Origin: an uncultured Methanosarcinales archaeon
GTDB lineage: Archaea > Halobacteriota > Methanosarcinia > Methanotrichales > Methanotrichaceae
Direction of reading: 5' to 3'
Assembly: GCA_903871465.1 (NCBI GenBank)
Contig: CAIQHB010000050.1
Location: 1-64,000 of the forward strand
Length of the DNA stretch: 64,000 bases
Shown here piece by piece: positions 1 to 64,000 of this stretch. The position numbers and the translations under genes are program-made. Each line of letters starts with the position of its first letter. Position 1 is the first letter of the stretch. The notes under the pieces are model-generated. The model did not search any database, had not been told where the DNA came from, and saw nothing but the letters and a program-made list of their open reading frames with translations.

Positions 1-302
1 AACTATAGTTACGTCTAGAAAATTTGATAAGTATAAGGTATTAAAATTCAGCCTTGTCAACCAAAATCAGTTCATTTTTTTTAGAAACTCGATCTTAGAC
101 ATTACCGATTTTTAGCAGTTCAACATTTTACATTCAGGATTATATAAATAAAATATTTCAAAAAAAATAAGCAATATCGTGAATCTTATTTTATTTTTAC
201 GAAATTAATGAAAAATTAGTCTATTAAAATTTATATCTAGCAACCGAATGCAAAAGTTCTTATCTTTGGTTGTTAGTATTACATATTAGAGATGTGATGT
301 AT
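1..302. promoter_or_regulatory. AT-rich upstream region of the first secreted protein gene
   Basis: No gene is visible here. The stretch is very AT-rich and holds TATA-like sequences, notably TTTATATCT near 229-236, about 70 bases before the ATG at 303, and TATATAAATA near 140-149. It most likely carries the promoter and leader of the downstream gene. Confidence 0.4.
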
Positions 303-1127
303 ATGAAACCAAGTATCGCCATTTGTATTTTTTTGAGCTTGGCTTTAATATCCGGCCTGGCAGAAGCACAGCAAAATTTTGGAACGAAAGTAAAATCAGG
401 AGATTCAGATGTGGGACTTCCGCTTTCGCCTTTTGCACCGATCGGTGGTTTTGCGCAGAACGGTTACTGGGTATCCTATTGGGATCTCAATGCCAATGGT
501 TTATACGATGATCAAGATGTCGCTTATCTCCAATTCGGTAGCACTAATATCCCACCAGCACAAAGGATAGTTCGAGCCAACAACATTCGTCTGACTGGAT
601 GGGGACCATACCCAGCAGGATCCTATGTGAAGGGAAGTGATTCTGATATGGGCCAGCAGCTAAATACGGTTCCGCCAGCCGCTTTTGCATTACCATCTGC
701 TGCGCCGGCTGGTTTTTACTATTTGGATGTAGCAGGAAGTGCTGGATATGATATAGGCGATCCAGTCTATCTAAAAGCCCTGTCTCCCTCGACTACATTG
801 ACATTAGGAACCAATGATATAAGGATAACTGGATACGATGTCTTCCCAGCCGGATCGAGAGTATCGATTACAGATCCAGATGCAGGAAAAACACTAACGC
901 AATTCACAACGCCAGTAGGAGCTAATGGCGGTCCAAGGCTAACAGGGCCTTTTCCGACTCCAATTGCCACCCTGATGTTCTATAACGCAAATGGAGACAT
1001 TGCTCAATCTCCGCCAAACCCAGTTGGTTCCGCAATCTTTGATGATGGAGATTTGGTCTATTTCCATGTAGGTGCAGGAGGTGCTACACCTGCGGTCGGG
1101 CCCAATGATATACGTCTCTATGATTAA
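303..1127 (+). CDS. Secreted three-repeat protein with EF-hand-like Asp-rich loops
   Basis: No named family is recognised. The 274-residue product begins with a signal peptide (about residues 1-22, hydrophobic core then AEA). The mature part has three similar units, each with an SD-SD-x-G or DPDAG turn, an Asp/Asn-rich loop such as DLNANGLYDDQD and an ending like NDIRLTG. The loops resemble calcium-binding EF-hand or dockerin loops, so calcium-stabilised extracellular folding is an inference. The start at 303 is preferred over the in-frame start at 270 because it opens the signal peptide. A paralogue lies on the opposite strand at 1447-2196 and the two genes converge. A T-rich terminator follows. 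Cell-surface or matrix location is likely; the function is unknown. Confidence 0.8.
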   Translation: MKPSIAICIFLSLALISGLAEAQQNFGTKVKSGDSDVGLPLSPFAPIGGFAQNGYWVSYWDLNANGLYDDQDVAYLQFGSTNIPPAQRIVRANNIRLTGWGPYPAGSYVKGSDSDMGQQLNTVPPAAFALPSAAPAGFYYLDVAGSAGYDIGDPVYLKALSPSTTLTLGTNDIRITGYDVFPAGSRVSITDPDAGKTLTQFTTPVGANGGPRLTGPFPTPIATLMFYNANGDIAQSPPNPVGSAIFDDGDLVYFHVGAGGATPAVGPNDIRLYD

Positions 1128-1136
1128 GCGATTTAG

Positions 1137-1162
1137 ATTTTTTATCTTTTATTTTTTATTTA
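1137..1162 (+). terminator. T-rich terminator after the first gene
   Basis: Three runs of T on the plus strand start about 10 bases after the stop codon, the usual form of an intrinsic archaeal terminator. The rest of the interval to 1446 shows nothing else I can name. Confidence 0.5.
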
Positions 1163-1446
1163 ACAGTAATGACTTCTATAAACATGACCCAATCAGCTGT
1201 CTATTAATATGCATATAATGTTATTATAAATATGAATTATGAGAATGTCTAGGGGAACGAAAAGAGATTATAAGAAGAAGAGTTCGGGCAATTAAGCTGT
1301 CAATTGATTTTGATATTCGAGATTCGGTAAACCCGCATTATATGGCCTAGAGCAATCCGGAATTGAAAGTCGAATATTACAGGTCGCATTTCGTTCATAG
1401 GTTCTTTTGGATTCCAAGATACTTTATAAAAATGAAATGTTATTGC

Positions 1447-2196
1447 CTATTGCGCCGGCCCTGAGAGGCGCAAGGAGTTAACTGTCACTTGTGTTGCAGT
1501 TCCAGGGCCCTTTGGTACGGGCCGTATAAGATAGACATCATCCAGATAGTCATAGTTACCATTACCATTTGCATCATAGTATTTTAGATAGGAAACGGGA
1601 AGGGACGGTAAGTATTGCAACACGTTAACAAGCTGTATAGGCTTAGATTGATCTGGATCGAAACTGGATAATCTTGTCCCTGCAAGATAATTTTCAGAAA
1701 GGCTACTCATGCGAACATCATTTGTATCCGTGTTATATCCAATCCTATGCCAATATACTGGATCGGAGATGTCGTAGCGAGGGGAGCCGGAATTTGAAGT
1801 TCCATACTGATCGAGAAAGACAAAGCTGCCTCCATCTGGAAACGCTCCAGGTACTGGTGTTAATGGCACGCCATAATCCTTATCGACTGGCCTAACCTTC
1901 GAACCTGCTGAATAGGTTTCAAATGGGGTAAGCCTTACTGCATTAATAGGCATAATTGCAGGTATGGGAGAGCTTACAAGGTATAATATATCCTGCTCAT
2001 CATATAAACCAGGATTTGGTCCTATATCCCACATCGCTACTGTAGCACCTGCATTATCTGTGCTAAACAAATCGTCTAGCGGCTTACTTATATCACTGTC
2101 TCCCGGCATTACCTTCGTCCCAAAATTGTACTCGGACGCTCCTCCCAGACCGAGCATAACTATGAAACAAATTGGCATCAATAGTGATTTCATCAT
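1447..2196 (-). CDS. Secreted three-repeat protein, paralogue of the convergent gene
   Basis: This 249-residue protein starts with a signal peptide (about residues 1-21) and then has three units with the same plan as the convergent gene at 303-1127: GDSD or DPD turn, an Asp/Asn-rich loop (GLYDEQD, DANGNGNYDYLDD) and an NDVRM/NSLRL ending. Loop spacing again suggests metal-binding EF-hand-like loops. A strong ribosome site GGAGGGTGA directly precedes two adjacent ATG codons, so translation may begin at 2196 or 2193. Function is unknown; both proteins are presumably exported and attached to or released from the cell surface. Confidence 0.8.
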   Translation of the reverse strand: MMKSLLMPICFIVMLGLGGASEYNFGTKVMPGDSDISKPLDDLFSTDNAGATVAMWDIGPNPGLYDEQDILYLVSSPIPAIMPINAVRLTPFETYSAGSKVRPVDKDYGVPLTPVPGAFPDGGSFVFLDQYGTSNSGSPRYDISDPVYWHRIGYNTDTNDVRMSSLSENYLAGTRLSSFDPDQSKPIQLVNVLQYLPSLPVSYLKYYDANGNGNYDYLDDVYLIRPVPKGPGTATQVTVNSLRLSGPAQ

Positions 2197-2680
2197 TCAC
2201 CCTCCATTCATAAAGATATGATTAAACGTAAGCAAACTGAGTGTGTAGGCTCATTGGTCAATTTTAATTCTGGGATATTTCCTATTATCATAAGATGTTA
2301 TTAAGCAATTGACAGATTTAATTTTATTGGTCCCAATCCAAATTACGAGAAGTTCTGACCGATGCAGAGTAGTCGATTCATAAAAAGTTATACACACTAA
2401 TTAAAACAACCTTTGAGGACAAATAATAGGCAAGCATAATTTTATAAATATGCTTTCAACCTCGAACGATCCTGGGGTTGCGCGCCGGATTCTGCTGCAT
2501 ATTTTGGTTTTGCTGGCACCGGTAATTCGATAAGGGGCAATTGTCGATAAATCATTCCATAGTGAATGGAATAGATTGTTTATAATAAGCAAAAAATAAG
2601 GTTTGTAAATGGAATGTCAAAAAGAGGGATGGCTTCTTGCAGGTTACATGCACTTACCTTTAACTATAGGGAGGCGAGTA
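2197..2680. promoter_or_regulatory. Long intergenic region with promoter-like elements
   Basis: No convincing gene. The interval contains a strong TATA-like stretch near 2438-2450, a perfect 7-bp inverted repeat with 5-base spacer at 2554-2572 (ATTCCAT / ATGGAAT), and a second TATA-like stretch (TTTATAATAA) just after it near 2578-2587. This order, operator-like repeat then TATA, points to a plus-strand transcript towards 2681. Confidence 0.35.
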
Positions 2681-2857
2681 ATGATGCGGACCCCGAGGAA
2701 ACGTAGGCATGGAAGCCCTAAAACCAGGCCCGAGCGTTTTCATCGCGTAGACAGCCTTGAGCCCAGGCGAGATATCTTCCACAATTCCCCCCGGGGAACG
2801 CCAGTCCCGAATCATGCATGTGAGCCAAAGAATTCCCGCCATGAAATTGGACGATAG
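2681..2857 (+). CDS. Possible small basic protein
   Basis: A 58-codon frame starting with tandem ATG codons sits behind a strong ribosome site (GGGAGGCGAG, 2 bases before ATG). The product is very basic and rich in Arg, His and Pro, with no recognisable domain. Support is limited to the ribosome site and the promoter-like elements upstream; a minus-strand reading of the same bases also stays open. Treat as tentative. Confidence 0.22.
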   Translation: MMRTPRKRRHGSPKTRPERFHRVDSLEPRRDIFHNSPRGTPVPNHACEPKNSRHEIGR

Positions 2858-2895
2858 CAGCAATTTCAGTTCTTCTGTATGAAAATAGAACCCAT

Positions 2896-3354
2896 TCACG
2901 AGCCTTTTTCCTTCAGCCTTTGCACCTCTATCCCAGCCAGCTGCAAAAAATCCAGTGCCGTCTGGTCCGGGTAGCTCTGCAGATAGACAACCTTCTTCAC
3001 CCGCGCATTGATCATCATCTTGGCGCAGAGGATGCAGGGCTGGTGGGTGCAATAGAGCGTTGCCCCCTCGATGCTGATGCCGTGCATTGCCGCCTGGATG
3101 ATGGCATTCTGCTCAGCATGCACCGCCCGGCAAAGCTCATGGCGCGTGCCGCTCTCCACATTCTCGCGAGCGCAGCCGACAACATCGCAGTGGTCGAGGC
3201 CCGCAGGCGCGCCATTGTAGCCCGTGGTAAGAATTCTCTTATTCTTCACGAAAAGGGCGCCCACCTGGTTATGCAAACAGGTGGACCGCTTCGCTACTAC
3301 TGAGGCAATCTCCATGAAATAATCGTCCATGCCTGGGCGGTCTATGAGGGGCAT
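2896..3354 (-). CDS. dCMP deaminase family protein
   Basis: Cytosolic zinc deaminase converting dCMP to dUMP for dTTP synthesis. The 152-residue product shows the family hallmarks: HAEQNAI (zinc His and catalytic Glu) and PCILCAK (two zinc Cys), plus the extra Cys/His region (GLDHCDVVGCARE) typical of dCMP deaminases. Length fits the family. The start at MPLIDRPGMDDYF gives the usual short lead before the D-x-YFMEIA segment. It is divergent from lysK with about 140 bases between the starts. The nucleoside deoxyribosyltransferase and pyrE on the other side make this a nucleotide-metabolism neighbourhood. Confidence 0.93.
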   Translation of the reverse strand: MPLIDRPGMDDYFMEIASVVAKRSTCLHNQVGALFVKNKRILTTGYNGAPAGLDHCDVVGCARENVESGTRHELCRAVHAEQNAIIQAAMHGISIEGATLYCTHQPCILCAKMMINARVKKVVYLQSYPDQTALDFLQLAGIEVQRLKEKGS

Positions 3355-3492
3355 CTGAACGGATAGTTGCGGTATTGCTTAAAAAACCTCTCCACAAGAT
3401 TTCCAGCAGTGAGACCGGGAGTGAGACTAGAGCGCGAAGGACATAAGACGCAACGGAAGCTTAATATTCCCTTCTCGCGTCGAACCCTGTTC

Positions 3493-4989
3493 ATGTCTAT
3501 TCACTGGGCTGACGTCATCGCCGAGAAGCTTGAAGGCTCTGGCCCCCACACCATCGCCACGGGCATAACTCCCTCCGGGCCGGTTCACATTGGAAATATG
3601 CGCGAGGTCATGACGGCAGAAGCCGTCTATCGCGCTCTCCAAGATAGGGGTGTGGAAGCGCGGCTGATCTATATTGCCGACACCTTCGACCGGCTGCGCA
3701 GGCTCTACCCGTTCTTGCCGGAGAGCTTCACGGAGCACATCGGCAAGCCCCTCTCAGAAATTCCCTGCCCCACGGGATGCTGCGGCAGCTATGCCGATCA
3801 TTTTCTCAATCCCTTCTTGAAGAGCATGGAGCGGCTGGGCATAAAGCCGGAGGTCTTTCGGGCCGATGTTCTCTATAAGGAGGGCAAGTATATGGGTGCC
3901 ATCAAAACCGCATTGCAACGCAAGGACGACATTGCCCGCATACTGAAAGAGGTCTCGGGCCGTGAGGTTCCACCGGGCTGGAGCCCCTTTGATGTTATCT
4001 GCTCAACATGCGGCCGCACCAACACCACAAACGTGACAGGCTTCGATCTTGAGAAAGAGACTGTGGACTACGTTTGCTCGTGCGGGAGCACAGGCACCGT
4101 CTCCATGAGCGGCGGCGGAAAATTGGTCTGGCGGGTGGACTGGCCGGCGCGCTGGCCCATCTTCCGCGTCACTGTGGAGCCCTTCGGCAAGGATCACGCC
4201 ACAGCTGGCGGCTCATACGACACAGGCAAGAGGATCAGCGAAGAGGTCTACAGCTATCCGGCTCCCTTCCCCATGGTCTACGAGTGGATTCACCTCAAGG
4301 GCGTGGGCGCCATGCATAGCTCCACGGGGATAGTCGTCACCATTCAGGAGATGCTGGACGTTGTCCCTCCGGAGGTTCTGCGCTACCTGATCATCAGAAA
4401 CAAGCCCGAGAAGCACATCGAGTTCGATCCTGGTCTGCCGCTATTGAGCCTGGTGGACGAGTACGACCAGAGAAAAGGCGATGAGCGGGCCATTGAGCTC
4501 TCCAATATCCGAGGCAGCGGGCCATTCGAGATACCGTTCCGGCACATGGTCACGGCAGTGCAGATCGCCCGCGGCGACGAGGATGGTCTCTTTACGGCCT
4601 TGAAAAGATCCGGATACGATGTCATTTCCCGGCGCGAGGAGATCCTGGGCCGGGCCCGGAATGTGCAAACGTGGCTGGATAAGCATGCACCCGCCTATGT
4701 CAAATTCCAGGTGCAAGAGACGCTTCCAGCTGCGATAAACAATCTTACCCCCATAGAGCGCCGGGGCCTGGGCCTTCTGGCGGAACAGATCGGCGACAAG
4801 ACCGCCGCCGAGATTCACGAATTGGTCTATGCCGTGGCCAAGGAACAGAATCTGGATTCCAAGAAGTTCTTCCAGGCCATCTACCTGGCATTCCTGGGCG
4901 ACCGGCAGGGCCCCAAAGTTGGATGGTTCCTGGCCAGCCTTGATAGGGATTTTGTAAAGGCCAGGCTCCTGGAAACAGCCGCGTCTTAA
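3493..4989 (+). CDS. lysK: Lysyl-tRNA synthetase, class I
   Basis: Charges tRNA-Lys with lysine. The 498-residue protein has the class I signature HIGN near residues 32-35 and a KMSKS counterpart GAMHSSTG near residues 272-279. Two Cys pairs (CSTCG and CSCG, about residues 170-200) fit the zinc-binding insertion, and an alpha-helical anticodon-binding region follows. The start at 3493 (MSIHWADVIAEKL) matches the family N-terminus; an upstream in-frame start at 3367 would add 42 residues of unlike sequence. The deoxyribosyltransferase gene follows after two bases, so co-transcription is likely. Class I LysRS is typical of archaea. Confidence 0.95.
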   Translation: MSIHWADVIAEKLEGSGPHTIATGITPSGPVHIGNMREVMTAEAVYRALQDRGVEARLIYIADTFDRLRRLYPFLPESFTEHIGKPLSEIPCPTGCCGSYADHFLNPFLKSMERLGIKPEVFRADVLYKEGKYMGAIKTALQRKDDIARILKEVSGREVPPGWSPFDVICSTCGRTNTTNVTGFDLEKETVDYVCSCGSTGTVSMSGGGKLVWRVDWPARWPIFRVTVEPFGKDHATAGGSYDTGKRISEEVYSYPAPFPMVYEWIHLKGVGAMHSSTGIVVTIQEMLDVVPPEVLRYLIIRNKPEKHIEFDPGLPLLSLVDEYDQRKGDERAIELSNIRGSGPFEIPFRHMVTAVQIARGDEDGLFTALKRSGYDVISRREEILGRARNVQTWLDKHAPAYVKFQVQETLPAAINNLTPIERRGLGLLAEQIGDKTAAEIHELVYAVAKEQNLDSKKFFQAIYLAFLGDRQGPKVGWFLASLDRDFVKARLLETAAS

Positions 4990-4991
4990 GG

Positions 4992-5414
4992 ATGCAAATG
5001 GTCCACAAGATCTACCTCTCGGGCCCGCTCTTCTCGGCGGCCGAAGTCGCCTGGGGTAAGCAGCTTCTGGCCCATCTCGGCGAGCACCTGGGGAATGCAA
5101 AGATCATATGGCCCCACGAGATCGTCCCGGAAGGGGCAAAGCCCGAGCATATCTTCGCGGCCAATCTGCAGGCGCTGAACCAGTGCGACCTCATGGTGGC
5201 CATCCTGGACGGCCCCCAGGTGGACGACGGCACCGCCTGGGAGATTGGCTACTTTTTCGGTCAGGGAAAAAAAAATTGGGGGATTAGGACGGACTTTCGG
5301 CGCGCAGGCGAGTCGGAAAAGTCCAGGGTCAACCTCATGATCGAGTGCTCTTGCCTGATGGTGGCTTCGTGCACGGAAGATCTTTGTTCCGAGCTTATGA
5401 GGCTCTTAGATTGA
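4992..5414 (+). CDS. Nucleoside 2-deoxyribosyltransferase family protein
   Basis: Likely acts on nucleosides or deoxynucleoside monophosphates by cleaving or exchanging the N-glycosidic bond. The 140-residue protein shows the fold's markers: IYLSGPLFS at the N-terminus, LDGPQVDDGTAWEIG in the middle (Asp and catalytic Glu region) and a C-terminal NLMIE segment with the active-site Asn and Glu. It begins 2 bases after lysK and its stop overlaps the proposed TTG start of the phosphoesterase gene, so the three probably form one transcript. The substrate cannot be told from sequence alone. Start may be the first Met or the Met two residues later. Confidence 0.88.
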   Translation: MQMVHKIYLSGPLFSAAEVAWGKQLLAHLGEHLGNAKIIWPHEIVPEGAKPEHIFAANLQALNQCDLMVAILDGPQVDDGTAWEIGYFFGQGKKNWGIRTDFRRAGESEKSRVNLMIECSCLMVASCTEDLCSELMRLLD

Positions 5415-6175
5415 TCACGCCCGTTTTCGGCGCTCCTTTGCTTCTGGCGGAAGGAAAGGAGCGAATCCTGATCGCGGCCGACATTCATCTGGGCCTGGAG
5501 CATGAACTGTGGCTCGGCGGCGTCTCCATTCCCAGCCAGACCGAGAAGATCTTAACGCGTCTGCTGGGATATGTGGCGGAAACGGTTCCGGATAGACTCC
5601 TGCTCTTGGGGGACCTGAAACATAATGTCCCCAAAACGAGCTGGCAAGAGAAGAGGGAGATCCCAGATTTCCTGCGACGGCTGTCGGCACAGGTAAAAGT
5701 TGAGATCGTTCCCGGAAATCATGACAGCAACCTGATAGATATGGCCCCATTGGGCGTACGGGTGAGACCATCATCCGGCTTTGTGCTGGACGGTGTTGGC
5801 TATTTTCATGGCCACACCTGGCCTGATGAAAAACTTCTGCGGGCCGATCGACTTGTAGCAGGTCACCTGCATCCGGCTGTGAGTCTGAAAGACCCATTGG
5901 GCCGCCCCCTGACAAAACCCGTCTGGGCCAGAACACTTCTCCAGCCTCGTGCGGTGCAAGAGCATTACGGCTTTGCAAGCTCGGCGGAGATCATCATCGC
6001 CCCAGCCTTCAATGATCTATGCGGCGGCCTGCCTTTAAACGACCTGCAGGAAGAGGATGTGCATGGATCGCTCCTTACAATGGCAGATTGGGAGCAGGCG
6101 CGCCTTTATCTGCTGGATGGAACCGACATTGGACGACTTCTGGAGATAAAAGCAGCCCAAAAGACATCCGTTTGA
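5411..6175 (+). CDS. Metallophosphoesterase, archaeal SbcD/Mre11-related type
   Basis: A calcineurin-like phosphoesterase of about 254 residues related to the archaeal SbcD-like phosphoesterases. Metal-binding motifs are in order: ADIHLG, GDLKH, GNHD, FHGH and GHLHP, enough for a two-metal active site. The substrate is unknown. I prefer the TTG at 5411, which overlaps the preceding stop in a TTGA junction; a GTG at 5345 would extend 70 bases into the upstream gene. It lies in the lysK-deoxyribosyltransferase-pyrE run. Confidence 0.85.
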   Translation: MITPVFGAPLLLAEGKERILIAADIHLGLEHELWLGGVSIPSQTEKILTRLLGYVAETVPDRLLLLGDLKHNVPKTSWQEKREIPDFLRRLSAQVKVEIVPGNHDSNLIDMAPLGVRVRPSSGFVLDGVGYFHGHTWPDEKLLRADRLVAGHLHPAVSLKDPLGRPLTKPVWARTLLQPRAVQEHYGFASSAEIIIAPAFNDLCGGLPLNDLQEEDVHGSLLTMADWEQARLYLLDGTDIGRLLEIKAAQKTSV

Positions 6176-6239
6176 GCAGCAAGAATTAATTACCTCGCCC
6201 TCCTCATGCTTTTCCGGTAATTTTCAGAGGCGATAAGAA

Positions 6240-6785
6240 GTGAGTGATAGAGAGAGGCTCTTGGAGCTGCTTCAGGAAAAGTCCCTGGAGGTGAGGCCGG
6301 TCACATTGTCTTCAGGCAAGACCAGCGACTATTATCTGGACTGCAAACGCGTTACTTTAAGTCCGGAAGGGGCATATTTGACCGCCAAGCTGATGCTGGA
6401 TATGATACGGCCGGATGTGTCTGCAGTGGGCGGTCTCACCCTGGGTGCGGACCCCATTGTATCATCCATATCGGTCTTAAGCCATATACAGGGCAGAGGT
6501 CTGGCGGGCTTGATTGTAAGAAAAGAGCCAAAGAAACATGGCACTATGAATTACGTGGAGGGGCCCGTCCTGGAGACCGGAGCCAAAGTAGCCGTAGTTG
6601 AAGATGTGGTCACCTCGGGTGCCTCTCTTCAGAGAGCCATAGATCGTATCGCTGCCGCGGGCTACCAGCCTGTACAGGCCCTGACCATTATGGACCGCCA
6701 GGAAGGTGGTAATGCGGTCATCAAATCACGGGGATTTGCGCTGCAGGCGCTCTTCACCCGCGATGACTTAAATATAAATAAATAG
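6240..6785 (+). CDS. pyrE: Orotate phosphoribosyltransferase
   Basis: Converts orotate and PRPP to orotidine 5'-monophosphate in pyrimidine synthesis. The 181-residue protein carries the PRPP-binding motif VVEDVVTSGAS (about residues 116-126), the flexible-loop Lys residues in VRKEPKKHG and the conserved SSGKTSDYY near the N-terminus. It starts with GTG at 6240 after a purine-rich stretch (GAGGCGATAAGAA). It is probably transcribed with the upstream genes, given only 64 bases of spacing. Confidence 0.95.
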   Translation: MSDRERLLELLQEKSLEVRPVTLSSGKTSDYYLDCKRVTLSPEGAYLTAKLMLDMIRPDVSAVGGLTLGADPIVSSISVLSHIQGRGLAGLIVRKEPKKHGTMNYVEGPVLETGAKVAVVEDVVTSGASLQRAIDRIAAAGYQPVQALTIMDRQEGGNAVIKSRGFALQALFTRDDLNINK

Positions 6786-6901
6786 AAGAATAAGAGAGGA
6801 TTCCCTGATACCTTCGGATTTGGGAAGCCTCTAGTATCCGAATTTCTTAATTACCTGGGAATGGACATTCCAAGAATTTGGGACTGGAATCTCACTTGGC
6901 T

Positions 6902-7609
6902 CTACCGGCCATCTGGCCCGGATTCTTGAGTTGGACTCTGCCCGGGTTGGAAGCTGTTAGGCATTGTATTATTTGGCATCTCTTCTGGCGTGACACCACC
7001 CGATGGGGGCATCTCACCTGGATTCATTCCTGGATTCAGGGCTGGATTCATGCCAGGACTCGTTCCGGGATTTGTTCCATTCTGATTAGCTCCATACGGA
7101 TTTGTTCCGGGATTTGTTCCATTCTGATTGGCTCCATTCGGATTTGTTCCAAATGGATTGCTGCTTTGGGGCCAGACACCAGGCATTTCCTGCCCAGGAT
7201 TGGTTTGCTGTTGTCCTGGCTGAAGCTGGCCCGTGGCTGTGAAGGGAGATTCAAGGCGAAGGTTCCGCCACATTCCTTCTTCGGAATACGATACCTGAGA
7301 GGCTACCGTAAATGTGCCGCTCTGCACGGCTCTTACTGGATAGCTGATAGGTGCCGATATCCCGGGATAAAGTTCTGTCTGGCCTCCAGGAAAATTTGTC
7401 TCAAGGCCTGGTGAAAGGCCAGGCGTAATTGAGGCCTCTGTGGCATTGCTGCCGCTATAGGTCAACATTACGGTTACCATTACATTCTCGCCAACATTTG
7501 CCGTTGGGGGAACATTCTGGCTGGCCGTCAGTTCTGCCGTTGCTGGCCCAATAAATAGCCCCGCCCCCAAGAAGAGCAAAAGAATATGCACCAATCCCAA
7601 ATGCTTCAT
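6902..7609 (-). CDS. Secreted protein with Asn/Gly/Pro/Thr-rich tandem repeats
   Basis: No family is recognised. The 235-residue protein has a clear signal peptide (about residues 1-25, ending ATA), then a domain of roughly 100 residues that reads like a beta-sandwich (alternating hydrophobics, NVGENVMVTVMLTYSG), then a low-complexity tail. The tail repeats units such as GTNPYGANQNGTNPG, then Pro/Met-rich sequence. Several NGT/NAT/NNT sequons could be N-glycosylated. It is likely exported to the cell surface, with the tail as a flexible spacer. It converges on pyrE and has no obvious partner. Confidence 0.75.
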   Translation of the reverse strand: MKHLGLVHILLLFLGAGLFIGPATAELTASQNVPPTANVGENVMVTVMLTYSGSNATEASITPGLSPGLETNFPGGQTELYPGISAPISYPVRAVQSGTFTVASQVSYSEEGMWRNLRLESPFTATGQLQPGQQQTNPGQEMPGVWPQSSNPFGTNPNGANQNGTNPGTNPYGANQNGTNPGTSPGMNPALNPGMNPGEMPPSGGVTPEEMPNNTMPNSFQPGQSPTQESGPDGR

Positions 7610-7770
7610 CGATTATCCTGTCTCTCGCCAGCGAGATTTAAAGATAGCTGTCATACGAGGTTGATATGAGATTTATTGGATACTTTGATCCTGTTTTCTC
7701 TTCGCCGGCAAGACGCCCGGCCTCTCGCCATACATAAAATACTTATTTGGTTTGAAGATATGCTTATCTG

Positions 7771-8955
7771 ATGGATGTCTCTTTCTCGGCCTGGCGGCAC
7801 TCGCGCGAAGAGAGTTTGCAGCTCAAAGGAGATAGCTTTTCTTTTCTCTTCGATAGGCGCTACACCAATCGACTCAACAGAATGAGTCGCGTTTTCTTTG
7901 AAGCCTATGTCGCAGCCACCAAAGAGCTGGCCGCGCAGGAGGATCGCTTCCCCAGCCTTAGCGAGATAGATGCTAAGATGGAGAGCGGAGCCGTCTATGC
8001 ATTCAAGGACCGTCTGATGAAGAACACCGAGTTCTTCGAAGAAGTTAAAATTTCAGGCGTCTCCTATCTGGTTCCGCGCGCTCTCAAGTTTGTCGATTCA
8101 AACGGTACCTATACCGATTTGATCTTGAGCTTCGATGAGGGCACCGTGGTGCTGCCTACGCGCAGGAAGACACCCTTATTGCCAGAGCCGCGGACATCTT
8201 CACCACCGGATGTTGAGGAGCCGCAATCTTTGGAGCCGGAACGCGAAGCCTTGGAGTCAGACGCAATTTCGGCGACAAATGATTTGCCAGAGACAACGCC
8301 AGAATCATATTCCCAGATATTTGATGAGGTAACAGAACCTGTAGCGACGAATGGCGCGTCGTCCTCACCCGAGCACCTGATGGATGAAAAAGACGCGACT
8401 ATGCCTTCTGCAAAAGAGCCCGAAATGCCGGCCGGCCGTAAGAAAATGAAATTGCCGTCCAGGGCTATTATGTTGCTTGGTTTTGTCACTCTGCTGGCAA
8501 TTGCCGCCGTTGTATTCTATATAAGTTCCTCGATGGTCGTGTCACCGATTCAGGTCGAGTACTCGGCTTACCTTTCTAACTCCAGCAATGAGAGCTATCT
8601 TGGCCTGGATATCACCAACCCCAAGGGGATGGCCAATGACATGGAGATGACGCTGCCGCCCAATATCGACCAGAGCATAAGTGCGAGAGGCGGCGTTGTG
8701 ACCATCGCGCACGGTTCCAGCACCAGGGTGCGAATGAATAGCAGTAGTGATGCCAGCGTGAAGATCTACCTGCAAGGCAACTGGACGACGATTCCTGCAA
8801 CACTCAGCTTTGCCGCGCCAAATGGTTATGACACCAGCCTCCAGGTTCACGGCAAGGACTACTTCGTCACGCGCAAGAACGAAACCCTGATTCTCATGTT
8901 CAATCTGACAGGGGAAGGCGTAAGATTTGAGCAGAGCTATCTTCGGAAACATTAG
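7771..8955 (+). CDS. Single-pass membrane protein with acidic linker
   Basis: No family is recognised. In the 394-residue protein, residues 1 to about 130 form a cytosolic-looking folded domain, about 130-225 is an acidic Pro/Ser/Glu-rich linker, and about 229-252 is one strong transmembrane helix (AIMLLGFVTLLAIAAVVFYIS). About 140 residues follow with several N-x-S/T sequons (NSSNES, NSSS, NWT, NET, NLT), which places that part outside the cell. The layout resembles a sensor or anchor linking a cytosolic domain to a surface domain, but that is an inference. Its last 29 bases overlap the TTG start proposed for the next gene. Confidence 0.75.
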   Translation: MDVSFSAWRHSREESLQLKGDSFSFLFDRRYTNRLNRMSRVFFEAYVAATKELAAQEDRFPSLSEIDAKMESGAVYAFKDRLMKNTEFFEEVKISGVSYLVPRALKFVDSNGTYTDLILSFDEGTVVLPTRRKTPLLPEPRTSSPPDVEEPQSLEPEREALESDAISATNDLPETTPESYSQIFDEVTEPVATNGASSSPEHLMDEKDATMPSAKEPEMPAGRKKMKLPSRAIMLLGFVTLLAIAAVVFYISSSMVVSPIQVEYSAYLSNSSNESYLGLDITNPKGMANDMEMTLPPNIDQSISARGGVVTIAHGSSTRVRMNSSSDASVKIYLQGNWTTIPATLSFAAPNGYDTSLQVHGKDYFVTRKNETLILMFNLTGEGVRFEQSYLRKH

Positions 8956-9961
8956 GCTGGCGGTAAGAGCAGAGAGAGAGAATGCCGATGCAACTCTGAA
9001 AAGAGTAGCCTCACTCGGCCTTCTCGATAGGAGTCGCAAGGTTCTGGAAAGAGGCTGCTATGTGGAGATACCTGTCACCAAGTCCGTCTCCGGCTGCGAG
9101 ATGATAACTCAAGAGAAGCCGGCCTTCTACAAGAGAACGCCCGATCTCGCCGAAGCCCTGCAAAGCGAGTTGTCACTGGCAGATCTCGATCTTCTTCCTC
9201 GCGGCTGGTATATCCAGGGAAGTGTCATAGTCGTCAAGATCCATCCAGACCTTTCACGGCACCAATACCGTATCGGTCAGGCTCTTCTGGACTTCTATCC
9301 GCGTTGTTGCACGGTATTGCGCGACCACGGCATTGAGGGCCGGTTCAGGGAGCCTGTGCGCGAGACGATCGCGGGTTTCAAGACGGAGACGGTGCATCGG
9401 GAGAATGGAGTGATCTTCAATCTGGATGCTGCAAAAGTGATGTTCTCGGCCGGCAACCTGAAGGAACGCATGCGCATGAGCCTTCTTGGTAAGGACGAGT
9501 TCGTTGTGGATATGTTTGCGGGAATTGGTTATTTTACACTCCAGATGGCGGTTCATTCCCGGCCGCGCAGGATCATGGCCATTGAACTGAACCCGAACGC
9601 CTACCAATTTCTCTGCCAGAATATCCGGGAAAACCACGTCGAGGATATTGTGGAGCCAATTTTGGGCGACTGCACAGAGGTGACACCCGTAGGCGTTGCG
9701 GACAGAGTCGTGATGGGCATGGTCCAGGTGACAGACAGGTTTCTGCTGAAGGGCATCCAGGCCTTGCGACCGGGCGGTATACTGCACTACCATCAGACAA
9801 TTCCCACCGTGATGCACCCGGCCCGGGCGGTGCAGGATGTAACGGACGCGGCGAAAATTTTGGGAAGGCGAGCCGAGATCCTGAGGTGCGTTCGGGTCAA
9901 GAAGTACTCACCGGGAATGGTTCACGCCGTAGTCGATGCCCGGATCGAAGGAGCGAGGTAA
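8927..9961 (+). CDS. taw2: Class I SAM-dependent enzyme, Taw2/Trm5 family (tRNA position 37)
   Basis: Probably transfers the 3-amino-3-carboxypropyl group of AdoMet during wyosine synthesis on tRNA-Phe position 37. The 344-residue protein has an N-terminal domain of the Trm5/Taw2 kind (LLDRSRKV...YVEIPV), then the Rossmann motif DMFAGIGYFT (about residues 191-200) and the AIELNP acidic loop. At motif IV it reads DRVVMGMVQ rather than the NLP of Trm5 methyltransferases, which favours Taw2. The C-terminus KKYSPGMVHAVVDARI fits the family. The TTG start at 8927 lies within the end of the upstream gene; no closer ATG or GTG would keep the N-terminal domain. Confidence 0.83.
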   Translation: MSRAIFGNIRLAVRAERENADATLKRVASLGLLDRSRKVLERGCYVEIPVTKSVSGCEMITQEKPAFYKRTPDLAEALQSELSLADLDLLPRGWYIQGSVIVVKIHPDLSRHQYRIGQALLDFYPRCCTVLRDHGIEGRFREPVRETIAGFKTETVHRENGVIFNLDAAKVMFSAGNLKERMRMSLLGKDEFVVDMFAGIGYFTLQMAVHSRPRRIMAIELNPNAYQFLCQNIRENHVEDIVEPILGDCTEVTPVGVADRVVMGMVQVTDRFLLKGIQALRPGGILHYHQTIPTVMHPARAVQDVTDAAKILGRRAEILRCVRVKKYSPGMVHAVVDARIEGAR

Positions 9962-10063
9962 GGGTTTTGTCTTTCGGGTGCCAAGAACAGAAAGGGAGAC
10001 GGATCCATGGAAGGAGAGGCGGATCGATAGATTAATAACCACCTGTTGCAAGGTTAGAGGCGA

Positions 10064-10136
10064 AGCCCGGTAGTGTAGCGGTCAATCACAGGAGGCTCTG
10101 GACCTCCCTACCTAGGTTCGAATCCTGGCCGGGCTA
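10064..10136 (+). tRNA. tRNA-Gln (anticodon CUG)
   Basis: The acceptor stem AGCCCGG (10064-10070) pairs perfectly with CCGGGCT (10129-10135), with discriminator A at 10136 and no encoded CCA. The anticodon stem is GGAGG/CCTCC (10091-10095 with 10103-10107) and the loop CTCTGGA gives anticodon CTG. The T arm is CTAGG-TTCGAAT-CCTGG (10112-10128). The D stem has three pairs. No intron is seen. A TATA-like ATTAATAA lies about 25-33 bases upstream. Confidence 0.95.
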
Positions 10137-10160
10137 CTTTCCATCTTTTGAAGACACAAT

Positions 10161-10541
10161 TCAAGGTTCCAGGCGATCTCTCTTCATTTCGTCCATAGCA
10201 TCGCGCGAGAGCCTGATTTCGGCCAGCTGGATGGCACCCATGGAAGAGATCATCCTGGTCATCATATCCGAGACGGTTCTGCCCAGGTCTTCCTCTTTGC
10301 TGGCCAGAGCCATGGACAATGCACACCCCAGGTTATAGGCGGTCCAACTCGCATAGGTGAAATGAACCATCAGGTCCTCCATTCCGCCTTCAATCCAGGG
10401 ACCATCCGAGTCGGGACATATCACCCTGGACCTGATCTGACTCAGGCTCTGGACCTCCGCTTCAAACTGAACTAAGCCGTCTATCGTAAGATCACATCCG
10501 GGCCACGTTAGAGATAATTCGGCCATGCTATTTTCATTCAA
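10161..10541 (-). CDS. Hypothetical acidic cytosolic protein
   Basis: Not recognised. The 126-residue frame has no signal peptide or membrane segment and reads as mixed alpha/beta with a helical C-terminal half rich in Met, Asp and Arg. A TATA-like TATTATAATT lies at about 10551-10560, roughly 25-30 bases before the second in-frame ATG at 10526, so a leaderless start there is as likely as the first ATG. It sits convergent to the tRNA-Gln gene. Confidence 0.55.
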   Translation of the reverse strand: MNENSMAELSLTWPGCDLTIDGLVQFEAEVQSLSQIRSRVICPDSDGPWIEGGMEDLMVHFTYASWTAYNLGCALSMALASKEEDLGRTVSDMMTRMISSMGAIQLAEIRLSRDAMDEMKRDRLEP

Positions 10542-11310
10542 TTACCATTGGAATTATAATAGTCCTCTAGTCCTTCTTTCCTATTGAAGATTGCCGTGCT
10601 TCATAGTTCCCGATGGGATGGTAAAAAAAGGGACTCTCTTGCTCCAGCGTATTCTAAAAAGGGCCATATAGATCCCAGAAGCGAGCCACAAATCCTGCCA
10701 CCCGAAAACTAGATATATTCATAATGAATAAGAGTGTAATACCGCGTATTGAGTCGAACGAAATTGGACCGAGAGGCCGATTAAGCAGATCCGGTTAATA
10801 TTCCTGGCCTTGGGTGATCGATTTTATCCTCCATCAGAGCCTGGATCGATAGATAAATTGGAACCGGAAGGCGCCGCTCAATTCCCAGGTGCAGGTCTTC
10901 GGCAAAGGGCGAAAAACGCTTTGTGGGCGTAACATCTGTGGTCGCCATGGTCCGTGAAGAAGAACGCGGTGCAGGATGTCAAGGAAGAAGCCAAGAGCAG
11001 GCCCCTCATCGACCGATGATTGGGTCCTCGTAAGAAGGGCGCTGTGCAAAATTCCAGTGCTGCCTGGGCAAAGCCTTCCGCATTAGATGTGAGCAGGATG
11101 AGACGTCCGCTTTGTGCGGAGCTGTCCCGATGCTTTGGGCGCTGTGGATCGGCGTTTGTCTTGCTACTATTTTACCTGCTCTCGATTGTCTTCGAACACC
11201 TATCACTCTTACTTATCATCTAGTTTTTTTTGTCGCGAATTTTCCACCTGGATCTGCCTCCAAATAAGGCATAAGGCTGCTTTTTTCGCGTCTCAACAGA
11301 GGCTGAACCC
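10542..11310. other. Long region without a recognisable gene
   Basis: No frame here looks like a real protein. Two items stand out. A perfect 15-base palindrome lies at 10716-10730 (TATTCAT-A-ATGAATA). The string GGATCGATAGAT near 10842 also precedes tRNA-Gln by about 35 bases (near 10021). The GC-rich stretch at about 10860-11160 might therefore be an untranslated RNA or a decayed gene. I could not fold it into any known RNA. Confidence 0.3.
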
Positions 11311-11322
11311 AAAATTTATATC
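11311..11322 (+). promoter_or_regulatory. TATA-like element of the Hsp20 gene
   Basis: AAATTTATATCC lies about 55-60 bases before the Hsp20 ATG. The ribosome site GAGGTGAA lies 6 bases before that ATG, so a short leader of roughly 30 bases is implied. No heat-shock operator repeat was recognised. Confidence 0.4.
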
Positions 11323-11373
11323 CTATCACTACCCTTAAGTTAGTATACAAAAGTAATCGTGAGGTGAAATCTA

Positions 11374-11961
11374 ATGTGGGACAAGAAATATCCGTCAATA
11401 TTCGATATATTTGAGAATTTCGCCAAAGGTTTTCCCTTTGAGAGGAAGGACAAGTTCGAAGATGACTGGTTCAAAGAGCCATTTGAGGACATGATCGAGA
11501 GATTTGAGGAATCCATGCCTGCGGAATTTAAGAGCTTCGTTCGCGAGGAGGATACGCAGGGAGGAATATCTCGCAGATACGGTCCCTTCGTCTATGGCTT
11601 CAGCTACACTGCAGAGCCTGGAAAGGAGCCCACCTTCCAGGAGTTTGGCAATATCAAGCCATCGCACCGGGGCATAGAGCCAAGCCAGGGCAGAGAGCCA
11701 TTGGTCGACGTCATGGGTGAGAAGGACAAGTTCAAGATCTTCATCGAGCTGCCTGGAGTAGATAAAGATAAGGTCAAATTGGATGTGGCCGAGGACAGCG
11801 TGGAGATAAAGACCGAAGACGAGAAGAAGTTCTACAAGATGATTAACCTTGACTCGGCCGTTGACCCGGATAGCGCCAAGGCTTCTTACAGGAACGGCAT
11901 CTTGACGCTGGAGCTGGACAAGAAAGAGAAGAGAAAGGGCAAAGACATCAAGATAGATTGA
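11374..11961 (+). CDS. Hsp20/alpha-crystallin family small heat-shock protein
   Basis: An ATP-independent holdase chaperone that keeps unfolded proteins soluble as an oligomer. The 195-residue protein has a long N-terminal arm rich in Phe, Lys and Glu (about 1-105), then a crystallin domain from about 108 (PLVDVMGEKDKFKIFIELPGVDKDKVKLDV). The family hallmark appears near the end as ASYRNGILTLELDK, followed by a Lys-rich tail without a clear I-x-I motif. The long charged N-terminal arm is somewhat unusual. The ribosome site GAGGTGAA supports the start. Confidence 0.9.
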   Translation: MWDKKYPSIFDIFENFAKGFPFERKDKFEDDWFKEPFEDMIERFEESMPAEFKSFVREEDTQGGISRRYGPFVYGFSYTAEPGKEPTFQEFGNIKPSHRGIEPSQGREPLVDVMGEKDKFKIFIELPGVDKDKVKLDVAEDSVEIKTEDEKKFYKMINLDSAVDPDSAKASYRNGILTLELDKKEKRKGKDIKID

Positions 11962-12258
11962 GACGAATAAGGGCTGGACGCATATGTCCTGCCCAATGAC
12001 TCATTTTTTCAACCGATTTGCGGATCCTGGGCTCACCAGATCTTTATGCTGCAAACTGTTCTCGATACAATTGCCTCTCAAAATATTGTCAGGATCTCGA
12101 ATAAAATGCAGAGACGTGGCAAAATTGCCCGGATTGAACCTAGCTGAAAGCTACATGGGGTTCACATGATCCAAAAAATAGCGGCAAAGTCCTGATAGAA
12201 CACCAATGTGAAAAATAGCTACTTAAATCAACCGGGCTCAATGGTGTGCATGCAACGA
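11962..12258. other. Intergenic region, nothing recognised
   Basis: Between the Hsp20 gene and a possible small membrane protein I see no RNA gene, repeat or convincing coding frame. Confidence 0.3.
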
Positions 12259-12423
12259 ATGAGTGAGTTCTGGGGGCAGGGATGTGTTGCTTGCAGTGAA
12301 GACACAAACAGTATCTTGTCGAACGTGAGGGGATTGATACGCAGCAAATACGGCGATATAGTTCTACTCTGCATAGTGACCGTTGCCTTCTGCATTCTTC
12401 TGGCATTCTCAGCAACGGGCTAA
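12259..12423 (+). CDS. Possible small single-pass membrane protein
   Basis: A 54-codon frame that would give a peptide with a Cys-containing N-terminus (GQGCVACSED) and one strong C-terminal hydrophobic helix (about residues 33-52, DIVLLCIVTVAFCILLAFSA). An upstream in-frame ATG at 12208 is also possible. No clear ribosome site is present, so support comes only from the coherent membrane helix. It lies upstream of the GlyRS gene. Confidence 0.3.
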   Translation: MSEFWGQGCVACSEDTNSILSNVRGLIRSKYGDIVLLCIVTVAFCILLAFSATG

Positions 12424-12579
12424 GATATAGGCAGGCGATTGTGGCCAATCTTTTCTGAATTAGTATCCATCCTGGACTCAGCTCTAATTTTTGATTCCAT
12501 ACGCATTTTCGGAAGAGTGCCTTCTGCATAACAAAGATTAAATCACCGCCAGTGTTTTAGAACCATAACGAGGATTGGC

Positions 12580-14343
12580 ATGGACAAGAATGAGAAGGTG
12601 AACGAACTCGCCCGCAGGCGCGGCTTCCTTTGGCCGGCCTTTGAGCTCTACGGAGGAGCCGCGGGGTTCTATGATTACGGACCTCTGGGCGCGCCTCTGA
12701 AGAGACGCATTGAGGACATCTGGCGGCAGTACTTCGTCATTGCAGAAGGATTTGCCGAGATCGAAGCGCCTACCATCGGCGTGGAGGGAATCTATCAGGC
12801 TTCAGGCCACTTAGCTGGATTTTCCGACCCCCTCACCGGCTGCAAGGAGTGCAAAGAGGTCTACCGGGCGGATCACCTCATCAAGCACATCATCGAGGTC
12901 CCGGATGCGCTCAAAAACGAAGAGATCTACAAATGCATCCAGGAGAATGAGATCGGTTGCCCGGAGTGCGGCGGAGAGCTCTCCCAGGTCTACGAGTTCA
13001 ATCTCATGTTCAAGACCATGATCGGTCCGGGAAACAAGATGACGGGCTATCTCCGGCCGGAGACGGCGCAGGGCATGTTCATCAACTTCCCCCGGCTTTT
13101 GCGCTACTTCCGGGACTCACTGCCTTTTGCGGCGGTGCAGATCGGCAAGTCCTTCCGAAATGAGATCTCGCCCCGCCAGGGTGTGATCAGGCTCCGGGAA
13201 TTCACTCAGGCCGAGGCCGAGATATTCATCGACCCGCGGGATAAGACCCACCCCCGCTTCGCAGAGGTCAAGGATATCAAGATGAAGTTCTACTCCCGGC
13301 AAGCACAGGAGAAGGGCGAAGAGGAGGAGATGACCTTTGGCGAGGCGGTGGAAAAGGGCCTCGTGGCTCATCAGACTCTGGCCTACTATGTGGCCAGAAC
13401 CTATCAGTTCCTCCTGGCGGTGGGCGTGGCTCCGGACAAGCTTCGCTTCCGCCAGCATAAATCGGATGAGATGGCTCATTATGCTGCAGACTGCTGGGAC
13501 GCCGAGGTCTTCCTGGATCGAATGGGCTGGATAGAGATCGTGGGCGTGGCCGACCGAACTGACTATGATCTCAAGGCTCACGCGTCCGTGAGCAAGGTAG
13601 ACCTCAGCGTTTTCGTCCACTACGACCAGCCTGTGAAACGCCAGAAGCTCGTAGTCAAGCCAGACTTCAAGAAACTGGGACCCAGGTTCAAGTCTAAGGC
13701 CAAGGCGGTGGGAGAGGCTCTCAAGGCTCTGTCTGCAGAGGAGCTGAAAGGCGGCAGTGGCACGAAAGACGACAAAATAAAAGTGGTCGTGGATGGAGAG
13801 ACCATTGAGATCGAAAAGGACCTTTTCTCCTTTGAGAGCGTGGAGGAGGAGGTTCGTGGCATAGAGATCGTGCCTCATGTCATTGAGCCGTCCTTCGGCA
13901 TAGACAGGATACTATACACCGTACTGGACCACTCCTACTACGAGGATGTCGCAGATGGCGAAATCCGTGCCGTTCTCAGGTTCAAGCCTGCGGTAGCACC
14001 CATTGAGGTGGCAGTACTGCCACTTATGGACCGAAAAGAGCTTGTCGGTCCCGCCAGGAAGATCCAGGAGCAGCTTCGCTGCAGGGGCATGCGCGTGGAC
14101 TTTGATATATCCGGGTCCATCGGCCGCAGGTACCGCCGTTGTGATGAGGCGGGAACGCCCTACGAGGTCACCGTGGACTATGAGACGCTGGAGCTGGGAA
14201 CCGTCACCATCCGGGACCGGGACTCCATGAGCCAGGTCAAAGTTCCCGAGTGGCAGGTGGCTGACAAGCTCCAGGCGCTCCTCAATGCCAGCATAAAGTT
14301 TCATGAGGCGGGAGACCTGGTTGCCGCAGTGAAGAAAGAGTGA
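12580..14343 (+). CDS. glyS: Glycyl-tRNA synthetase, archaeal/eukaryotic dimeric class II type
   Basis: Charges tRNA-Gly. The 587-residue protein opens with LARRRGFLWPAFELYGGAAGFYDYGPLG, the conserved GlyRS N-terminal signature. Class II motif 2 reads KSFRNEISPRQGVIRLREFTQAE, and motif 3 lies in EPSFGIDRILY. Paired Cys (CKECKEVYRADH and CPECGG) mark the zinc-like insertion, and the C-terminal anticodon-binding domain begins near APIEVAVLPL. Length and domain order fit archaeal GlyRS. It is followed after 65 bases by a membrane kinase gene in the same direction. Confidence 0.97.
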   Translation: MDKNEKVNELARRRGFLWPAFELYGGAAGFYDYGPLGAPLKRRIEDIWRQYFVIAEGFAEIEAPTIGVEGIYQASGHLAGFSDPLTGCKECKEVYRADHLIKHIIEVPDALKNEEIYKCIQENEIGCPECGGELSQVYEFNLMFKTMIGPGNKMTGYLRPETAQGMFINFPRLLRYFRDSLPFAAVQIGKSFRNEISPRQGVIRLREFTQAEAEIFIDPRDKTHPRFAEVKDIKMKFYSRQAQEKGEEEEMTFGEAVEKGLVAHQTLAYYVARTYQFLLAVGVAPDKLRFRQHKSDEMAHYAADCWDAEVFLDRMGWIEIVGVADRTDYDLKAHASVSKVDLSVFVHYDQPVKRQKLVVKPDFKKLGPRFKSKAKAVGEALKALSAEELKGGSGTKDDKIKVVVDGETIEIEKDLFSFESVEEEVRGIEIVPHVIEPSFGIDRILYTVLDHSYYEDVADGEIRAVLRFKPAVAPIEVAVLPLMDRKELVGPARKIQEQLRCRGMRVDFDISGSIGRRYRRCDEAGTPYEVTVDYETLELGTVTIRDRDSMSQVKVPEWQVADKLQALLNASIKFHEAGDLVAAVKKE

Positions 14344-14408
14344 AAGTGGAAAAACGGATAGTGTGAAAACAGTGTCTACAGCCCAGACCGCCCAGAGGGA
14401 TATATCTC

Positions 14409-15032
14409 GTGCCTGAAATCGCCGGGGAGTGGCGCACAACGCTTGTCAAGGAGATCCGCAGAAAGGCCATCCACCTCACCGGCCTGTCTGTGCCCTTTGG
14501 TCTCCTCGTCTTCGGCCGGACTTTTACTGCTGCCATGATAGCCCTGGCTCTGGTGGTAGCGCTGGCCCTGGAAAGACAGAGGCTCAAGGGAAAGATCAGC
14601 TTTCCCGAGACGCGGGTCCAGGAGATGGACAAGGTAGCCAGCTACATTTATTATATCGCGGGCAGCCTGCTATGCGTTCTTCTCTTTCCGCTCATGATCG
14701 CTGTGACCGCCATGCTGCTTCTCTCTTTAGGCGACACTGTAAGCGGCCTCGTAGGCTCAGTTCTGGCGAAAGCAGATGTGCGGAGCAGGAGAGAGATGTG
14801 GTGCTGCAAGCCCATGCCGATTGTCGCCGCCATGTTCTCAGCATGTCTCTTTATCGGCTACCTCGCCTCCGGCATCACCAGCCTCTCCTTCCCGGTCTAT
14901 TTCGCAGGAGCTGTTGGTGCTACAGTTGCCGATTGCGTGGCAATAATCATCCATAACAAGGGCCTGGATGACAACTTCACCATACCAGTATTTTCAGGCC
15001 TGCTGATGATTGCCGCAGCTACAATATTTTAG
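14409..15032 (+). CDS. Polyprenol/dolichol or diacylglycerol kinase-like membrane protein
   Basis: Resembles the dolichol/phytol kinase-like CTP-dependent membrane kinases. The 207-residue protein has about six hydrophobic segments. It opens with EIRRKAIHLTGL, the R-K-x-x-H start of the family, and contains LSLGDTVSGLVGS, matching the conserved L-x-x-GD-x-x-x-x-x-x-G nucleotide motif. The likely role is lipid-carrier phosphorylation for glycosylation or isoprenoid salvage; the substrate is not determinable. It starts with GTG at 14409. Adenylate kinase follows after a gap of about 140 bases. Confidence 0.8.
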   Translation: MPEIAGEWRTTLVKEIRRKAIHLTGLSVPFGLLVFGRTFTAAMIALALVVALALERQRLKGKISFPETRVQEMDKVASYIYYIAGSLLCVLLFPLMIAVTAMLLLSLGDTVSGLVGSVLAKADVRSRREMWCCKPMPIVAAMFSACLFIGYLASGITSLSFPVYFAGAVGATVADCVAIIIHNKGLDDNFTIPVFSGLLMIAAATIF

Positions 15033-15176
15033 CACGATATTTCAGCGAGCAGTCTGGCGTGCCAGAAAAGATAGACTGGAAAAGATAGAAAAGGTTTTTT
15101 AAAGCATGGGATTGTATGCTTTCAGCGCTCACAAGCGGCAATAGCTGCCTTGTCAATGAAATCAGGAGGAAAGGAA

Positions 15177-15824
15177 ATGGATATTATTCTGATAGGTCCA
15201 CCAGGATCCGGTAAAGGCACACAGGCCAAGATGATCGTCGATAAATACCATGTAAAGCACGTCTCCACAGGAGATATACTGAGAGAGAATGTTCGCAGCG
15301 GAACTCCTCTCGGTGTTGAGGCCAAGAAGTTCATGGATGCAGGGAAGCTCGTTCCCGATACTCTTCTCATTGATATCATCAAGGATCGCCTGGCCAAGGA
15401 TGATGTCAAGGCCGGATGGATGCTGGACGGCTTCCCCAGGACCATGCCCCAGGCAGAGGCTCTGGATAAGATCCTGCCCGCCCTGGGCCAGAAGATCGAT
15501 GTGGTCTTGAACATTGACGTTCCCGATGCGGAGCTCGTCAAGCGCGTCACCGGAAGGAGGATGTGCAAGTGCGGGACAACCTACCATGTGCAGTTCAATA
15601 AGCCCAAGGTCGAAGGAAAGTGCGATGCCTGCGGCGCCGACCTCTACCAGAGGGCAGACGACACCGAAGCCACAGTCAAGCAGAGACTGGACGCCTATCA
15701 CGCCCAGACCCAGCCTTTGATCGACTACTACAACAAGAGGGGCCTCGTCGCCACCGTTCTTGGCGTGGGCGATATCAAGGCCATCTTTGGCGAGGTCGTC
15801 AAGGCTCTGGATAAGAAGGTTTAG
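15177..15824 (+). CDS. adk: Adenylate kinase
   Basis: Interconverts AMP and ATP with two ADP. The 215-residue protein has the P-loop GPPGSGKGTQ (about residues 7-16), the DGFPRTMPQAEAL helix and a long lid (about 126-160) with four Cys (CKC and CDAC), typical of zinc-lid kinases of the bacterial-type long form also used by Methanosarcinales. The start at 15177 is preferred over 15150 because AGGAGGAAAGGAA lies just before it and it opens directly with MDIILIGPPG. Confidence 0.96.
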   Translation: MDIILIGPPGSGKGTQAKMIVDKYHVKHVSTGDILRENVRSGTPLGVEAKKFMDAGKLVPDTLLIDIIKDRLAKDDVKAGWMLDGFPRTMPQAEALDKILPALGQKIDVVLNIDVPDAELVKRVTGRRMCKCGTTYHVQFNKPKVEGKCDACGADLYQRADDTEATVKQRLDAYHAQTQPLIDYYNKRGLVATVLGVGDIKAIFGEVVKALDKKV

Positions 15825-15850
15825 AACCTTCAAAACACTTATCAAACAAT

Positions 15851-15860
15851 CTTCTTTTTT
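15851..15860 (+). terminator. T-run after adk
   Basis: CTTCTTTTTT about 27 bases after the adk stop codon fits an archaeal T-run terminator. Confidence 0.4.
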
Positions 15861-15961
15861 GGCAATTCAATAAATTTCTATTAAATATAACCCAAAATCG
15901 TATTGCAATAGGGTAATACCATATCCAGTCAGCCTTGCCGTGCATAAGGAGATCTTTGTCC

Positions 15962-16243
15962 TTATTCAGACCAGATCACGTCCTTCTCCACGAATGGCCG
16001 GATACGAGGGTGCAGTCCCTTGATAGTGACAAGATCCACCTTCCTTCCGAAGAGATCTTCGAGATAGAAGGAGAGGTCCATGAAGTTACGGAAGCTAGGC
16101 TTCTCGAACTCCACCAGTATGTCGATATCGCTGGATTCCTTCTGCTCTCCGCGGGAGAATGAGCCGAAGATGCCGATTCGCTTTATTGCGAAGCTAGCCT
16201 TGATGTCCTGGATGTGACTTCTGAGGAGATCCATTGTTTCCAT
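15962..16243 (-). CDS. MNT-type minimal nucleotidyltransferase (MntA-like), no HepT partner
   Basis: A 93-residue minimal nucleotidyltransferase. It has the GSFSRGE motif (about residues 26-32) and the metal-binding pair SDIDILVEF (about 38-46), plus a third acidic position in KVDLVTIKG. Proteins of this size usually pair with a HEPN/HepT gene, where MntA adenylylates and so inactivates the HepT RNase. No HEPN-like frame lies next to it, so it is an orphan antitoxin or works alone. It neighbours the HicBA pocket, suggesting a local cluster of toxin-antitoxin genes. Start is at 16243 or the Met three codons later. Confidence 0.85.
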   Translation of the reverse strand: METMDLLRSHIQDIKASFAIKRIGIFGSFSRGEQKESSDIDILVEFEKPSFRNFMDLSFYLEDLFGRKVDLVTIKGLHPRIRPFVEKDVIWSE

Positions 16244-16334
16244 GTTCAGTCCAGCTCAGTAATGGCTTTATGACACTAAAAACATTCCTCTTCTTGGGGA
16301 CACCAAAACAGCCAACAGATATCACTACTGGCCC

Positions 16335-16388
16335 TCGGGCGGGCCCGTCCACATGCGCGTGCGGCTGCGCGCTCGTGCTCGGGGGCGC
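16335..16388. repeat. 54-bp direct repeat, copy 1 (GC-rich)
   Basis: Perfectly identical to 17066-17119, offset 731 bases. It is very GC-rich and contains a self-complementary GCGCG...CGCGC core, so a single strand could form a hairpin. It lies downstream of hicA. Confidence 0.95.
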
Positions 16389-16503
16389 AGGGCATCTAAA
16401 GACCTCTGGCAGTCTCGACTTAAAAGCGCTGGTGGCTTTTTCGAGACTATATCTCATCCCGGCCCAGAGACCATTTTGGCTCTGCCATGCATAAAATTAG
16501 ACT

Positions 16504-16731
16504 CTACGTCGCAGAGAGCCATTCCACCCTTTTGGTCCGGGATTCTTTCAGAATCTGCGCCAGAAGCCTAACCCCAATATCCTTCCCTTGATGCGTATTG
16601 GGGATTGTAATTCGAATTTCGCCCTTAACCATAAAGTCGTGGTCCGAACCTGTGCAGGGTCCGCGAAATCCCAGATCCCCTAATCGCCGGATTAATTCAC
16701 GTCTGGAGACGGGCACGAGTTTATTCGACAA
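16504..16731 (-). CDS. hicA: HicA-type mRNA interferase toxin
   Basis: HicA toxins bind and cleave mRNA through a double-stranded-RNA-binding-like fold. The 75-residue product has the family pattern VSRRELIRRLGDLGF, then the region GSDHDFMVKG with the catalytic His, then ITIPNTHQGKDIGVRLLAQIL. The TTG at 16731 is chosen as start, overlapping the hicB stop by 11 bases; the longer frame to 16770 would add unlike residues. The order is hicB then hicA, the reverse of the classical arrangement but common. The pair lies between two perfect 54-bp direct repeats. Confidence 0.88.
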   Translation of the reverse strand: MSNKLVPVSRRELIRRLGDLGFRGPCTGSDHDFMVKGEIRITIPNTHQGKDIGVRLLAQILKESRTKRVEWLSAT

Positions 16732-16975
16732 CCGGCACAGGCTCCAATGAAACGTCGATGGTGCGGCCATCTATCGCAGGGATGCTGTGTCCAAGGCGCA
16801 GGCCCAATGCCACCCACCCTTCGATGGCTCCAATAAGATCGTCTCTGCACTCTTCGATTGTGTCTCCAACGGCAATGACGCCCCTTAGGCCTTCTACGGT
16901 GGCCATGTAGGTGTCGTCTTCCAAGACCTCATACTTGGCGTGCCTCAAAGCCGCTTGAACGTATTCTGCAAACAT
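16721..16975 (-). CDS. hicB: HicB-type antitoxin
   Basis: Partner of the overlapping HicA toxin. The 84-residue product has the partial RNase-H-like HicB fold: KYEVLEDDTYMATVEGLRGVIAVGDTIEECRDDLIGAIEGW, with the G-D-T-x-E-E signature. The C-terminal DNA-binding helix-turn-helix or ribbon seen in some HicB proteins is absent, so autoregulation would need another factor. The start at 16975 is preferred over 17044 because it opens at the conserved domain. Confidence 0.88.
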   Translation of the reverse strand: MFAEYVQAALRHAKYEVLEDDTYMATVEGLRGVIAVGDTIEECRDDLIGAIEGWVALGLRLGHSIPAIDGRTIDVSLEPVPVVE

Positions 16976-17065
16976 AGCAATGAGTAATGTGCACGAATAG
17001 GATTTAACTCTATTTCGGATCGTGACTGTCTTCCGAAAAAGCATCGTATGGCACCCGGGCTACCT

Positions 17066-17119
17066 TCGGGCGGGCCCGTCCACATGCGCGTGCGGCTGCG
17101 CGCTCGTGCTCGGGGGCGC
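17066..17119. repeat. 54-bp direct repeat, copy 2 (GC-rich)
   Basis: Perfect copy of 16335-16388. It lies upstream of hicB, so the two copies bracket the whole hicBA unit and its likely promoter. Confidence 0.95.
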
Positions 17120-17251
17120 GCATGGCTGCAGCCCAAGTAGGTGCTGGAATCTAGCAGGCGGAGGAGCCTGACTTCGGGACCCTTAAGCCGTCCCAGCCTT
17201 TCGATGATACCCCTGGGACACCACATTCCCGAATAGGAGCCTAAAAGTTGA

Positions 17252-17476
17252 ATGAGCAAAACCACTTTTTATGATGCAATGAAGACTCTGAATTACAGAA
17301 TCCGGCTCGAAAAAGAAGAGGAAGGAGGCTATACAGTGATAGTGCCTGCTTTGAGCGGATGCGTTACTTTTGGTGACACGGTAGAGGAAGCCATTGCCAT
17401 GGCAAAAGAGGCAATTGAGGGCTATATTGAAACCTTGATCGATTTAGGGAAAGAAGTGCCAACAGATAAATTGTAG
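17252..17476 (+). CDS. HicB-family antitoxin-like protein (solitary)
   Basis: A second HicB-like protein of 74 residues: LNYRIRLEKEEEGGYTVIVPALSGCVTFGDTVEEAIAMAKEAIEGYIETL, the classic partial RNase-H-like HicB domain. No HicA frame is adjacent on this strand, so it is solitary unless it acts with the HicA at 16504-16731. The ribosome site TAGGAGC lies 12 bases before the ATG at 17252; an internal ATG at 17279 would match the family start more closely. It converges with the helicase gene, whose stop lies 8 bases further on. Confidence 0.88.
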   Translation: MSKTTFYDAMKTLNYRIRLEKEEEGGYTVIVPALSGCVTFGDTVEEAIAMAKEAIEGYIETLIDLGKEVPTDKL

Positions 17477-17484
17477 CCCGCATT

Positions 17485-19926
17485 TCACTCACCCTCAATT
17501 CTCTTCTTCCTCTCCTCCGCCTCCTTTGCAGCATCCGTCTTGCCCAGCACCTTCGCCACCGAGCCGATGGCCTCTAGATAGCGAACCATCTGGTCCAGGT
17601 AGTTTATCAGATCCCCCTGGTAAGCATACATGCCATAACGATCACTGAAGTAGTCGATGATCCCTTCCGGGCTCTTGCCTTCCGTCCGCAGCTCTAGGAT
17701 GCGCAGCGATATATTCTTCTGAGCACAGCCGCAATAGGGCGCCTCCTTGCAGGTGCAGCGGAGGAAATCCCGGGAGAAGTCCATACAGTACTTCTGGATC
17801 TTCCACTCCAGATCGTTCAGGTCGGAGCTGCTCAGGAGGTCCAGGAAAGAGCCATGCAGCACTCGCTGCGAGATCTGCATGCGCAACTTCACCGAGATGC
17901 GTTCCGCGAACTTCAGATAGAGGGCCTCGAAGCTCTCCAGGGCCACTGCCACATCCAGCGGGGCCTTGCCTTTCTTAAGCTGCGAGGCGATGATTGTGAC
18001 CTGATCGACGGTCAGGAAATGCGCGGCTGCAGCCTCACCCAGGCGTGTGGGCTCAATGCCTTTGACAAGGTCCGCTTTTGCCAGCGTTTTTAAAGAGCTG
18101 TCCAGATCATCCAGACCCAAGGTCAGCTCGTGCAGCTCCTCCAGCTCCTGGCGGGAGCGTGCAGCAACTGCATTGGCCAGGACCTCTTCCAGCTGCTGCT
18201 CCTGGGAAAACTCCGGCGCCACATCCTCCATCACCCCGTTCAAGAGCAACAGGGCCATCTCATCCTCAGACTCGCCCCGGGCGGAAGAGAACTTCCGACC
18301 CGGCTCGGCCAGAATGTAGACCAGGCCCACATCATGGTAGCCAGGCCGCCCCGCCCTTCCCAGCATCTGGTTGAACTCATGCACGTTCAGCCATTTGATG
18401 CCCATGGCCAGAGATTCGAAGACCACCTGCGAGGCAGGAAAGTCCACGCCTGCGGCGAGAGCGGCCGTGGTGACGATCGTGTGAATCTTTCCCTGGCCGA
18501 AGAGCTCCTCAATTCTCTTTCTCTCCGGGTACTGCAGACCGGCGTGGTAGGCGGCAGCACCGGGAATCGATTGGGCCAGGTTGTAGCAGTTCTTACGGGA
18601 GTTGGTGAATATGATGGTCTGGCCCCGGTATCCTGTGGACGACGTCAGCCTCTGGGCCTCCGCCGCCAGCTCCCGCAAGAGCTTGCGCTTTTCGGGTCCT
18701 GAGGTGAATATGAGATGGCGCTCGATGGGCACCGGCCGAACTTCATATTCCACCAGCGTCGCCGCCAGGCGTTTGGCAAGTACGCCCGGGTTTCCCACGG
18801 TTGCGGACAAGAAGATGAACTGAGCTTTGGGGGCAGCGTTCTTCAGCCGGGCGATCATGCCGGCCAGACGGTGGCCGCGCTCTGCATCCTCCAGCATGTG
18901 GACCTCGTCAATCACCACCGTTCCTATGCGCCCCAGGCTCTTCTTGGTGCGTATCACCTGGTCGATGCCCTCGTAGGTCCCTGATATGATGTCCGCGTTC
19001 AGACTCTGGAGAACCTTGCGGCCTTTTCCCAGGCGAATGCGGGAGACGCCCACCCGGATGGAAGTCTGAAAGCCCAGTTCGTTGTAAGCGGATAGCTGAT
19101 CGAACTTCTGGTTGGCAAGAGCTACAAGCGGCACCAGAAAGAGCAATTTACCCTTCCCCGCCAGCAGATTCTTGACCCCGGCCATCTCTCCCACCAGGCT
19201 CTTCCCTGTGGCCGTGGCAGAGACAACCAGTTGGTTTCGCCCCTCCAGGAGACCTGCCTGAATAGACCTGGACTGAACGGGCAAGAGACGGGTCAATCTG
19301 CGACGCAATAGCTCCATGAGCTCTTTGGGAAGAGGGATGGACTCCAGCGGCAGAGTGGGCTCTTCCAGGCTGGCCGGGATGACGTCGAACCGCGTCAGCT
19401 CCGGCGTTAGCCGCTGCAAGGATAGCAGGCCGACCACATCATCCAGGTTTCGTCTTTTCTTCAAGATCCTGGCCAGATGAGCCTTGGCGGCGCGGCCCAG
19501 ATGCCGGAAATCCGCCTCTCGCAGCAATTCTGCAGCAGCGCAGTTCTCGCAGATGCGTGACCCTTTGTAGGTTATGGCATCCTGCGGCACGTAGGTCACC
19601 TTGAGCTGCCCAAGACAATGACTGCAGACCTGAACAAACCGGTATTTGAGCTGATAGGACTCCAGCATCTCTACGAACTTCTTTTCGAGATTGGAGTCGC
19701 CGCGGGCTAGATATATGGCATCCGCCTTGCGGAGCATACGCAATGCATCCTCCGGTGGAAGGTATTTCTCGGCTTCGGAATCCTTCTTGACTAAGAACTT
19801 GAAGACCCTCGGCCCCTGCGGCATATCTTTCAGTCGCAGGTGTCCTTCAAAAAGGATCTTGCTGCCGCTCTGAGGCAATAGCAGTATGCGAGACCGGTCC
19901 GCCTGAGCTAAAACCTGAAAAGTCAT
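17485..19926 (-). CDS. Ski2-like DEAD/DEAH-box helicase with zinc motifs
   Basis: An 813-residue superfamily 2 helicase of the archaeal Ski2/Hel308-like group. The N-terminal region carries two Cys pairs (CSHC 101-104, CENC 126-129), a likely zinc ribbon. Walker A reads SATATGKS (236-243), the Walker B box is DEVH (340-343), motif III is SAT, and motif VI lies in NQMLGRAGRPGY. A second Cys cluster (CTCKEAPYCGC) lies in the C-terminal part. RNA or DNA unwinding is inferred. It is the last gene of a run with two winged-helix regulators, aCPSF1 and the proteasome beta gene, which suggests a link to RNA processing or termination. Confidence 0.9.
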   Translation of the reverse strand: MTFQVLAQADRSRILLLPQSGSKILFEGHLRLKDMPQGPRVFKFLVKKDSEAEKYLPPEDALRMLRKADAIYLARGDSNLEKKFVEMLESYQLKYRFVQVCSHCLGQLKVTYVPQDAITYKGSRICENCAAAELLREADFRHLGRAAKAHLARILKKRRNLDDVVGLLSLQRLTPELTRFDVIPASLEEPTLPLESIPLPKELMELLRRRLTRLLPVQSRSIQAGLLEGRNQLVVSATATGKSLVGEMAGVKNLLAGKGKLLFLVPLVALANQKFDQLSAYNELGFQTSIRVGVSRIRLGKGRKVLQSLNADIISGTYEGIDQVIRTKKSLGRIGTVVIDEVHMLEDAERGHRLAGMIARLKNAAPKAQFIFLSATVGNPGVLAKRLAATLVEYEVRPVPIERHLIFTSGPEKRKLLRELAAEAQRLTSSTGYRGQTIIFTNSRKNCYNLAQSIPGAAAYHAGLQYPERKRIEELFGQGKIHTIVTTAALAAGVDFPASQVVFESLAMGIKWLNVHEFNQMLGRAGRPGYHDVGLVYILAEPGRKFSSARGESEDEMALLLLNGVMEDVAPEFSQEQQLEEVLANAVAARSRQELEELHELTLGLDDLDSSLKTLAKADLVKGIEPTRLGEAAAAHFLTVDQVTIIASQLKKGKAPLDVAVALESFEALYLKFAERISVKLRMQISQRVLHGSFLDLLSSSDLNDLEWKIQKYCMDFSRDFLRCTCKEAPYCGCAQKNISLRILELRTEGKSPEGIIDYFSDRYGMYAYQGDLINYLDQMVRYLEAIGSVAKVLGKTDAAKEAEERKKRIEGE

Positions 19927-19939
19927 CCTAAAATAGGCG

Positions 19940-20731
19940 TCACTCTAACGCAAGGTCGATAAGCTCGTATTTCAGCCCTTCGGACTCCAGGCGAGTAAGA
20001 AGCCCCGGAATCTGCTCATCCACGCTGACGATCAAGGAACTGATGCCGTGGTATGCCGCCTCCACTGCGAACTCCTTGGCCCCGAAGATCACATCCGGCT
20101 CACGTCCTGCTTTACGCAGCGCCACCAGGGCCTCGATGCCCAGACATCCCACCATCTTCTCTCCAGTCAGAAGCCCTTCCAGGACCTTCAAGTCCACCTT
20201 TCTCGAGCCTCCTATCTGCACCCGCGGCACTTTGCAGAGCGTTATCCTTCCTTCATCCAGGCTAATCAGCCCACTCAGGTCTGAGACGCCCGCATCCTCA
20301 CCAGCCATAGCTTCACCGATGACGACGCCACTGGCCTCTATGCCCACTTTTTTGTTGGCATACAAAAGGCCGCCTCTCATCTCCAAAGATACACGTTCGC
20401 CCTCGGCAAGATCAGCTTCCGCTATTGCCGTCCAGACCGAGACGTGGCTGATGATCTCCTCCATCACCAATCGAGCATAACGCTTTAGCTCGGCAGCGTT
20501 CTCCAGCAGCCACTCTACGCCCTCTTTAGTGATGCTGTAACGCATCCGTCCATCCGTTGTGACCAGCCCATCCGCTACCAGCTCTTTGATGTACTCGGAA
20601 ATCGCCTGCGGGGTGACACCCAATTTCTCAGCCACTTCTTTCTGGCGAAGGTTAGGTTGATGGGCGGCTATCTCAACGAGAATCTGAAAACGAGAACTGT
20701 CCCTCTTGCTTTGCAGCACATTGCCCATCAA
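19940..20731 (-). CDS. Winged helix-turn-helix regulator with C-terminal effector-like domain
   Basis: The 263-residue protein begins with a MarR-like winged helix (about residues 10-75; NLRQKEVAEKLGVTPQAISEYIKELVADGLV). It continues into a conserved domain of about 180 residues seen in euryarchaeal homologues, without metal or nucleotide motifs that I can name. It overlaps the preceding regulator gene by 4 bases and the helicase follows after 13 bases. The target genes are unknown; control of its own operon is plausible. Confidence 0.82.
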   Translation of the reverse strand: MMGNVLQSKRDSSRFQILVEIAAHQPNLRQKEVAEKLGVTPQAISEYIKELVADGLVTTDGRMRYSITKEGVEWLLENAAELKRYARLVMEEIISHVSVWTAIAEADLAEGERVSLEMRGGLLYANKKVGIEASGVVIGEAMAGEDAGVSDLSGLISLDEGRITLCKVPRVQIGGSRKVDLKVLEGLLTGEKMVGCLGIEALVALRKAGREPDVIFGAKEFAVEAAYHGISSLIVSVDEQIPGLLTRLESEGLKYELIDLALE

Positions 20732-21246
20732 TAATCCTCTTCATAGGGCTCAATGCGCTGGCCCCTCACCGCCAGACCTTCCGCCCTCTTAGCCACGCCA
20801 CGGATGAAAATCTGACTGAGCCCGAGCTCCCGCGAGAGATTGGAGAGCGAACTATTGCCGCCTTCGACCATCTTCTGCAGCTTCTCAATTACAACTCTCA
20901 GCTCCTCATCAGACATGAAGGTGAGGCTGATCAGTTCGCTCAGATCCTCCATGGTGGCCCCGAAGTTGGCCTGTATACGAGAGTAAGTGGAATGGTACTC
21001 TTTTTCAGGACTAGCCCCGGGTTCCGGTACCCGCCATTTGGTCTCAACCAGGCCGCTCTTGCGCAGCAATGCCACGCTTCTGTGGACGCTTGCCTCATCG
21101 CCTACAAGCAAAGCTAGCTCGCGCTCGGTATGCCAGTCCCGGCTCAATTCATCGAAGATTTTTTTGTGGACATTGGAGCCGAAGGCTTGCAACAATGGGA
21201 CCAGATCTGAAGGATCGTTGATGATCCGCGTTCTCTTTCCCGTCAC
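20728..21246 (-). CDS. ArsR-like winged-helix transcriptional regulator
   Basis: A 172-residue protein with an ArsR-type winged helix near the N-terminus (about residues 20-75; HKKIFDELSRDWHTERELALLVGDEASVHRSVALLRKSGLVE), then a helical region and a second HTH-like segment (NLSRELGLSQIFIRGVAKRAEGL). No metal-binding Cys set is seen. It lies 52 bases downstream of aCPSF1 and overlaps the next regulator by 4 bases. Confidence 0.8.
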   Translation of the reverse strand: MTGKRTRIINDPSDLVPLLQAFGSNVHKKIFDELSRDWHTERELALLVGDEASVHRSVALLRKSGLVETKWRVPEPGASPEKEYHSTYSRIQANFGATMEDLSELISLTFMSDEELRVVIEKLQKMVEGGNSSLSNLSRELGLSQIFIRGVAKRAEGLAVRGQRIEPYEEDY

Positions 21247-21298
21247 AAAGAACCTCTCAATTGTATTATATCTCTGATTTGATAAAGCTTTTGAAGAC

Positions 21299-23206
21299 TT
21301 AAATCAGCCTGACAGTCTCCAGATTCATGGGCGCCATGGTTGGAATCCTGTATTTCTTATAGATGGAGCTGGCCAGATCAAGACAGTTACCCTCTTCGCC
21401 ATGGTTGGTAAGAACCCGGCCGGGCTTGGGATAGATGCGCCGCATATACTCCATGAGCTGCTGGCGATCAGAGTGGCCGGAGAAACCGTCTACCGTGGTT
21501 ACCTCCAGGTTAATCTTCACTGTCTGGGTCTTGCCCTCCACAGAAAGCGGCAATTCCTTCCAGCCCTTCTGAATGCGCCGCCCGAGAGTGCCTTCCGCCT
21601 GGTAGCCGACAATCACCAGCGTATTTTTCTCATCCGGGCCGAGGCGCTTGAGATACTCAATAACCGGCCCTCCGTTAAGCATGCCGCTCGTCGCCAGGAT
21701 TACACAAGGAGGCCCTTCGATTATCTCCGTTCTCTGCTTAGGTGACTCCACCTGCACAAAGCACTGGGCCAGGAAGGGATTGATTCCCTTATGGAATATC
21801 AGATCTCGAAGGTCGTTATTAAGGTACTCAGGGTATGTTGTATGAATAGCAGTGGCCTCATAGATCATGCCGTCCAGGCATACCGGCACCTCGTCTATCA
21901 CTTTCTTTCGGATAGCTTCCTCCAAGACCACCATGACCTCCTGGCTGCGACCCACAGAGAACGCAGGAATGATGACCTTGCCACCTTTACCGATGGTGTC
22001 CTTGACCACGTTTATCAGATTGACCTCGGCTTCTTTGCGAGAGGGCTGAATGCTGTTGGTCCCACCGTAAGTGGCCTCAGTCACAAGAGTTTCCAATCGC
22101 GGAAAATTGCATACGGCCGGATCGAAGAGCCTGGTTCTCTCGAACTTGAAGTCGCCGGTAAAGGCCACATTGTAAAGGCCTTCTCCAATGTGGAAGTGAG
22201 CGATGGAGGAGCCCAGGATATGCCCGGCATTATGCATGGTCAATTTGGTGTCGGGAGCGATGTCTGTCACATCGCCATAGTTGAGGGTAATGGTATGCTT
22301 GAGAGCCTCGCGAATCATGCCCGAGTCGTATGGCAGCCTCTTTCCCTCGCGACCGGCCACTTCGAGATAATCCAGCTGCAGGAGAACAAACAGATCCCGG
22401 GTAGGCGGTGTGCAGTAGATAGGTCCTTCGTAGCCGTATTTGTAGAGCATGGGAACGAGACCGGCATGGTCCAGGTGAGCATGTGTCAAGACCACGGCAT
22501 CTATCTGGTTAAGAGGATAGACCTCAGGTACATAAAGAAAAGGTGTGGCCGAGTCGTCTGACCCTACATTTATGCCGCAATCGATGATGATGCGGGACTC
22601 CGGCGTAGACAGCAGCATGCAGCTCCTGCCCACCTCACGACAGCCCCCCAGGGTAGAGATTCTGACCCATTGATCCTTGGAAGCGATATCTCGGTGAATC
22701 TTCCTGCCGACAGTGCGCAGGATGTTCTTTCGCTCCGTTTGCACACTACGCAGGTAATCCTTGATGTTGGCAATGGTGGTCGAGCGCACGGGCGGGGTTC
22801 GTACCACTTTGGGAGTCCAGCCAATCAACTTGGTTATCTCGCGGAGAGTTGCACCATGGCGACCGATGACCAGACCCGGCTTCTCGGCCTCGATCTGCAC
22901 TTCACCGGTCTCACCGTCAAAGTAGTAGTTGGTGAGAACTGCTTCTTTGGGTACAACCTCCTGAATCTTGGTTTTGGCCAATTCAGGATCTGCCAATACC
23001 TTCAGGTCCGGTCGAACAACGACACGCTTGCGAAGCTCCTTGGCCAAGTTTCGTATGATATCGCCGTCATCAGCCAGCTTCTTGGGGTCATCTGTGTAAA
23101 TGACCAGCTCCGGACCCTCAAACTCCAGCCCCGTGACGTTGATGTCCGGCGGCAGCTTGCTCTGCACCTTACGTTTGAGCTCAAAAAGAACATCTTCTAC
23201 CGACAA
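21299..23206 (-). CDS. fttA: aCPSF1 beta-CASP ribonuclease / transcription termination factor
   Basis: The archaeal CPSF73 homologue, a cytosolic endo/5'-exonuclease shown in other archaea to terminate transcription at U-rich sites. The 635-residue protein has two N-terminal KH-like domains (GLVIGRHG at 111-118) and a metallo-beta-lactamase core with HAHLDH at 242-247 and further His/Asp ligands (HILGSS, FTGDF). The beta-CASP domain follows, with the C-terminal SGHSDR and LTNHGEEGN motifs. Length and order match the family. It follows psmB by 21 bases, an arrangement common in methanogens. Confidence 0.97.
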
Positions 23207-23227
23207 TATTACACATCCAAAAAAGAT

Positions 23228-23848
23228 TTAGAGGAGATTCATTATCTCCGTAAACTCAGGCTCGCCTACCTCCTCATATTTATCTGTGATTCTAACGAGC
23301 TCGATTTTGTCACCGGAAGCGGAATCTCGCTTCATGGCATTATGAATTGCACGTGCAGCCAGGACTGTTCCATCCTCGATGCTGATCCCGGGTTTGTACA
23401 TGGCTTCCAGCACGCCGTAGGCAATGGGCGAACCGGAACCGGTAGACACGATTCTCCGCTCTTCGATCTGCCCGCCTAACGCATCGAGCGAATAGATCTT
23501 GGGGCCGTATCTGTCAACACCCCCCATGACGAGTTGAACCATGAACGGATAGTAGCGTCTGGATGATAGTATATTGGCCAGCATGGAAGTTACAGCTTTG
23601 ACGGTCATTCTCTCGCCTCTCTGCATTTTGTAGAGCCTGGCCTCAACCTGAACCATTCGCACCAGCGACTGAGCATCGCCCACTGCGCCGGCGGTAGTCA
23701 TGCCCACCAGGTCATCGATCTGATAGATCTTCTTGGCCTGGCTACTGGCTATGAAACTGCCCATGGTAGCACGGCTCTCCGATGCAAGGACCACACCTCC
23801 ATCGCAGAGTACACCTACCGTAGTTGTACCTTTGAACACCTCGACCAT
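23228..23848 (-). CDS. psmB: Proteasome beta subunit
   Basis: Catalytic subunit of the 20S proteasome. The 206-residue precursor has a short propeptide MVEVFKG followed by TTTVG, so autoprocessing would expose Thr8 as nucleophile. The Asp and Lys of the active site are in the early strands (ESRATMG, AKKIY), and GGVDRYGP and GSGSP are typical. First gene of the minus-strand run with aCPSF1. No alpha subunit gene lies in the window. Confidence 0.97.
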
Positions 23849-23969
23849 CTAATTACCTCAACTAAAATCAGAAAACGGACAATTGTGCTTGTCCTTCTAC
23901 GATATAAATACTTTCCGCCGCCAAATTAAATAGAAGATATAAGATGAGCCACGCGAACGCTAGAAATAC

Positions 23970-24806
23970 GTGGCCATCCAAAAGCATATCGTGTTCGATC
24001 TCGCCGCCTGGATCTACAGGTACTACATCAATCCCATAATCTATGATACCAGCTATAACCCGGTGGATACAGTCACATGGGCGACGGTATTAGGATTGGC
24101 GATCCTGGGGCTGATAAGGCTCTTTCGCCACTGGCATATCTCGATGGATGAGAAGCTGGTGCTCTCCACCCTGCCTTACATCCTGGCAGGCTCTAGCCTG
24201 AGAGTGATCGAGGATGCAGATCTGGTTGACGCACCCTGGCGATACCTGCTCATCACACCTATCATCTTCTTCGTGGTCTTCCTGATAACTGCAGCTTCGC
24301 TCGCTATCACCAGAAAGATCCGGGGCGAGGAGTTTTACCAGAGTTATGCAGCCGTTGGCATTGCCTGGACCGTGCTCAATCTTGCCATCCTATCCACCCA
24401 GGGGTTTAGGAACGCCTGGGTCATCTTTGCCGTCTTCGTCATCGGCACAGCCATTACAGGAGGCTTGCTCCTCTGCCGACAGGCTTTGCCCTCGCTCGGG
24501 TTCTTGGATGACAGGTTCAACCTCATGATCATCTACGCCCACATGCTGGACGCCAGCTCGACCTACATAGGAGTGGACTGGTTCGATTACTACGAGAAGC
24601 ACGTCCTTCCCACTTTTCTTATCGACCTGACGGGCTCTGCAGCGATCATGTTTCCCCTCAAGCTGATTATACTCCTGCCGGTGCTGAGCATGATCGATCG
24701 CTCTATTGAGGACCCATCTTTGCGGAATCTAACTAAATTGACACTGATTACGCTGGGCCTGGCACCAGCTGTGAGAAATACGCTGCGCCTGGCGCTGGGA
24801 GTTTGA
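23970..24806 (+). CDS. DUF63 family multi-pass membrane protein
   Basis: The 278-residue protein matches the archaeal DUF63 family: about seven or eight hydrophobic helices, an N-terminal amphipathic start (FIYRYYINPI-like: IYRYYINPIIYD) and conserved polar spots such as GSSLRVIEDADLV and ML(D)ASSTYIGVDWF inside the membrane region. The function of DUF63 is not known. Start is GTG at 23970; it is divergent from psmB. Confidence 0.85.
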   Translation: MAIQKHIVFDLAAWIYRYYINPIIYDTSYNPVDTVTWATVLGLAILGLIRLFRHWHISMDEKLVLSTLPYILAGSSLRVIEDADLVDAPWRYLLITPIIFFVVFLITAASLAITRKIRGEEFYQSYAAVGIAWTVLNLAILSTQGFRNAWVIFAVFVIGTAITGGLLLCRQALPSLGFLDDRFNLMIIYAHMLDASSTYIGVDWFDYYEKHVLPTFLIDLTGSAAIMFPLKLIILLPVLSMIDRSIEDPSLRNLTKLTLITLGLAPAVRNTLRLALGV

Positions 24807-24936
24807 AAGGAGAAGGGGGATGAAGGGAGTTGGGAAGAGGTGCTCTCCATAGCCGACAAGCCCCATGGCGCTTTCTCTATCCAGTGCCAGGCTCATATTG
24901 AATAGGTCGGTGCTTTCTTTGAGAAGAGTTAATAAA

Positions 24937-25182
24937 ATGAGCGCGTACAAGTCCCTCGAGGTGCCATAATGTCGTTCGAATTGCTGATCTCTCCCGATGG
25001 ATCCGTTCAAACCGCGTTCAGGTTGTGATATAGACATAATCGCGCGCAGCGGAACCCCACCCATGTACCGGCAACGCATAGGGAAGTATCGAGCTGAGTA
25101 TTTCGTGGGCGAAGAAGAGCGCACAGTGTACATCACAGACATCTACCTTAAACGAAGAGACTCGGTTTACGGAGAAGATTAA
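24937..25182 (+). pseudogene. Decayed RelE/ParE-type toxin
   Basis: Reading one frame from the ATG at 24937 gives a RelE-like start (MSAYKSLE), then two in-frame stops and a shortened middle, then an intact C-terminal part from about 24997. That part reads DPFKPRSGCDI, PPMYRQRIGKYRAEYFV and RTVYITDIYLKR, matching the family's last strands. About 20-30 residues of the central helices seem lost. The toxin should be inactive. An intact small antitoxin-like gene follows 28 bases later. Confidence 0.72.
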
Positions 25183-25210
25183 TAATCAAGTAGACATATA
25201 GGTGATAGTA

Positions 25211-25345
25211 ATGGCAGCCTGTAAAGAGGAGCTTATCGTCGAAGACGAGGCGAGTTACGTTCGAGAGAAATATCTGAAGCTGCAAAGGGAAAAGGAGCAG
25301 TACATCTCTCTCGATGATTACTGCGCAAAGCGAGACATAGATTGA
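25211..25345 (+). CDS. Small antitoxin-like protein next to decayed RelE
   Basis: A 44-residue frame with a good ribosome site (GGTGAT, 4 bases before ATG). The product is acidic and helical: EASYVREKYLKLQREKEQYISLDDYCAKRDID. The ending I-S-L-x-D-Y-x-x-x-R is like the C-terminal toxin-binding tail of archaeal RelB-type antitoxins encoded beside RelE. Because the toxin has decayed, this is probably an orphan antitoxin still free of stops. Confidence 0.6.
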   Translation: MAACKEELIVEDEASYVREKYLKLQREKEQYISLDDYCAKRDID

Positions 25346-25640
25346 GAGTTTATGCTTCTCTTTGGTTTCTCGAAGTTTTATGCAGCTCGCCTCAAGTTAC
25401 TATATTTTCACTTGTTCTTTAGCCGCTCTGTGCGAACTCTGTGAGCTCAGTGGTTAAAACGTCAAGAGCCATGCTGGCTATGGCCAAAAATATCTCGACT
25501 TATGGACGGACGAGAATCCACAGTCGTGATCTACTTCTTCCGGCATGGATATTCGAGCTCGGGATAAAAATTCAGAGGTCAGGGATGCATCCCAGAAAGG
25601 CTTATCATTTCAGCCGGTCCAATACTCCATCAAGGATGTG
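25346..25640. other. Intergenic region upstream of the NLR cassette
   Basis: Nothing recognised beyond a low-complexity string near 25428-25458 (repeated CTCTGTG units) and a TATA-like TTACTATATTTTCAC at about 25396-25410. That element could drive the cassette beginning at 25641 with a long leader. Confidence 0.3.
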
Positions 25641-26075
25641 ATGCAGATGGATCCATTAAGTCTGGCTGCCGTTGCCGCTCCGTTTCTGGCCAAAGGTGCC
25701 GAGGCCTTCTCCAGTACGGCAGGAGAAAAGCTGGGTGCAAAGCTCGGGGAGCTTTGTCAAGCGGTGATTAATAAGTTCAAAGGCGACTCCGATGCAGAGG
25801 AAACCCTAGCCCTTGCTCAGAAGAAGCCTGATTCCAAAGGCCGGCAGACTGCGCTCGAAGAGGTCTTGGCAGAGAAGCTGGAGGCAGATCCGGATTTTGC
25901 CGAAAAGCTACAGAAGCTGGTGGACGAAGTGCAGAAGGGTGCAGCCACCAGGACGGCCTTTGACCAGCGTGGCCAGAAGATAGTCGGCACGCAGACCAAC
26001 ATCGCCGGCAATGTCAACGGCCCTGTTCTCTCCGGAACCTTCAGCGGCCCGGTGAACACCGACAAGTCCAAGTAA
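25641..26075 (+). CDS. Small helical putative effector with C-terminal amyloid-signalling-like motif
   Basis: The 144-residue protein starts with a hydrophobic, Ala-rich helix (MDPLSLAAVAAPFLAKG), then Gly/Ala-spaced amphipathic helices (EKLGAKLGELCQAVINKF) and a charged helical region ending near residue 105. Residues 107-144 form a Gly/Asn/Gln/Thr-rich segment with GQKIVGTQTNIAG and GPVLSG. The same motif opens both downstream STAND genes. This fits the pattern of bacterial and archaeal Bell-type cell-death effectors whose C-terminal motif is seeded by an NLR; membrane disruption by the N-terminal helices is an inference. The start is set by AAGGA 4 bases before the ATG; an ATG at 25647 is also possible. 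Confidence 0.72.
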   Translation: MQMDPLSLAAVAAPFLAKGAEAFSSTAGEKLGAKLGELCQAVINKFKGDSDAEETLALAQKKPDSKGRQTALEEVLAEKLEADPDFAEKLQKLVDEVQKGAATRTAFDQRGQKIVGTQTNIAGNVNGPVLSGTFSGPVNTDKSK

Positions 26076-26083
26076 AGAATATC

Positions 26084-28186
26084 ATGGCAGACGAATCCCG
26101 CATCAACCAGCACGGCCAGAAGGTAGTCGGCCCGCAGATCAATGTAGCTGGAGATGCAACTATCGCCTCCCCACCTCCGGTCTTCGTCCCTCACCTTCCA
26201 CCTCCTCCCCGGGACTTCACCGGCCGAGGCGAGGAGCTGCAAGATCTCTTAGCTGGCTTTGATCGAGGAGCCACGATCACCGGCCTGCGCGGGATGGGTG
26301 GCATAGGCAAGACGGCTCTGGCTTACGCATTGGCCGAGAAGCTGACCGGACGCTATCCCGACGGCCAGATCCTTGTGGAGCTGAGGGGCACTGACCCCGT
26401 GCCCATGACACCAGCCGAGGCCATGGCCAGGGTCATCCGGGCCTACCATCCCGAGTTCAAGCCTCCTGAAAGCGAGGCAGAGCTCGTCAATATTTACCAC
26501 TCCATTCTTCACGGAATGCGGGCATTGCTGCTGCTGGATAATGCAGCGGACGACAAACAGGTGCGCCCGCTGCTTCCTCCACAAAGTTGCGGAGTGATTG
26601 TAACCTCCCGCCGCAAGTTCACCCTTCCCGGCTTGGTCCCAATGGACCTGGATGTGCTCAGGACGGATAAGGCTGTAGAGCTCCTGCTGAAACTGTGGAA
26701 ACCAGGCGCTTCGCCCTCAGCCGAAGGGCTGAGTGATGAAGATCTGCAGGAGATCGCCCGGCTTTGCGGTCTCCTGCCGCTAGCGCTGCGAGCCGCGGGG
26801 AGCCTTCTGGCTAACAGCCCTGATCTGAGCCCAGCCCAGTATGTCAGAGATCTGCGAGATGAGCAGAAGAGGCTGAAGCGCATCGGCAAGGAGGGCGTGG
26901 ACCTGGATGTGGAATCCAGCTTCGGCCTGAGCTACAGCCGCCTGAAGCCCGAGACCGCGGCTGTCTTCAGGTTTCTGTCCATCTTTCCCGCAAGCTTTGA
27001 TGCTGCTGCCGAGGAGGTCGTATGTCAGGATGAAGGCCACATGCATCTGAGCGAGCTTGTGCGCTGGAGCCTGGTCGAGTACCAGAGGCAGAGCGACGAG
27101 GGCGAAGGCAGGTATCATCTGCATGACTTGGTGCGAATCTTTGCGACCGGGCGACTGGTGGAGGCTGAAGGCGAGGCTGATAGGAATGATGCGCAGCAGC
27201 GTCATGCCGAATACTACTTAGGGCGTCTATCTGAAGCTGATGACCTCTATCTGAAAGGCGGGCAAGGCATCCAGTCTGGGCTTGCGCTCTTCGACCGCGA
27301 ATGGGCCAATATCCGGGCAGGACAGTCCTGGGCGGAGCGCCAAATCACAAAAGGGATCCGCCAGGAGCTGAAGCGGATCTTCTGGATATGCGATGACTTT
27401 TCGAATGCCGGCGCTTATATCCTGGATATACGTCTGCGTCCTGCTGATAAGATTCCCTGGCTTGAGGCCAGCCTTAAAGCTGCCCGGGCGCTGAAGGATC
27501 GGGAAGGGGAAGGCATGCACCTGGGCAACCTGGGACTGGCTTATGCTGCTCAGGCCGAGCCCAGCAAGGCCATTGAGTGCCATGAGCAGCACTTGGCTAT
27601 TGCCCGCGAGATCATGGATAGATATAGCGAAAGTGCCTCACTGGGCAACCTGGGCTTGGCCCACCTCGCCCTGGACGAGCCTGTCAAGGCCATCGATTTT
27701 CACAACCAGGCTCTGACCATCTCCCGTGAGATCAGGGATAGACGAGGTGAAGGTGCCGATCTTGGCAACCTGGGACTGGCCTATGCTGCTCAGGGCGAGC
27801 CCAGCAAGGCCATTGAGCGCTACGAGCAGGCCCTGGCTATCTATCAAGAAATCGGGGATCGAAGGGGCGAAGGTGCCGTCCTGGGCAGCATGGGCATAGT
27901 CGAAAGGAGACTTGGCAAATACAGCGAGGCCATCGAGCATTATAAGCAAGCCCTGACCATCGCCCAGGAAATCAGAGACCGCCTGAATGAAGGGGCATGG
28001 TTAAACGATCTGGGGGATGCATACGCTGATCTGGGCGATAAAACAGCACGCGAGTACTACGAGCAGGCAATGCAAATCTATGGTAAGACAGGCAAACGCC
28101 CCAATATTACAGGATTTCGCTGCAAACTCAAATTTAAGCGCGATCGAAAGCCCATCAGTCGATGGAGTGAGAGCGCAACTGGCTGA
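26084..28186 (+). CDS. STAND NTPase (NB-ARC) with TPR repeats, NLR-like
   Basis: A 700-residue NLR-like protein. Residues 7-24 carry a version of the shared motif (HGQKVVG, QINVAGD). The NB-ARC core follows: FTGRGEEL, Walker A GMGGIGKT (about 70-77), Walker B ALLLLDNA, GVIVTSRR and the GxP motif GLLPLAL, then a winged-helix region ending in HLHDLVRIFA. The C-terminal part holds five TPR units of about 40 residues (GNLGLAYAAQGEPSKAIE-type). Known STAND proteins hold ADP at rest and oligomerise on ligand binding; here the TPRs would sense and the N-terminal motif would signal. It begins 8 bases after the small effector gene. Confidence 0.88.
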   Translation: MADESRINQHGQKVVGPQINVAGDATIASPPPVFVPHLPPPPRDFTGRGEELQDLLAGFDRGATITGLRGMGGIGKTALAYALAEKLTGRYPDGQILVELRGTDPVPMTPAEAMARVIRAYHPEFKPPESEAELVNIYHSILHGMRALLLLDNAADDKQVRPLLPPQSCGVIVTSRRKFTLPGLVPMDLDVLRTDKAVELLLKLWKPGASPSAEGLSDEDLQEIARLCGLLPLALRAAGSLLANSPDLSPAQYVRDLRDEQKRLKRIGKEGVDLDVESSFGLSYSRLKPETAAVFRFLSIFPASFDAAAEEVVCQDEGHMHLSELVRWSLVEYQRQSDEGEGRYHLHDLVRIFATGRLVEAEGEADRNDAQQRHAEYYLGRLSEADDLYLKGGQGIQSGLALFDREWANIRAGQSWAERQITKGIRQELKRIFWICDDFSNAGAYILDIRLRPADKIPWLEASLKAARALKDREGEGMHLGNLGLAYAAQAEPSKAIECHEQHLAIAREIMDRYSESASLGNLGLAHLALDEPVKAIDFHNQALTISREIRDRRGEGADLGNLGLAYAAQGEPSKAIERYEQALAIYQEIGDRRGEGAVLGSMGIVERRLGKYSEAIEHYKQALTIAQEIRDRLNEGAWLNDLGDAYADLGDKTAREYYEQAMQIYGKTGKRPNITGFRCKLKFKRDRKPISRWSESATG
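27480..28080 (+). repeat. TPR-coding tandem repeats (120-base period) in the first NLR
   Basis: About five units of 120 bases, each encoding one 40-residue TPR with GNLGLAY, KAIE and REIxDR landmarks. Units differ more from one another than those of the second NLR. Confidence 0.85.
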
Positions 28187-28205
28187 ATGGAGGAAATAGT
28201 CTATT

Positions 28206-30584
28206 ATGATTGATAAACCCAAAATCGACCAGTGCAGCCAGAAGATAGTCGGCACGCAGACCAATATTGCAGGTGGCGTCGAGGGGCCGGTGTTATCTGG
28301 GGAGTTTCATGACAGGGTCACAATTAATCAGCTTCCTGTCGCACCTAAGATCATCCCCCTGCAAAAGCCCCCTCGGGCGCAGCATTTCACCGGCCGCGAA
28401 AAGGAGCTGGAAGACCTGTTAAGAGATCTACGACCCGGACAAGTAATTACCATCTGCGGTCCAGGCGGCATGGGCAAGACGGCCCTGGCCGCGGAAGCTA
28501 TCTGGCAGCTCGCGCCGGGAAACGATCCGCCCCAAAGATTCCCGGATGGCATCTTCTTTCATACCTTCTACCACAAGCCCCAGGCAGCTCAGGCCCTGGA
28601 GGCCATCGCCCGGGCTTATGGCGAAGACCCCCGCCAGAGCCCTCTGGAAGCGGCCAGGCGAGCACTTAGTGGCCGACATGCTCTCATCGTCCTGGATGGA
28701 ACGGAAGCCTGTGATGACCTGGAAGAAGTCCTCAGCATCACGGCAAGTTGCGGAGTGCTCATAACCACCCGGCGCCATGCAGATGCGCCTGCCGATTTCA
28801 GTGACCTGCCTCCTTTACCTATGGGTGAAGCCGTTCAGCTTCTGCAAGCCTGGGGCAGCGAAATGGCATCGGACGCAAAGACCTGCCAGAGCATCTGCAA
28901 CATCCTGGGCTGCCTGCCGCTGGCCATCTTCCTAGCGGGCCGCTATATGGCCCACCGGCGGCAGCTTGGCTGCGAGTATCTGGCCTGGCTGGAAAAGACG
29001 CCCTTGATCGCTCTGGACCTGGGAAAACGACAGCATCAGAGCATCCCGCTCTTGATGGAGCATAGCCTTCTGCAGGTCAGCGATCAGGCACGAGGCTGCC
29101 TGGGCCTGACCGGCGTCCTGGCATTGAAGCCATTTGAAACAGATACCATCGCCATCGCTCTGGAGATCTCAAATGAGGATGCAAATCACAGCCTGGGCGA
29201 GCTGGTCGATTTCGGACTTTTGACGCGCCCTGACGTTCGATACCAGATTACCCATGCTCTGGCTCACACCTATGCCAGAGAACGACTCGCTCCGCCGAGC
29301 AATGCGCTGGCTTGCCTGGCGAAGTACTATGACGATTTAATCGGAAAAGAGATGCAGCGAGGACTGGTCGGCTATGCCCTTCTGGATGGGAAACGAGACC
29401 ATATACTGGCAGTGCAGTCGGCCTGCAATAGGGCAGGATTGTGGAAAGCTGTGCGCACTCTCACATATGCTATCGAGGACTATCTGGACCTACAAGGGCA
29501 TTGGGTGGAAAGGATAGCCATCTTGCAGGCAGGATTGAATGCAGCAAGATGCGATGAGTCATGCTATGATGAAGCTTCATTCTCTAATTTATTAGGCATG
29601 GCCTACGAGGATCTAGGCAACGCCCACAAGGCCATTGATTATTACGATCAGGCGCTGAAAATTGCCAACGATATAGGGGACCGGCGGGGTGAAGGAGCCA
29701 TCCTGGGCAACCTGGGACTGGCCTACTTCCATTTGGGCGAGCCCCTCAAGGGCATCGAGTACCACGAACAAGCACTGAAAATAGCCCACGAGATGAGTGA
29801 TCGGGAGGTGGAAGGAGCCAACCTGGGCAACCAGGGACTGGCCTACTTCCATCTGGGCGAGCCGCATAAGGCTATCGTGTACCACGAGCAGGCGCTCAAA
29901 ATATCTCGTGAGATCGGCGACATGAGAAATGAAGGCGTTTGGCTGGGCAACCTGGGCCTAACCTACTCCGATCTGGGCGATCCACATAAGGCTATCGAAT
30001 ACCACGAGCAAGCGCTAAAAATATCTCGTGAGATCGGGGACCGGCGGGGTGAAGGGGCTGGCCTGGGCAACCTGGGCATAGCCTACGCCGATATGGGCGA
30101 ACCGCATAAGGCTATCGAATACTACGAGCAGGCGCTAAAAATGTCTCGTGAGATCGGGGACCAGACAGGGGAAGGAAACCATCTGGGCAGCCTGGGACTG
30201 GCCTACTTCCATCTGGGCCAGATTGGCAAGGCAATCGATTACTACGAGCAGGCGCTAACGATAGCTCGTGAGATCGGGGACCGGAGAGGGGAAGGGGCTG
30301 ACCTGGGCAACCTGGGTAATGCCTACGCCTCCCTGGGCGAGCCGCGCAAGGCAATCGAGTTCTACGAGCAGCAGCTTGCCATCACCCGCGAGATCGAGGA
30401 CAGAAGTGGTGAATCAATTGCTTGCTGGAATCTGGGCCTCGAATATGAGAAGGCAGGAGATCTCAGGCGAGCCGTAGATCTGATGCAAGCCAGCATAGAA
30501 TTCGAGAGGGAAATAGGTCGTGCGGATGCGGAAAAGTATGCCAAATATCTGGAGAACCTTCGAGGAAGGCTAGGTGAGACGTGA
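28206..30584 (+). CDS. Second STAND NTPase with N-terminal shared motif and long TPR array
   Basis: A 792-residue NLR-like protein. Residues 10-33 repeat the effector's C-terminal motif almost word for word (QKIVGTQTNIAG, GPVLSG). Then come FTGREKELED, Walker A GPGGMGKT (85-92), Walker B HALIVLDG, the sensor GVLITTRR and GCLPLAI. A winged-helix part follows (to about 360), then at least eight TPR units of 40 residues from about 465 to the end. A ribosome site GGAGGA lies about 12 bases before the ATG. It is more closely matched to the effector motif than the first NLR, so it is the better candidate for pairing. Confidence 0.88.
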   Translation: MIDKPKIDQCSQKIVGTQTNIAGGVEGPVLSGEFHDRVTINQLPVAPKIIPLQKPPRAQHFTGREKELEDLLRDLRPGQVITICGPGGMGKTALAAEAIWQLAPGNDPPQRFPDGIFFHTFYHKPQAAQALEAIARAYGEDPRQSPLEAARRALSGRHALIVLDGTEACDDLEEVLSITASCGVLITTRRHADAPADFSDLPPLPMGEAVQLLQAWGSEMASDAKTCQSICNILGCLPLAIFLAGRYMAHRRQLGCEYLAWLEKTPLIALDLGKRQHQSIPLLMEHSLLQVSDQARGCLGLTGVLALKPFETDTIAIALEISNEDANHSLGELVDFGLLTRPDVRYQITHALAHTYARERLAPPSNALACLAKYYDDLIGKEMQRGLVGYALLDGKRDHILAVQSACNRAGLWKAVRTLTYAIEDYLDLQGHWVERIAILQAGLNAARCDESCYDEASFSNLLGMAYEDLGNAHKAIDYYDQALKIANDIGDRRGEGAILGNLGLAYFHLGEPLKGIEYHEQALKIAHEMSDREVEGANLGNQGLAYFHLGEPHKAIVYHEQALKISREIGDMRNEGVWLGNLGLTYSDLGDPHKAIEYHEQALKISREIGDRRGEGAGLGNLGIAYADMGEPHKAIEYYEQALKMSREIGDQTGEGNHLGSLGLAYFHLGQIGKAIDYYEQALTIAREIGDRRGEGADLGNLGNAYASLGEPRKAIEFYEQQLAITREIEDRSGESIACWNLGLEYEKAGDLRRAVDLMQASIEFEREIGRADAEKYAKYLENLRGRLGET
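29600..30430 (+). repeat. TPR-coding tandem array (120-base period) in the second NLR
   Basis: Seven to eight consecutive 120-base units are strongly alike at the DNA level, sharing strings such as CTGGGCAACCTGGG and GAGATCGGGGACCGG. Each unit codes for one TPR. The likeness suggests recent unit duplication or gene conversion, so copy number may vary between strains. Confidence 0.9.
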
Positions 30585-30623
30585 ATATGCAAGGTCCGAG
30601 ATTTCCGTTTTCAATAGTCAGGA

Positions 30624-31769
30624 CTATTTTCCCAGTATCTGCGTATGCTCCCCTCTGAACTTTGGCTCCTTCATCTGGCAGGAGCATCTCCCTTTGAACC
30701 ACTGGTATCGGGTCATCTCCTTCCAGATCTCCTTTAAACTCTTCTCTTTGATATTCCCAAAGCTCAAGGGCATATAGGCGCAGGGCAGGGCCTCGCCGTT
30801 TCCATCCACATGAATCCACCGGCGTCCGGCAAAGCATCCGAACATCTCCGGGCTCTGCAGATAGGGCAGTGCCGAGACACGGGGACCGGGGCCAGCCGTT
30901 CTATTCTTCTCCTTATGAAAGCGCTCAAGCCTGGCCACATCATCAGCGTCCAGCACCTCGTCCTCATGATTGGCCCATCGCCCCACAGCCACGATCTCGT
31001 AAAGGGAGAGCTCATGCGCCCCCAGCTCTGCGGCCAATGAGAAAGCCTCCTCCAGATGATCGATATTGTGAGGGGACGTCACCATGAAGAGGTCTACCAG
31101 CAGTCCTGCCTCCAGCGCATTCCGAACGCCGGTGAGGGCATCCTGGAAAGCGCCCGTTCGGCCCCGCACCCGGTCGTGCTCCTTCTCGAAGGGGCTGTCG
31201 ATGCTGATGCGAACGGCGTACAGCCCGGCCTCTTTCAGCTGCCTGGCAAGCTCTGGTGTGAGATGGTAGCCGCTGGTAAAAGCCGTAGCCACTGCCCGCG
31301 TATCCACAGACGCGACCAGGTCCGGCAGATCCCGGCGCAGCATGGTCTCGCCACCGTCGAAAGTTATGAGGTAAGATCCCATATCCAGCGCCTGGGATAT
31401 CGCATTCTTGACGACCGCGCTCTCCAGTATCTCTCCCTGTCGTGCGGGGGCACTGCAATGGATGCAATCGTTGGGGCAGGCCTTCATGACGGCTATGGAG
31501 AACTGATCGGGCACGGGCCGCCGTATCATGGCCCCTACCTGGGCGGAGAGCATGCGGTCGAAGGCCAAGCTCGGTGCCGGTGGAATCCAGGTCGAGAAGA
31601 TGAACTTATCCGGGCCGGAGCGGATGGGTTTTTCGTCGGCAAAGATCTTATTGATCCTGTCCATGACCGGCTTTGCCAGAGGGGCCGCTGGGCCACGGGC
31701 TTCAAGCTGGATGCCGGATCCGTCTGCCGAGGCAAAAATTCTCAGCAGAGGCTTTCTTGCAATCTGCAT
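30624..31769 (-). CDS. Radical SAM protein with C-terminal SPASM-like Cys region
   Basis: A 381-residue radical AdoMet enzyme. The cluster motif is CPNDCIHC (Cys 98, 102, 105), followed by FDGGETMLRRDL, which matches the GGE AdoMet motif. Later conserved segments (ISIDSP, GRWANHED) fit the barrel. C-terminal Cys residues (MFGCFAGRRW, LPCAYMPLSFGNI, CSCQ) resemble a SPASM/twitch auxiliary-cluster region. The start at 31769 overlaps the upstream prenyl synthase gene by 28 bases; the longer frame to 31898 would run deep into it. The tight overlap suggests a shared isoprenoid-linked pathway, but the reaction is unknown. Confidence 0.85.
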   Translation of the reverse strand: MQIARKPLLRIFASADGSGIQLEARGPAAPLAKPVMDRINKIFADEKPIRSGPDKFIFSTWIPPAPSLAFDRMLSAQVGAMIRRPVPDQFSIAVMKACPNDCIHCSAPARQGEILESAVVKNAISQALDMGSYLITFDGGETMLRRDLPDLVASVDTRAVATAFTSGYHLTPELARQLKEAGLYAVRISIDSPFEKEHDRVRGRTGAFQDALTGVRNALEAGLLVDLFMVTSPHNIDHLEEAFSLAAELGAHELSLYEIVAVGRWANHEDEVLDADDVARLERFHKEKNRTAGPGPRVSALPYLQSPEMFGCFAGRRWIHVDGNGEALPCAYMPLSFGNIKEKSLKEIWKEMTRYQWFKGRCSCQMKEPKFRGEHTQILGK

Positions 31770-32611
31770 CTCTGCAATCCCCGGCAGGTCATCTCGTCCA
31801 CGATGCTCTCCAGACGGGACTTGATATCCTCTCTCGCTGAAGACCCGGACAGGGCTCTTCTGGCCGCTGTGTTGTGATCCTCGATGACCTTTATGCACAT
31901 CTTTCGGGAGGCGTCATCCCCATACTGGCTGGCATAAATTCTGGGAAGAGTGACGGAGGTCTTCTTGGATGACTTTCCCTGATCCAGCCCCAGAAATTCC
32001 TCCAGGTCATCAAGAACCTGATAACCCAAACCAAGGTGCATCCCATAGGTTTCCAATCTCGCCACTTCTTCCTCTGATGCACCGGCTATGAGGCCACCCA
32101 TCTTCGCAGCTGCGGAAAAGAGCGAGGCTGTTTTTTTGGAGATGCATTGATAATAATCATTCGATGAGCCTGCAACGGAAAGGTCCATCAGTTCTCCCTC
32201 GGACATGTTCATGCAGGCCCTGGCAAAAGCGCAGATCACGGGCGCCGGGTAGTGAGAGACCAGCTCTATTGATCGGGAGATGAGATAGTCGCCCGCGAGC
32301 AGAGAGGCTTCGGGCCCGAACCGCTGCAGGACGCTCGGTGACCCTCTTCTCTCTATGCCGTAGTCCAGAATATCGTCATGCACCAGAGACGCAGCATGCG
32401 CCAGCTCAATTGCCAGGGCAGCGTTCATGGCCTGGGAGGCAGTTACCCCTTTTGATTGGGCAGAAAAGATCAGGACAAGAGGCCGTACTCTCTTTCCAGG
32501 AGCCGAGAGCACATAGCTAATTATCTCTCCCAAAGGGGAATCGGGTAGACCCCTCGCCAGTTCGGCAAGCTCCCTGTTGATCAGGTGGTACTCATCCCAG
32601 CCGGAGAACAT
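31742..32611 (-). CDS. Polyprenyl (geranylgeranyl/geranylfarnesyl-type) diphosphate synthase
   Basis: An E-type prenyl diphosphate synthase that condenses isopentenyl diphosphate with allylic diphosphates. The 289-residue protein has GKRVRP (about 39-44), the first Asp-rich motif DDILD (79-83) and a second, altered motif DDLEE (201-205) in place of DDxxD. Small residues before the first motif (AASLVH) would favour long products. In Methanosarcina such enzymes make the C20 lipid or C25 methanophenazine side chains; which one applies here cannot be read from sequence. The following radical SAM gene overlaps it. Confidence 0.88.
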   Translation of the reverse strand: MFSGWDEYHLINRELAELARGLPDSPLGEIISYVLSAPGKRVRPLVLIFSAQSKGVTASQAMNAALAIELAHAASLVHDDILDYGIERRGSPSVLQRFGPEASLLAGDYLISRSIELVSHYPAPVICAFARACMNMSEGELMDLSVAGSSNDYYQCISKKTASLFSAAAKMGGLIAGASEEEVARLETYGMHLGLGYQVLDDLEEFLGLDQGKSSKKTSVTLPRIYASQYGDDASRKMCIKVIEDHNTAARRALSGSSAREDIKSRLESIVDEMTCRGLQRCRLQESLC

Positions 32612-32706
32612 CGATTAGGGTACTACAGGCCGGGCTATTTAGCTTTTGCTGATGCAATCTTGCGAAAAAAACGTGATTGATTGCCGCGATTAAATTCAAA
32701 AATGAT

Positions 32707-33123
32707 TTATAAAAGCCGATTGGACTCTATCTTTGCACATCTTCCTGCAACCACGCTGTATCCTTCACTATCCAGCCGCTTTATGGCCTCCGGGCTTTCT
32801 GCTCCCGGCTGCATCCAGAAGACCTTGAAGCCTTTCTTTTTGGCCTCCTCTGCCAGAGCCGGTACAGCCGAGGGCCTGCGGAAGACATCCAGGATGTCGA
32901 TATCGTCCGGAACGTCGTTGATGGAGGCATAAACCTTCTCACCCAGAATTATCCTGTCGGCATAATTCGGGTTTACAAAATAGAGCTTGAATCCGTGGCT
33001 CTGCAAGACATCTGACACAAAGTAGCTGGGCTTGTAGGGATCTGGCGAGATGCCGACGACGCAGATGGTGCGGCAGTTCTGGAAGGCGCTTTTCAGGTCC
33101 TTATCTTCTCGAAGGATGGGCAT
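32707..33123 (-). CDS. CoA-binding domain protein
   Basis: A 138-residue Rossmann-fold CoA-binding protein of the YccU/COG1832 type: TICVVGISPDPYKPSYFV, VNPNYADRIILGEKVYASINDVP, DILDVFRRPSAVP and FWMQPGAES. A role in CoA-dependent signalling or binding is inferred from the family; the precise function is unknown. It stands alone between two same-strand genes. Confidence 0.88.
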   Translation of the reverse strand: MPILREDKDLKSAFQNCRTICVVGISPDPYKPSYFVSDVLQSHGFKLYFVNPNYADRIILGEKVYASINDVPDDIDILDVFRRPSAVPALAEEAKKKGFKVFWMQPGAESPEAIKRLDSEGYSVVAGRCAKIESNRLL

Positions 33124-33220
33124 GTTATAACGTTGGTCGTTATTAGAATAAATAACTTGACAGGGCCTTGAGACACTTCGTCAAGCCGTATGCGGGCACA
33201 GTGCCAGGCCAACAACGCCG

Positions 33221-34075
33221 TCAGCTCTTGCACAGTACCTTGTCCAGAAATATGAGATTCTCAGGCGACTCCGTCAGCTTAACCCGATCACCCTTCACTT
33301 CAACGATGGAGTCGAACCGGGTGAACTGAACCTGCGCCACATTGACCAGGGGTTCGCACCCGTTCCTGAGGTGATCTATGAAACCATCGATATTCCCGCC
33401 TTCTCCCATGTAGTCGATGATGCGGCGGAATAGCTTGGGAAGGATGGCCACCTCATTTGTAATGGTCCCAAGGTTAGTCGTGGAGAACCCTTTCGTGGTC
33501 AGATCATAGGGCCAGATTCCCCTCCCTTCCTCCCTGGCATGGATCGATGCGTAGGTCAGAGGATGTCGAAGATCCGAGAAAAGTCCGTTGTAGTACATGG
33601 GATAAGCGAGGCCCCTGACTATGAGCCCGTAGTTGAGGCTCTTGCTGAGCATTGATTCATTCAGTGAGATCTCTCTGCCATCTTTTTCTTCGCTACCGCC
33701 CGCAAAGACGAAGGCCACAGGACGGCGAAGGCTCTCCGTACTGCGGGCCAGGATGTAACCCTCCGTCCCGTCCTCAGCCTTGATCACCCTCTTTTGCGTC
33801 TCATCCCAGACGACATCATGAATCCCCAGGCTGGAGAGGATATAGCGTACCGCAGGCCTGGCCAGCCGCAGAGGCTGGTGGAATCCCTGATAGTGAGTCT
33901 CCAGGGCATCGACTGCCTCCATGCGGAGACTGGCATGGCCCAGGGCATTCAGAGCCGCAGCGGGACCTGATAGCTTCCTCCAGTTAGCGGAATCGTCTGC
34001 TTGAAACCGGATCGAGTCGCCATCCAGACAATAACCCAGCACATGGAAGGTGCCCTTAATCAGAACAAAGGTCAT
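33221..34075 (-). CDS. Staphylococcal-nuclease-like (SNase) domain protein
   Basis: The 284-residue protein resembles SNase-like proteins: an N-terminal strand region (LIKGTFHVLGYCLDGDSIRFQADD) with the DGDS turn, then SLNYGLIVRGLAYPMYYNGLF and ASIHAREEGRGIWPYDLT, close to the G-L-x-...-A-x-x-x-x-x-GLW ending of SNase domains. An insertion of over 100 residues separates the two parts. The C-terminal about 90 residues are unassigned. There is no signal peptide, so a cytosolic location is expected. Catalytic Arg/Glu positions are uncertain. Confidence 0.65.
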   Translation of the reverse strand: MTFVLIKGTFHVLGYCLDGDSIRFQADDSANWRKLSGPAAALNALGHASLRMEAVDALETHYQGFHQPLRLARPAVRYILSSLGIHDVVWDETQKRVIKAEDGTEGYILARSTESLRRPVAFVFAGGSEEKDGREISLNESMLSKSLNYGLIVRGLAYPMYYNGLFSDLRHPLTYASIHAREEGRGIWPYDLTTKGFSTTNLGTITNEVAILPKLFRRIIDYMGEGGNIDGFIDHLRNGCEPLVNVAQVQFTRFDSIVEVKGDRVKLTESPENLIFLDKVLCKS

Positions 34076-34161
34076 TTCATATCATCCTAAATATCTTTTG
34101 ATGCCCCCTATTTTAAGTACTGTGTAATTTTAAGAATTTAAATTTTTTCATTAAGTAATAG

Positions 34162-34174
34162 AATATTGTCTAAA
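34162..34174. promoter_or_regulatory. AATATTGTC-type motif upstream of comDE
   Basis: AATATTGTCTAAA occurs here, about 190 bases before comD. The same core occurs twice before the sulfonate-type transporter at 36905-36936. It may be a shared operator, but AT-richness makes chance recurrence possible. The same gap also holds a short direct repeat (ATCATCTGGAATA twice, around 34230-34255). Confidence 0.25.
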
Positions 34175-34360
34175 TGATAAAATTCGGCAAGTCCGCCAAC
34201 TTTGGCAGCAACTCCGGGCCAAATGTAACATCATCTGGAATATCATCTGGAATAGCAATTACCGGACGCTGGATCTTCCGGAGACGATCTTGATGCATTT
34301 ATCACATCATTACGGCCGTTTGCAAAAGGTTATTTGGCCGGGCAGAATGACCCAATAAAG

Positions 34361-34858
34361 ATGAATCCCAGCCTCGCCATATTTCGCGGTCTGAAGCACG
34401 CCGGGATAGACTTCGCGACATCCGTCCCCTGCGTCAATCTGCAAGAGCTGCTGAATCTTGTGGGCAAAGATCCGGAGATCATCCACGTGCCCGTCACCCG
34501 CGAGGAGGAGGGCGTGGGCCTGTGCGCCGGGGCCTGGATGGCAGGGCGGCGGTCTGCCCTGCTTATGCAGAATTCGGGCCTCGGGAACAGCATCAACGCC
34601 CTAGCATCATTGGACATCCTCTACGGCATTCCACTACTTCTGATCATAAGCCACCGCGGGGTAGCGGGCGAGCCCATTGTCGGCCAGGTGCCCATGGGAC
34701 GGCTCACGGTTCCCCTGCTGGACGCCATGCAGATCCCTCATTTTTCGCCCGCCAGTGCTGAAGCAGAAGATACGGTTAATGCCGCCTGGGAAATGGCAGC
34801 AGCCTGCAGGAGGCCTGCCGCCATTCTCTTGGACCTTGATTTTTGGAGGGGAGCATGA
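34361..34858 (+). CDS. comD: Sulfopyruvate decarboxylase, alpha subunit
   Basis: With ComE converts sulfopyruvate to sulfoacetaldehyde in coenzyme M synthesis. The 165-residue protein is the pyrimidine-binding half of a thiamine-diphosphate enzyme: IDFATSVPCVNL, HVPVTREEEGVGLCAGAWMAG (with the activating Glu) and MQNSGLGNSINALASL. The ATG at 34361 is preferred to an in-frame TTG at 34334 because homologues begin with MNPSxA. The stop overlaps the comE start by 4 bases, so the subunits are co-translated. Split subunits are normal for methanogens. Confidence 0.94.
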   Translation: MNPSLAIFRGLKHAGIDFATSVPCVNLQELLNLVGKDPEIIHVPVTREEEGVGLCAGAWMAGRRSALLMQNSGLGNSINALASLDILYGIPLLLIISHRGVAGEPIVGQVPMGRLTVPLLDAMQIPHFSPASAEAEDTVNAAWEMAAACRRPAAILLDLDFWRGA

Positions 34859-35427
34859 AACGGATAGATGCCATCGCCCTGGCAGCGGAAGCGGCCCAGG
34901 CAGAAGGTGCCCTGCTGATCTCGAACATCGGCTTTCCCAGCCGGGAGCTTTATGCTGCAAGAGATCGCCCGGAAAACTTCTACATGCTCGGCTCCATGGG
35001 CTTGGCTTCTTCTATCGGCCTCGGCTTAGCCCTGGGCTTGGAGCAGGGCCAGCCGCAAAGACGGGTGATCGTTCTGGATGGCGACGGTTCAGTGCTCATG
35101 AACCAGGGAACTCTGGCCACCATCGCCCATTATGCACCGGAGAATTACCTGCTGGTGATTCTGGACAACTGCTGCTACGGCTCCACGGGCTCTCAGCCCA
35201 CCTGCACCCATCTTGGCACCGACCTTGCCGCCATCGCCCTGGCAGCAGGCGTCAATTCTGTCAGAAAAGTCGACAATCTCGATGATCTGCCTCTGGTCCT
35301 CGCTGGTCAAGGGGTAGTGGTCGTAAAGGTGGAAGCGGGCAATGCCAGCGTTCCCGTTATAGACCTCTCGCCAGAAGAGATAATCGATCGATTCATGAGA
35401 TCCGCTCAACAGGCTCTGCCATCCTGA
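34855..35427 (+). CDS. comE: Sulfopyruvate decarboxylase, beta subunit
   Basis: The thiamine-diphosphate-binding half of sulfopyruvate decarboxylase, 190 residues. It shows the cofactor motif GDGSVLMNQGTLATIA...NYLLVILDN (GDG...N) and a conserved start with SNIGFPSRELYAA. GGAGGGG 4 bases before the ATG at 34855 fixes the start, overlapping the comD stop in ATGA. Its last 35 bases overlap the end of the convergent marker-16 gene, an unusually tight arrangement of two coenzyme-M-linked genes. Confidence 0.94.
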   Translation: MKRIDAIALAAEAAQAEGALLISNIGFPSRELYAARDRPENFYMLGSMGLASSIGLGLALGLEQGQPQRRVIVLDGDGSVLMNQGTLATIAHYAPENYLLVILDNCCYGSTGSQPTCTHLGTDLAAIALAAGVNSVRKVDNLDDLPLVLAGQGVVVVKVEAGNASVPVIDLSPEEIIDRFMRSAQQALPS

Positions 35428-36694
35428 AAGAGCCATCCAGTATCCTTCTCTTCAGATCCTCTGCCAGCTTCAGGGCGCGCAGCTTGTCCGATTGGCGCAA
35501 GACCACAGGTATGGTTCTGATCTTCCCTGAAGCGGTCTTCAGCCGGATGGCACCCATACGGCATTGAAAGGCGCCATTTGGACATTCGCTGACGCATAGT
35601 CCGCAGTGAAAGCAGAGCGACTCATCTCGCAGGGCGCGAGCGCCCTGTCTATCGAAACGAACGGCTTTCATGGGGCAGGCCTTCATAACCCGGCACCGTT
35701 TGCAGCCCTGGCATTTCTCCGGATCGAACTCCTCCGCCAGGTCCACCCCTTGCCAGACGTCGCCGTAGCAAGCCTCGCCGATGACCATTCTGGTGTTTAT
35801 ATCATTGACAGGCAGGACAATATCTCTGTCCAGCATGGAAATCTCCGCCAGGATGGTGTCGCTCGTCACGGGAATGGGCACAGCCCAGGAGCAGATGCAC
35901 TCCGGGCCCGCAGAGGTCGCAAAGCCGCCCATATACTCAGCCGACATTTGATGCATATCCGCAAAGCCTGACAGGTTCGGCCGCTCTCTTGTGCTACGCG
36001 TGCCCGTACCCAAAACATAGCCCTCCGCACCGTTCATGAGAATGCGCGTTCCTACGCCGATCGTTTCCAGCAGCGGATCATTTTTTAGGGGATTTATCTG
36101 GCCGCAGCCGGAGAACGTTGCTTCCCGGCAATGGGGCTCGAAACCGCGCGCGTGAAAGATGGTGCTAACCGGCTCCGCCCCCGGATTGACAAAAGCCGAG
36201 TAATTTTTGAAAGCATGGCGCGATCCATAGATTCGGGCAAATGGCATATCATCCAGCCCGACCTCGACCTGGAGCGATCTACCGCCATCGGTCTCGACCT
36301 CGACCTGCGCCGTCTTTTTCTCCACAAGATCGCGAAAGAGATGACCTCCTCCGTAATTGGGCCGATCGCGGCTGTGGGCAGTTCCAAAGACCACCAGATC
36401 CAGTACTCCCAGGTTTTCGTTGGGACAGGGGCCCACCTGAGCGGATATGCCGTTGATCCAAACCCGCTTCGCCCTCAGAAATGATGCGGGCCTGGCCGCA
36501 GGGAAAGAGAATATCGCGTAGGTGCCGCTCATCACGGCCCGCGTGGCCGTGGTGACAACGTCCACTCCCGCCAGCCGGGATTTGTCCCCTGACTCCACCA
36601 ACCGGGAGACCTCTTCCGCAGTCAGGACAACTGCTTCGCAGCGCTCGATCCTGTTCAGAATTTCCGAAAGCAATCTTACCATTGAAACCTGCAC
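35393..36694 (-). CDS. Methanogenesis marker 16 metalloprotein (COG1900/DUF39 with ferredoxin domain)
   Basis: The 433-residue protein has a COG1900 homocysteine-biosynthesis-type domain (about 1-330; VVTTATRAVMSGTYAIFSFP, NENLGVLDLVVFGTA, GCGQINPLKNDP, GSRHAFKNYSAF). A C-terminal two-cluster ferredoxin domain follows, with CQGCKRCRVMKACP and CFHCGLCVSECP. COG1900 relatives in Methanosarcina turn aspartate semialdehyde into homocysteine using sulfide. This methanogen-specific branch, touching comE, is a candidate for the analogous last step of coenzyme M synthesis, sulfoacetaldehyde to thiol. That role is an inference from family chemistry and position. Start is at the first Met or the Met four residues later. 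Confidence 0.88.
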   Translation of the reverse strand: MQVSMVRLLSEILNRIERCEAVVLTAEEVSRLVESGDKSRLAGVDVVTTATRAVMSGTYAIFSFPAARPASFLRAKRVWINGISAQVGPCPNENLGVLDLVVFGTAHSRDRPNYGGGHLFRDLVEKKTAQVEVETDGGRSLQVEVGLDDMPFARIYGSRHAFKNYSAFVNPGAEPVSTIFHARGFEPHCREATFSGCGQINPLKNDPLLETIGVGTRILMNGAEGYVLGTGTRSTRERPNLSGFADMHQMSAEYMGGFATSAGPECICSWAVPIPVTSDTILAEISMLDRDIVLPVNDINTRMVIGEACYGDVWQGVDLAEEFDPEKCQGCKRCRVMKACPMKAVRFDRQGARALRDESLCFHCGLCVSECPNGAFQCRMGAIRLKTASGKIRTIPVVLRQSDKLRALKLAEDLKRRILDGSFRMAEPVERIS

Positions 36695-36891
36695 CCATTA
36701 CGGCATCACTTCGCTTTAACCTGTCGATTCAAGCCCCTGGCATTATTGTCTCCAGGATTTTACCTATTTGTACAATTGGATTGTGCCTTCAATTTGATCA
36801 GGATTGGGGCCCATAGAACTCATGGATAGCATAAATATTTTAGTTCTAGAAATGTTTTTTGCCCCGGCGGAACAGTTGTTGATACTATTGT
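36695..36891. other. Intergenic region between marker 16 and transporter genes
   Basis: AT-rich with a TATA-like ATAAATATTTTAG near 36830-36843. It is presumably shared by divergent promoters. No gene is seen. Confidence 0.3.
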
Positions 36892-36936
36892 AATATTATT
36901 CTATAATATTGTCCATTTTAGGAAAATATTGTCTAT
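36892..36936. promoter_or_regulatory. Operator-like repeats before the ABC transporter
   Basis: A 7-bp inverted repeat AATATTA-TTCTA-TAATATT occupies 36892-36910. Overlapping it, AATATTGTCCAT (36905-36916) and AATATTGTCTAT (36925-36936) form a direct repeat with exactly 20 bases spacing, two helical turns. This suits binding of a regulator upstream of the binding-protein gene at 37003. Confidence 0.4.
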
Positions 36937-37002
36937 GGCTGGAAACAGTTTTATACTGATCCTACTCCATATAGCGGGCAAAGTCGGTATAGGTGATCAT
37001 AT

Positions 37003-38016
37003 TTGAGGAAATTCATATTCATAGCCCTTCTGGCAGCAGTGGTAGTGGTGACCATGGGCTGCATCTCATCTCCAGAGAAGAGTGGCAATGCCACCTCATC
37101 GGAGAAGACGACTGTCAACATAACCACTCTGCATATCGGATACCAGCCCAGTACCCATCAGATTGCTGAGATGGTAGCATCCGATAAAGGCTGGTGGGCA
37201 GAGGATCTGAAGCCCTTTGGAGTAGCGACAGTCGATGAGAAGGTATTCCAGTCAGGACCGCCTGAGATGCAGGCCATGCTCGCAGGAGCATTGGACATTG
37301 CCTACGTGGGCACAGCTCCGCCAATAACGGCCATAGCCCAGGGCTTGGATGCAAAGATCGTGGCCGCTGTAAATATCAATGGCTCCGACCTGGTATTGAG
37401 GCCGAACATAACATACAGCGGACCCAAGTCCCTGGAAGGCCTGAGCATCGGCACCTTCCCGCCCGGGTCCATTCAGGATATAGTCATGAAGAAATGGCTG
37501 AAGGATAACGGGGTTGACATTTCCAAGGTCCAAATTCACGGTATGGGACCTGGAGATGCCGTGACTGCCATTGAAGCCGGAAAGATCGATGGCGTCTTCC
37601 TGCCCCACCCATCCCCCTCACAGATTGCGCTGGACGGCAAAGGCAGATCTGTTGTCCAATCAGGAGAGATGTGGCCCAATCATGCCTGCTGCAGCCTCCT
37701 CATCAGCGGAAAGCTGCTCAGAGAGCAGCCGGCTCTGGTGGAGCAGATAATCAAGACCCACATCAAGGCCACAGAGTATGTCAACGCCCACCCGGATGAG
37801 GCTGCGCAGATCTACGCTCAAAAGACCGGTCAAAACCTTGCTATGGTGAAAGAATCAATCAAGAACTGGGACGGAAAGTGGATCAGCGATCCCACAATCC
37901 AGATCCCGTCAACGGTGGAATACGCAAAGATCGACCAGCAGTTGGGGTACATCAACAAGACCCTCAGCAAGGACGATCTATTCGACACGGGCTTCTATGC
38001 GAAGGCGGTGGCCTGA
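37003..38016 (+). CDS. ABC transporter substrate-binding lipoprotein, nitrate/sulfonate/taurine type
   Basis: The 337-residue protein is a periplasmic-type binding protein of the SsuA/TauA/NrtA group. Its lipobox VTMGCISS gives a lipid-anchored Cys near residue 20. IGYQPSTHQIAEMVASDKGWW opens the domain, and QAMLAGALDIAYVGTAPPITAIAQG is the family's hinge signature. The start is TTG at 37003 with AGGTGATC 4 bases upstream. The ligand is probably an organosulfonate or similar oxyanion; the nearby coenzyme M genes make a sulfonate attractive but unproven. The permease gene follows after 23 bases. Confidence 0.9.
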   Translation: MRKFIFIALLAAVVVVTMGCISSPEKSGNATSSEKTTVNITTLHIGYQPSTHQIAEMVASDKGWWAEDLKPFGVATVDEKVFQSGPPEMQAMLAGALDIAYVGTAPPITAIAQGLDAKIVAAVNINGSDLVLRPNITYSGPKSLEGLSIGTFPPGSIQDIVMKKWLKDNGVDISKVQIHGMGPGDAVTAIEAGKIDGVFLPHPSPSQIALDGKGRSVVQSGEMWPNHACCSLLISGKLLREQPALVEQIIKTHIKATEYVNAHPDEAAQIYAQKTGQNLAMVKESIKNWDGKWISDPTIQIPSTVEYAKIDQQLGYINKTLSKDDLFDTGFYAKAVA

Positions 38017-38039
38017 GGACGAAGACGGGAAAGCAAGAT

Positions 38040-38828
38040 ATGGTCAAGACCAAGAGGCTGGAGGATTTGGTCGATGGGCGAGGCATCGAGGCCCTATCCA
38101 TATTGGGCTTGATTCTTGTCTGGCAGATCGCGGCAGCGGCAGTGAATGACAAGCTGCTGCTGCCAAGCTTCCTCCAGGTAGCCGCGGCCTTCTCCAAAGA
38201 GTGGCCGACGATATTAACAGAGGATCTTCCCACCAGCCTGCTTCATTTTCTTATAGGAATGGCAGGCGGTCTCCTCGTTGCTCTGCCTCTGGGCATGATC
38301 ATGGGCTGGTTTCGAGCGGCAGACAGAATACTGGACCCCATTGTGGAGATCTTCCGACCCATACCCCCGCTGGCGTGGATTCCCTTCGCCATCGTCTGGT
38401 TTGGCCTGACCGATACGGCGGCAGGCTTCATTATCTTTGTTGGGGCAGTCTTCCCCATCCTCATCAATACTTACGTGGGCTTTCGCAACCTTCCACGAGT
38501 TTATGTGGAATCAGCCAAGGTTTTGGGAGCTACCAAAGACCTCGACCTGGTGAGATACGTGGCCTTTCCCTATGCTTTGCCCTCCATTGCAGGAGGAATC
38601 CGCATAGCCATGGGAATCGCCTGGATGTGCCTCGTGGCAGCAGAGCAGTTCGGAGTAAGCTCCAGCGGGCTTGGCTACAAGATCTGGTCCTACTACTATC
38701 TGCATGAGATGGACTATGTATTGCTTTACATCGTCATGCTGGGCCTTCTGGGATTATTCATCGACAAGACATTCCGCTATGTAGTGGAAGAGAGGCTGCT
38801 CAAGTGGCAGGTGGGCCTGACGCAGTAA
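38040..38828 (+). CDS. ABC transporter permease, SsuC/TauC type
   Basis: A 262-residue permease with about six membrane helices and the binding-protein-dependent permease signature ESAKVLGATKDLDLVRYVAFPYALPSIAGGIRIAMGIAW (EAA-type loop, about residues 155-195). Partner of the lipoprotein just upstream. No ATP-binding subunit gene follows; the next gene is AdoMet synthetase in its own unit. The ATPase must be supplied from elsewhere in the genome. The start at 38040 is preferred over a long upstream frame that runs through the binding-protein gene. Confidence 0.9.
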   Translation: MVKTKRLEDLVDGRGIEALSILGLILVWQIAAAAVNDKLLLPSFLQVAAAFSKEWPTILTEDLPTSLLHFLIGMAGGLLVALPLGMIMGWFRAADRILDPIVEIFRPIPPLAWIPFAIVWFGLTDTAAGFIIFVGAVFPILINTYVGFRNLPRVYVESAKVLGATKDLDLVRYVAFPYALPSIAGGIRIAMGIAWMCLVAAEQFGVSSSGLGYKIWSYYYLHEMDYVLLYIVMLGLLGLFIDKTFRYVVEERLLKWQVGLTQ

Positions 38829-39030
38829 TGGCGGCCCGATAATTGGCTTATGGGAGTTGCTTCAGGCGACGGAGCATGTTTCTAATTCTAATAGGTCCAA
38901 TTGCAATATTATTTGTCTCGATGTTCTTTTGGCTGCCGCAAGTGCAAAGCATTAATATGGCATTGGACTTCTCCAATATCTGAATTGCAGTTATGAGATT
39001 AAACAAGAGAATCGCATTTGAGGAACGGTT

Positions 39031-40221
39031 ATGAAGAGAAATATCAAGGTTGAACGCCTCAATCAAAGACCTTTGGAGCAACAGGAGATAGAGCTTGTAG
39101 AACGCAAGGGCATAGGCCACCCGGATAGCGTTGCAGACGGACTCGCGGAGTCCATCAGCCGGGCTCTATGTCAGGAATACCTTGATAGATTTGGTGCGGT
39201 GCTGCACCACAACACCGATAAGACTCAGATCGTGGCCGGAAGATCCAAACCGACCTTTGGAGGCGGCGAGGTCATCTGCCCGCTTTACATTTTACTTACC
39301 GGGCGGGCCACGAGGGTCTTTAAGGATGAGGAGATTCCTGTGGACACCATCGCCATCAAGGCGGCACGCAAGCTTCTGGCAGAGTCGCTCTCCAACCTGG
39401 ATGTCAACAACCACGTCATCCTTGATGCCAAGATCGGCATGGGTTCCTCTGATCTGCGAGATGTATTCGGCCGGAAGGTTCCTTCGGCCAACGACACCTC
39501 CTTTGGTGTAGGGTATGCGCCGCTCTCCGAAACGGAGAATATCGTCTTCAACACGGAGCGAGAGCTCATGCGACTTAAGACGAGCATCCCGGCCATCGGA
39601 GAGGATATCAAGGTTATGGGCATGCGCCAGGGGGATGTTATCAATCTCACCATTGCCTGCGCCATGGTCGATAAGCATGTAGCAAACCTCAAGCAGTACG
39701 CGGACACAAAAAGGGACATCGTTGAGCATGTCATAGAATATGCCAGGCAATTTACCGACCGCAAGGTAAATGCGCAGATGAACGTGGCCGACAATATCGA
39801 ACTGGGATCTGTCTACATCACCGTCACAGGCACATCGGCAGAGATGGGAGATGATGGAGCGGTAGGCCGCGGCAACCGGGCCAATGGACTCATCACCCCC
39901 AATCGACCTATGAGCCTGGAGGCTACCTGCGGCAAGAACCCCATCAATCACGTGGGCAAGATCTACAACCTGCTCTCCATTGAGGCGGCAAGACAGATTG
40001 CAGCCGAGGTGCAGGGCATCGAAGAGGTCTACATTAAGATGCTCTCTCAGATAGGAAAGCCCATCGACGAGCCGCACATTGCCAGCGTGCAGATCGTACC
40101 CAAAGATGGTGTTGACTTGAAGACGGTAGAAGCAGGAGCGATAGAGATCCTGGATGAGTGGCTGGCCAATATCCCCAAGCTGCAGCAGATGCTGTTCCGG
40201 GGAGAGCTCAGCACCTACTGA
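39031..40221 (+). CDS. mat: Methionine adenosyltransferase, archaeal type
   Basis: Makes S-adenosylmethionine from methionine and ATP. The 396-residue protein belongs to the archaeal MAT family: [51 protein letters not shown] and [11 protein letters not shown] are characteristic. GAGGAACGG precedes the ATG by a few bases. It runs in the same direction as the transporter but after a 200-base gap with its own TATA-like ATTAATATGG near 38953-38962, so it is probably transcribed separately. Confidence 0.97.
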
Positions 40222-40303
40222 ACTCCTAGAGAGATATTATTGCCCAGGAGAGCTCAGCCAGGAGACTGAGCTCCATCTACTTTTCAATTCAAATCGATCA
40301 TTT

Positions 40304-41023
40304 TCATTCTCTGCAGGCCTTCCCTTCTTCTCTTTTCGGCGGAATCCTTGTGGGGCGCATTTGCGGCCCTACAAGAGGCTGGAGATAATCGAAGAACGGC
40401 TTCATGGCGGCAAAGACCTTCAAGGCATGGTCTGCAAAATCCGGGCCGAGAACCTGCTCATCGCTGAGCGAATGGTGGACCATGAATTGCTTATGCCGGA
40501 TCAATTCGATTTGTGGATCGTCGACTGCATATCCTCGCGGGGCGGTCTTGAGTTTTTCGCCGGAGATGCCTCCAAAATATTTCCGGAAAGCTGGGGCCTC
40601 GATCACCCTTCCGATCTGGACAGGATCGCGGGCTATGGCGGAACGGATGGCCTGCAGATCCGCGGATGTCGGCATGTGGGCGCCGCCGGCGATCAATGAG
40701 CCTCCGTCAGGCATGATGTGAATGTAATAAGGCAGCTGCATAGAGTGCTTGCCGCCGGGCGCGAGCACGGCTGAGAAATGGTTTTTGTAGGGAGGCATAT
40801 TCCTGGCAAAGCGCAGGTTGTTATTGATGCGGAAGATGGTGTCCTTGGCCGCCAGATCTCCCAGGGGCTCGATTGTGTCGAAGCGGAAGATCAAGCCCTG
40901 AATGAACTCTTCAAAGCCCATCCTGGCCTGATCGTATTCAGAGCGATGCGATTCGAACCATTCGTGGTTATTGTTCTGGCGAAGTCTGCCTAGAAAATCG
41001 AAGATCGGTTGGAATTGAGGCAT
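40304..41023 (-). CDS. DUF2461 domain protein
   Basis: The 239-residue protein matches the DUF2461 family: FDFLGRLRQNNNHEWFESHRSEYDQAR at the N-terminus, FRINNNLRFARNMPPYKNHFSAVLAPGGKHS in the middle and YYIHIMPDGGSLIAGGAHMP. The family is widespread and of unknown biochemical function. It converges with the mat gene. Confidence 0.9.
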   Translation of the reverse strand: MPQFQPIFDFLGRLRQNNNHEWFESHRSEYDQARMGFEEFIQGLIFRFDTIEPLGDLAAKDTIFRINNNLRFARNMPPYKNHFSAVLAPGGKHSMQLPYYIHIMPDGGSLIAGGAHMPTSADLQAIRSAIARDPVQIGRVIEAPAFRKYFGGISGEKLKTAPRGYAVDDPQIELIRHKQFMVHHSLSDEQVLGPDFADHALKVFAAMKPFFDYLQPLVGPQMRPTRIPPKREEGKACRE

Positions 41024-41111
41024 GAGAATATATCATGCGCTCAAGCTTTAGATAATTTTTCACTTGATGCAAGGGGTGTAAAGTCTCGAAACTATTACAC
41101 ACCTTCTTAAG

Positions 41112-41132
41112 TTCCGAACTTGAAGTTCGGAA
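41112..41132. repeat. Perfect 9-bp inverted repeat (hairpin)
   Basis: TTCCGAACT-TGA-AGTTCGGAA can form a tight stem-loop. It lies upstream of the DUF2461 gene and just before a decayed transposase frame, so it may be an old terminal inverted repeat or a leader hairpin. Confidence 0.6.
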
Positions 41133-41186
41133 TGGGAAGTTGAGTAAGCGAAAAATCCATTGGATTATTCGCGAAAAAAAGAAGGG

Positions 41187-41394
41187 ATGACAACTAGCGA
41201 GATGGCCAGGAAATGAGATATCCCCAAGACGAGTCCAACAGGTCTGGAAACGATATCTCGATACAGGAATCGAGCCGGTTATCGGCAACGATATTGGTTG
41301 GCCCAAGAAGAATCAAATGACCCTATATTTTCGAAATTCAACTATTGCCGAAGAAATTCCAAACGCGCAAAATAATTTCAGGACCGCAAATTAA
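41187..41394 (+). pseudogene. Transposase N-terminal remnant with frameshift
   Basis: From the ATG at 41187 the frame reads MTTSEMARK and stops. Shifting one frame continues with ISPRRVQQVWKRYLDTG and IGWPKK, the helix-turn-helix start typical of IS630-like DDE transposases, and runs to a stop at 41394 with unrelated residues. The catalytic domain is missing. This is the only transposase trace I found in the window. Confidence 0.55.
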
Positions 41395-41574
41395 TGAAAT
41401 AACCAAAAACTATATGTAATTTAGAACTTTAGATAAATAAGTCAGATCTGCAAAGTTTGAGAATGGAAAAGATCTCGTGTATGTGCACTTTATCCATGAT
41501 GCAGGTTTCAAGATGATAACAGAATCGATAGTGCGCTTTATAATCCATTCTGCATAATTGGGAGGTCCAATATC

Positions 41575-42729
41575 ATGAAACGAATTGATTGCGGTTTCAT
41601 TATTGCATTATGTATCTTTCTTTTTATAACGGTTTCCTCATGTCAATCAATTGCGTCAGAGACGCATTTTCCGTGGAAATTTGCCGTTCTTTGCGACACT
41701 CGAGGAGACGACAACGTTAACACTACCTGCAAATCAGGCATTAACGATTTCGTATTGAGCAAATTGGCAGCAGAAGTAGTAAATGAAAAATGCGAAGTTG
41801 TCCTAGTTCCGGGAGATATGGTCAATGGGTGGTGGGCAAACGGAAGCACATCATATAGCGATCAATTCTCATATTGGAAGGAATCAATAAACCAATATAT
41901 TATAAATGAGAATAATACAATAAGAGTCTATACGGTTCGGGGCAACCATGAAGACGGTAATTCCGATTATCCACCAAAGCCACCGTATTCCACAAAGCCA
42001 GATAAAGCGCTGAAAGCTTCCTATATCGAGGCTTTCAAACAATATATTCCTGATAACGGTCCGAACGAGGAAAAGTATTTGACGTATAGCTTTACCCATC
42101 GAAATGCTTTTTTTGTGGGATTAGACGAATATGTGAATCCTCATCGTGTCAACCAAACCTGGCTTGATAAGCAATTGGAGCAGGATCACAGCCCCTTTGT
42201 GTTTGTGTTTGGCCATGAGCCCGCGTATGCCATAAACCACCCGGATTGCCTTGCATATTATTCCACTCAACGCCGGGATTTTTGGAATAGTATTGGAAAG
42301 GCAGGTGGGAGAATATATTTTTGCGGGCATGACCATCTCTATGACCGGGCCCACATCTTGGACAGTTCTGGTAATAAGATCTACCAGGTAGTCATAGGGT
42401 CAGGCGGAGCTCCCCGTGCGAACTGGACGCCACCATACAATGATGGTTCGGTCATAGGCGATTTCCATAACAAGGTAGATGTAGGCTATATCTTAGTCAC
42501 AGTCAATGATAGCACTGCATTGGTTGAATGGAAGGCATGGGATGCAAATCGAAAGACATGGACCGCAAAGGACTTCTTTGAAGTAAAAGCAAGCCCACAG
42601 AGGATTCCTATTAGCCTCCAATCATGGCTGAATCCCCATAAAAGGTACATAAAAACATGGCAAGATTTGATGGAATTGGGGAATCCTATCAATGAAAGCT
42701 CCTATTCAGTGGCTACTGCCAATAATTGA
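41575..42729 (+). CDS. Secreted calcineurin-like metallophosphoesterase
   Basis: A 384-residue phosphoesterase with an N-terminal signal peptide (about residues 1-28) that could also be a lipobox (SSCQS). Motifs: LCDTRGDD, VPGDMVNGW, VRGNHEDGN, FGHEPAYA and FCGHDHLYDRA, the full set of a purple-acid-phosphatase-like two-metal site. Several N-x-S/T sequons suit an extracellular enzyme. GGGAGGTCC precedes the ATG by about 8 bases. Its base composition looks more AT-rich than the neighbours and it lies after an IS remnant, so acquisition is possible. Confidence 0.9.
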   Translation: MKRIDCGFIIALCIFLFITVSSCQSIASETHFPWKFAVLCDTRGDDNVNTTCKSGINDFVLSKLAAEVVNEKCEVVLVPGDMVNGWWANGSTSYSDQFSYWKESINQYIINENNTIRVYTVRGNHEDGNSDYPPKPPYSTKPDKALKASYIEAFKQYIPDNGPNEEKYLTYSFTHRNAFFVGLDEYVNPHRVNQTWLDKQLEQDHSPFVFVFGHEPAYAINHPDCLAYYSTQRRDFWNSIGKAGGRIYFCGHDHLYDRAHILDSSGNKIYQVVIGSGGAPRANWTPPYNDGSVIGDFHNKVDVGYILVTVNDSTALVEWKAWDANRKTWTAKDFFEVKASPQRIPISLQSWLNPHKRYIKTWQDLMELGNPINESSYSVATANN

Positions 42730-42914
42730 AGCCGTTTCTTTTTCGCAAAAGTGCGATTCAAGGACCACCTTCGATGAAGGAGTGGATTAGTATGGACTGA
42801 CGTCTCATTTAGCAGAGTGGCCCGGCATATACTTTCTATTCTAGAGAGGATATCTATATGACGAATACAGGAGTGTCATCAAAGGTTAGAGATTGCTAAT
42901 CACATAGACGACGA

Positions 42915-44567
42915 TCAAAAGTCAAACAGCGACTTCTGTCCCCTTCCCACCGCCGGCTTTGCCACCTTCTTCTCGACCTTTGCCAGGGTCTCATCTTTGC
43001 AAGGGCTGCCCAGCCTGCAATCTTCGGGCTTTGCGACAGTCCCTTCTTGCCCCTGGTTGGCAGCCGCGGGCAATACCTGACCAGGCCCGACCGCAGAGGC
43101 CGGAAGGTTCAGATCGTCCATGAGGGGCTCAAGAGTAGCATCCACCGCATTCTCCTGCACAGCACCCATCTTCATGCTCGCCGCGCCCTCATCCGCCTCG
43201 CTCGCGCAGGCGGGCGTCGCACGCGCTTCGCTTGCGCCCGCAAGCGAGCGCTGCGCTGTGCTGTGCCATGCCATCTCGATATCCTCTATCTCCTCAGCGG
43301 TCCGGATCTTCATAGCCTCCTCGAAGATGGTCTGCACCTTCTTGGTGGTGGGAGCGCTGCCCAGAAGCAGAGCGATCTCTTCCGCCTCCAGATCCAGCTC
43401 GGCAGCCAGCGGGGCGGCTCTCTTTTTGTCTCTAAGCAGCAGTCCCACAAAGCCCATCAGCTCCGACCGGGCGAAGCCTGCCGAGACATGGCAGCGTCGG
43501 CCGATCTTTTTGGCGGCACTATCTCGAACGCTGCGCGCCTTGCGGGTCTGTCCCATCCTGCGCCAGAGGCTGGGCGGCCGGAAAGCAACATAGCCCTGCC
43601 CACGGGCAGCCTTGGATGCCTGCACCCCCCCGGTCATGAGAAAGCTGGCATAGCGCCACAGACCGTAGACCTGCCTCCGTCGCACCCGACCCAGAAAGAT
43701 GTCCGCCCGCGCCAGACGATCGTACCCCCAAAACAGGTCCAAACCTTTGTACGCCAGGGGCAGGTTCTCGTCCACCCAATTGATCAGGTCTTCCGGGCTC
43801 TCATCTAGGGCGTAGGAGGCCTGCAACGCCTCGTGGGCATTATTGCCCTTGAAAATAACCTCTAAAACCTTGAAGATGGACGACTTGACATCCCTCTCGG
43901 CAGTGGCTACGTCTTCCATCTTCACCTCCGTCTGGCCCTGGGCTGCCGCCTGCAGATCATTGATCCCGGAGCGCATGTCGCCTCCCGCCCTCTCGGCAAT
44001 CAGCATCAGAGCATCCGGATCGCATTCCACCTCTTCCACTCTGCAGATCTCCCGCAGCGCCTGTGCAATGGTAGTTGAACGAACCGACCGGAACTGGATG
44101 CCCTTCATTGCGTCCCGCAAAGGCTTCTCGATCTCATAGTATTCATTGGCGATGAGCAGAACGGGCTGCGATGCGCTACGCACCAGCTTCAACATGGCCG
44201 CAGCTCCTCCCCTGTCCGCAGTGCCGTGCAGATTGTCCGCCTCATCAAGAATAACGAGCCGGGGCTTTCCTGAGAAGGTCCGGCTCTGCGAGGCGGGACC
44301 CGCAATCTTCTGAATCATGCCTGCCGTGCGCGCATCCGAGGCGTTCATCTCAATGCAGTCCCAGTCAAACTCGCTGGCGAGCGCGAGAGCGGCAGAGGTC
44401 TTGCCCGTCCCTGCCGGCCCATACAAAATAGCAGCACCGGTGATGGGCTCGCCCCTCTCCCAGGACTGGCCCCATGCCCGCAGCTCCTCTATGGCCTTGC
44501 CGTTGCCCAAAATCCGTTTAAGGGACTCCGGCCGGTACTTCTCTGTCCACTTCGTGGCAATAGGCAT
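42915..44567 (-). CDS. rfcL: Replication factor C large subunit
   Basis: Large subunit of the clamp loader that opens PCNA. The 550-residue protein has WTEKYRPESLKRILGN, Walker A LYGPAGTGKTSAA (about 49-61), Walker B LVILDEADNLHG and the sensor region IQFRSVR. It ends in the PIP-box QKSLFDF, which binds PCNA. About residues 425-520 form a low-complexity Ala/Glu-rich linker that includes a GC-rich hairpin-forming stretch in the DNA. No small subunit gene is nearby. Confidence 0.96.
   Translation of the reverse strand: MPIATKWTEKYRPESLKRILGNGKAIEELRAWGQSWERGEPITGAAILYGPAGTGKTSAALALASEFDWDCIEMNASDARTAGMIQKIAGPASQSRTFSGKPRLVILDEADNLHGTADRGGAAAMLKLVRSASQPVLLIANEYYEIEKPLRDAMKGIQFRSVRSTTIAQALREICRVEEVECDPDALMLIAERAGGDMRSGINDLQAAAQGQTEVKMEDVATAERDVKSSIFKVLEVIFKGNNAHEALQASYALDESPEDLINWVDENLPLAYKGLDLFWGYDRLARADIFLGRVRRRQVYGLWRYASFLMTGGVQASKAARGQGYVAFRPPSLWRRMGQTRKARSVRDSAAKKIGRRCHVSAGFARSELMGFVGLLLRDKKRAAPLAAELDLEAEEIALLLGSAPTTKKVQTIFEEAMKIRTAEEIEDIEMAWHSTAQRSLAGASEARATPACASEADEGAASMKMGAVQENAVDATLEPLMDDLNLPASAVGPGQVLPAAANQGQEGTVAKPEDCRLGSPCKDETLAKVEKKVAKPAVGRGQKSLFDF
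43223..43251. repeat. GC-rich imperfect palindrome inside rfcL
   Basis: Left arm GCGCTTCGCTTGC pairs with right arm GCAAGCGAGCGC apart from one extra T, around a 4-base loop. It falls in the low-complexity linker of RfcL and may be an inserted repeat element tolerated in frame. Confidence 0.6.
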
Positions 44568-44568
44568 T

Positions 44569-44997
44569 CTACCAGACGCCCTCTCTGCCCGTAATCTCTT
44601 TAATATTTATCTCCCAGATGGTCATATCCATCTTCTCCAGCTCCTCGCGAGAGAACTTTTTGCCGCCGTGGCCGCCCTGGCCCTTTTCCGTGAACGCATC
44701 GAACATCTTCTGCTTGGCAACAACACTATCAGATAGACTCGCTGTGCCAAAAACGACAACGCTTGACCAGCGGTCTTTCTGGATAACATCTATCTGGAAG
44801 CACACATTGGGGTTCTCAGTCACACACGCGACCTTCTTTCCGTTTCCACGAGAGTGAAGGTAGATCACATTGCCGTGATAAACATAAGACATTGGAACGA
44901 CATAGGGCAAGCCATTCCCGGCCAATCCCAGACGACCATACCTGGCAGAGGAAAGAAGAATTGAGCATTCGTCCTCGGATAATTCCCTGGGCTTCAT
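44569..44997 (-). CDS. Pyridoxamine 5'-phosphate oxidase-like flavin-binding protein
   Basis: A 142-residue split-barrel protein of the PNPOx-like/NimA group: LLSSARYGRLGLAGNGLPYVVPMSYVY, IYLHSRGNGKKV, NPNVCFQID and SVVVFGTASL. Likely binds FMN or F420 and reduces or binds a small substrate. Its stop is adjacent to the start of rfcL on the same strand (1 base apart), so the two are probably co-transcribed. The exact substrate is unknown. Confidence 0.88.
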   Translation of the reverse strand: MKPRELSEDECSILLSSARYGRLGLAGNGLPYVVPMSYVYHGNVIYLHSRGNGKKVACVTENPNVCFQIDVIQKDRWSSVVVFGTASLSDSVVAKQKMFDAFTEKGQGGHGGKKFSREELEKMDMTIWEINIKEITGREGVW

Positions 44998-45065
44998 GCT
45001 CTAAAATTAGATCGCCTGGATTTTTAGCTTTTGCTAAGGCCCGAGGTATACCCCGGGAATGGCAC

Positions 45066-45308
45066 TCACTGCCTGCCCGACAATGCTGCGCCCGCGATCA
45101 GTAATATCATTCCCAGTGCTATCATGGGCACGCCCGGAAATGCAGTTTCTACCTGGAACTTTGTAGCCCCGGCCTCCGCCCCGATGAGCTTGAAGCTCTG
45201 GTTTTGCATCTCTCCACTCTTGCTATCCATAACCTGTATCCCGACCAGAGCTATGCCGGTAAGGATTATGAGCACACCCATGACGACAGCCAAATTTACT
45301 TGTACCAT
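45066..45308 (-). CDS. Small membrane protein with two transmembrane helices
   Basis: Not recognised. The 80-residue protein has an N-terminal helix (about 5-25), a 28-residue polar outside loop and a second helix (about 58-77, PMIALGMILLIAGAALSG). It is followed downstream by the flavin-protein gene and preceded by a TATA-like stretch. Function unknown. Confidence 0.65.
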   Translation of the reverse strand: MVQVNLAVVMGVLIILTGIALVGIQVMDSKSGEMQNQSFKLIGAEAGATKFQVETAFPGVPMIALGMILLIAGAALSGRQ

Positions 45309-45626
45309 TAGATCCCCCTTTGCCAGTAATATTTAGCGCTATGGATATAATGTTTTGCTTATTACGATTCCAATCATACTCAATTATCTTTGCAGATGCA
45401 ACCATCCGATTTGGAAGTCGCGACATTTGGTATGGGACAGCTACCCATTATGGCCCGATTCCGACCTTTGTCTCTCCGGCAGAGCGAAAACGCTAGGATG
45501 ATAGCATCGGGAAAATATATGATCCGACGAAAACCGGTTTCTGTCCAACTTTTCGCTCCGAGAGAAATGGAGCAATACACAATAAAATTCTAGAATTCTT
45601 TTTAGTGCAAAGACACTTCGCCCACG
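45309..45626. other. Intergenic region, no supported gene
   Basis: A 67-codon plus-strand frame exists here but lacks a ribosome site and any recognisable pattern. I see only AT-rich promoter-like sequence for the small membrane protein near 45330-45350. Confidence 0.3.
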
Positions 45627-46295
45627 TTATCTCAGCTTTTCTTCAACCTCCGGAGCGAGGTCTATGATTTGCACCGGATTTATGATAATATTGGAGGTGG
45701 CCACAGCACTTCCCCCGTCCATAGTGTTTATGGCACGGACAGATATGCCGCGAACGTCGATTCCCAGATAATTTCCGTAAGGGTCTCTTTTTTCGCTGCT
45801 GAATTTAGGATCTTCAGCAGTAGCATTCCTTTGCCGGACCCCCAGGCGACGGGCTTCATCTGCGAGCTGCTCGATATATTTATTTTTTTGGCCCTTCAAA
45901 GCCCAGCCATCCACTGCATCGTTACCGTTTCCACTCACACTTATGCCCAGAGTGTCAAACACGCCTTGATATTTTGGATCGCCATTCTGGGAATCATTGT
46001 AGTGGAGATCTCTCACTTTTGCAGAGTTTATCGCCGACAGATCCTGCACCATTACTGTTGAATTGGTGCTATTCATTATAATATCATCTTTTGTAGGCAG
46101 TGAGAGAGAAATAGAACTGGAATGAGGACTGTATATGTCCGGAATAAATCGCATAGCCCAGGGAAAAATGATCGTCTCTTTGCCAATTTTGAGCTGCCCT
46201 AACGAATGCTGCTCAGCTACCACCAGACCCGAGAAGAAGAAAATTAAGAGGAAACCCACTAACAACGCGCTAGTGGATTTCGGCTTTGCATTCAT
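45627..46295 (-). CDS. Secreted protein of unknown function
   Basis: Not recognised. The 222-residue protein has a signal peptide (about residues 1-27, ending VVA) and a mature part with N-x-S/T sequons (NSTNST, NDS, NAT) and a repeated GISV phrase (DTLGISVSGNGND, VRGISVRAIN). There are no Cys, so it is unlike its neighbour. The gene upstream at 46325 is also for a secreted protein on the same strand, 29 bases away, suggesting joint expression. Confidence 0.7.
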   Translation of the reverse strand: MNAKPKSTSALLVGFLLIFFFSGLVVAEQHSLGQLKIGKETIIFPWAMRFIPDIYSPHSSSISLSLPTKDDIIMNSTNSTVMVQDLSAINSAKVRDLHYNDSQNGDPKYQGVFDTLGISVSGNGNDAVDGWALKGQKNKYIEQLADEARRLGVRQRNATAEDPKFSSEKRDPYGNYLGIDVRGISVRAINTMDGGSAVATSNIIINPVQIIDLAPEVEEKLR

Positions 46296-46324
46296 TTGAG
46301 ACCTTATCGGATCAAGGACCGAAA

Positions 46325-46738
46325 CTACTGCTGATTGGCCACAATCTTTTCGTTATTGGTAGCGGAAGCGAATCCAAATGCCATGGCGTCCCTGTTGCCT
46401 ACCTTGATCTGGTCTATATTGACCTTAATGCAACAGTCCTGGCAGGAAGTGCTGCCATTGCTGCAGCAATCGCATACCCCGGAATCCTGATTCTTCTTGA
46501 TCTCCAAGTTATTTGTAGCAAAGGCCGCAGGAGCCCTTTGCCAGACACTCCCAAAGGCCAAAGCCTTATCATTTCCTACGGTTAGAGTGTCTATGTTTGT
46601 ATCCTGAAATTCCGGGAACTTGAAGGCAGACCCTTCTGTCTCAAAAATCCCGCCATTTTGTCCGAGGATATCCACGCCGCCATTGCCGGCTAAGCCCTGC
46701 CCCATAACAGGAAGCGATAGCATAGCTATAGCCAACAC
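46325..46738 (-). CDS. Small secreted Cys-rich protein (start uncertain)
   Basis: Not recognised. The frame contains a signal peptide and a mature part with a Cys cluster (SGVCDCCSNGSTSCQDCCIKVNID), possibly metal-binding or disulfide-bonded, plus two similar phrases (VGNDKALAFGS and VGNRDAMAFGF) that look like an internal repeat. With GTG at 46738 the signal peptide lacks its usual basic start. Extending the frame back to an ATT at 46762 gives a lysine followed by a complete hydrophobic core, directly after a strong AAGGGGTGA ribosome site, so translation may begin at that ATT. Confidence 0.6.
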   Translation of the reverse strand: MLAIAMLSLPVMGQGLAGNGGVDILGQNGGIFETEGSAFKFPEFQDTNIDTLTVGNDKALAFGSVWQRAPAAFATNNLEIKKNQDSGVCDCCSNGSTSCQDCCIKVNIDQIKVGNRDAMAFGFASATNNEKIVANQQ

Positions 46739-46765
46739 TACTAGAACTCCTATTTGTTTAATAAT

Positions 46766-47157
46766 TTCACCCCTTTCATTGTGTTATATCGACAACTGTT
46801 TGTTTCGATAATATTTATCTTTTTTGGTAAGAGGCACAAACTAACGACATGGCCGGGAGAGATCTTGCCGTTAAATTATCTCATGGTTTAACACCTAAGA
46901 TTCGGTGAACAAAGTGGAAAGATCCGGGGTCTTTCGACCGCAAATCGATCGATGCACCCGGTTTCTATTCCAGTTTCAATACAGCTCAAAATGGCATTGA
47001 TATGAGAACGAATTATGGATAGATATATTGGCAGCATTTGCAGCAAAAAGATCGATGAAATAAAAATCTTTATCATATTATATAATAATTATCAATCTAT
47101 GAAAAACACTACAGTTAGGCGCTTTCTCTATGCACCTCAACTTTCGGAGAACCAGCC
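46766..47157. other. Intergenic region, nothing recognised
   Basis: AT-rich spacer between the small secreted gene and the end of the PolD small-subunit gene. The proximal end holds the ribosome site of the secreted gene (46767-46775). Beyond that I see only short AT-rich strings. Confidence 0.3.
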
Positions 47158-48720
47158 CTATGCAAAGATCAACTTGCGGACCTTCATGGTTGCCAGATCG
47201 ACAATGGGAACCACCGCCGGAATGGGCTGGATGTTCATCTTCTTCTGAAAATCGGTCTGAGACTGCCAGGTCCCACTATTTATCACTGCCACGCCCTTGT
47301 ATCTGGCGATCCCCACCGTGTGCACATGTCCGCAATGCAAGATGGCAGGCGGCCGGGAGATGACATAATGGTCTTCATGCTCTGGTGCAATGGACACGCG
47401 GCTGCCGTAAATTGGAGAGAGATGTCTCCTTCTCAGCATCTCTATCATGGCCTTCTCAGGCGCAGCGTAGGAGATGCCAGGCAGCCGGAGAACCAGGTCG
47501 TCTATGCTTCGACCATGGTAAATCAGTACCGATACCCCGCTCAGGGTGACCCAGGCAGGATTGCCAACGAAGAGCATATCTCCATGAAAGTACTTCTGCA
47601 CGTCATCAGGCAGCGAAGGCTGAGGCTCCGCCTGGCGCACAATATCGTGGTTGCCGGGAGCAATAATGATTTTTATGCCTTTTCTTATGGCATTGAGCCT
47701 TTCCGCTGCAGCTATGTATTGATCATATATGTCCATTATGGCCAGATCATTCTGTTGACCGGGATAGATGCCTATGCCGTCTACCAGGTCCCCGGCAATC
47801 ACCATGTATTCTACCTGCGAGGCAAGGCCGGACGGATCATCGACCTCCCCGTTAAGCCACTGCGCAAACCTCTGCCAGGCATCATCCATGAAATATTTGC
47901 TTCCAACATGAAGATCAGAGATTAATAGAGCATAACCGCTTCCCTTCTCCAGGGGTGCGGTCTGGTTGGGCATATCCGGCCAGAGCAAAGACTTGACAAA
48001 GAGCCTCCCATTACCGTCTGAGATGCCGGTGACGCCTATTACCTCATCCGGTATGATGAGGCTTGACTGTTCATACACCTCTGCATCTTTTTGGATGACG
48101 GCAACGATCATACCGGTAGGGTCTTCCAGCTCAATTACGCGATTGCCTTTGGCAGTATTTCTGACGTCCATAACCATGCCAATCAGGGATACCTCACGCC
48201 CCGATGTGCTCTTTCCCAGGGACTCTATGGGCCGGGAGTTCAGGCGACGGGAGAGGATTTCCCTGATTTTCGAGTATCTATCGCGAAAATAGCACACGAA
48301 GTCGTCGTAATTGCCGACGCAAGTCGACCGGCCGGTTATATCACATTTCAATTCGGCGTACGAATCTTGTGGAGGCGAAATAGTGAGCGACGGCATCGGT
48401 ATGGATGACGGGAATTGAGAGACGGAATCAATGCGTTGAGAAGAGACTGCCTGCCTTTCCAGGGCGGTGTCGTTTGTGTTTGTGTCGTTTGAACTAACCG
48501 AATTGAGAAGGCATGAGACCTGAGAGCTCCTAATCACAGCCACGGATCGATCGGTGCTGCTGATGATACGCCGGAAAAGATCGTCCAAGCTTCCAGGATA
48601 GCTGCAGATGATATCAAGAGCTTCCGGCTCCAATTGATAGCCAAGCTCTGCAAATCTCTGCACTACATCTCGGCTGACTTTGAGGCTCTTCTGGAAGCCA
48701 TGGCGCGATATCTGTAGCAT
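47158..48720 (-). CDS. polB: DNA polymerase D (Pol II) small subunit, DP1
   Basis: Exonuclease subunit of the euryarchaeal replicative polymerase PolD. In the 520-residue protein, about residues 170-245 form an OB-fold (EVSLIGMVMDVRNT, VIELEDPTGMIVAVI). The phosphoesterase domain follows: ISDLHVGS, IAGDLVDG, APGNHD, YHGRSIDD and LHCGHVHTVG, all metal ligands present, so 3'-5' exonuclease activity is expected. The Ser/Asp-rich stretch about 65-130 is a linker. It is divergent from the signal peptidase gene with only 41 bases between starts. Confidence 0.95.
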   Translation of the reverse strand: MLQISRHGFQKSLKVSRDVVQRFAELGYQLEPEALDIICSYPGSLDDLFRRIISSTDRSVAVIRSSQVSCLLNSVSSNDTNTNDTALERQAVSSQRIDSVSQFPSSIPMPSLTISPPQDSYAELKCDITGRSTCVGNYDDFVCYFRDRYSKIREILSRRLNSRPIESLGKSTSGREVSLIGMVMDVRNTAKGNRVIELEDPTGMIVAVIQKDAEVYEQSSLIIPDEVIGVTGISDGNGRLFVKSLLWPDMPNQTAPLEKGSGYALLISDLHVGSKYFMDDAWQRFAQWLNGEVDDPSGLASQVEYMVIAGDLVDGIGIYPGQQNDLAIMDIYDQYIAAAERLNAIRKGIKIIIAPGNHDIVRQAEPQPSLPDDVQKYFHGDMLFVGNPAWVTLSGVSVLIYHGRSIDDLVLRLPGISYAAPEKAMIEMLRRRHLSPIYGSRVSIAPEHEDHYVISRPPAILHCGHVHTVGIARYKGVAVINSGTWQSQTDFQKKMNIQPIPAVVPIVDLATMKVRKLIFA

Positions 48721-48761
48721 CGAAAGGAGTATAAGAATGTACCAACTGATAAATATAGCTG
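48721..48761. promoter_or_regulatory. 41-base divergent promoter between PolD small subunit and signal peptidase
   Basis: CTATATTTATCAG (minus strand, about 48745-48757) lies about 25-35 bases before the DP1 ATG, and AGTATAAG (plus strand, 48728-48735) lies about 27-34 bases before the signal peptidase ATG. Neither gene has a ribosome site. Both transcripts are therefore probably leaderless, with two interleaved TATA boxes. Confidence 0.5.
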
Positions 48762-49526
48762 ATGAAGATCGGAGAATGGTTTGACAATTTGCCTCTTCCG
48801 GGCCTGATCAAGGATATAATTTTCGTAATCGTGGTAGTGGGAGCCATATCTCTCCTCTCTCAACTGACATTGGGCCTATGGACGCCCATGGTAGCTGTGG
48901 AGTCAGGGAGCATGGTGCCGAATCTGAACATAGGAGATATAATACTGGTTCAGGGAATATCCCGCACCACTGCGATTCCCTGGGATGAAGCAGAGAAGGT
49001 CAACTATACGGCTTTCAATCATCCGGGGGATGTCATCCTCTACAGACCCTATGGCAAAGCGAGCATGAACCTCCTGGATCAGTTCAAAATGGTTATAGGA
49101 ATATCACCGGGTCAGGAGAAAGCCACACCCATCATACACCGCGCTCTGAGATATGTGAAAACAGGTGAGCCCATGTGGAAGGGTGGCCCCAATGCACCCT
49201 TCTCAGGATACATCACCAAAGGTGATCATAATGACGTGATCGACCAGATGGCGGGGCAAATGTTCGGCAAAGCCAATATGTCCTACATTGACTCACACCG
49301 CGATGAGATCATCGATGTGGGGAGCGACAGATACTTGGACAAGAATACGGGCCTGATTATTTACAAGACCGAAAATGGAACATTTGTGGGAGAAGGAATC
49401 AGCTACCTTACGCCTGTAAAACAGGAGTGGGTCATTGGAGTAGCAAGGGCGAAAATCCCGCTGGTGGGCTACGTCAGACTGCTGCCCAACATCATCTCCG
49501 ATGAGATCCATAAAATCCTGGGCTAA
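48762..49526 (+). CDS. Signal peptidase I, archaeal ER-type (S26B)
   Basis: Cleaves signal peptides of exported proteins at the outer face of the membrane. The 254-residue protein has an N-terminal membrane helix (about 17-37) and then VESGSMVPNLNIGDIILVQG with the catalytic Ser of the SxM motif. PIIHRAL provides the His that replaces the bacterial Lys, and FSGYITKGDHND provides the conserved Asp region. A long insertion (SGITPG region) separates them. The many secreted proteins in this window are its likely substrates. Its last 4 bases overlap the convergent fibrillarin gene. Confidence 0.93.
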   Translation: MKIGEWFDNLPLPGLIKDIIFVIVVVGAISLLSQLTLGLWTPMVAVESGSMVPNLNIGDIILVQGISRTTAIPWDEAEKVNYTAFNHPGDVILYRPYGKASMNLLDQFKMVIGISPGQEKATPIIHRALRYVKTGEPMWKGGPNAPFSGYITKGDHNDVIDQMAGQMFGKANMSYIDSHRDEIIDVGSDRYLDKNTGLIIYKTENGTFVGEGISYLTPVKQEWVIGVARAKIPLVGYVRLLPNIISDEIHKILG

Positions 49527-50197
49527 GGCTTTTTGGCCTGCATCGCCCAATGATCCTGGTGAAAGGGCAAAAGATCTATGACATCAATAAGATCGAGCCC
49601 TAACAGATTTTTCTTCTCTCGTTGGAGAACGGCCTCAGGCGATGCGATAGTGTCCACTGATCGCGTCTTCAGCATAAGAAGGAGCTCGCCATCGAAGAGC
49701 AGGTACCGCGCACAGTTCAGGGAAGCAATTTCGGCTTGATTTCGCTGAGCTATATCCTGGTAGACCAGATCCACAGGCTCAACAAGAGCGGCATATGCCT
49801 CCGGCCGTGCCGCATCGGCAAGAATGGGAATGATGTTCTTGCGCCTCTCGCATAGACGGATAAGGTCGCGCATGGAGCGGGGCGAGAACTCCACGGCATA
49901 AACCAGTCCGTCTGCAACAATATCGCTGACATGGCTGACCGTGGTACCTGTGGCTGCCCCCAGGTACAGGACCTTAGCATCACGTTTCAATCGGAGACCC
50001 TGGCCTTTGCTCTTGAGCAGGAGGGCTGCGAGCTTGGAGCGGAATGGGTCCCATAACCTGTAGCCACCCATGATGCGTTCCCCGTAAACGGGCGCCGGAT
50101 CAGTCGATCTGGTAGCGAGTCTGGTCAGCCCATCCACTTCCAGCATAAAGACACCGGGTACTATCTCCTGGGCGGATATGGAATCGGGCACGTTCAT
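49523..50197 (-). CDS. flpA: Fibrillarin-like rRNA/tRNA 2'-O-methyltransferase
   Basis: Catalytic subunit of box C/D ribonucleoprotein. The 224-residue protein shows GGYRLWDPFRSKLAALLLK, the AdoMet motif VLYLGAATGTTVSHVSDIV, VYAVEFSPRSMRDL and DLVYQDIAQRNQ, all fibrillarin hallmarks. The usual Nop5 partner gene is not in the window, unlike many archaea where the two are adjacent. nikR lies upstream on the same strand with a 21-base gap, so they may be co-transcribed. Confidence 0.95.
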   Translation of the reverse strand: MNVPDSISAQEIVPGVFMLEVDGLTRLATRSTDPAPVYGERIMGGYRLWDPFRSKLAALLLKSKGQGLRLKRDAKVLYLGAATGTTVSHVSDIVADGLVYAVEFSPRSMRDLIRLCERRKNIIPILADAARPEAYAALVEPVDLVYQDIAQRNQAEIASLNCARYLLFDGELLLMLKTRSVDTIASPEAVLQREKKNLLGLDLIDVIDLLPFHQDHWAMQAKKP

Positions 50198-50218
50198 ATT
50201 TCCTGCGGATTTTGATCT

Positions 50219-50641
50219 TCAGAGCTCTTTGCCTAGAGAAGTTGTGCTGAGTTTGACGTGTTTTACGCCCTTCAGAGACATCATCTTCTCTGCAGCCTTT
50301 CTTACATCCTGGCCTTCGCCACGCAGAACGATCACCTCCAGGCAGTTTTCATGGTCCAGGTGGACATGCAGGCTGGACTGAATGATGCTTCCTGATTCGT
50401 GCTGAATCTCCGTCAGATTGTCTACCAGGCCCCTCTGAGAATGGGCATAGACCAGGGTTATGACGCCTACCCTCTCGCCCTGGACATCGCTCATCCACTC
50501 ATAATGGACTATATAGTTCCTGATGGCATCTCTTATCCCTTCAGAGCGCGAAGAGTAGCCACGCTTCAAGATTATTTCGTCAAACCTGGAAAGCAGCTTC
50601 TCAGGCAGCGAAACGCCAATTCGCATCAATTCTTGGTCCAT
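50219..50641 (-). CDS. nikR: Nickel-responsive regulator NikR
   Basis: Ribbon-helix-helix repressor with a C-terminal nickel-binding ACT-like domain. In the 140-residue protein, [39 protein letters not shown] is the DNA-binding part. The metal site is spelled by His in VYAHSQRG and His-x-His...Cys in [15 protein letters not shown]. Methanogens need nickel for F430, hydrogenase and CO dehydrogenase, so it likely controls nickel uptake genes elsewhere. A perfect 12-bp palindrome sits right in front of its start. Confidence 0.94.
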
Positions 50642-50644
50642 ATA

Positions 50645-50656
50645 TAATCGCGATTA
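50645..50656. promoter_or_regulatory. Perfect palindrome before nikR
   Basis: TAATCGCGATTA lies 3 bases upstream of the nikR ATG and overlaps the zone where its transcript should start. It is a plausible autoregulatory operator. It does not match the GTATGA-type site of E. coli NikR. Confidence 0.4.
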
Positions 50657-50820
50657 ATATACCGATGATATTTAGTAATAAACTTTATGGCGAAAAATGT
50701 TAACTCCGGGAAAAAGCATAACAACACCCAATACCTTAAAATTTCAACAGAATTTGAATTAGCAGTTGATTTCTGGCTTCATCAGGAAAGAATATAGAAT
50801 CCATGCCCAAACACCCAGAA

Positions 50821-50847
50821 AATATATATTCTTTTACGATATATATT
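50821..50847. promoter_or_regulatory. Inverted repeat AATATATAT / ATATATATT
   Basis: Two 9-base arms separated by 9 bases, midway between nikR and the STAS-like gene. Being purely AT it could be chance or a regulator site. The rest of 50657-50947 shows nothing else. Confidence 0.3.
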
Positions 50848-50951
50848 GAAGATTTTGGGTACCGGGCATCAAAGCAGCAAGATGAAAGGCAATAGAATTG
50901 TAATCAAATTATTGAACATGGACTTGCGACAGCAATAAGTAGTTTGAATGC

Positions 50952-50959
50952 TTATAAAT
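50952..50959 (+). promoter_or_regulatory. TATA box of the STAS-like gene
   Basis: TTATAAAT lies 22-29 bases before the ATG at 50981. This implies that an in-frame ATG at 50948 lies upstream of the transcript start and is not used. Confidence 0.5.
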
Positions 50960-50980
50960 TTAGAGTTAGAGGAATTCCAA

Positions 50981-51337
50981 ATGATTGAGAAAAAAGGGGA
51001 AAGTTCGGGAAACGTCGTTGGCTACAAAGCAATTGGAACGATAACAGCTTCCGATTACCAGCAACTAGGATCTGAGGTCAAGGCGCTGGTGGAAAAGGAG
51101 GGCAGCATACGCTTGTTGATTGATCTGTGCGAGTTCAAATGGGAAAAGATGGAGGCTTGGCTACCAGATCTCAAATTTGGCTCTGAATTTCGCCATGAGA
51201 TCCAAAAAATAGCCATAGTCGGCGACTTGACCTGGGAGAAGTGGATAACACATCTGTCCAAACCCTTCTTTGCTCATGATGCCAAATTCTTCCACCATGC
51301 CGATATGGATAAGGCTTGGGCTTGGCTTCGAGAGTGA
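50981..51337 (+). CDS. SpoIIAA-like (STAS-fold) protein
   Basis: A 118-residue protein resembling the SpoIIAA-like STAS family: GNVVGYKAIGTITASDYQQLGSEVKALVEKEGSIRLLIDLCEFKWEKMEAWLPDLKFG, then IQKIAIVGDLTWEKWITHLSKPFFAHDAKFF. This family probably binds lipids or ligands and has no kinase partner here. A ribosome site GAGG lies about 9 bases before the ATG at 50981, which agrees with the TATA position. Confidence 0.85.
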   Translation: MIEKKGESSGNVVGYKAIGTITASDYQQLGSEVKALVEKEGSIRLLIDLCEFKWEKMEAWLPDLKFGSEFRHEIQKIAIVGDLTWEKWITHLSKPFFAHDAKFFHHADMDKAWAWLRE

Positions 51338-51565
51338 TTTCGTAGATTGCAAAAAAAGAATATTATGCGTCTACGAAAGGAAAATCAGGTTTTCGATATA
51401 CGATCGAGGAATCAGAAAGGCATCCTGATGAGTTCGGGTAAGTGTTCTTCCTTTGGAGTGCATGGTCTCGGATCCTGATTTTGGGATTCGTGACGCCTCT
51501 CTGTGATCTCTATATTTTTGATATCAATAATTCTATCGATCAACAATCACAAATGCAATATTTCG

Positions 51566-52000
51566 TTACATCAGGCCGATCTGCCTCATCAACTCCATCT
51601 TGTCGTAGAAGAGCTTCTCCTCAACGATCTCTCTGTCGATCCAATGTGCTACTGTGCAAAACTCGACATTGAATTTTTTACCTGTAGGCGCAATCTCTTT
51701 CCCATCAGCACCTGTCATTGGGCCCTTGAAGGTGCCGGTAAACTCGGCTACGGAGCAGGTCCAGTCGCCTTGCCCGAAAAGCACTTTATAGGGAGTATTT
51801 CCCACATGGTTGTCCGGAAATATCTTGAAGAAGGCTATCGCTTCCTCTTTATGAGAGGGGCGTCCTTTGGTCGGTTCAGGCTGTCCCGGCCAGAATACTT
51901 TCACCAGAGAGGCATGCCGCTTCTCAAAAGTCTCCCAGTCCTGGGAATTCCAAGCATCATCCAATGTTTTCATCAATTTCAAATTCTCTTCAACGCTCAT
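51566..52000 (-). CDS. SnoaL-like ester cyclase family protein
   Basis: A 144-residue cone-shaped SnoaL/NTF2-like protein: ENLKLMKTLDDAWNSQDWETFEKRHA, GRPSHKEEAIAFFKIFPDNHV and CSVAEFTGTFKGPM. Ester cyclase relatives act on polyketides, but most members are uncharacterised, so the activity here is open. It has no signal peptide and stands alone. Confidence 0.85.
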   Translation of the reverse strand: MSVEENLKLMKTLDDAWNSQDWETFEKRHASLVKVFWPGQPEPTKGRPSHKEEAIAFFKIFPDNHVGNTPYKVLFGQGDWTCSVAEFTGTFKGPMTGADGKEIAPTGKKFNVEFCTVAHWIDREIVEEKLFYDKMELMRQIGLM

Positions 52001-52169
52001 TCAGATCACTTTAATCTCCTATCACTCGATTCAGTTCGCCAAAACATTTTTGTTCCTGTTTTGGTCCTTATTTTGTTATTATTGTTCATATCTTAGTGTC
52101 CCCCTTTTTGTTTAAGGTTATCGGCCTTATGGTAGGGGGCGCATAACAGTCCATTGAATAGTGACTTGA

Positions 52170-52958
52170 TCAGATCTCGAACTCGTAAGCTCCCATACCC
52201 AGATCTCCCCACTGCCAGCTGCGGTGGAGGACCTTGCCTCTAGCTCCGGTTCCAGCAGCTCCGAACGCTGTCAAGAGAGGCATTAAATGATCCGGGTAGG
52301 GATGAGCTCTCTCTGGAAAGGGCGCCGCCGTTCGATAATTCAAAAGGCCAGCTTTGTCGCCCTGGCTTACTGCTTTTGTTAGCCAGTCGTCAAACTCCAG
52401 CGCCCAGCCATCCGTGACCGCCCCCGGGGACAGCTCTGCATAACCCAGAGGGTGAACAGCGCCTCCACTACCCAAAATTAAGACGCCATCCTCTCGCAGA
52501 GCAGCCAGGGCCTGACCGAGGGAGTAATGCCGTTCCGGGTTCAGTCCCATTTGGATGGAGAGCTGAATTACAGGCATATCCGCCTCCGGAAACATGAGCC
52601 GCATGGGCACCCAGGCGCCATGATCGAGGCCGCGTTTGCGGTCCATATCACAAGCAATCCCAGCATCACTGAGCAATCCTGCCACTCGCCCGGCAAGGTT
52701 GGGATCGCCATGGGCAGGATATTTTATTTGGTACAATTGGGAGGGAAATCCAGAGAAGTCGTGGATGGTCTCCAGCTCTCTTGTGGCGGTGACGGCCGTC
52801 TCCTCAGTCGCCCAGTGGGCTGATATGCACAACACCGCCTCAATATTGCGGTATTTCTCACCCAGATCCGCCAGAAACCACCTGGCTGGGATGTCTTCCA
52901 GCGACAATGTCGGCGCGCCATGAGAGACGAATACCGTTGCTATTTGATGTTTGCTCAT
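52170..52958 (-). CDS. Extradiol dioxygenase family protein, YgiD/DODA (LigB) type
   Basis: The 262-residue protein resembles 4,5-DOPA extradiol dioxygenase-like proteins: VFVSHGAPTLSLED (metal His), CISAHWATEE (second His), GLDHGAWVPMRLMFPEADMPVIQLSIQ and LILGSGGAVHPLGY. The metal-ligand His residues are present. In an anaerobe an oxygenase role is doubtful; detoxification or a different reaction is possible. It lies alone with its own promoter region. Confidence 0.9.
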   Translation of the reverse strand: MSKHQIATVFVSHGAPTLSLEDIPARWFLADLGEKYRNIEAVLCISAHWATEETAVTATRELETIHDFSGFPSQLYQIKYPAHGDPNLAGRVAGLLSDAGIACDMDRKRGLDHGAWVPMRLMFPEADMPVIQLSIQMGLNPERHYSLGQALAALREDGVLILGSGGAVHPLGYAELSPGAVTDGWALEFDDWLTKAVSQGDKAGLLNYRTAAPFPERAHPYPDHLMPLLTAFGAAGTGARGKVLHRSWQWGDLGMGAYEFEI

Positions 52959-53104
52959 AAGTATACACCTTGCAGACCTTTATTCGTATCTTCTGTCTTC
53001 TATTGTCGGATTGAGTTCATCATCAATAGATCTTCCTCTCTGTTTTTGACGAAACTATTTAATGCCGGAAGGACTACCTGGTACCCTCAAGAAAGGTGAA
53101 GATT

Positions 53105-53476
53105 ATGATTCATCCTGATCGCGTATTCTCCTTCAAGGAGCTCGAAAGTGAGGAAGATCTGGTAGAGGCATTGATCAATCACAAGTGGCCCGTCTGCTAT
53201 GGCTTCTATTACGGAAATCTGCTCTACCTGGGCGATGGCGAGAGCGAGGACTATCCCGAATACGCCGTCATGACTATCGACAAGACGGAAGGCCATCATG
53301 GGGTTCATGGCCGCGAGGTGGGGAGGATCAAGCCCAAGGGCATGTCACCAGAAGAGGCGCATAAGTTCATCCAGGAGATGAATGCAGGCCATTACAGCAG
53401 CGAGAATCCTGTCCAGATAGAGGCAGAGCCGATATGGCATCATAGCTGCCAGTTCTGCCGGCTGGAAGAGGAGTGA
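53105..53476 (+). CDS. Hypothetical acidic protein with C-terminal Cys/His pair
   Basis: Not recognised. The 123-residue protein is acidic and soluble, and ends with HHSCQFCRLEEE, a possible metal or redox site. The ribosome site AGGTGA 4 bases before the ATG at 53105 favours that start over the GTG at 53096, which would be part of the site itself. Confidence 0.7.
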   Translation: MIHPDRVFSFKELESEEDLVEALINHKWPVCYGFYYGNLLYLGDGESEDYPEYAVMTIDKTEGHHGVHGREVGRIKPKGMSPEEAHKFIQEMNAGHYSSENPVQIEAEPIWHHSCQFCRLEEE

Positions 53477-53807
53477 ACGAGCCTGTCATAGTCGCCTCTT
53501 TGCCAGATTCCAATTCCCGATTTTGTGAATTGTCGGCATCTTTGCATTTTCACGACGAACTTGTGGTGATATACCGAAAAGAGGTGCCGCAACCAGGGAT
53601 TATCTAGTTTGGCAAACAAGCCTGAATCAGATTCTGCGCATTGCAACGCTTCTCGGTGAATTGAAGCCCTGTTTTGGACTCCTTTGCTCCACTGGAGATA
53701 AAAAGCCAGCTGTTTTCCTCGTCATCTAGATAAAATTAATATAATGGTATTCGGAATAACAATATAACCAAATAGAGTTGACCGGTCGGGAAGCACGGAG
53801 GGATTTA
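53477..53807. promoter_or_regulatory. Intergenic region with MC1 promoter
   Basis: No gene is seen. A TATA-like AAATTAATATAATGG lies near 53733-53747, about 60-75 bases before the MC1 start. The ribosome site GGAGGGA lies 5 bases before that start. Confidence 0.4.
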
Positions 53808-54080
53808 ATGGCTGAGACAAGGAATTTCGCACTTAGAGACAAAAAAGGTAATGAGATTGGTGTCTTTACGGGAAAGCAGCCGAGACAGGCAGCATTGAAG
53901 GCAGCCAATAGAGGTCACACGGACATAAGGCTTCGAGAGCGCGGCACAAAGAAGGTGCACATATTCGTAGGCGAGAGAGTTCAGGTAAAGAAGCCCAAAG
54001 GGGCGCCCGCCTGGATGCCGGATGAGATATGGAAGCCGAGAGTGAAGAAAACCGGTGTTGAGAAGCTGGATGAGCTGTAG
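53808..54080 (+). CDS. mc1: Chromosomal protein MC1
   Basis: A small monomeric DNA-bending protein that compacts the chromosome in Methanosarcinales and haloarchaea. The 90-residue protein matches MC1 throughout: TRNFALRDKKGNEIGVFTGKQPRQAALKAANRG, TDIRLRERGTKKVHIF and KPKGAPAWMPDEIWKPRVKK. GGAGGGA fixes the start at 53808. It is expected to be highly expressed. Confidence 0.96.
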   Translation: MAETRNFALRDKKGNEIGVFTGKQPRQAALKAANRGHTDIRLRERGTKKVHIFVGERVQVKKPKGAPAWMPDEIWKPRVKKTGVEKLDEL

Positions 54081-54307
54081 AGCCTATATTTTTTCTTGAA
54101 GAGAGGCGAGGACTCGCAAGGCGTGAGCCTTTCGAGATAAATTTCCCTGTCACTTCTCTTTTTGCGGTGGGATTTGTAAAATACATATTCTATCAACTCT
54201 CCAGGAGCCCCGGGAAGCCACGCCTTCCGTTCCATAGCTCCCTCGCTCCACTTGAGCGAAGTGCCGGACAGAGGATCTCTCTGCACTGCAAATCGTACTC
54301 ATCATCT

Positions 54308-54588
54308 TATTTTCCAGCCCTCATGATTAAGATTGATTACTATCAACAATATCGATAATACCGGTATTACTACGACGACTATTCCGGAGGAAGAATGTGC
54401 CCGCTGCACATTTAATTAAACTTAAATAGTTAAAAATACTAGTGATCTATTGGAGCCTCCGATGAGTTGCCATCCCTTACATCTCGAAGGCTCACGCCCC
54501 CATTACTTCTTCTAACCGCCTCAACAAATTTCCTCTTGGCAGCCAAAGCCGATTTCGCCTCAACTGACTCTATGAATCCAGAGTGTTT
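54308..54588. repeat. 281-bp direct repeat, copy 1
   Basis: Copy 1 matches 54680-54960 with a constant offset of 372 bases and no insertions or deletions, differing by scattered substitutions. It contains AT-rich sequence and most of a short minus-strand frame. Confidence 0.95.
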
Positions 54589-54609
54589 CCCATGCAAATC
54601 AATTTTCAT
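54439..54609 (-). CDS. Possible 56-residue basic protein inside the duplicated segment
   Basis: An open minus-strand frame from ATG at 54609 to TAG at 54439. The product reads as a basic helix (AKSALAAKRKFVEAVRRSNGG) with an acidic tail. No family is recognised. Substitutions between the two copies partly conserve the reading frame, and copy 2 is broken by a stop, which suggests it was once a gene. It might be a relic antitoxin or regulatory peptide; that is a guess. Confidence 0.35.
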   Translation of the reverse strand: MKIDLHGKHSGFIESVEAKSALAAKRKFVEAVRRSNGGVSLRDVRDGNSSEAPIDH

Positions 54610-54679
54610 GATGTCAAAACATTTCGATTTTCATTTGCCACGTGTGAGTCCCTCCCTAGGATCACGGGAGTTTCAGTCC

Positions 54680-54960
54680 TATTTTCCAGCTCTCATGATT
54701 AAGATTGATTACTATCAACAATATCGATAATACCGGTATTACTACGACGACTATTCCAGAGGAAGAATGTGCCCGCTGCACATTTAATTAAACTTAAATA
54801 GTTAAAAATACTAGTAATCTATTGGAGCCTTCGATGAGTTGCCATCCCTTGCCTCTCGAAGGCTCACGCCCCCATTACTTCTTCTAATCATCTCAACAAA
54901 TTTCCTCTTGGCAGCCAAAGCCTATTTCTCCTCCACTGCCTCCATGAAACCCGGGTGTTT
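54680..54960. repeat. 281-bp direct repeat, copy 2
   Basis: The second copy of the segment ends 2 bases before the ATG of the ornithine cyclodeaminase/alanine dehydrogenase gene, so the 5' region of that gene is duplicated sequence. Confidence 0.95.
54811..54960 (-). pseudogene. Broken second copy of the 56-residue frame
   Basis: The frame corresponds to 54439-54588 but has an in-frame TAG after the GFMEAVEEK segment and has lost the start codon. The later part (ALAAKRKFVEMIRRSNGGVSL) is still recognisable. Confidence 0.5.
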
Positions 54961-54962
54961 AA

Positions 54963-55943
54963 ATGGAAGTACTCTGGCTCACAGAGGAGACCGTGAGGTC
55001 GCTCTTGACCATGGATGAGGCAATTATTGCCGTAGAGAAGGCCTTCCAGGATCACGGAATGGGTCAGACTCAGATGCCTCCCAAGTCCTATCTCTACTTC
55101 TCCAGATATGACGGAGACCTGAGAACCATGCCCGCCTATCTGGAGGGGCAGGACCTGGCCGGGGTGAAGATCGTCAATGTTCATCCCAGGAATCCGGAAA
55201 TAGGGCTTCCTACCGTTATGGCTCTACTGGTGTTGAACTCTTCCCAGACGGGCGCACCTCTTGCCATCATGGGCGCGACCTATCTCACCAGCATGCGCAC
55301 GGGCGCAGCAGGCGCTGTGGCCGCCAGAACTCTCGCCCGTCAAAATTCTCATGTGGTGGGTATTATTGGGGCAGGAGTGCAGGCGCGAACACAGCTCTTG
55401 GGCCTGTCCAGACACTTCCATATTGAGCAGGTGATCGTTTCCGACAGCTCCCTGGAAAGAGCGCAGTCCTTTAAAGATGATATCAGACCATACCTTAATT
55501 GCGACTGTCTGACCACCGCGTGTCCAGAGGATGCCTGCCAATGCGATATTCTGGTTACTACCACTCCCTCGCGCCGTCCCTTGGTCCAGGATAAATGGAT
55601 CAGGGCGGGAACTCATATCAATGCCATTGGTGCCGATGCCCGGGGTAAACAAGAGCTGGAGTCGTCTTTGACCAAGAGGGCCAAAGTTGTTGTAGACGAT
55701 TTGACCCAGGCAGTACATTCCGGCGAAGTGAATGTTCCCATCACAGAAGGACTGATGGCGCCCCAGGATATCTACGCCCAGATAGGCGAAATCCTGACCG
55801 GCAAAAAAGAGGGCCGCGTCAGCGACGAAGAGATCACCATCTTCGACTCCACGGGCCTCGCCATCCAGGATGTGGCGGCGGGAAATGCCGTTTATAAAAA
55901 AGCTCTAGATACGGGTTTGGGGATGAGGTTGAAGCTGGCTTGA
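54963..55943 (+). CDS. Ornithine cyclodeaminase/mu-crystallin family, alanine dehydrogenase-like
   Basis: An NAD(P)-dependent enzyme of 326 residues, either ornithine cyclodeaminase or the archaeal alanine dehydrogenase of the same fold. Features: MPPKSYLYF, MPAYLEGQDLAGVKIVNVHP, GATYLTSMRTGAAGAVAARTLA and the Rossmann motif VVGIIGAGVQARTQLLGL (about 127-144), followed by NAIGADARGKQEL. The substrate cannot be told by eye. No ribosome site is seen; the upstream region is the second copy of a 281-bp repeat. Confidence 0.9.
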   Translation: MEVLWLTEETVRSLLTMDEAIIAVEKAFQDHGMGQTQMPPKSYLYFSRYDGDLRTMPAYLEGQDLAGVKIVNVHPRNPEIGLPTVMALLVLNSSQTGAPLAIMGATYLTSMRTGAAGAVAARTLARQNSHVVGIIGAGVQARTQLLGLSRHFHIEQVIVSDSSLERAQSFKDDIRPYLNCDCLTTACPEDACQCDILVTTTPSRRPLVQDKWIRAGTHINAIGADARGKQELESSLTKRAKVVVDDLTQAVHSGEVNVPITEGLMAPQDIYAQIGEILTGKKEGRVSDEEITIFDSTGLAIQDVAAGNAVYKKALDTGLGMRLKLA

Positions 55944-56057
55944 ATTGATGGGCGAAGACGACCATAATTTGAAAGATCGATGGGGAATGGCCGCAGACGG
56001 ATATGAGGCAACCCCGACAAACGTCGGAAGGCAATAAGGTCAATCAAGGTGGAAACA

Positions 56058-56555
56058 ATGGCAAGGAACAATACAAGGATTACAGCTGAACCCGGAAAAC
56101 AGGAGATCATTATCGAGAGGGAATTTGCGGCACCGCGCGAGCTGGTGTTCAAAGCATTTAACGATCCGCTGCTTTATGTGCAATGGCTTGGACCACGCGG
56201 CCTCGTAATGACACTTGAGACGTTTGAGCCAAGAGACGGAGGTTCGTGGCGCTACATTCAGAAAGACGCAAATGGAAATGAGTATGCATTTCACGGAGTG
56301 AATCACGAAGTCTTACCACCTGAACGAATTATTGGCACATTTGAATTCGAAGGGCTGCCGGAAAAAGGACATGTCATCCTCCAGATGGCGCGGTTTGAGG
56401 AGTTGTCAGGCAATAGAACAAAGATGACGTCGCAATCCGTATTCCTGTCGGTTGCAGACCGTGACGGCATGCTCCAAAGCGGCATGGAAGTGGGAGTCAA
56501 TGATTCTTACGACCGTCTCGATGAGCTGCTGAAGAAGATGCAAAATAGAATTTAG
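56058..56555 (+). CDS. SRPBCC (AHSA1-type START-like) domain protein
   Basis: A 165-residue AHSA1-like protein: [73 protein letters not shown] and a C-terminal helix [21 protein letters not shown]. The fold has a hydrophobic ligand pocket; the role is unknown. The ribosome site AAGGTGG lies just before the ATG at 56058, so the in-frame GTG at 56049 is less likely. Confidence 0.88.
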
Positions 56556-56903
56556 ATTAAGGCGAAGACTAATTTAATAAATTTATATTTATCAATGTAT
56601 GAACAGGATATTGGAACCTCCTTTCGGGAAGCCTCCTTCGTCGCTTGCCAAGATCGGGGCCCGGTCGTCACCATCCAGCAGCGGGCACTAAAGACATCGA
56701 TTTGCCCCGTTTCTGTTCTCCCTTTTTGAGAAGTTCTCCCCCAGATTTCTTTCACCGAAATCCTTAAGTATCGGCAATTGACGTTAGTACATAGGCGAAA
56801 GTCGATGGCCAATCTTGATCCCTCCCATGTGCTGAAGACTTTTGCCTCCCTCCTTATTCATTGATATTTCTGGAAACACCGAACTTATGGGCTTTGCGTA
56901 GGA
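56556..56903. other. Intergenic region, nothing recognised
   Basis: An 86-codon minus-strand frame exists, but it lacks recognisable pattern and a ribosome site. I see no RNA gene or repeat. Confidence 0.3.
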
Positions 56904-57827
56904 TCAGAGTCCACTCGCCAGTGGTAGGATCGTCTTCAGCAGCACAGCGACGATTATGGCCATGAAGAGCACGGCGCGGTAGTTGGCAGACTGATAAAAT
57001 AGCATGTCACCCCTTTTTGCCGTTGGATGGCAGACGAAGTCCAGAGTCTGCCGAATCTGCCAGCCACCTGCAATGACGGCTATGAAAAGGTAGAGCCATC
57101 CGAGATCGGCCGAAAGTCCCAGCGAAAGAGAAAGAAGGACGCCGATCAGCCAGAAGACGGCCACCATCTTGGCTGTCGCAGGAATGCCGTATGTGGCGGG
57201 CATGGTCGGAATTCCTTCTTCTTTGTCACCGGCTACATCGCGCGAGGCATCACAGTTGGTGAAGCCCCAATCGGTGATGCCGATCATCGCCGCCAGAATC
57301 AGGGAGCCGGGATGAAGGCCGCTGCCTGCCCTGAGCACCCCGGCCGGCTCCATGGCCAGCCAAACACCCAGAGGCACCATCCCAAAGGATAAGCCCACGA
57401 AGATCCAGGAGAAGGGCGTATTTCTCTTGGCCCAGGCGGAGTAGATGGTGATCAAGAGCGTGGCGGCAATGAGGGCCACAAGGCTTTCAGGATTGAGGCT
57501 GAATGCAACCGCTGCGGCAACGAGAAAAAGAAAGAGCGACCAGGCTTGAGCCTCCCTCTTGCCAAGTTTGGCGGATGGAAGAGGTCGATTGGGCATGGCA
57601 ATCCTGTCCACATCGATGTCGCAGCAGTCGTTATAGACATAAGAGCTCGTAATGGCACAGTAAGCACCGACAACGGCCGCAAGAAAAGGCAACAAGGGCG
57701 GGAGCCTTCCCTCCACCGCATAGACGGCCAATAGAGCCGAGGCGGCAGGCATGGCCAGGTCCATCGCAGCTAAGGGCGGACGGAGCAGCTCAATATGCGC
57801 TCTAAATCTGCAGAGGCTTAGATGCAT
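56904..57827 (-). CDS. UbiA-family prenyltransferase
   Basis: A membrane prenyltransferase of 307 residues with eight or nine hydrophobic helices. The two Asp-rich motifs are NDCCDIDVD (66-74) and NCDASRDVAGDKEEG (about 200-215), which hold the magnesium and prenyl diphosphate. Possible substrates include geranylgeranylglyceryl phosphate (lipid synthesis), methanophenazine precursors or haem-like rings; sequence alone does not decide. Its neighbours do not suggest a pathway. Confidence 0.9.
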   Translation of the reverse strand: MHLSLCRFRAHIELLRPPLAAMDLAMPAASALLAVYAVEGRLPPLLPFLAAVVGAYCAITSSYVYNDCCDIDVDRIAMPNRPLPSAKLGKREAQAWSLFLFLVAAAVAFSLNPESLVALIAATLLITIYSAWAKRNTPFSWIFVGLSFGMVPLGVWLAMEPAGVLRAGSGLHPGSLILAAMIGITDWGFTNCDASRDVAGDKEEGIPTMPATYGIPATAKMVAVFWLIGVLLSLSLGLSADLGWLYLFIAVIAGGWQIRQTLDFVCHPTAKRGDMLFYQSANYRAVLFMAIIVAVLLKTILPLASGL

Positions 57828-57887
57828 TGGTGAATGCTTTTGGAACAGGTATTAATCCGGTTTTCGAGTGCTTCATGAAATCATGCC

Positions 57888-58607
57888 TCAGATCATTCCC
57901 TCAAAGAGCTGCAGATGATTCCCGGGATCGGTCAGGAACTCCAGCTGGCCTCTCACTTTTAGCAGTGGATACATCTCCCGGCCTTTAGTCAAGCCGAGTT
58001 TCGCCAATTTTTTGTTGTCGGGCGCCTCGACGCGCCGCAGCTCCACGGCCTCAGGGCAGCGTTCGTTCTTTATCCAGCCATCTTTTGTGAAGAAGTATGC
58101 ACCACCGGCCTTTTCCTTGATAGGACCATAAAGTGAAGAGAAATTCCTGGCCACGTAGTTGGCCATCTTGAGGGTTTTATTGGAGCGATTTATGGTTATA
58201 TGGCCGTAATTTGGCGGCACGAGAACCTTGTCCCCGGCGGAGGCGTGTACTACCACAATATCGCCAAGATCCTGGCTTTGCAGGAGATATAGCGCTTCAC
58301 CCTCCAGAACCTCGTAGAGCTCTGGATAGGTGACGCTGCCTTCAGGCACGAGCGGATGATAATGGCCGGCCGTCTTGATATATTCTCGACCGAGCATGTT
58401 TGGCGGAATGACGGTAATATCGTACCTGAGGCCCTGCTCCTGCAGCTTTTCCCCGTCTCCCCTGCTCAGGAAAAGGTCGCGGTACATGAAATAGAGATCA
58501 AAGTCCTTTGCCCCTGCCAGCCAGCCCTGGTCGAAGATCACTTCGCGCATATCATTGAGCCGGCGAATATCCGGCTCTCGCCTCTTGCCGCCAAACTCCA
58601 GTTCCAT
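57888..58607 (-). CDS. pgiA: Glucose-6-phosphate isomerase, archaeal cupin type
   Basis: Interconverts glucose 6-phosphate and fructose 6-phosphate. The 239-residue cupin has TAGHYHPLVPEGSVTYPELYEVLEGEALYLLQ, giving the His-x-His, Glu and later His (NYGHITIN) metal ligands, plus MELEFGGKRREPDIRRLNDM at the N-terminus. The start at 58607 is supported by GGGGTAAG about 5 bases upstream; the longer frame begins at 58625. It lies upstream of the UbiA gene on the same strand. Confidence 0.95.
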   Translation of the reverse strand: MELEFGGKRREPDIRRLNDMREVIFDQGWLAGAKDFDLYFMYRDLFLSRGDGEKLQEQGLRYDITVIPPNMLGREYIKTAGHYHPLVPEGSVTYPELYEVLEGEALYLLQSQDLGDIVVVHASAGDKVLVPPNYGHITINRSNKTLKMANYVARNFSSLYGPIKEKAGGAYFFTKDGWIKNERCPEAVELRRVEAPDNKKLAKLGLTKGREMYPLLKVRGQLEFLTDPGNHLQLFEGMI

Positions 58608-58778
58608 ATTCTTACCCCATACCAATGAGGATCTCTAAGATTAAATATGATCGTCCTCTTTGGGCTGCTCTTTCAGACAAAAAGATGAGAATAGAAAAAT
58701 TGAAGGCAAAGCTAAAATCGGGCCAAATTAGGATGGCCCCCATTTATTGTGTCTTCAGCCGGACCCTTGAATGCGGCC

Positions 58779-59225
58779 TCAGTAAGCCTCAGGACTATTA
58801 ATGGTAAAGTATTCTGTGAGGATCTTTCTGTAGTCCACTATTACATCCACCTTCCACGTTCCCGGCATTCGAGCAACATCGGTTCCCTTGATCTTGAGAT
58901 TGCTCCAGACGGGCGCCGCCCACATTCCGGTGAATCCATCGATGGGAGGCACATTGCTGAATGACCGGGCATATGTCCTGCCCTCCGGCCAGTACCATCT
59001 CCACTCCACGGTGTGCGGTTTGGCGTCTCGCCAGATCAGCAGCCAGGAAGCTACTTGCTCGTCGTCGGAAGAAAATGTATTAGTCCTGTAGAGCGGCATT
59101 CCGCTCGGGCTAATCTCTTTGGCTATGGTGTGCTCGCTGAGCGGAAAAAACAAGGGATTGGATGCCCCAAGCCCGCCCATGAGCAACAATACCAGTACAA
59201 TTAAAGCTACAACTCTCACTCTCAT
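58779..59225 (-). CDS. Secreted hypothetical protein
   Basis: Not recognised. The 148-residue protein has a signal peptide (about residues 1-21, RVRVVALIVLVLLLMGGLGAS) and a mature part rich in Trp (SWLLIWRD, VEWRWYWPEGRTY, MWAAPVWSN) that looks like a single beta-sandwich domain. A location outside the membrane is expected. The ATG at 59225 is preferred to the GTG at 59231. Confidence 0.7.
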   Translation of the reverse strand: MRVRVVALIVLVLLLMGGLGASNPLFFPLSEHTIAKEISPSGMPLYRTNTFSSDDEQVASWLLIWRDAKPHTVEWRWYWPEGRTYARSFSNVPPIDGFTGMWAAPVWSNLKIKGTDVARMPGTWKVDVIVDYRKILTEYFTINSPEAY

Positions 59226-59360
59226 TGCCACACACCCATTACTTTGGAAGTTTATTGCGTCCCTTATAGTATAATAATTAACAATACCATAAAAAGATGA
59301 CGATTGATATGGACAGGATAGTCTGCTCGCGAGGCTCTTTGGCGGTTCACCAGAAGGAAT

Positions 59361-59391
59361 CGTTCATAGCGACATGAACGCTCTATGAACG
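59361..59391. terminator. Hairpin downstream of the fumarase operon
   Basis: CGTTCATAG (59361-59369) and CTATGAACG (59383-59391) form a perfect 9-bp stem with a 13-base loop that itself contains CATGAACG. It lies about 50-80 bases after the last gene of the minus-strand operon, so a 3'-end or processing signal is plausible. No T-run was seen beside it. Confidence 0.35.
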
Positions 59392-59440
59392 TCTCTTGAC
59401 GCACAAGCAAAACAAATGAATGCCACGCGGCGGCCCAGCT

Positions 59441-60124
59441 CTACGACCTCGTGCGCGGGTCCCGGAAATTGTCCATTTTTTCTGCAAACTCGCCGACAAA
59501 TATAGGAACTATTCCTTTCCTTTTCGCAATCTCTGCCGGAAGGTCATAGATCCTTTTTGCGGCATCAATCACATTTCCATCGCTGGTTGCAACCACGGCT
59601 TCGGAGACTTTGAGAAGGTGGTCGACATTGCCGGCAGTCCTTGCCGTTCCCGGCAGGCCCCGCCCGGCCATCATGCCCCGCACCAATTCTGCCAGCTCTC
59701 CGCTGCGGCTCATCTGCCGGTCCAGCAGCACCTCTACATGGACGGGCTCTGCCTCGGCCAGAAGATCAAGGACATCGGAAAGGGCAGGAGCCGTAAGATG
59801 AGAGATTTTGTAGCTGCTGAAGATCCCTCGCGTGTCGCGCATAAAGCCGTCGTCGCATAAATAGACCGGATATCCTGCCAGAAGGCTCTCTGTGGTGATG
59901 AGAACATTGTAGCCGTCCACGAACACCACGTTTGAGCGTAGCGATTCTGGGCTTTGAGCCTTTGCCCGTCTGAAGTATGCAAGAGTCGCGGCAACGATTA
60001 TTCTTGTGAGCACGAACCTGCTCTCTTCAGGCAAACGGTGGTGATCGCAGACAAAGCGAATGGCTGAGTCCTTGGGGTATCCGCGATTCACAAGATACCT
60101 TGCCTCGTCTGCCGCTCGCCTCAT
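59441..60124 (-). CDS. DUF434 domain protein
   Basis: The 227-residue protein has an N-terminal DUF434 helical region (AADEARYLVNRGYPKDSAIRFVCDHHRLPEESRFVLTR) followed by a PIN-like or nucleotidyl domain: VVFVDGYNVLITTESLLAG, VEVLLDRQMSRSGELAELV and AVVATSDGNVID. The Asp pattern (VDGYN, LDRQ, TSDG) suits a metal-dependent nuclease, but this is an inference. The ATG at 60124 overlaps the fumB stop in ATGA; the frame continues upstream but is coding for fumB there. Last gene of the operon. Confidence 0.8.
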   Translation of the reverse strand: MRRAADEARYLVNRGYPKDSAIRFVCDHHRLPEESRFVLTRIIVAATLAYFRRAKAQSPESLRSNVVFVDGYNVLITTESLLAGYPVYLCDDGFMRDTRGIFSSYKISHLTAPALSDVLDLLAEAEPVHVEVLLDRQMSRSGELAELVRGMMAGRGLPGTARTAGNVDHLLKVSEAVVATSDGNVIDAAKRIYDLPAEIAKRKGIVPIFVGEFAEKMDNFRDPRTRS

Positions 60125-60654
60125 TTCGTCATCTGCTTCTCTGCCGACCGTCTCACATCCTGAAAGAGGTCCTTGCCATAGGAATCCACAGCCACAATCA
60201 TGGGTCCGAACTCCAGAGCCTCGAACTCCCAGATAGACTCCGCCATGCCCAATTCCTGGCAATGCACACCCATAACCCGGAGCTGCAGAGCTGCAGCGGC
60301 GCCGCAGCCTCCAGGATAGGCCAGATAAACGGCCCTGTTCAAAAAAGGAGCACCTGGCAGACCGCCTTTGCCTATGATGGCTCGCACGCCCCGGGCAAGG
60401 ATCTCTTCCGTGTAGCGAGCCATGCGACCGCTGGTGGTCGGCCCGGCTGAGAGAACAGCATTTCCCCGGATAAGCGGACCGCAGTGGTAGATGGCCGCCC
60501 CCTCTAAAGAGATCGGAGCGCCTTTCTCGCGCATGAGGGCGTGAGCTTTGTCGCGCGCCGAAAAGATCATTCCGCTCAGGAATACCACGTCCCCGGCGTT
60601 GAGCTCTTGCACATCCGCTGAGCTTAACGGCGTCCTCAGGTGAAACTCTGTCAC
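60121..60654 (-). CDS. fumB: Fumarate hydratase (class I), beta subunit
   Basis: C-terminal swivelling-domain subunit of the two-subunit iron-sulfur fumarase, which interconverts fumarate and malate in the partial TCA cycle. The 177-residue protein has HCGPL, SAGPTTSGRM (substrate-binding), IGKGGLPG and YPGGCGA. It overlaps fumA by 4 bases and DUF434 by 4 bases. A tartrate dehydratase activity cannot be excluded by sequence. Confidence 0.93.
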   Translation of the reverse strand: MTEFHLRTPLSSADVQELNAGDVVFLSGMIFSARDKAHALMREKGAPISLEGAAIYHCGPLIRGNAVLSAGPTTSGRMARYTEEILARGVRAIIGKGGLPGAPFLNRAVYLAYPGGCGAAAALQLRVMGVHCQELGMAESIWEFEALEFGPMIVAVDSYGKDLFQDVRRSAEKQMTK

Positions 60655-61457
60655 AGGATCACCTCAGTTGCGCTTCTATTTGCCCAGCACTGGAAATTTA
60701 TGGCCACGGGCAATGAGGCCGTGTGGCAGAAGGCAGTCTCGATCTTCAGGCCGAGGACGGTTGTGTCCCCGCCCAGACCCATGGGACCGATGCCAAGATT
60801 GTTCAACCTTTTCAACAATTGCAGCTCCTGGGGCGAACTTCCTGGCATATTGAATAGAGCACGTTTTGCCAGGCGTGCCGCCAGATCAAAGCTACCACCG
60901 ATGCCTATTCCCAGGAAAAGAGGCGGACAGGCATTGGCTGCTCGCTCGGACGCGGTCTTGAGAATGAAATCATATGGATCGTCCGCCGGATTTAGCATTC
61001 CCACCAGGCTCATGTTCTCTGACCCCGCTCCTTTGGGATAAGCAGTTATCTTCAGGCTCCGGCCGTCTACATGATCCAGAATTATGTCCGGCATCCCCGG
61101 GCCGGTATTGTCCCCGCTGTTCTTGCGCGTAATTGGATCGACAGTATTAGGTCGAAGAGGGATCGTTGATGTGGCGATCCGGACGCCCTCGGCTATGGCA
61201 TCTTGCAGGCTGAAGTCCAAAACCCTGTCGCGGCCCATTTGCACATGAAAAATGGGGAGGCCCGTATCCTGGCAGATCGGAAGGCTCCGGTCTTCGGCAA
61301 GCCTCACATTTTCCAGCATGAAATGCAGGTGAGAACGCGCCAAGGGATTTGTCTCCAGGCTTGCCGCTTCCTCGATCCTTTGCATGACCCAGGATGGCAG
61401 ACGGGTTTCAGCCTGCATCAAAGCACGCACGGTAGCTTCTATTACCCTTGTTCTCAT
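60651..61457 (-). CDS. fumA: Fumarate hydratase (class I), alpha subunit
   Basis: Iron-sulfur subunit of fumarase, 268 residues. Three Cys that could hold the [4Fe-4S] cluster lie in ICQDTGLP, NACPPLFLG and FCHTAS, and GIGIGGSFD and IGPMGLGGDTTVL are family signatures. It overlaps the DUF166 gene at its start and fumB at its end by 4 bases each, so the operon is translationally coupled. Confidence 0.94.
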   Translation of the reverse strand: MRTRVIEATVRALMQAETRLPSWVMQRIEEAASLETNPLARSHLHFMLENVRLAEDRSLPICQDTGLPIFHVQMGRDRVLDFSLQDAIAEGVRIATSTIPLRPNTVDPITRKNSGDNTGPGMPDIILDHVDGRSLKITAYPKGAGSENMSLVGMLNPADDPYDFILKTASERAANACPPLFLGIGIGGSFDLAARLAKRALFNMPGSSPQELQLLKRLNNLGIGPMGLGGDTTVLGLKIETAFCHTASLPVAINFQCWANRSATEVIL

Positions 61458-62200
61458 GTCTTCTCACCTTTTTTGCCAGGCATGATCTTGATGGGCCGGG
61501 ACTGCTCAGGCAGTCTTAGCTGTGTGATCTTGCCCAGAGCCCTTTCCATGGCATCTTTATGCAGGTCTCCCGAGGTGTGGATGCCGCCAGGGCCCCCTCG
61601 CACGGCGCGACAGGGGTACTGCTGGCAGAACAGGCCGGTCATGGAAGAAGCCTCGTCCACGGTTTTGCCTACTACGCCTGCAGCCGCATGCCAGGTCGCA
61701 CCGCAGGGCGAGCCGCGCAAAACCCGGACATTGCTGATGCGTCCATCTTTGGTCTCCACCTCCAGCTCGGGCTTGCCGAGTTGTTTCGCGAACTCGTCGA
61801 TGGTCGGATTGCCGCATTCTTCCAGAGTGCAACAGATCTCATCCACCTCGATATGGATGCGGTACTCTTCGGCTATCTTTTCCAGCTCTCCAATGGAGCC
61901 GGCCCGGCTGATGCCGCCAGGAATTATGACCGCTTTAACACCTCCGCGGCCTGCCAGGCGCACGATCTCCGGAGTCAGGTCAGGGTGAAAGGTGTAGAGG
62001 ATGAGCAGATCCGCCTGGAAGATCTTAGGGTCGAGGTTCAGTTCTTTGACAAACTCTTCCGGGTCCTCGATGAAGCCCGGCAGCACCTCTGGCACGTCAA
62101 CTGAGACCGTCTGGAAGTCCGTCCTGGTCTTTATGGTCTCCAGCAAGCGTTCGCCATATTTTCCTCTTTTAATTACGCCAACCAGCATGTCGAAAAACAT
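61454..62200 (-). CDS. DUF166 family protein
   Basis: The 248-residue protein matches archaeal DUF166: GVIKRGKYGERLLETIKTRTDF, LLILYTFHPDLTPEIVRLAGRGGVKAVIIPGG, CCTLEECGNPTIDEFAKQLGKPELEVETKDG and GSPCGATWHAAAGVVGK. Conserved Cys pairs (EICCTLEEC, SPCGAT, FCQQYPC) could bind a metal or cluster. The function is unknown. First gene of the fumarase operon, with 41 bases to the divergent cfbB/cobB start. Confidence 0.88.
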   Translation of the reverse strand: MFFDMLVGVIKRGKYGERLLETIKTRTDFQTVSVDVPEVLPGFIEDPEEFVKELNLDPKIFQADLLILYTFHPDLTPEIVRLAGRGGVKAVIIPGGISRAGSIGELEKIAEEYRIHIEVDEICCTLEECGNPTIDEFAKQLGKPELEVETKDGRISNVRVLRGSPCGATWHAAAGVVGKTVDEASSMTGLFCQQYPCRAVRGGPGGIHTSGDLHKDAMERALGKITQLRLPEQSRPIKIMPGKKGEKT

Positions 62201-62241
62201 CTTCCAGCGTGTTAATATCCTTGCCGGAGGAAGGACATTTT

Positions 62242-63585
62242 ATGAGCCCGTCTGATACGTTGTCGAAGATCCCGGCTGTGCTCATTGCTGGCACCCACAG
62301 CGGCGTCGGCAAGACCACAGTTACCCTGGGCCTCATGGCAGCGCTGCGAAAGCGTGGCCTGAAGGTCCAGCCCTTCAAGGTCGGCCCGGACTTCATCGAC
62401 CCATCCCACCACGCGGCTATTTGCGGCCGCCCTTCTCTCAATCTTGACCCCTTTATGATGGGCGAGGATGGCGTGCGTCGCTCCTTCAGCTCCGCTCTTA
62501 AAGGAGCAGACGTGGCTGTGGTTGAGGGTGTAATGGGGCTCTACGACGGCATGGATGGGACGGATATGGGCAGCACTGCACAGGTGGCCAAGATCCTGGA
62601 CATTCCGACCCTCCTGGTCATTAATGTGCACGGCATGTCGCGCAGCGCCGCTGCCATGGAGATGGGTTTTGCCGGCTTTGACCCAAAAGTGCGTCTGGTG
62701 GGAACAATACTGAATCAAGTAGGAAGCGTCCGCCATCTTGCGATGCTCAAGAGCTGCCTGAAAAAGCCAGTCTATGGAGCTTTGCCCCGAGAAAGAGAGA
62801 TGGAGATGAAAAGCCGTCACCTGGGCCTGGTGATGGGTTTTGAGAAGGAGCACGATTCAGACTCTTTGGCCTCATTTTTGGAAGAGAATGCGTCCATTGA
62901 TGAGATCCTGCTGCTCTCCGCCAAACCCGTTCCGGTTCCGCGGCAGAAGGCACGGATAGAAAAATCGGTGCGCATAGGTATTGCAGAGGATGAAGCCTTC
63001 TGCTTCTATTATTATGAGAACCTGCGCGAGCTGGAGAGACGAGGTGCGAAGCTTGTCTCTTTCAGCCCTCTGAGGGACAGTCTGCCGGATGTAGATGGCC
63101 TGTACATTGGTGGAGGCTATCCTGAGCTCTATGCATCCAGGCTGGAACAGGCTCCTGCCCTCAGGCAGATAAAGTCAGCCTCTGAAGACGGCATGCCTAT
63201 CTATGGAGAGTGCGGCGGCCTGATGTATCTGGGTCAAGGCATAGAGTCGGAGACAAGCTCCTTTAAAATGGTGGGTGCCCTGCCCTGCACGACTATTATG
63301 GAGAAGCGGCTTGTGGCGCTGGGGTATGTGAAAGCAGAGGTAACAGGGCAAAATCCCATGGCTAAGATGGGTCAAACCATTCGCGGGCACGAGTTTCATT
63401 ACTCGAGCTGCGTTTGCGATAGAGACGCATCCTATGCATACCGGCTATGCAGGGGCAAAGGAATCGTTGATGGCCGGGATGGCCTGGTGGAACACAATAC
63501 ACTTGGCGGGTACCTGCATGCTCATTTCTATTCCTTCTCGACTGACAGATTCATTGAGAGCTGCAAGCTCTACCGGAGAAGTTGA
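62242..63585 (+). CDS. cfbB: Cobyrinate / Ni-sirohydrochlorin a,c-diamide synthase
   Basis: ATP-dependent glutamine amidotransferase that amidates acetate side chains of cobyrinate (B12) or Ni-sirohydrochlorin (F430). The 447-residue protein has the P-loop GTHSGVGKTTVTLG (about residues 14-27), FKVGPDFIDPSHH and EGVMGLYDGMDG. In the class I glutaminase domain, IYGECGGLMYLG holds the Cys nucleophile and HEFHYSS the His. In methanogens this gene may serve both cofactors, so cobB and cfbB cannot be separated here. GGAGGAAGG lies about 8 bases before the ATG at 62242; upstream frame from 62209 is unlikely. NikR at 50.2 kb is another nickel-linked gene in the window. Confidence 0.93.
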   Translation: MSPSDTLSKIPAVLIAGTHSGVGKTTVTLGLMAALRKRGLKVQPFKVGPDFIDPSHHAAICGRPSLNLDPFMMGEDGVRRSFSSALKGADVAVVEGVMGLYDGMDGTDMGSTAQVAKILDIPTLLVINVHGMSRSAAAMEMGFAGFDPKVRLVGTILNQVGSVRHLAMLKSCLKKPVYGALPREREMEMKSRHLGLVMGFEKEHDSDSLASFLEENASIDEILLLSAKPVPVPRQKARIEKSVRIGIAEDEAFCFYYYENLRELERRGAKLVSFSPLRDSLPDVDGLYIGGGYPELYASRLEQAPALRQIKSASEDGMPIYGECGGLMYLGQGIESETSSFKMVGALPCTTIMEKRLVALGYVKAEVTGQNPMAKMGQTIRGHEFHYSSCVCDRDASYAYRLCRGKGIVDGRDGLVEHNTLGGYLHAHFYSFSTDRFIESCKLYRRS

Positions 63586-63747
63586 ATTTGATATGTGGAA
63601 TGGGACTTTAGAGAATATATTTCCGATCTGCTCTACAGATTATTGACAAATATGCATCGCATTATGAAACATAAGGATTCGTGCTGGAGAAAAGTTTAAA
63701 TTCAGATCACCTTCCTATACGCACCATAAAGTAATGGAGTGTAAAAT

Positions 63748-63972
63748 ATGAGCAAAATATCGAGTGGATTCGTGCTCTTCGCCGTCCTGATGGCTCTCTC
63801 TGTGGGAGTTGCCCTCAGTGAGGTCAAGGCTAATGTGACTGAGAACGCTACAGAGAACGCTACAGAGAACGCAACTCTGAATGCGACTAACGTAACCATT
63901 AACGCGACTGGAAACGTAACCATCATCGCCGAGAACGCGACAATCAATATGACTGAGCCTGTCAAGGCTTAG
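63748..63972 (+). CDS. Small secreted protein with Asn-Ala-Thr repeats
   Basis: Not recognised. The 74-residue protein is a signal peptide (about residues 1-24) followed by a short mature chain built almost entirely from NAT, NVT and similar sequons (TENATENATENATLNATNVTI). At least nine N-x-T sites lie in about 45 residues. If glycosylated it would be a heavily sugared surface peptide. A TATA-like AAAAGTTTAAAT lies about 60 bases upstream and TGGAG about 10 bases before the ATG. Confidence 0.75.
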   Translation: MSKISSGFVLFAVLMALSVGVALSEVKANVTENATENATENATLNATNVTINATGNVTIIAENATINMTEPVKA

Positions 63973-64000
63973 TATTGTACCCGGGCAGGAACTTTGAAAC

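Follow-up and report, generated by a model that had tools for sequence, protein, structure and literature searches.

A predicted coenzyme M synthase gene (MMP16/comF) lies tail to tail with comE in a Methanothrix genome

Introduction

The last step of coenzyme M (CoM) synthesis was long without an assigned gene. Methanogenesis marker 16 (MMP16) of M. jannaschii (MJ1681) was shown by White (2019, as cited in PMC12068725) to make CoM in E. coli. In M. acetivorans, Chadwick et al. (PLoS Genet 2025, PMC12068725) identified MMP16 as ComF, the primary CoM synthase, and noted its co-occurrence and clustering with sulfoacetaldehyde-forming genes. Deletion of MMP16 in M. acetivorans reduced growth without CoM to ~70% of the wild-type rate, and in medium without sulfide the mutant was a CoM auxotroph that was rescued by MMP16 (PMC12068725). 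Given sulfide, knockouts of M. maripaludis and, at 0.4 mM sulfide at least, of M. acetivorans still made CoM, which the authors attributed to backup by L-ASST or to spontaneous chemistry (PMC12068725). A later paper still considered the last step possibly non-enzymatic (PMC12713407). The CoM synthase role of MMP16 is thus already published (2019, 2025) and is not new. The main text of PMC12068725 makes no mention of ANME, Methanoperedens or paralogs, nor did we find in it the second MMP16 copies, the serine in place of Cys54, or the families with comDE but no MMP16 that are reported below; the genomes of these families may already be listed in its S1 Table.

Results

We analyzed a 64,000-nucleotide stretch of DNA (the window) from an uncultured archaeon, in which an MMP16 gene lies next to comD and comE (Table 1). 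The predicted protein matched TIGR03287 over its full length (522 bits, cut-off 364; profile positions 1-391 of 391) and PF01837 with 348 bits, and Fer4 dicluster matches were found in its C-terminal part, bearing out the original prediction of a COG1900 protein with a two-cluster ferredoxin (marker 16). It shares 55% identity with the M. acetivorans-type protein (alignment A1, row 2), its nearest named relatives are from Methanothrix MAGs, and in the tree it clusters with the comE-linked copies from other Methanothrix. Judged from its sequence, the gene is an ordinary ortholog of the known enzyme MMP16/ComF (TIGR03287, COG1900d).

Table 1. Features of the comDE-MMP16 locus (window coordinates)
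Feature	Position	Strand	Remarks
Candidate shared operator upstream of comD, AATATTGTCTA	34162..34172	+	post hoc, weak
comD, sulfopyruvate decarboxylase alpha subunit	34361..34858	+	from ATG; TIGR03845 205 bits, cut-off 148
comE, sulfopyruvate decarboxylase beta subunit	34855..35427	+	TIGR03846 231 bits, cut-off 221.5
Convergent overlap of comE and MMP16 coding ends	35393..35427	opposite strands	tail to tail; exactly 35 bases
MMP16/comF	35393..36694	-	COG1900d domain and C-terminal 2x[4Fe-4S] ferredoxin; 433 aa from GTG
MMP16, alternative ATG start	36682		
MMP16, ferredoxin-like part	35552..35731	-	residues 322-381, covered by Fer4 dicluster matches; Fer4 matches at 323-376
MMP16, cluster ligands			C328 C331 C334 C340 and C361 C364 C367 C371
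MMP16, Cys197 (M. acetivorans Cys202)	36104..36106	-	invariant in 70/70 MMP16 sequences
MMP16, Cys90 (M. acetivorans Cys95)	36425..36427	-	invariant in 70/70 MMP16 sequences
Two AATATTGTCYA sites upstream of ssuA (36905, 36925)	36905..36935	+	20 bases apart; post hoc, weak
ssuA-like, sulfonate ABC transporter binding protein	37003..38016	+	divergent from MMP16; TIGR01728 171 bits, cut-off 163.5
ssuC-like permease	38040..38828	+	PF00528; best NCBIfam models are sulfonate, nitrate and taurine permeases, all below cut-off

Alignment of the MMP16 sequences showed that all eight ferredoxin cysteines are invariant in the 61 primary copies. The column of L-ASST Cys54 holds Ser56 in MMP16, a serine that is invariant in alignment A1, and the column of L-ASST Cys131 is a gap. 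No CBS domain was matched in a Pfam profile search of MMP16, and its ferredoxin is fused rather than separate. An AF2 model of the protein had a mean pLDDT of 91.5; a fold search of the PDB with it returned no match at E <= 0.001, the ferredoxin part alone being recognizable. Since the convincing matches in a sequence search of the PDB were also confined to the ferredoxin part, these searches gave no mechanistic lead.

The tail-to-tail overlap with comE and the other structural features were as originally described. The overlap does not amount to operon membership: convergent genes are not cotranscribed, so MMP16 abuts the operon without being part of it. The genes comD and comE themselves overlap by ATGA.

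We surveyed the linkage of MMP16 with comDE, as had been proposed, in 150 genomes of the class, 117 of which contained MMP16 over the cut-off and comE over or close to it. The two genes were on one contig in 108 of these 117 genomes and convergent in 107 of the 108; the single same-strand pair consisted of genes far apart. In 105 of the 117 they were within 5 kb of each other, all convergent, and 69 class pairs had profile ends separated by less than 60 bases. Most of the Methanotrichaceae loci read, and one genome from another family, had exact overlaps of 14-50 bases, mostly 35 or 38, and the gaps in Methanosarcina-like genomes were ~26-800 bases. The overlap is not due to chance, because convergence was kept in every close pair among the 117 genomes and overlaps recurred in relatives. 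Outside the class, comE was within 5 kb in 30 of 48 MMP16-containing genomes, all on the same strand and with 1.8-2.9 kb between the genes. All these counts come from related genomes and are not independent; the occurrence of two different linked arrangements, convergent and same-strand, nevertheless argues for a functional tie between MMP16 and comE.

We then examined the taxonomic distribution of MMP16 in 197 genomes of the phylum, each at least 90% complete. MMP16 was over the cut-off in 89 of them, and mcrA was present in all 89 (a clear match in 83, fragments in 6); another 26 genomes had mcrA without MMP16. An occurrence in many organisms lacking CoM had been named as evidence that would speak against the prediction, and among the 197 phylum genomes MMP16 was not found in any genome without MCR. 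Outside the class, comE was present in 46 of 48 MMP16-containing genomes versus 4 of 24 genomes with mcrA and no MMP16 (Fisher p 7e-12, with genomes treated as unrelated). The window genome contains mcrA on contig C31 and, on C55, a cysteate synthase gene (TIGR03844, 567 bits vs 325) whose neighbors encode an ABC-type ATPase, a HypB-like GTPase and a COG2000 Fe-S protein, genes that are often near CoM genes and whose role is not known (PMC12068725). Besides comDE and MMP16, the genome therefore has the phosphoserine/cysteate route.

On the other side of MMP16, the ssuA-like and ssuC-like genes are kept beside it in many Methanotrichaceae loci. As CoM-specific ssuA and ssuC go up in CoM-starved M. 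acetivorans (PMC12068725), it is a reasonable guess that the neighboring pair is a candidate uptake system for CoM or another sulfonate. The sequence AATATTGTCYA occurs five times in the 3.13-Mb genome; three sites are at the comD/ssuA locus, one is inside a CheR-like gene and one is near a methionine-synthase-like gene. The choice of this motif was post hoc. The best match between the regions upstream of comD and ssuA was within the range of shuffled sequences, and the sites were not conserved in that form in relatives, leaving the candidate operator as a weak lead.

Two other regions of the window were noted. A 284-aa protein encoded at 33221-34075 (-), between comD and a gene for a CoA-binding protein, had no Pfam or NCBIfam match and appeared nuclease-like by eye only. 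At 25545-30584, two adjacent NB-ARC/TPR genes have a short 'QKxVGxQxNxAG' stretch in common with a small upstream gene; the stretch is N-terminal in both large proteins and C-terminal in the small one, and presumably resembles NLR/effector amyloid-type signaling motifs.

Ten of the 150 class genomes contained two MMP16 copies over the cut-off, the window genome included, whose second copy is full-length (517 bits; G000:C24:45707-46894, L043:7684-8949) and is not near comDE. The Methanothrix second copies lie beside a GMP synthase gene and form their own branch inside the main clade of MMP16. In Methanosarcina-like genomes, the second copies form a deep separate branch in which the ferredoxin Cys331 is lost; they lie (L046-L051, near positions 8000-9900) in a cluster with genes for an ATPase, a HypB-like GTPase and a COG2000 Fe-S protein, and several of these clusters also contain a LipS2-like radical SAM gene.

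In two families, the class genomes contained mcrA and comDE and no MMP16, and cysteate synthase lay beside comDE in most of the loci of these families that were read. In f5 (11 genomes, 91-99% complete), comE was over the cut-off in 10 of 11 genomes and mcrA was present in 10 of 11, one only as a fragment, and no match to a COG1900 protein (PF01837) was found in any of the 11. All eight f5 loci read (L062-L069) had a cysteate synthase gene followed by a fused comDE (family models were applied to one locus), and no consistent neighbor beyond cysteate synthase was found beside comDE that might be a replacement enzyme. This family may be Methanoperedenaceae, which were earlier described as encoding ComDEF (PMC4683180); a narG search in f5 gave one match only over the cut-off. 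In f4 (7 genomes; loci L070-L075), comE was over the cut-off in six genomes and mcrA was present in six, and the COG1900 proteins were of the L-ASST type only. Most f4 comDE loci also contained genes for a flavoprotein-like oxidoreductase and a TatD-associated radical SAM protein.

Discussion

The window gene is very probably the Methanothrix ortholog of MMP16/ComF and thus a CoM synthase acting after ComDE. In the proposed pathway, a cysteate synthase encoded elsewhere in the same genome would serve the upstream steps, and ComDE would decarboxylate sulfopyruvate to sulfoacetaldehyde. MMP16 would then act on the aldehyde: its COG1900d domain would add reduced sulfur (sulfide or an equivalent bound to the enzyme), and its fused ferredoxin domain, to which the domain structure points as the electron donor, would pass two (or four) electrons to yield 2-mercaptoethanesulfonate. 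The adjacent ssuAC would probably import CoM or another sulfonate. Cys200 and Cys202 of M. acetivorans MMP16 are not required in vivo (PMC12068725), and since mutation of Cys202 leaves function, the proposed chemistry stays putative. Our analysis provided the gene identity, the cluster ligands, the linkage and the co-occurrence, and the CoM-forming activity is that of orthologs in the literature. The original prediction, which by analogy with L-ASST placed the gene at the final step of CoM synthesis, agrees with the reasoning and genetics of PMC12068725, including the CoM auxotrophy of a deletion in a tractable methanogen (M. acetivorans without sulfide), and is therefore supported without being new. 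A knockout that still makes CoM, which it had listed as contrary evidence, does exist in the presence of sulfide.

The window genome has two full MMP16 copies, and the one on C24 could share or take over the role of the window gene. Conceivably the window MMP16 acts more broadly as an aldehyde-to-thiol sulfurtransferase, with another thiol, such as the mercaptoheptanoyl part of coenzyme B, as its main or an additional product, and the C24 paralog shares the CoM work. Such a role would fit the presence of two copies and the finding that an MMP16/L-ASST double mutant of M. acetivorans was unobtainable even with CoM, for which the authors suggested a possible coenzyme B role (PMC12068725). It is the window copy, however, that abuts comDE and ssuAC, in a linkage that is conserved. 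Moreover, all methanogens need coenzyme B, and a second copy carried by just 10 of the 150 class genomes is too rare for that purpose. We consider this broader role improbable.

Still less probable, in our judgment, is that the last step is mainly a spontaneous reaction of sulfide with sulfoacetaldehyde, or is carried out by L-ASST, with MMP16 only regulating or assisting. An abiotic reaction has been reported and the deletion mutant grows at high sulfide (PMC12068725), and some families of the class contain comDE and mcrA without MMP16; against this stand the auxotrophy of the mutant without sulfide, its rescue by MMP16 and the activity of MJ1681 in E. coli, the last as cited in PMC12068725. 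The same families bear on whether MMP16 is the sole biological route to CoM. Lacking any COG1900 protein, f5 would need an unrelated CoM synthase or free sulfide. The view that MMP16 is not the only route, together with the view that the Methanosarcina-like second MMP16 may be a specialized system for another thiol, seems to us evenly balanced between true and false.

The assignment of the window gene as a CoM synthase extends the published role to Methanothrix, and the window shows independently the linkage behind that role. Methanothrix is a major acetate-using methanogen.

Compared with the known systems, the window MMP16 most resembles M. acetivorans MA3299 (PMC12068725) in family, domains, invariant cysteines and convergence with comE. 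The loci differ in that comD and comE are fused in M. acetivorans-type genomes and separate in the window, that hundreds of bases lie between MMP16 and comE in the former whereas the genes overlap in the latter, and that cysteate synthase is beside comDE in the former and elsewhere, with the ATPase, GTPase and COG2000 genes, in the window genome. M. jannaschii MJ1681, for which CoM formation in E. coli is cited, belongs to the same NCBIfam family as the window protein. L-ASST (MA1821/MA1822, COG1900a plus NIL-ferredoxin) is like MMP16 in its COG1900 family and in converting an aldehyde to a thiol with a ferredoxin partner, but it has a separate ferredoxin subunit and CBS domains, and its catalytic, essential Cys54 corresponds to a serine in MMP16. 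The L-ASST homologue of the window genome itself (C13, L001) reached 148 bits to TIGR03287, below the cut-off that the window MMP16 clearly exceeds.
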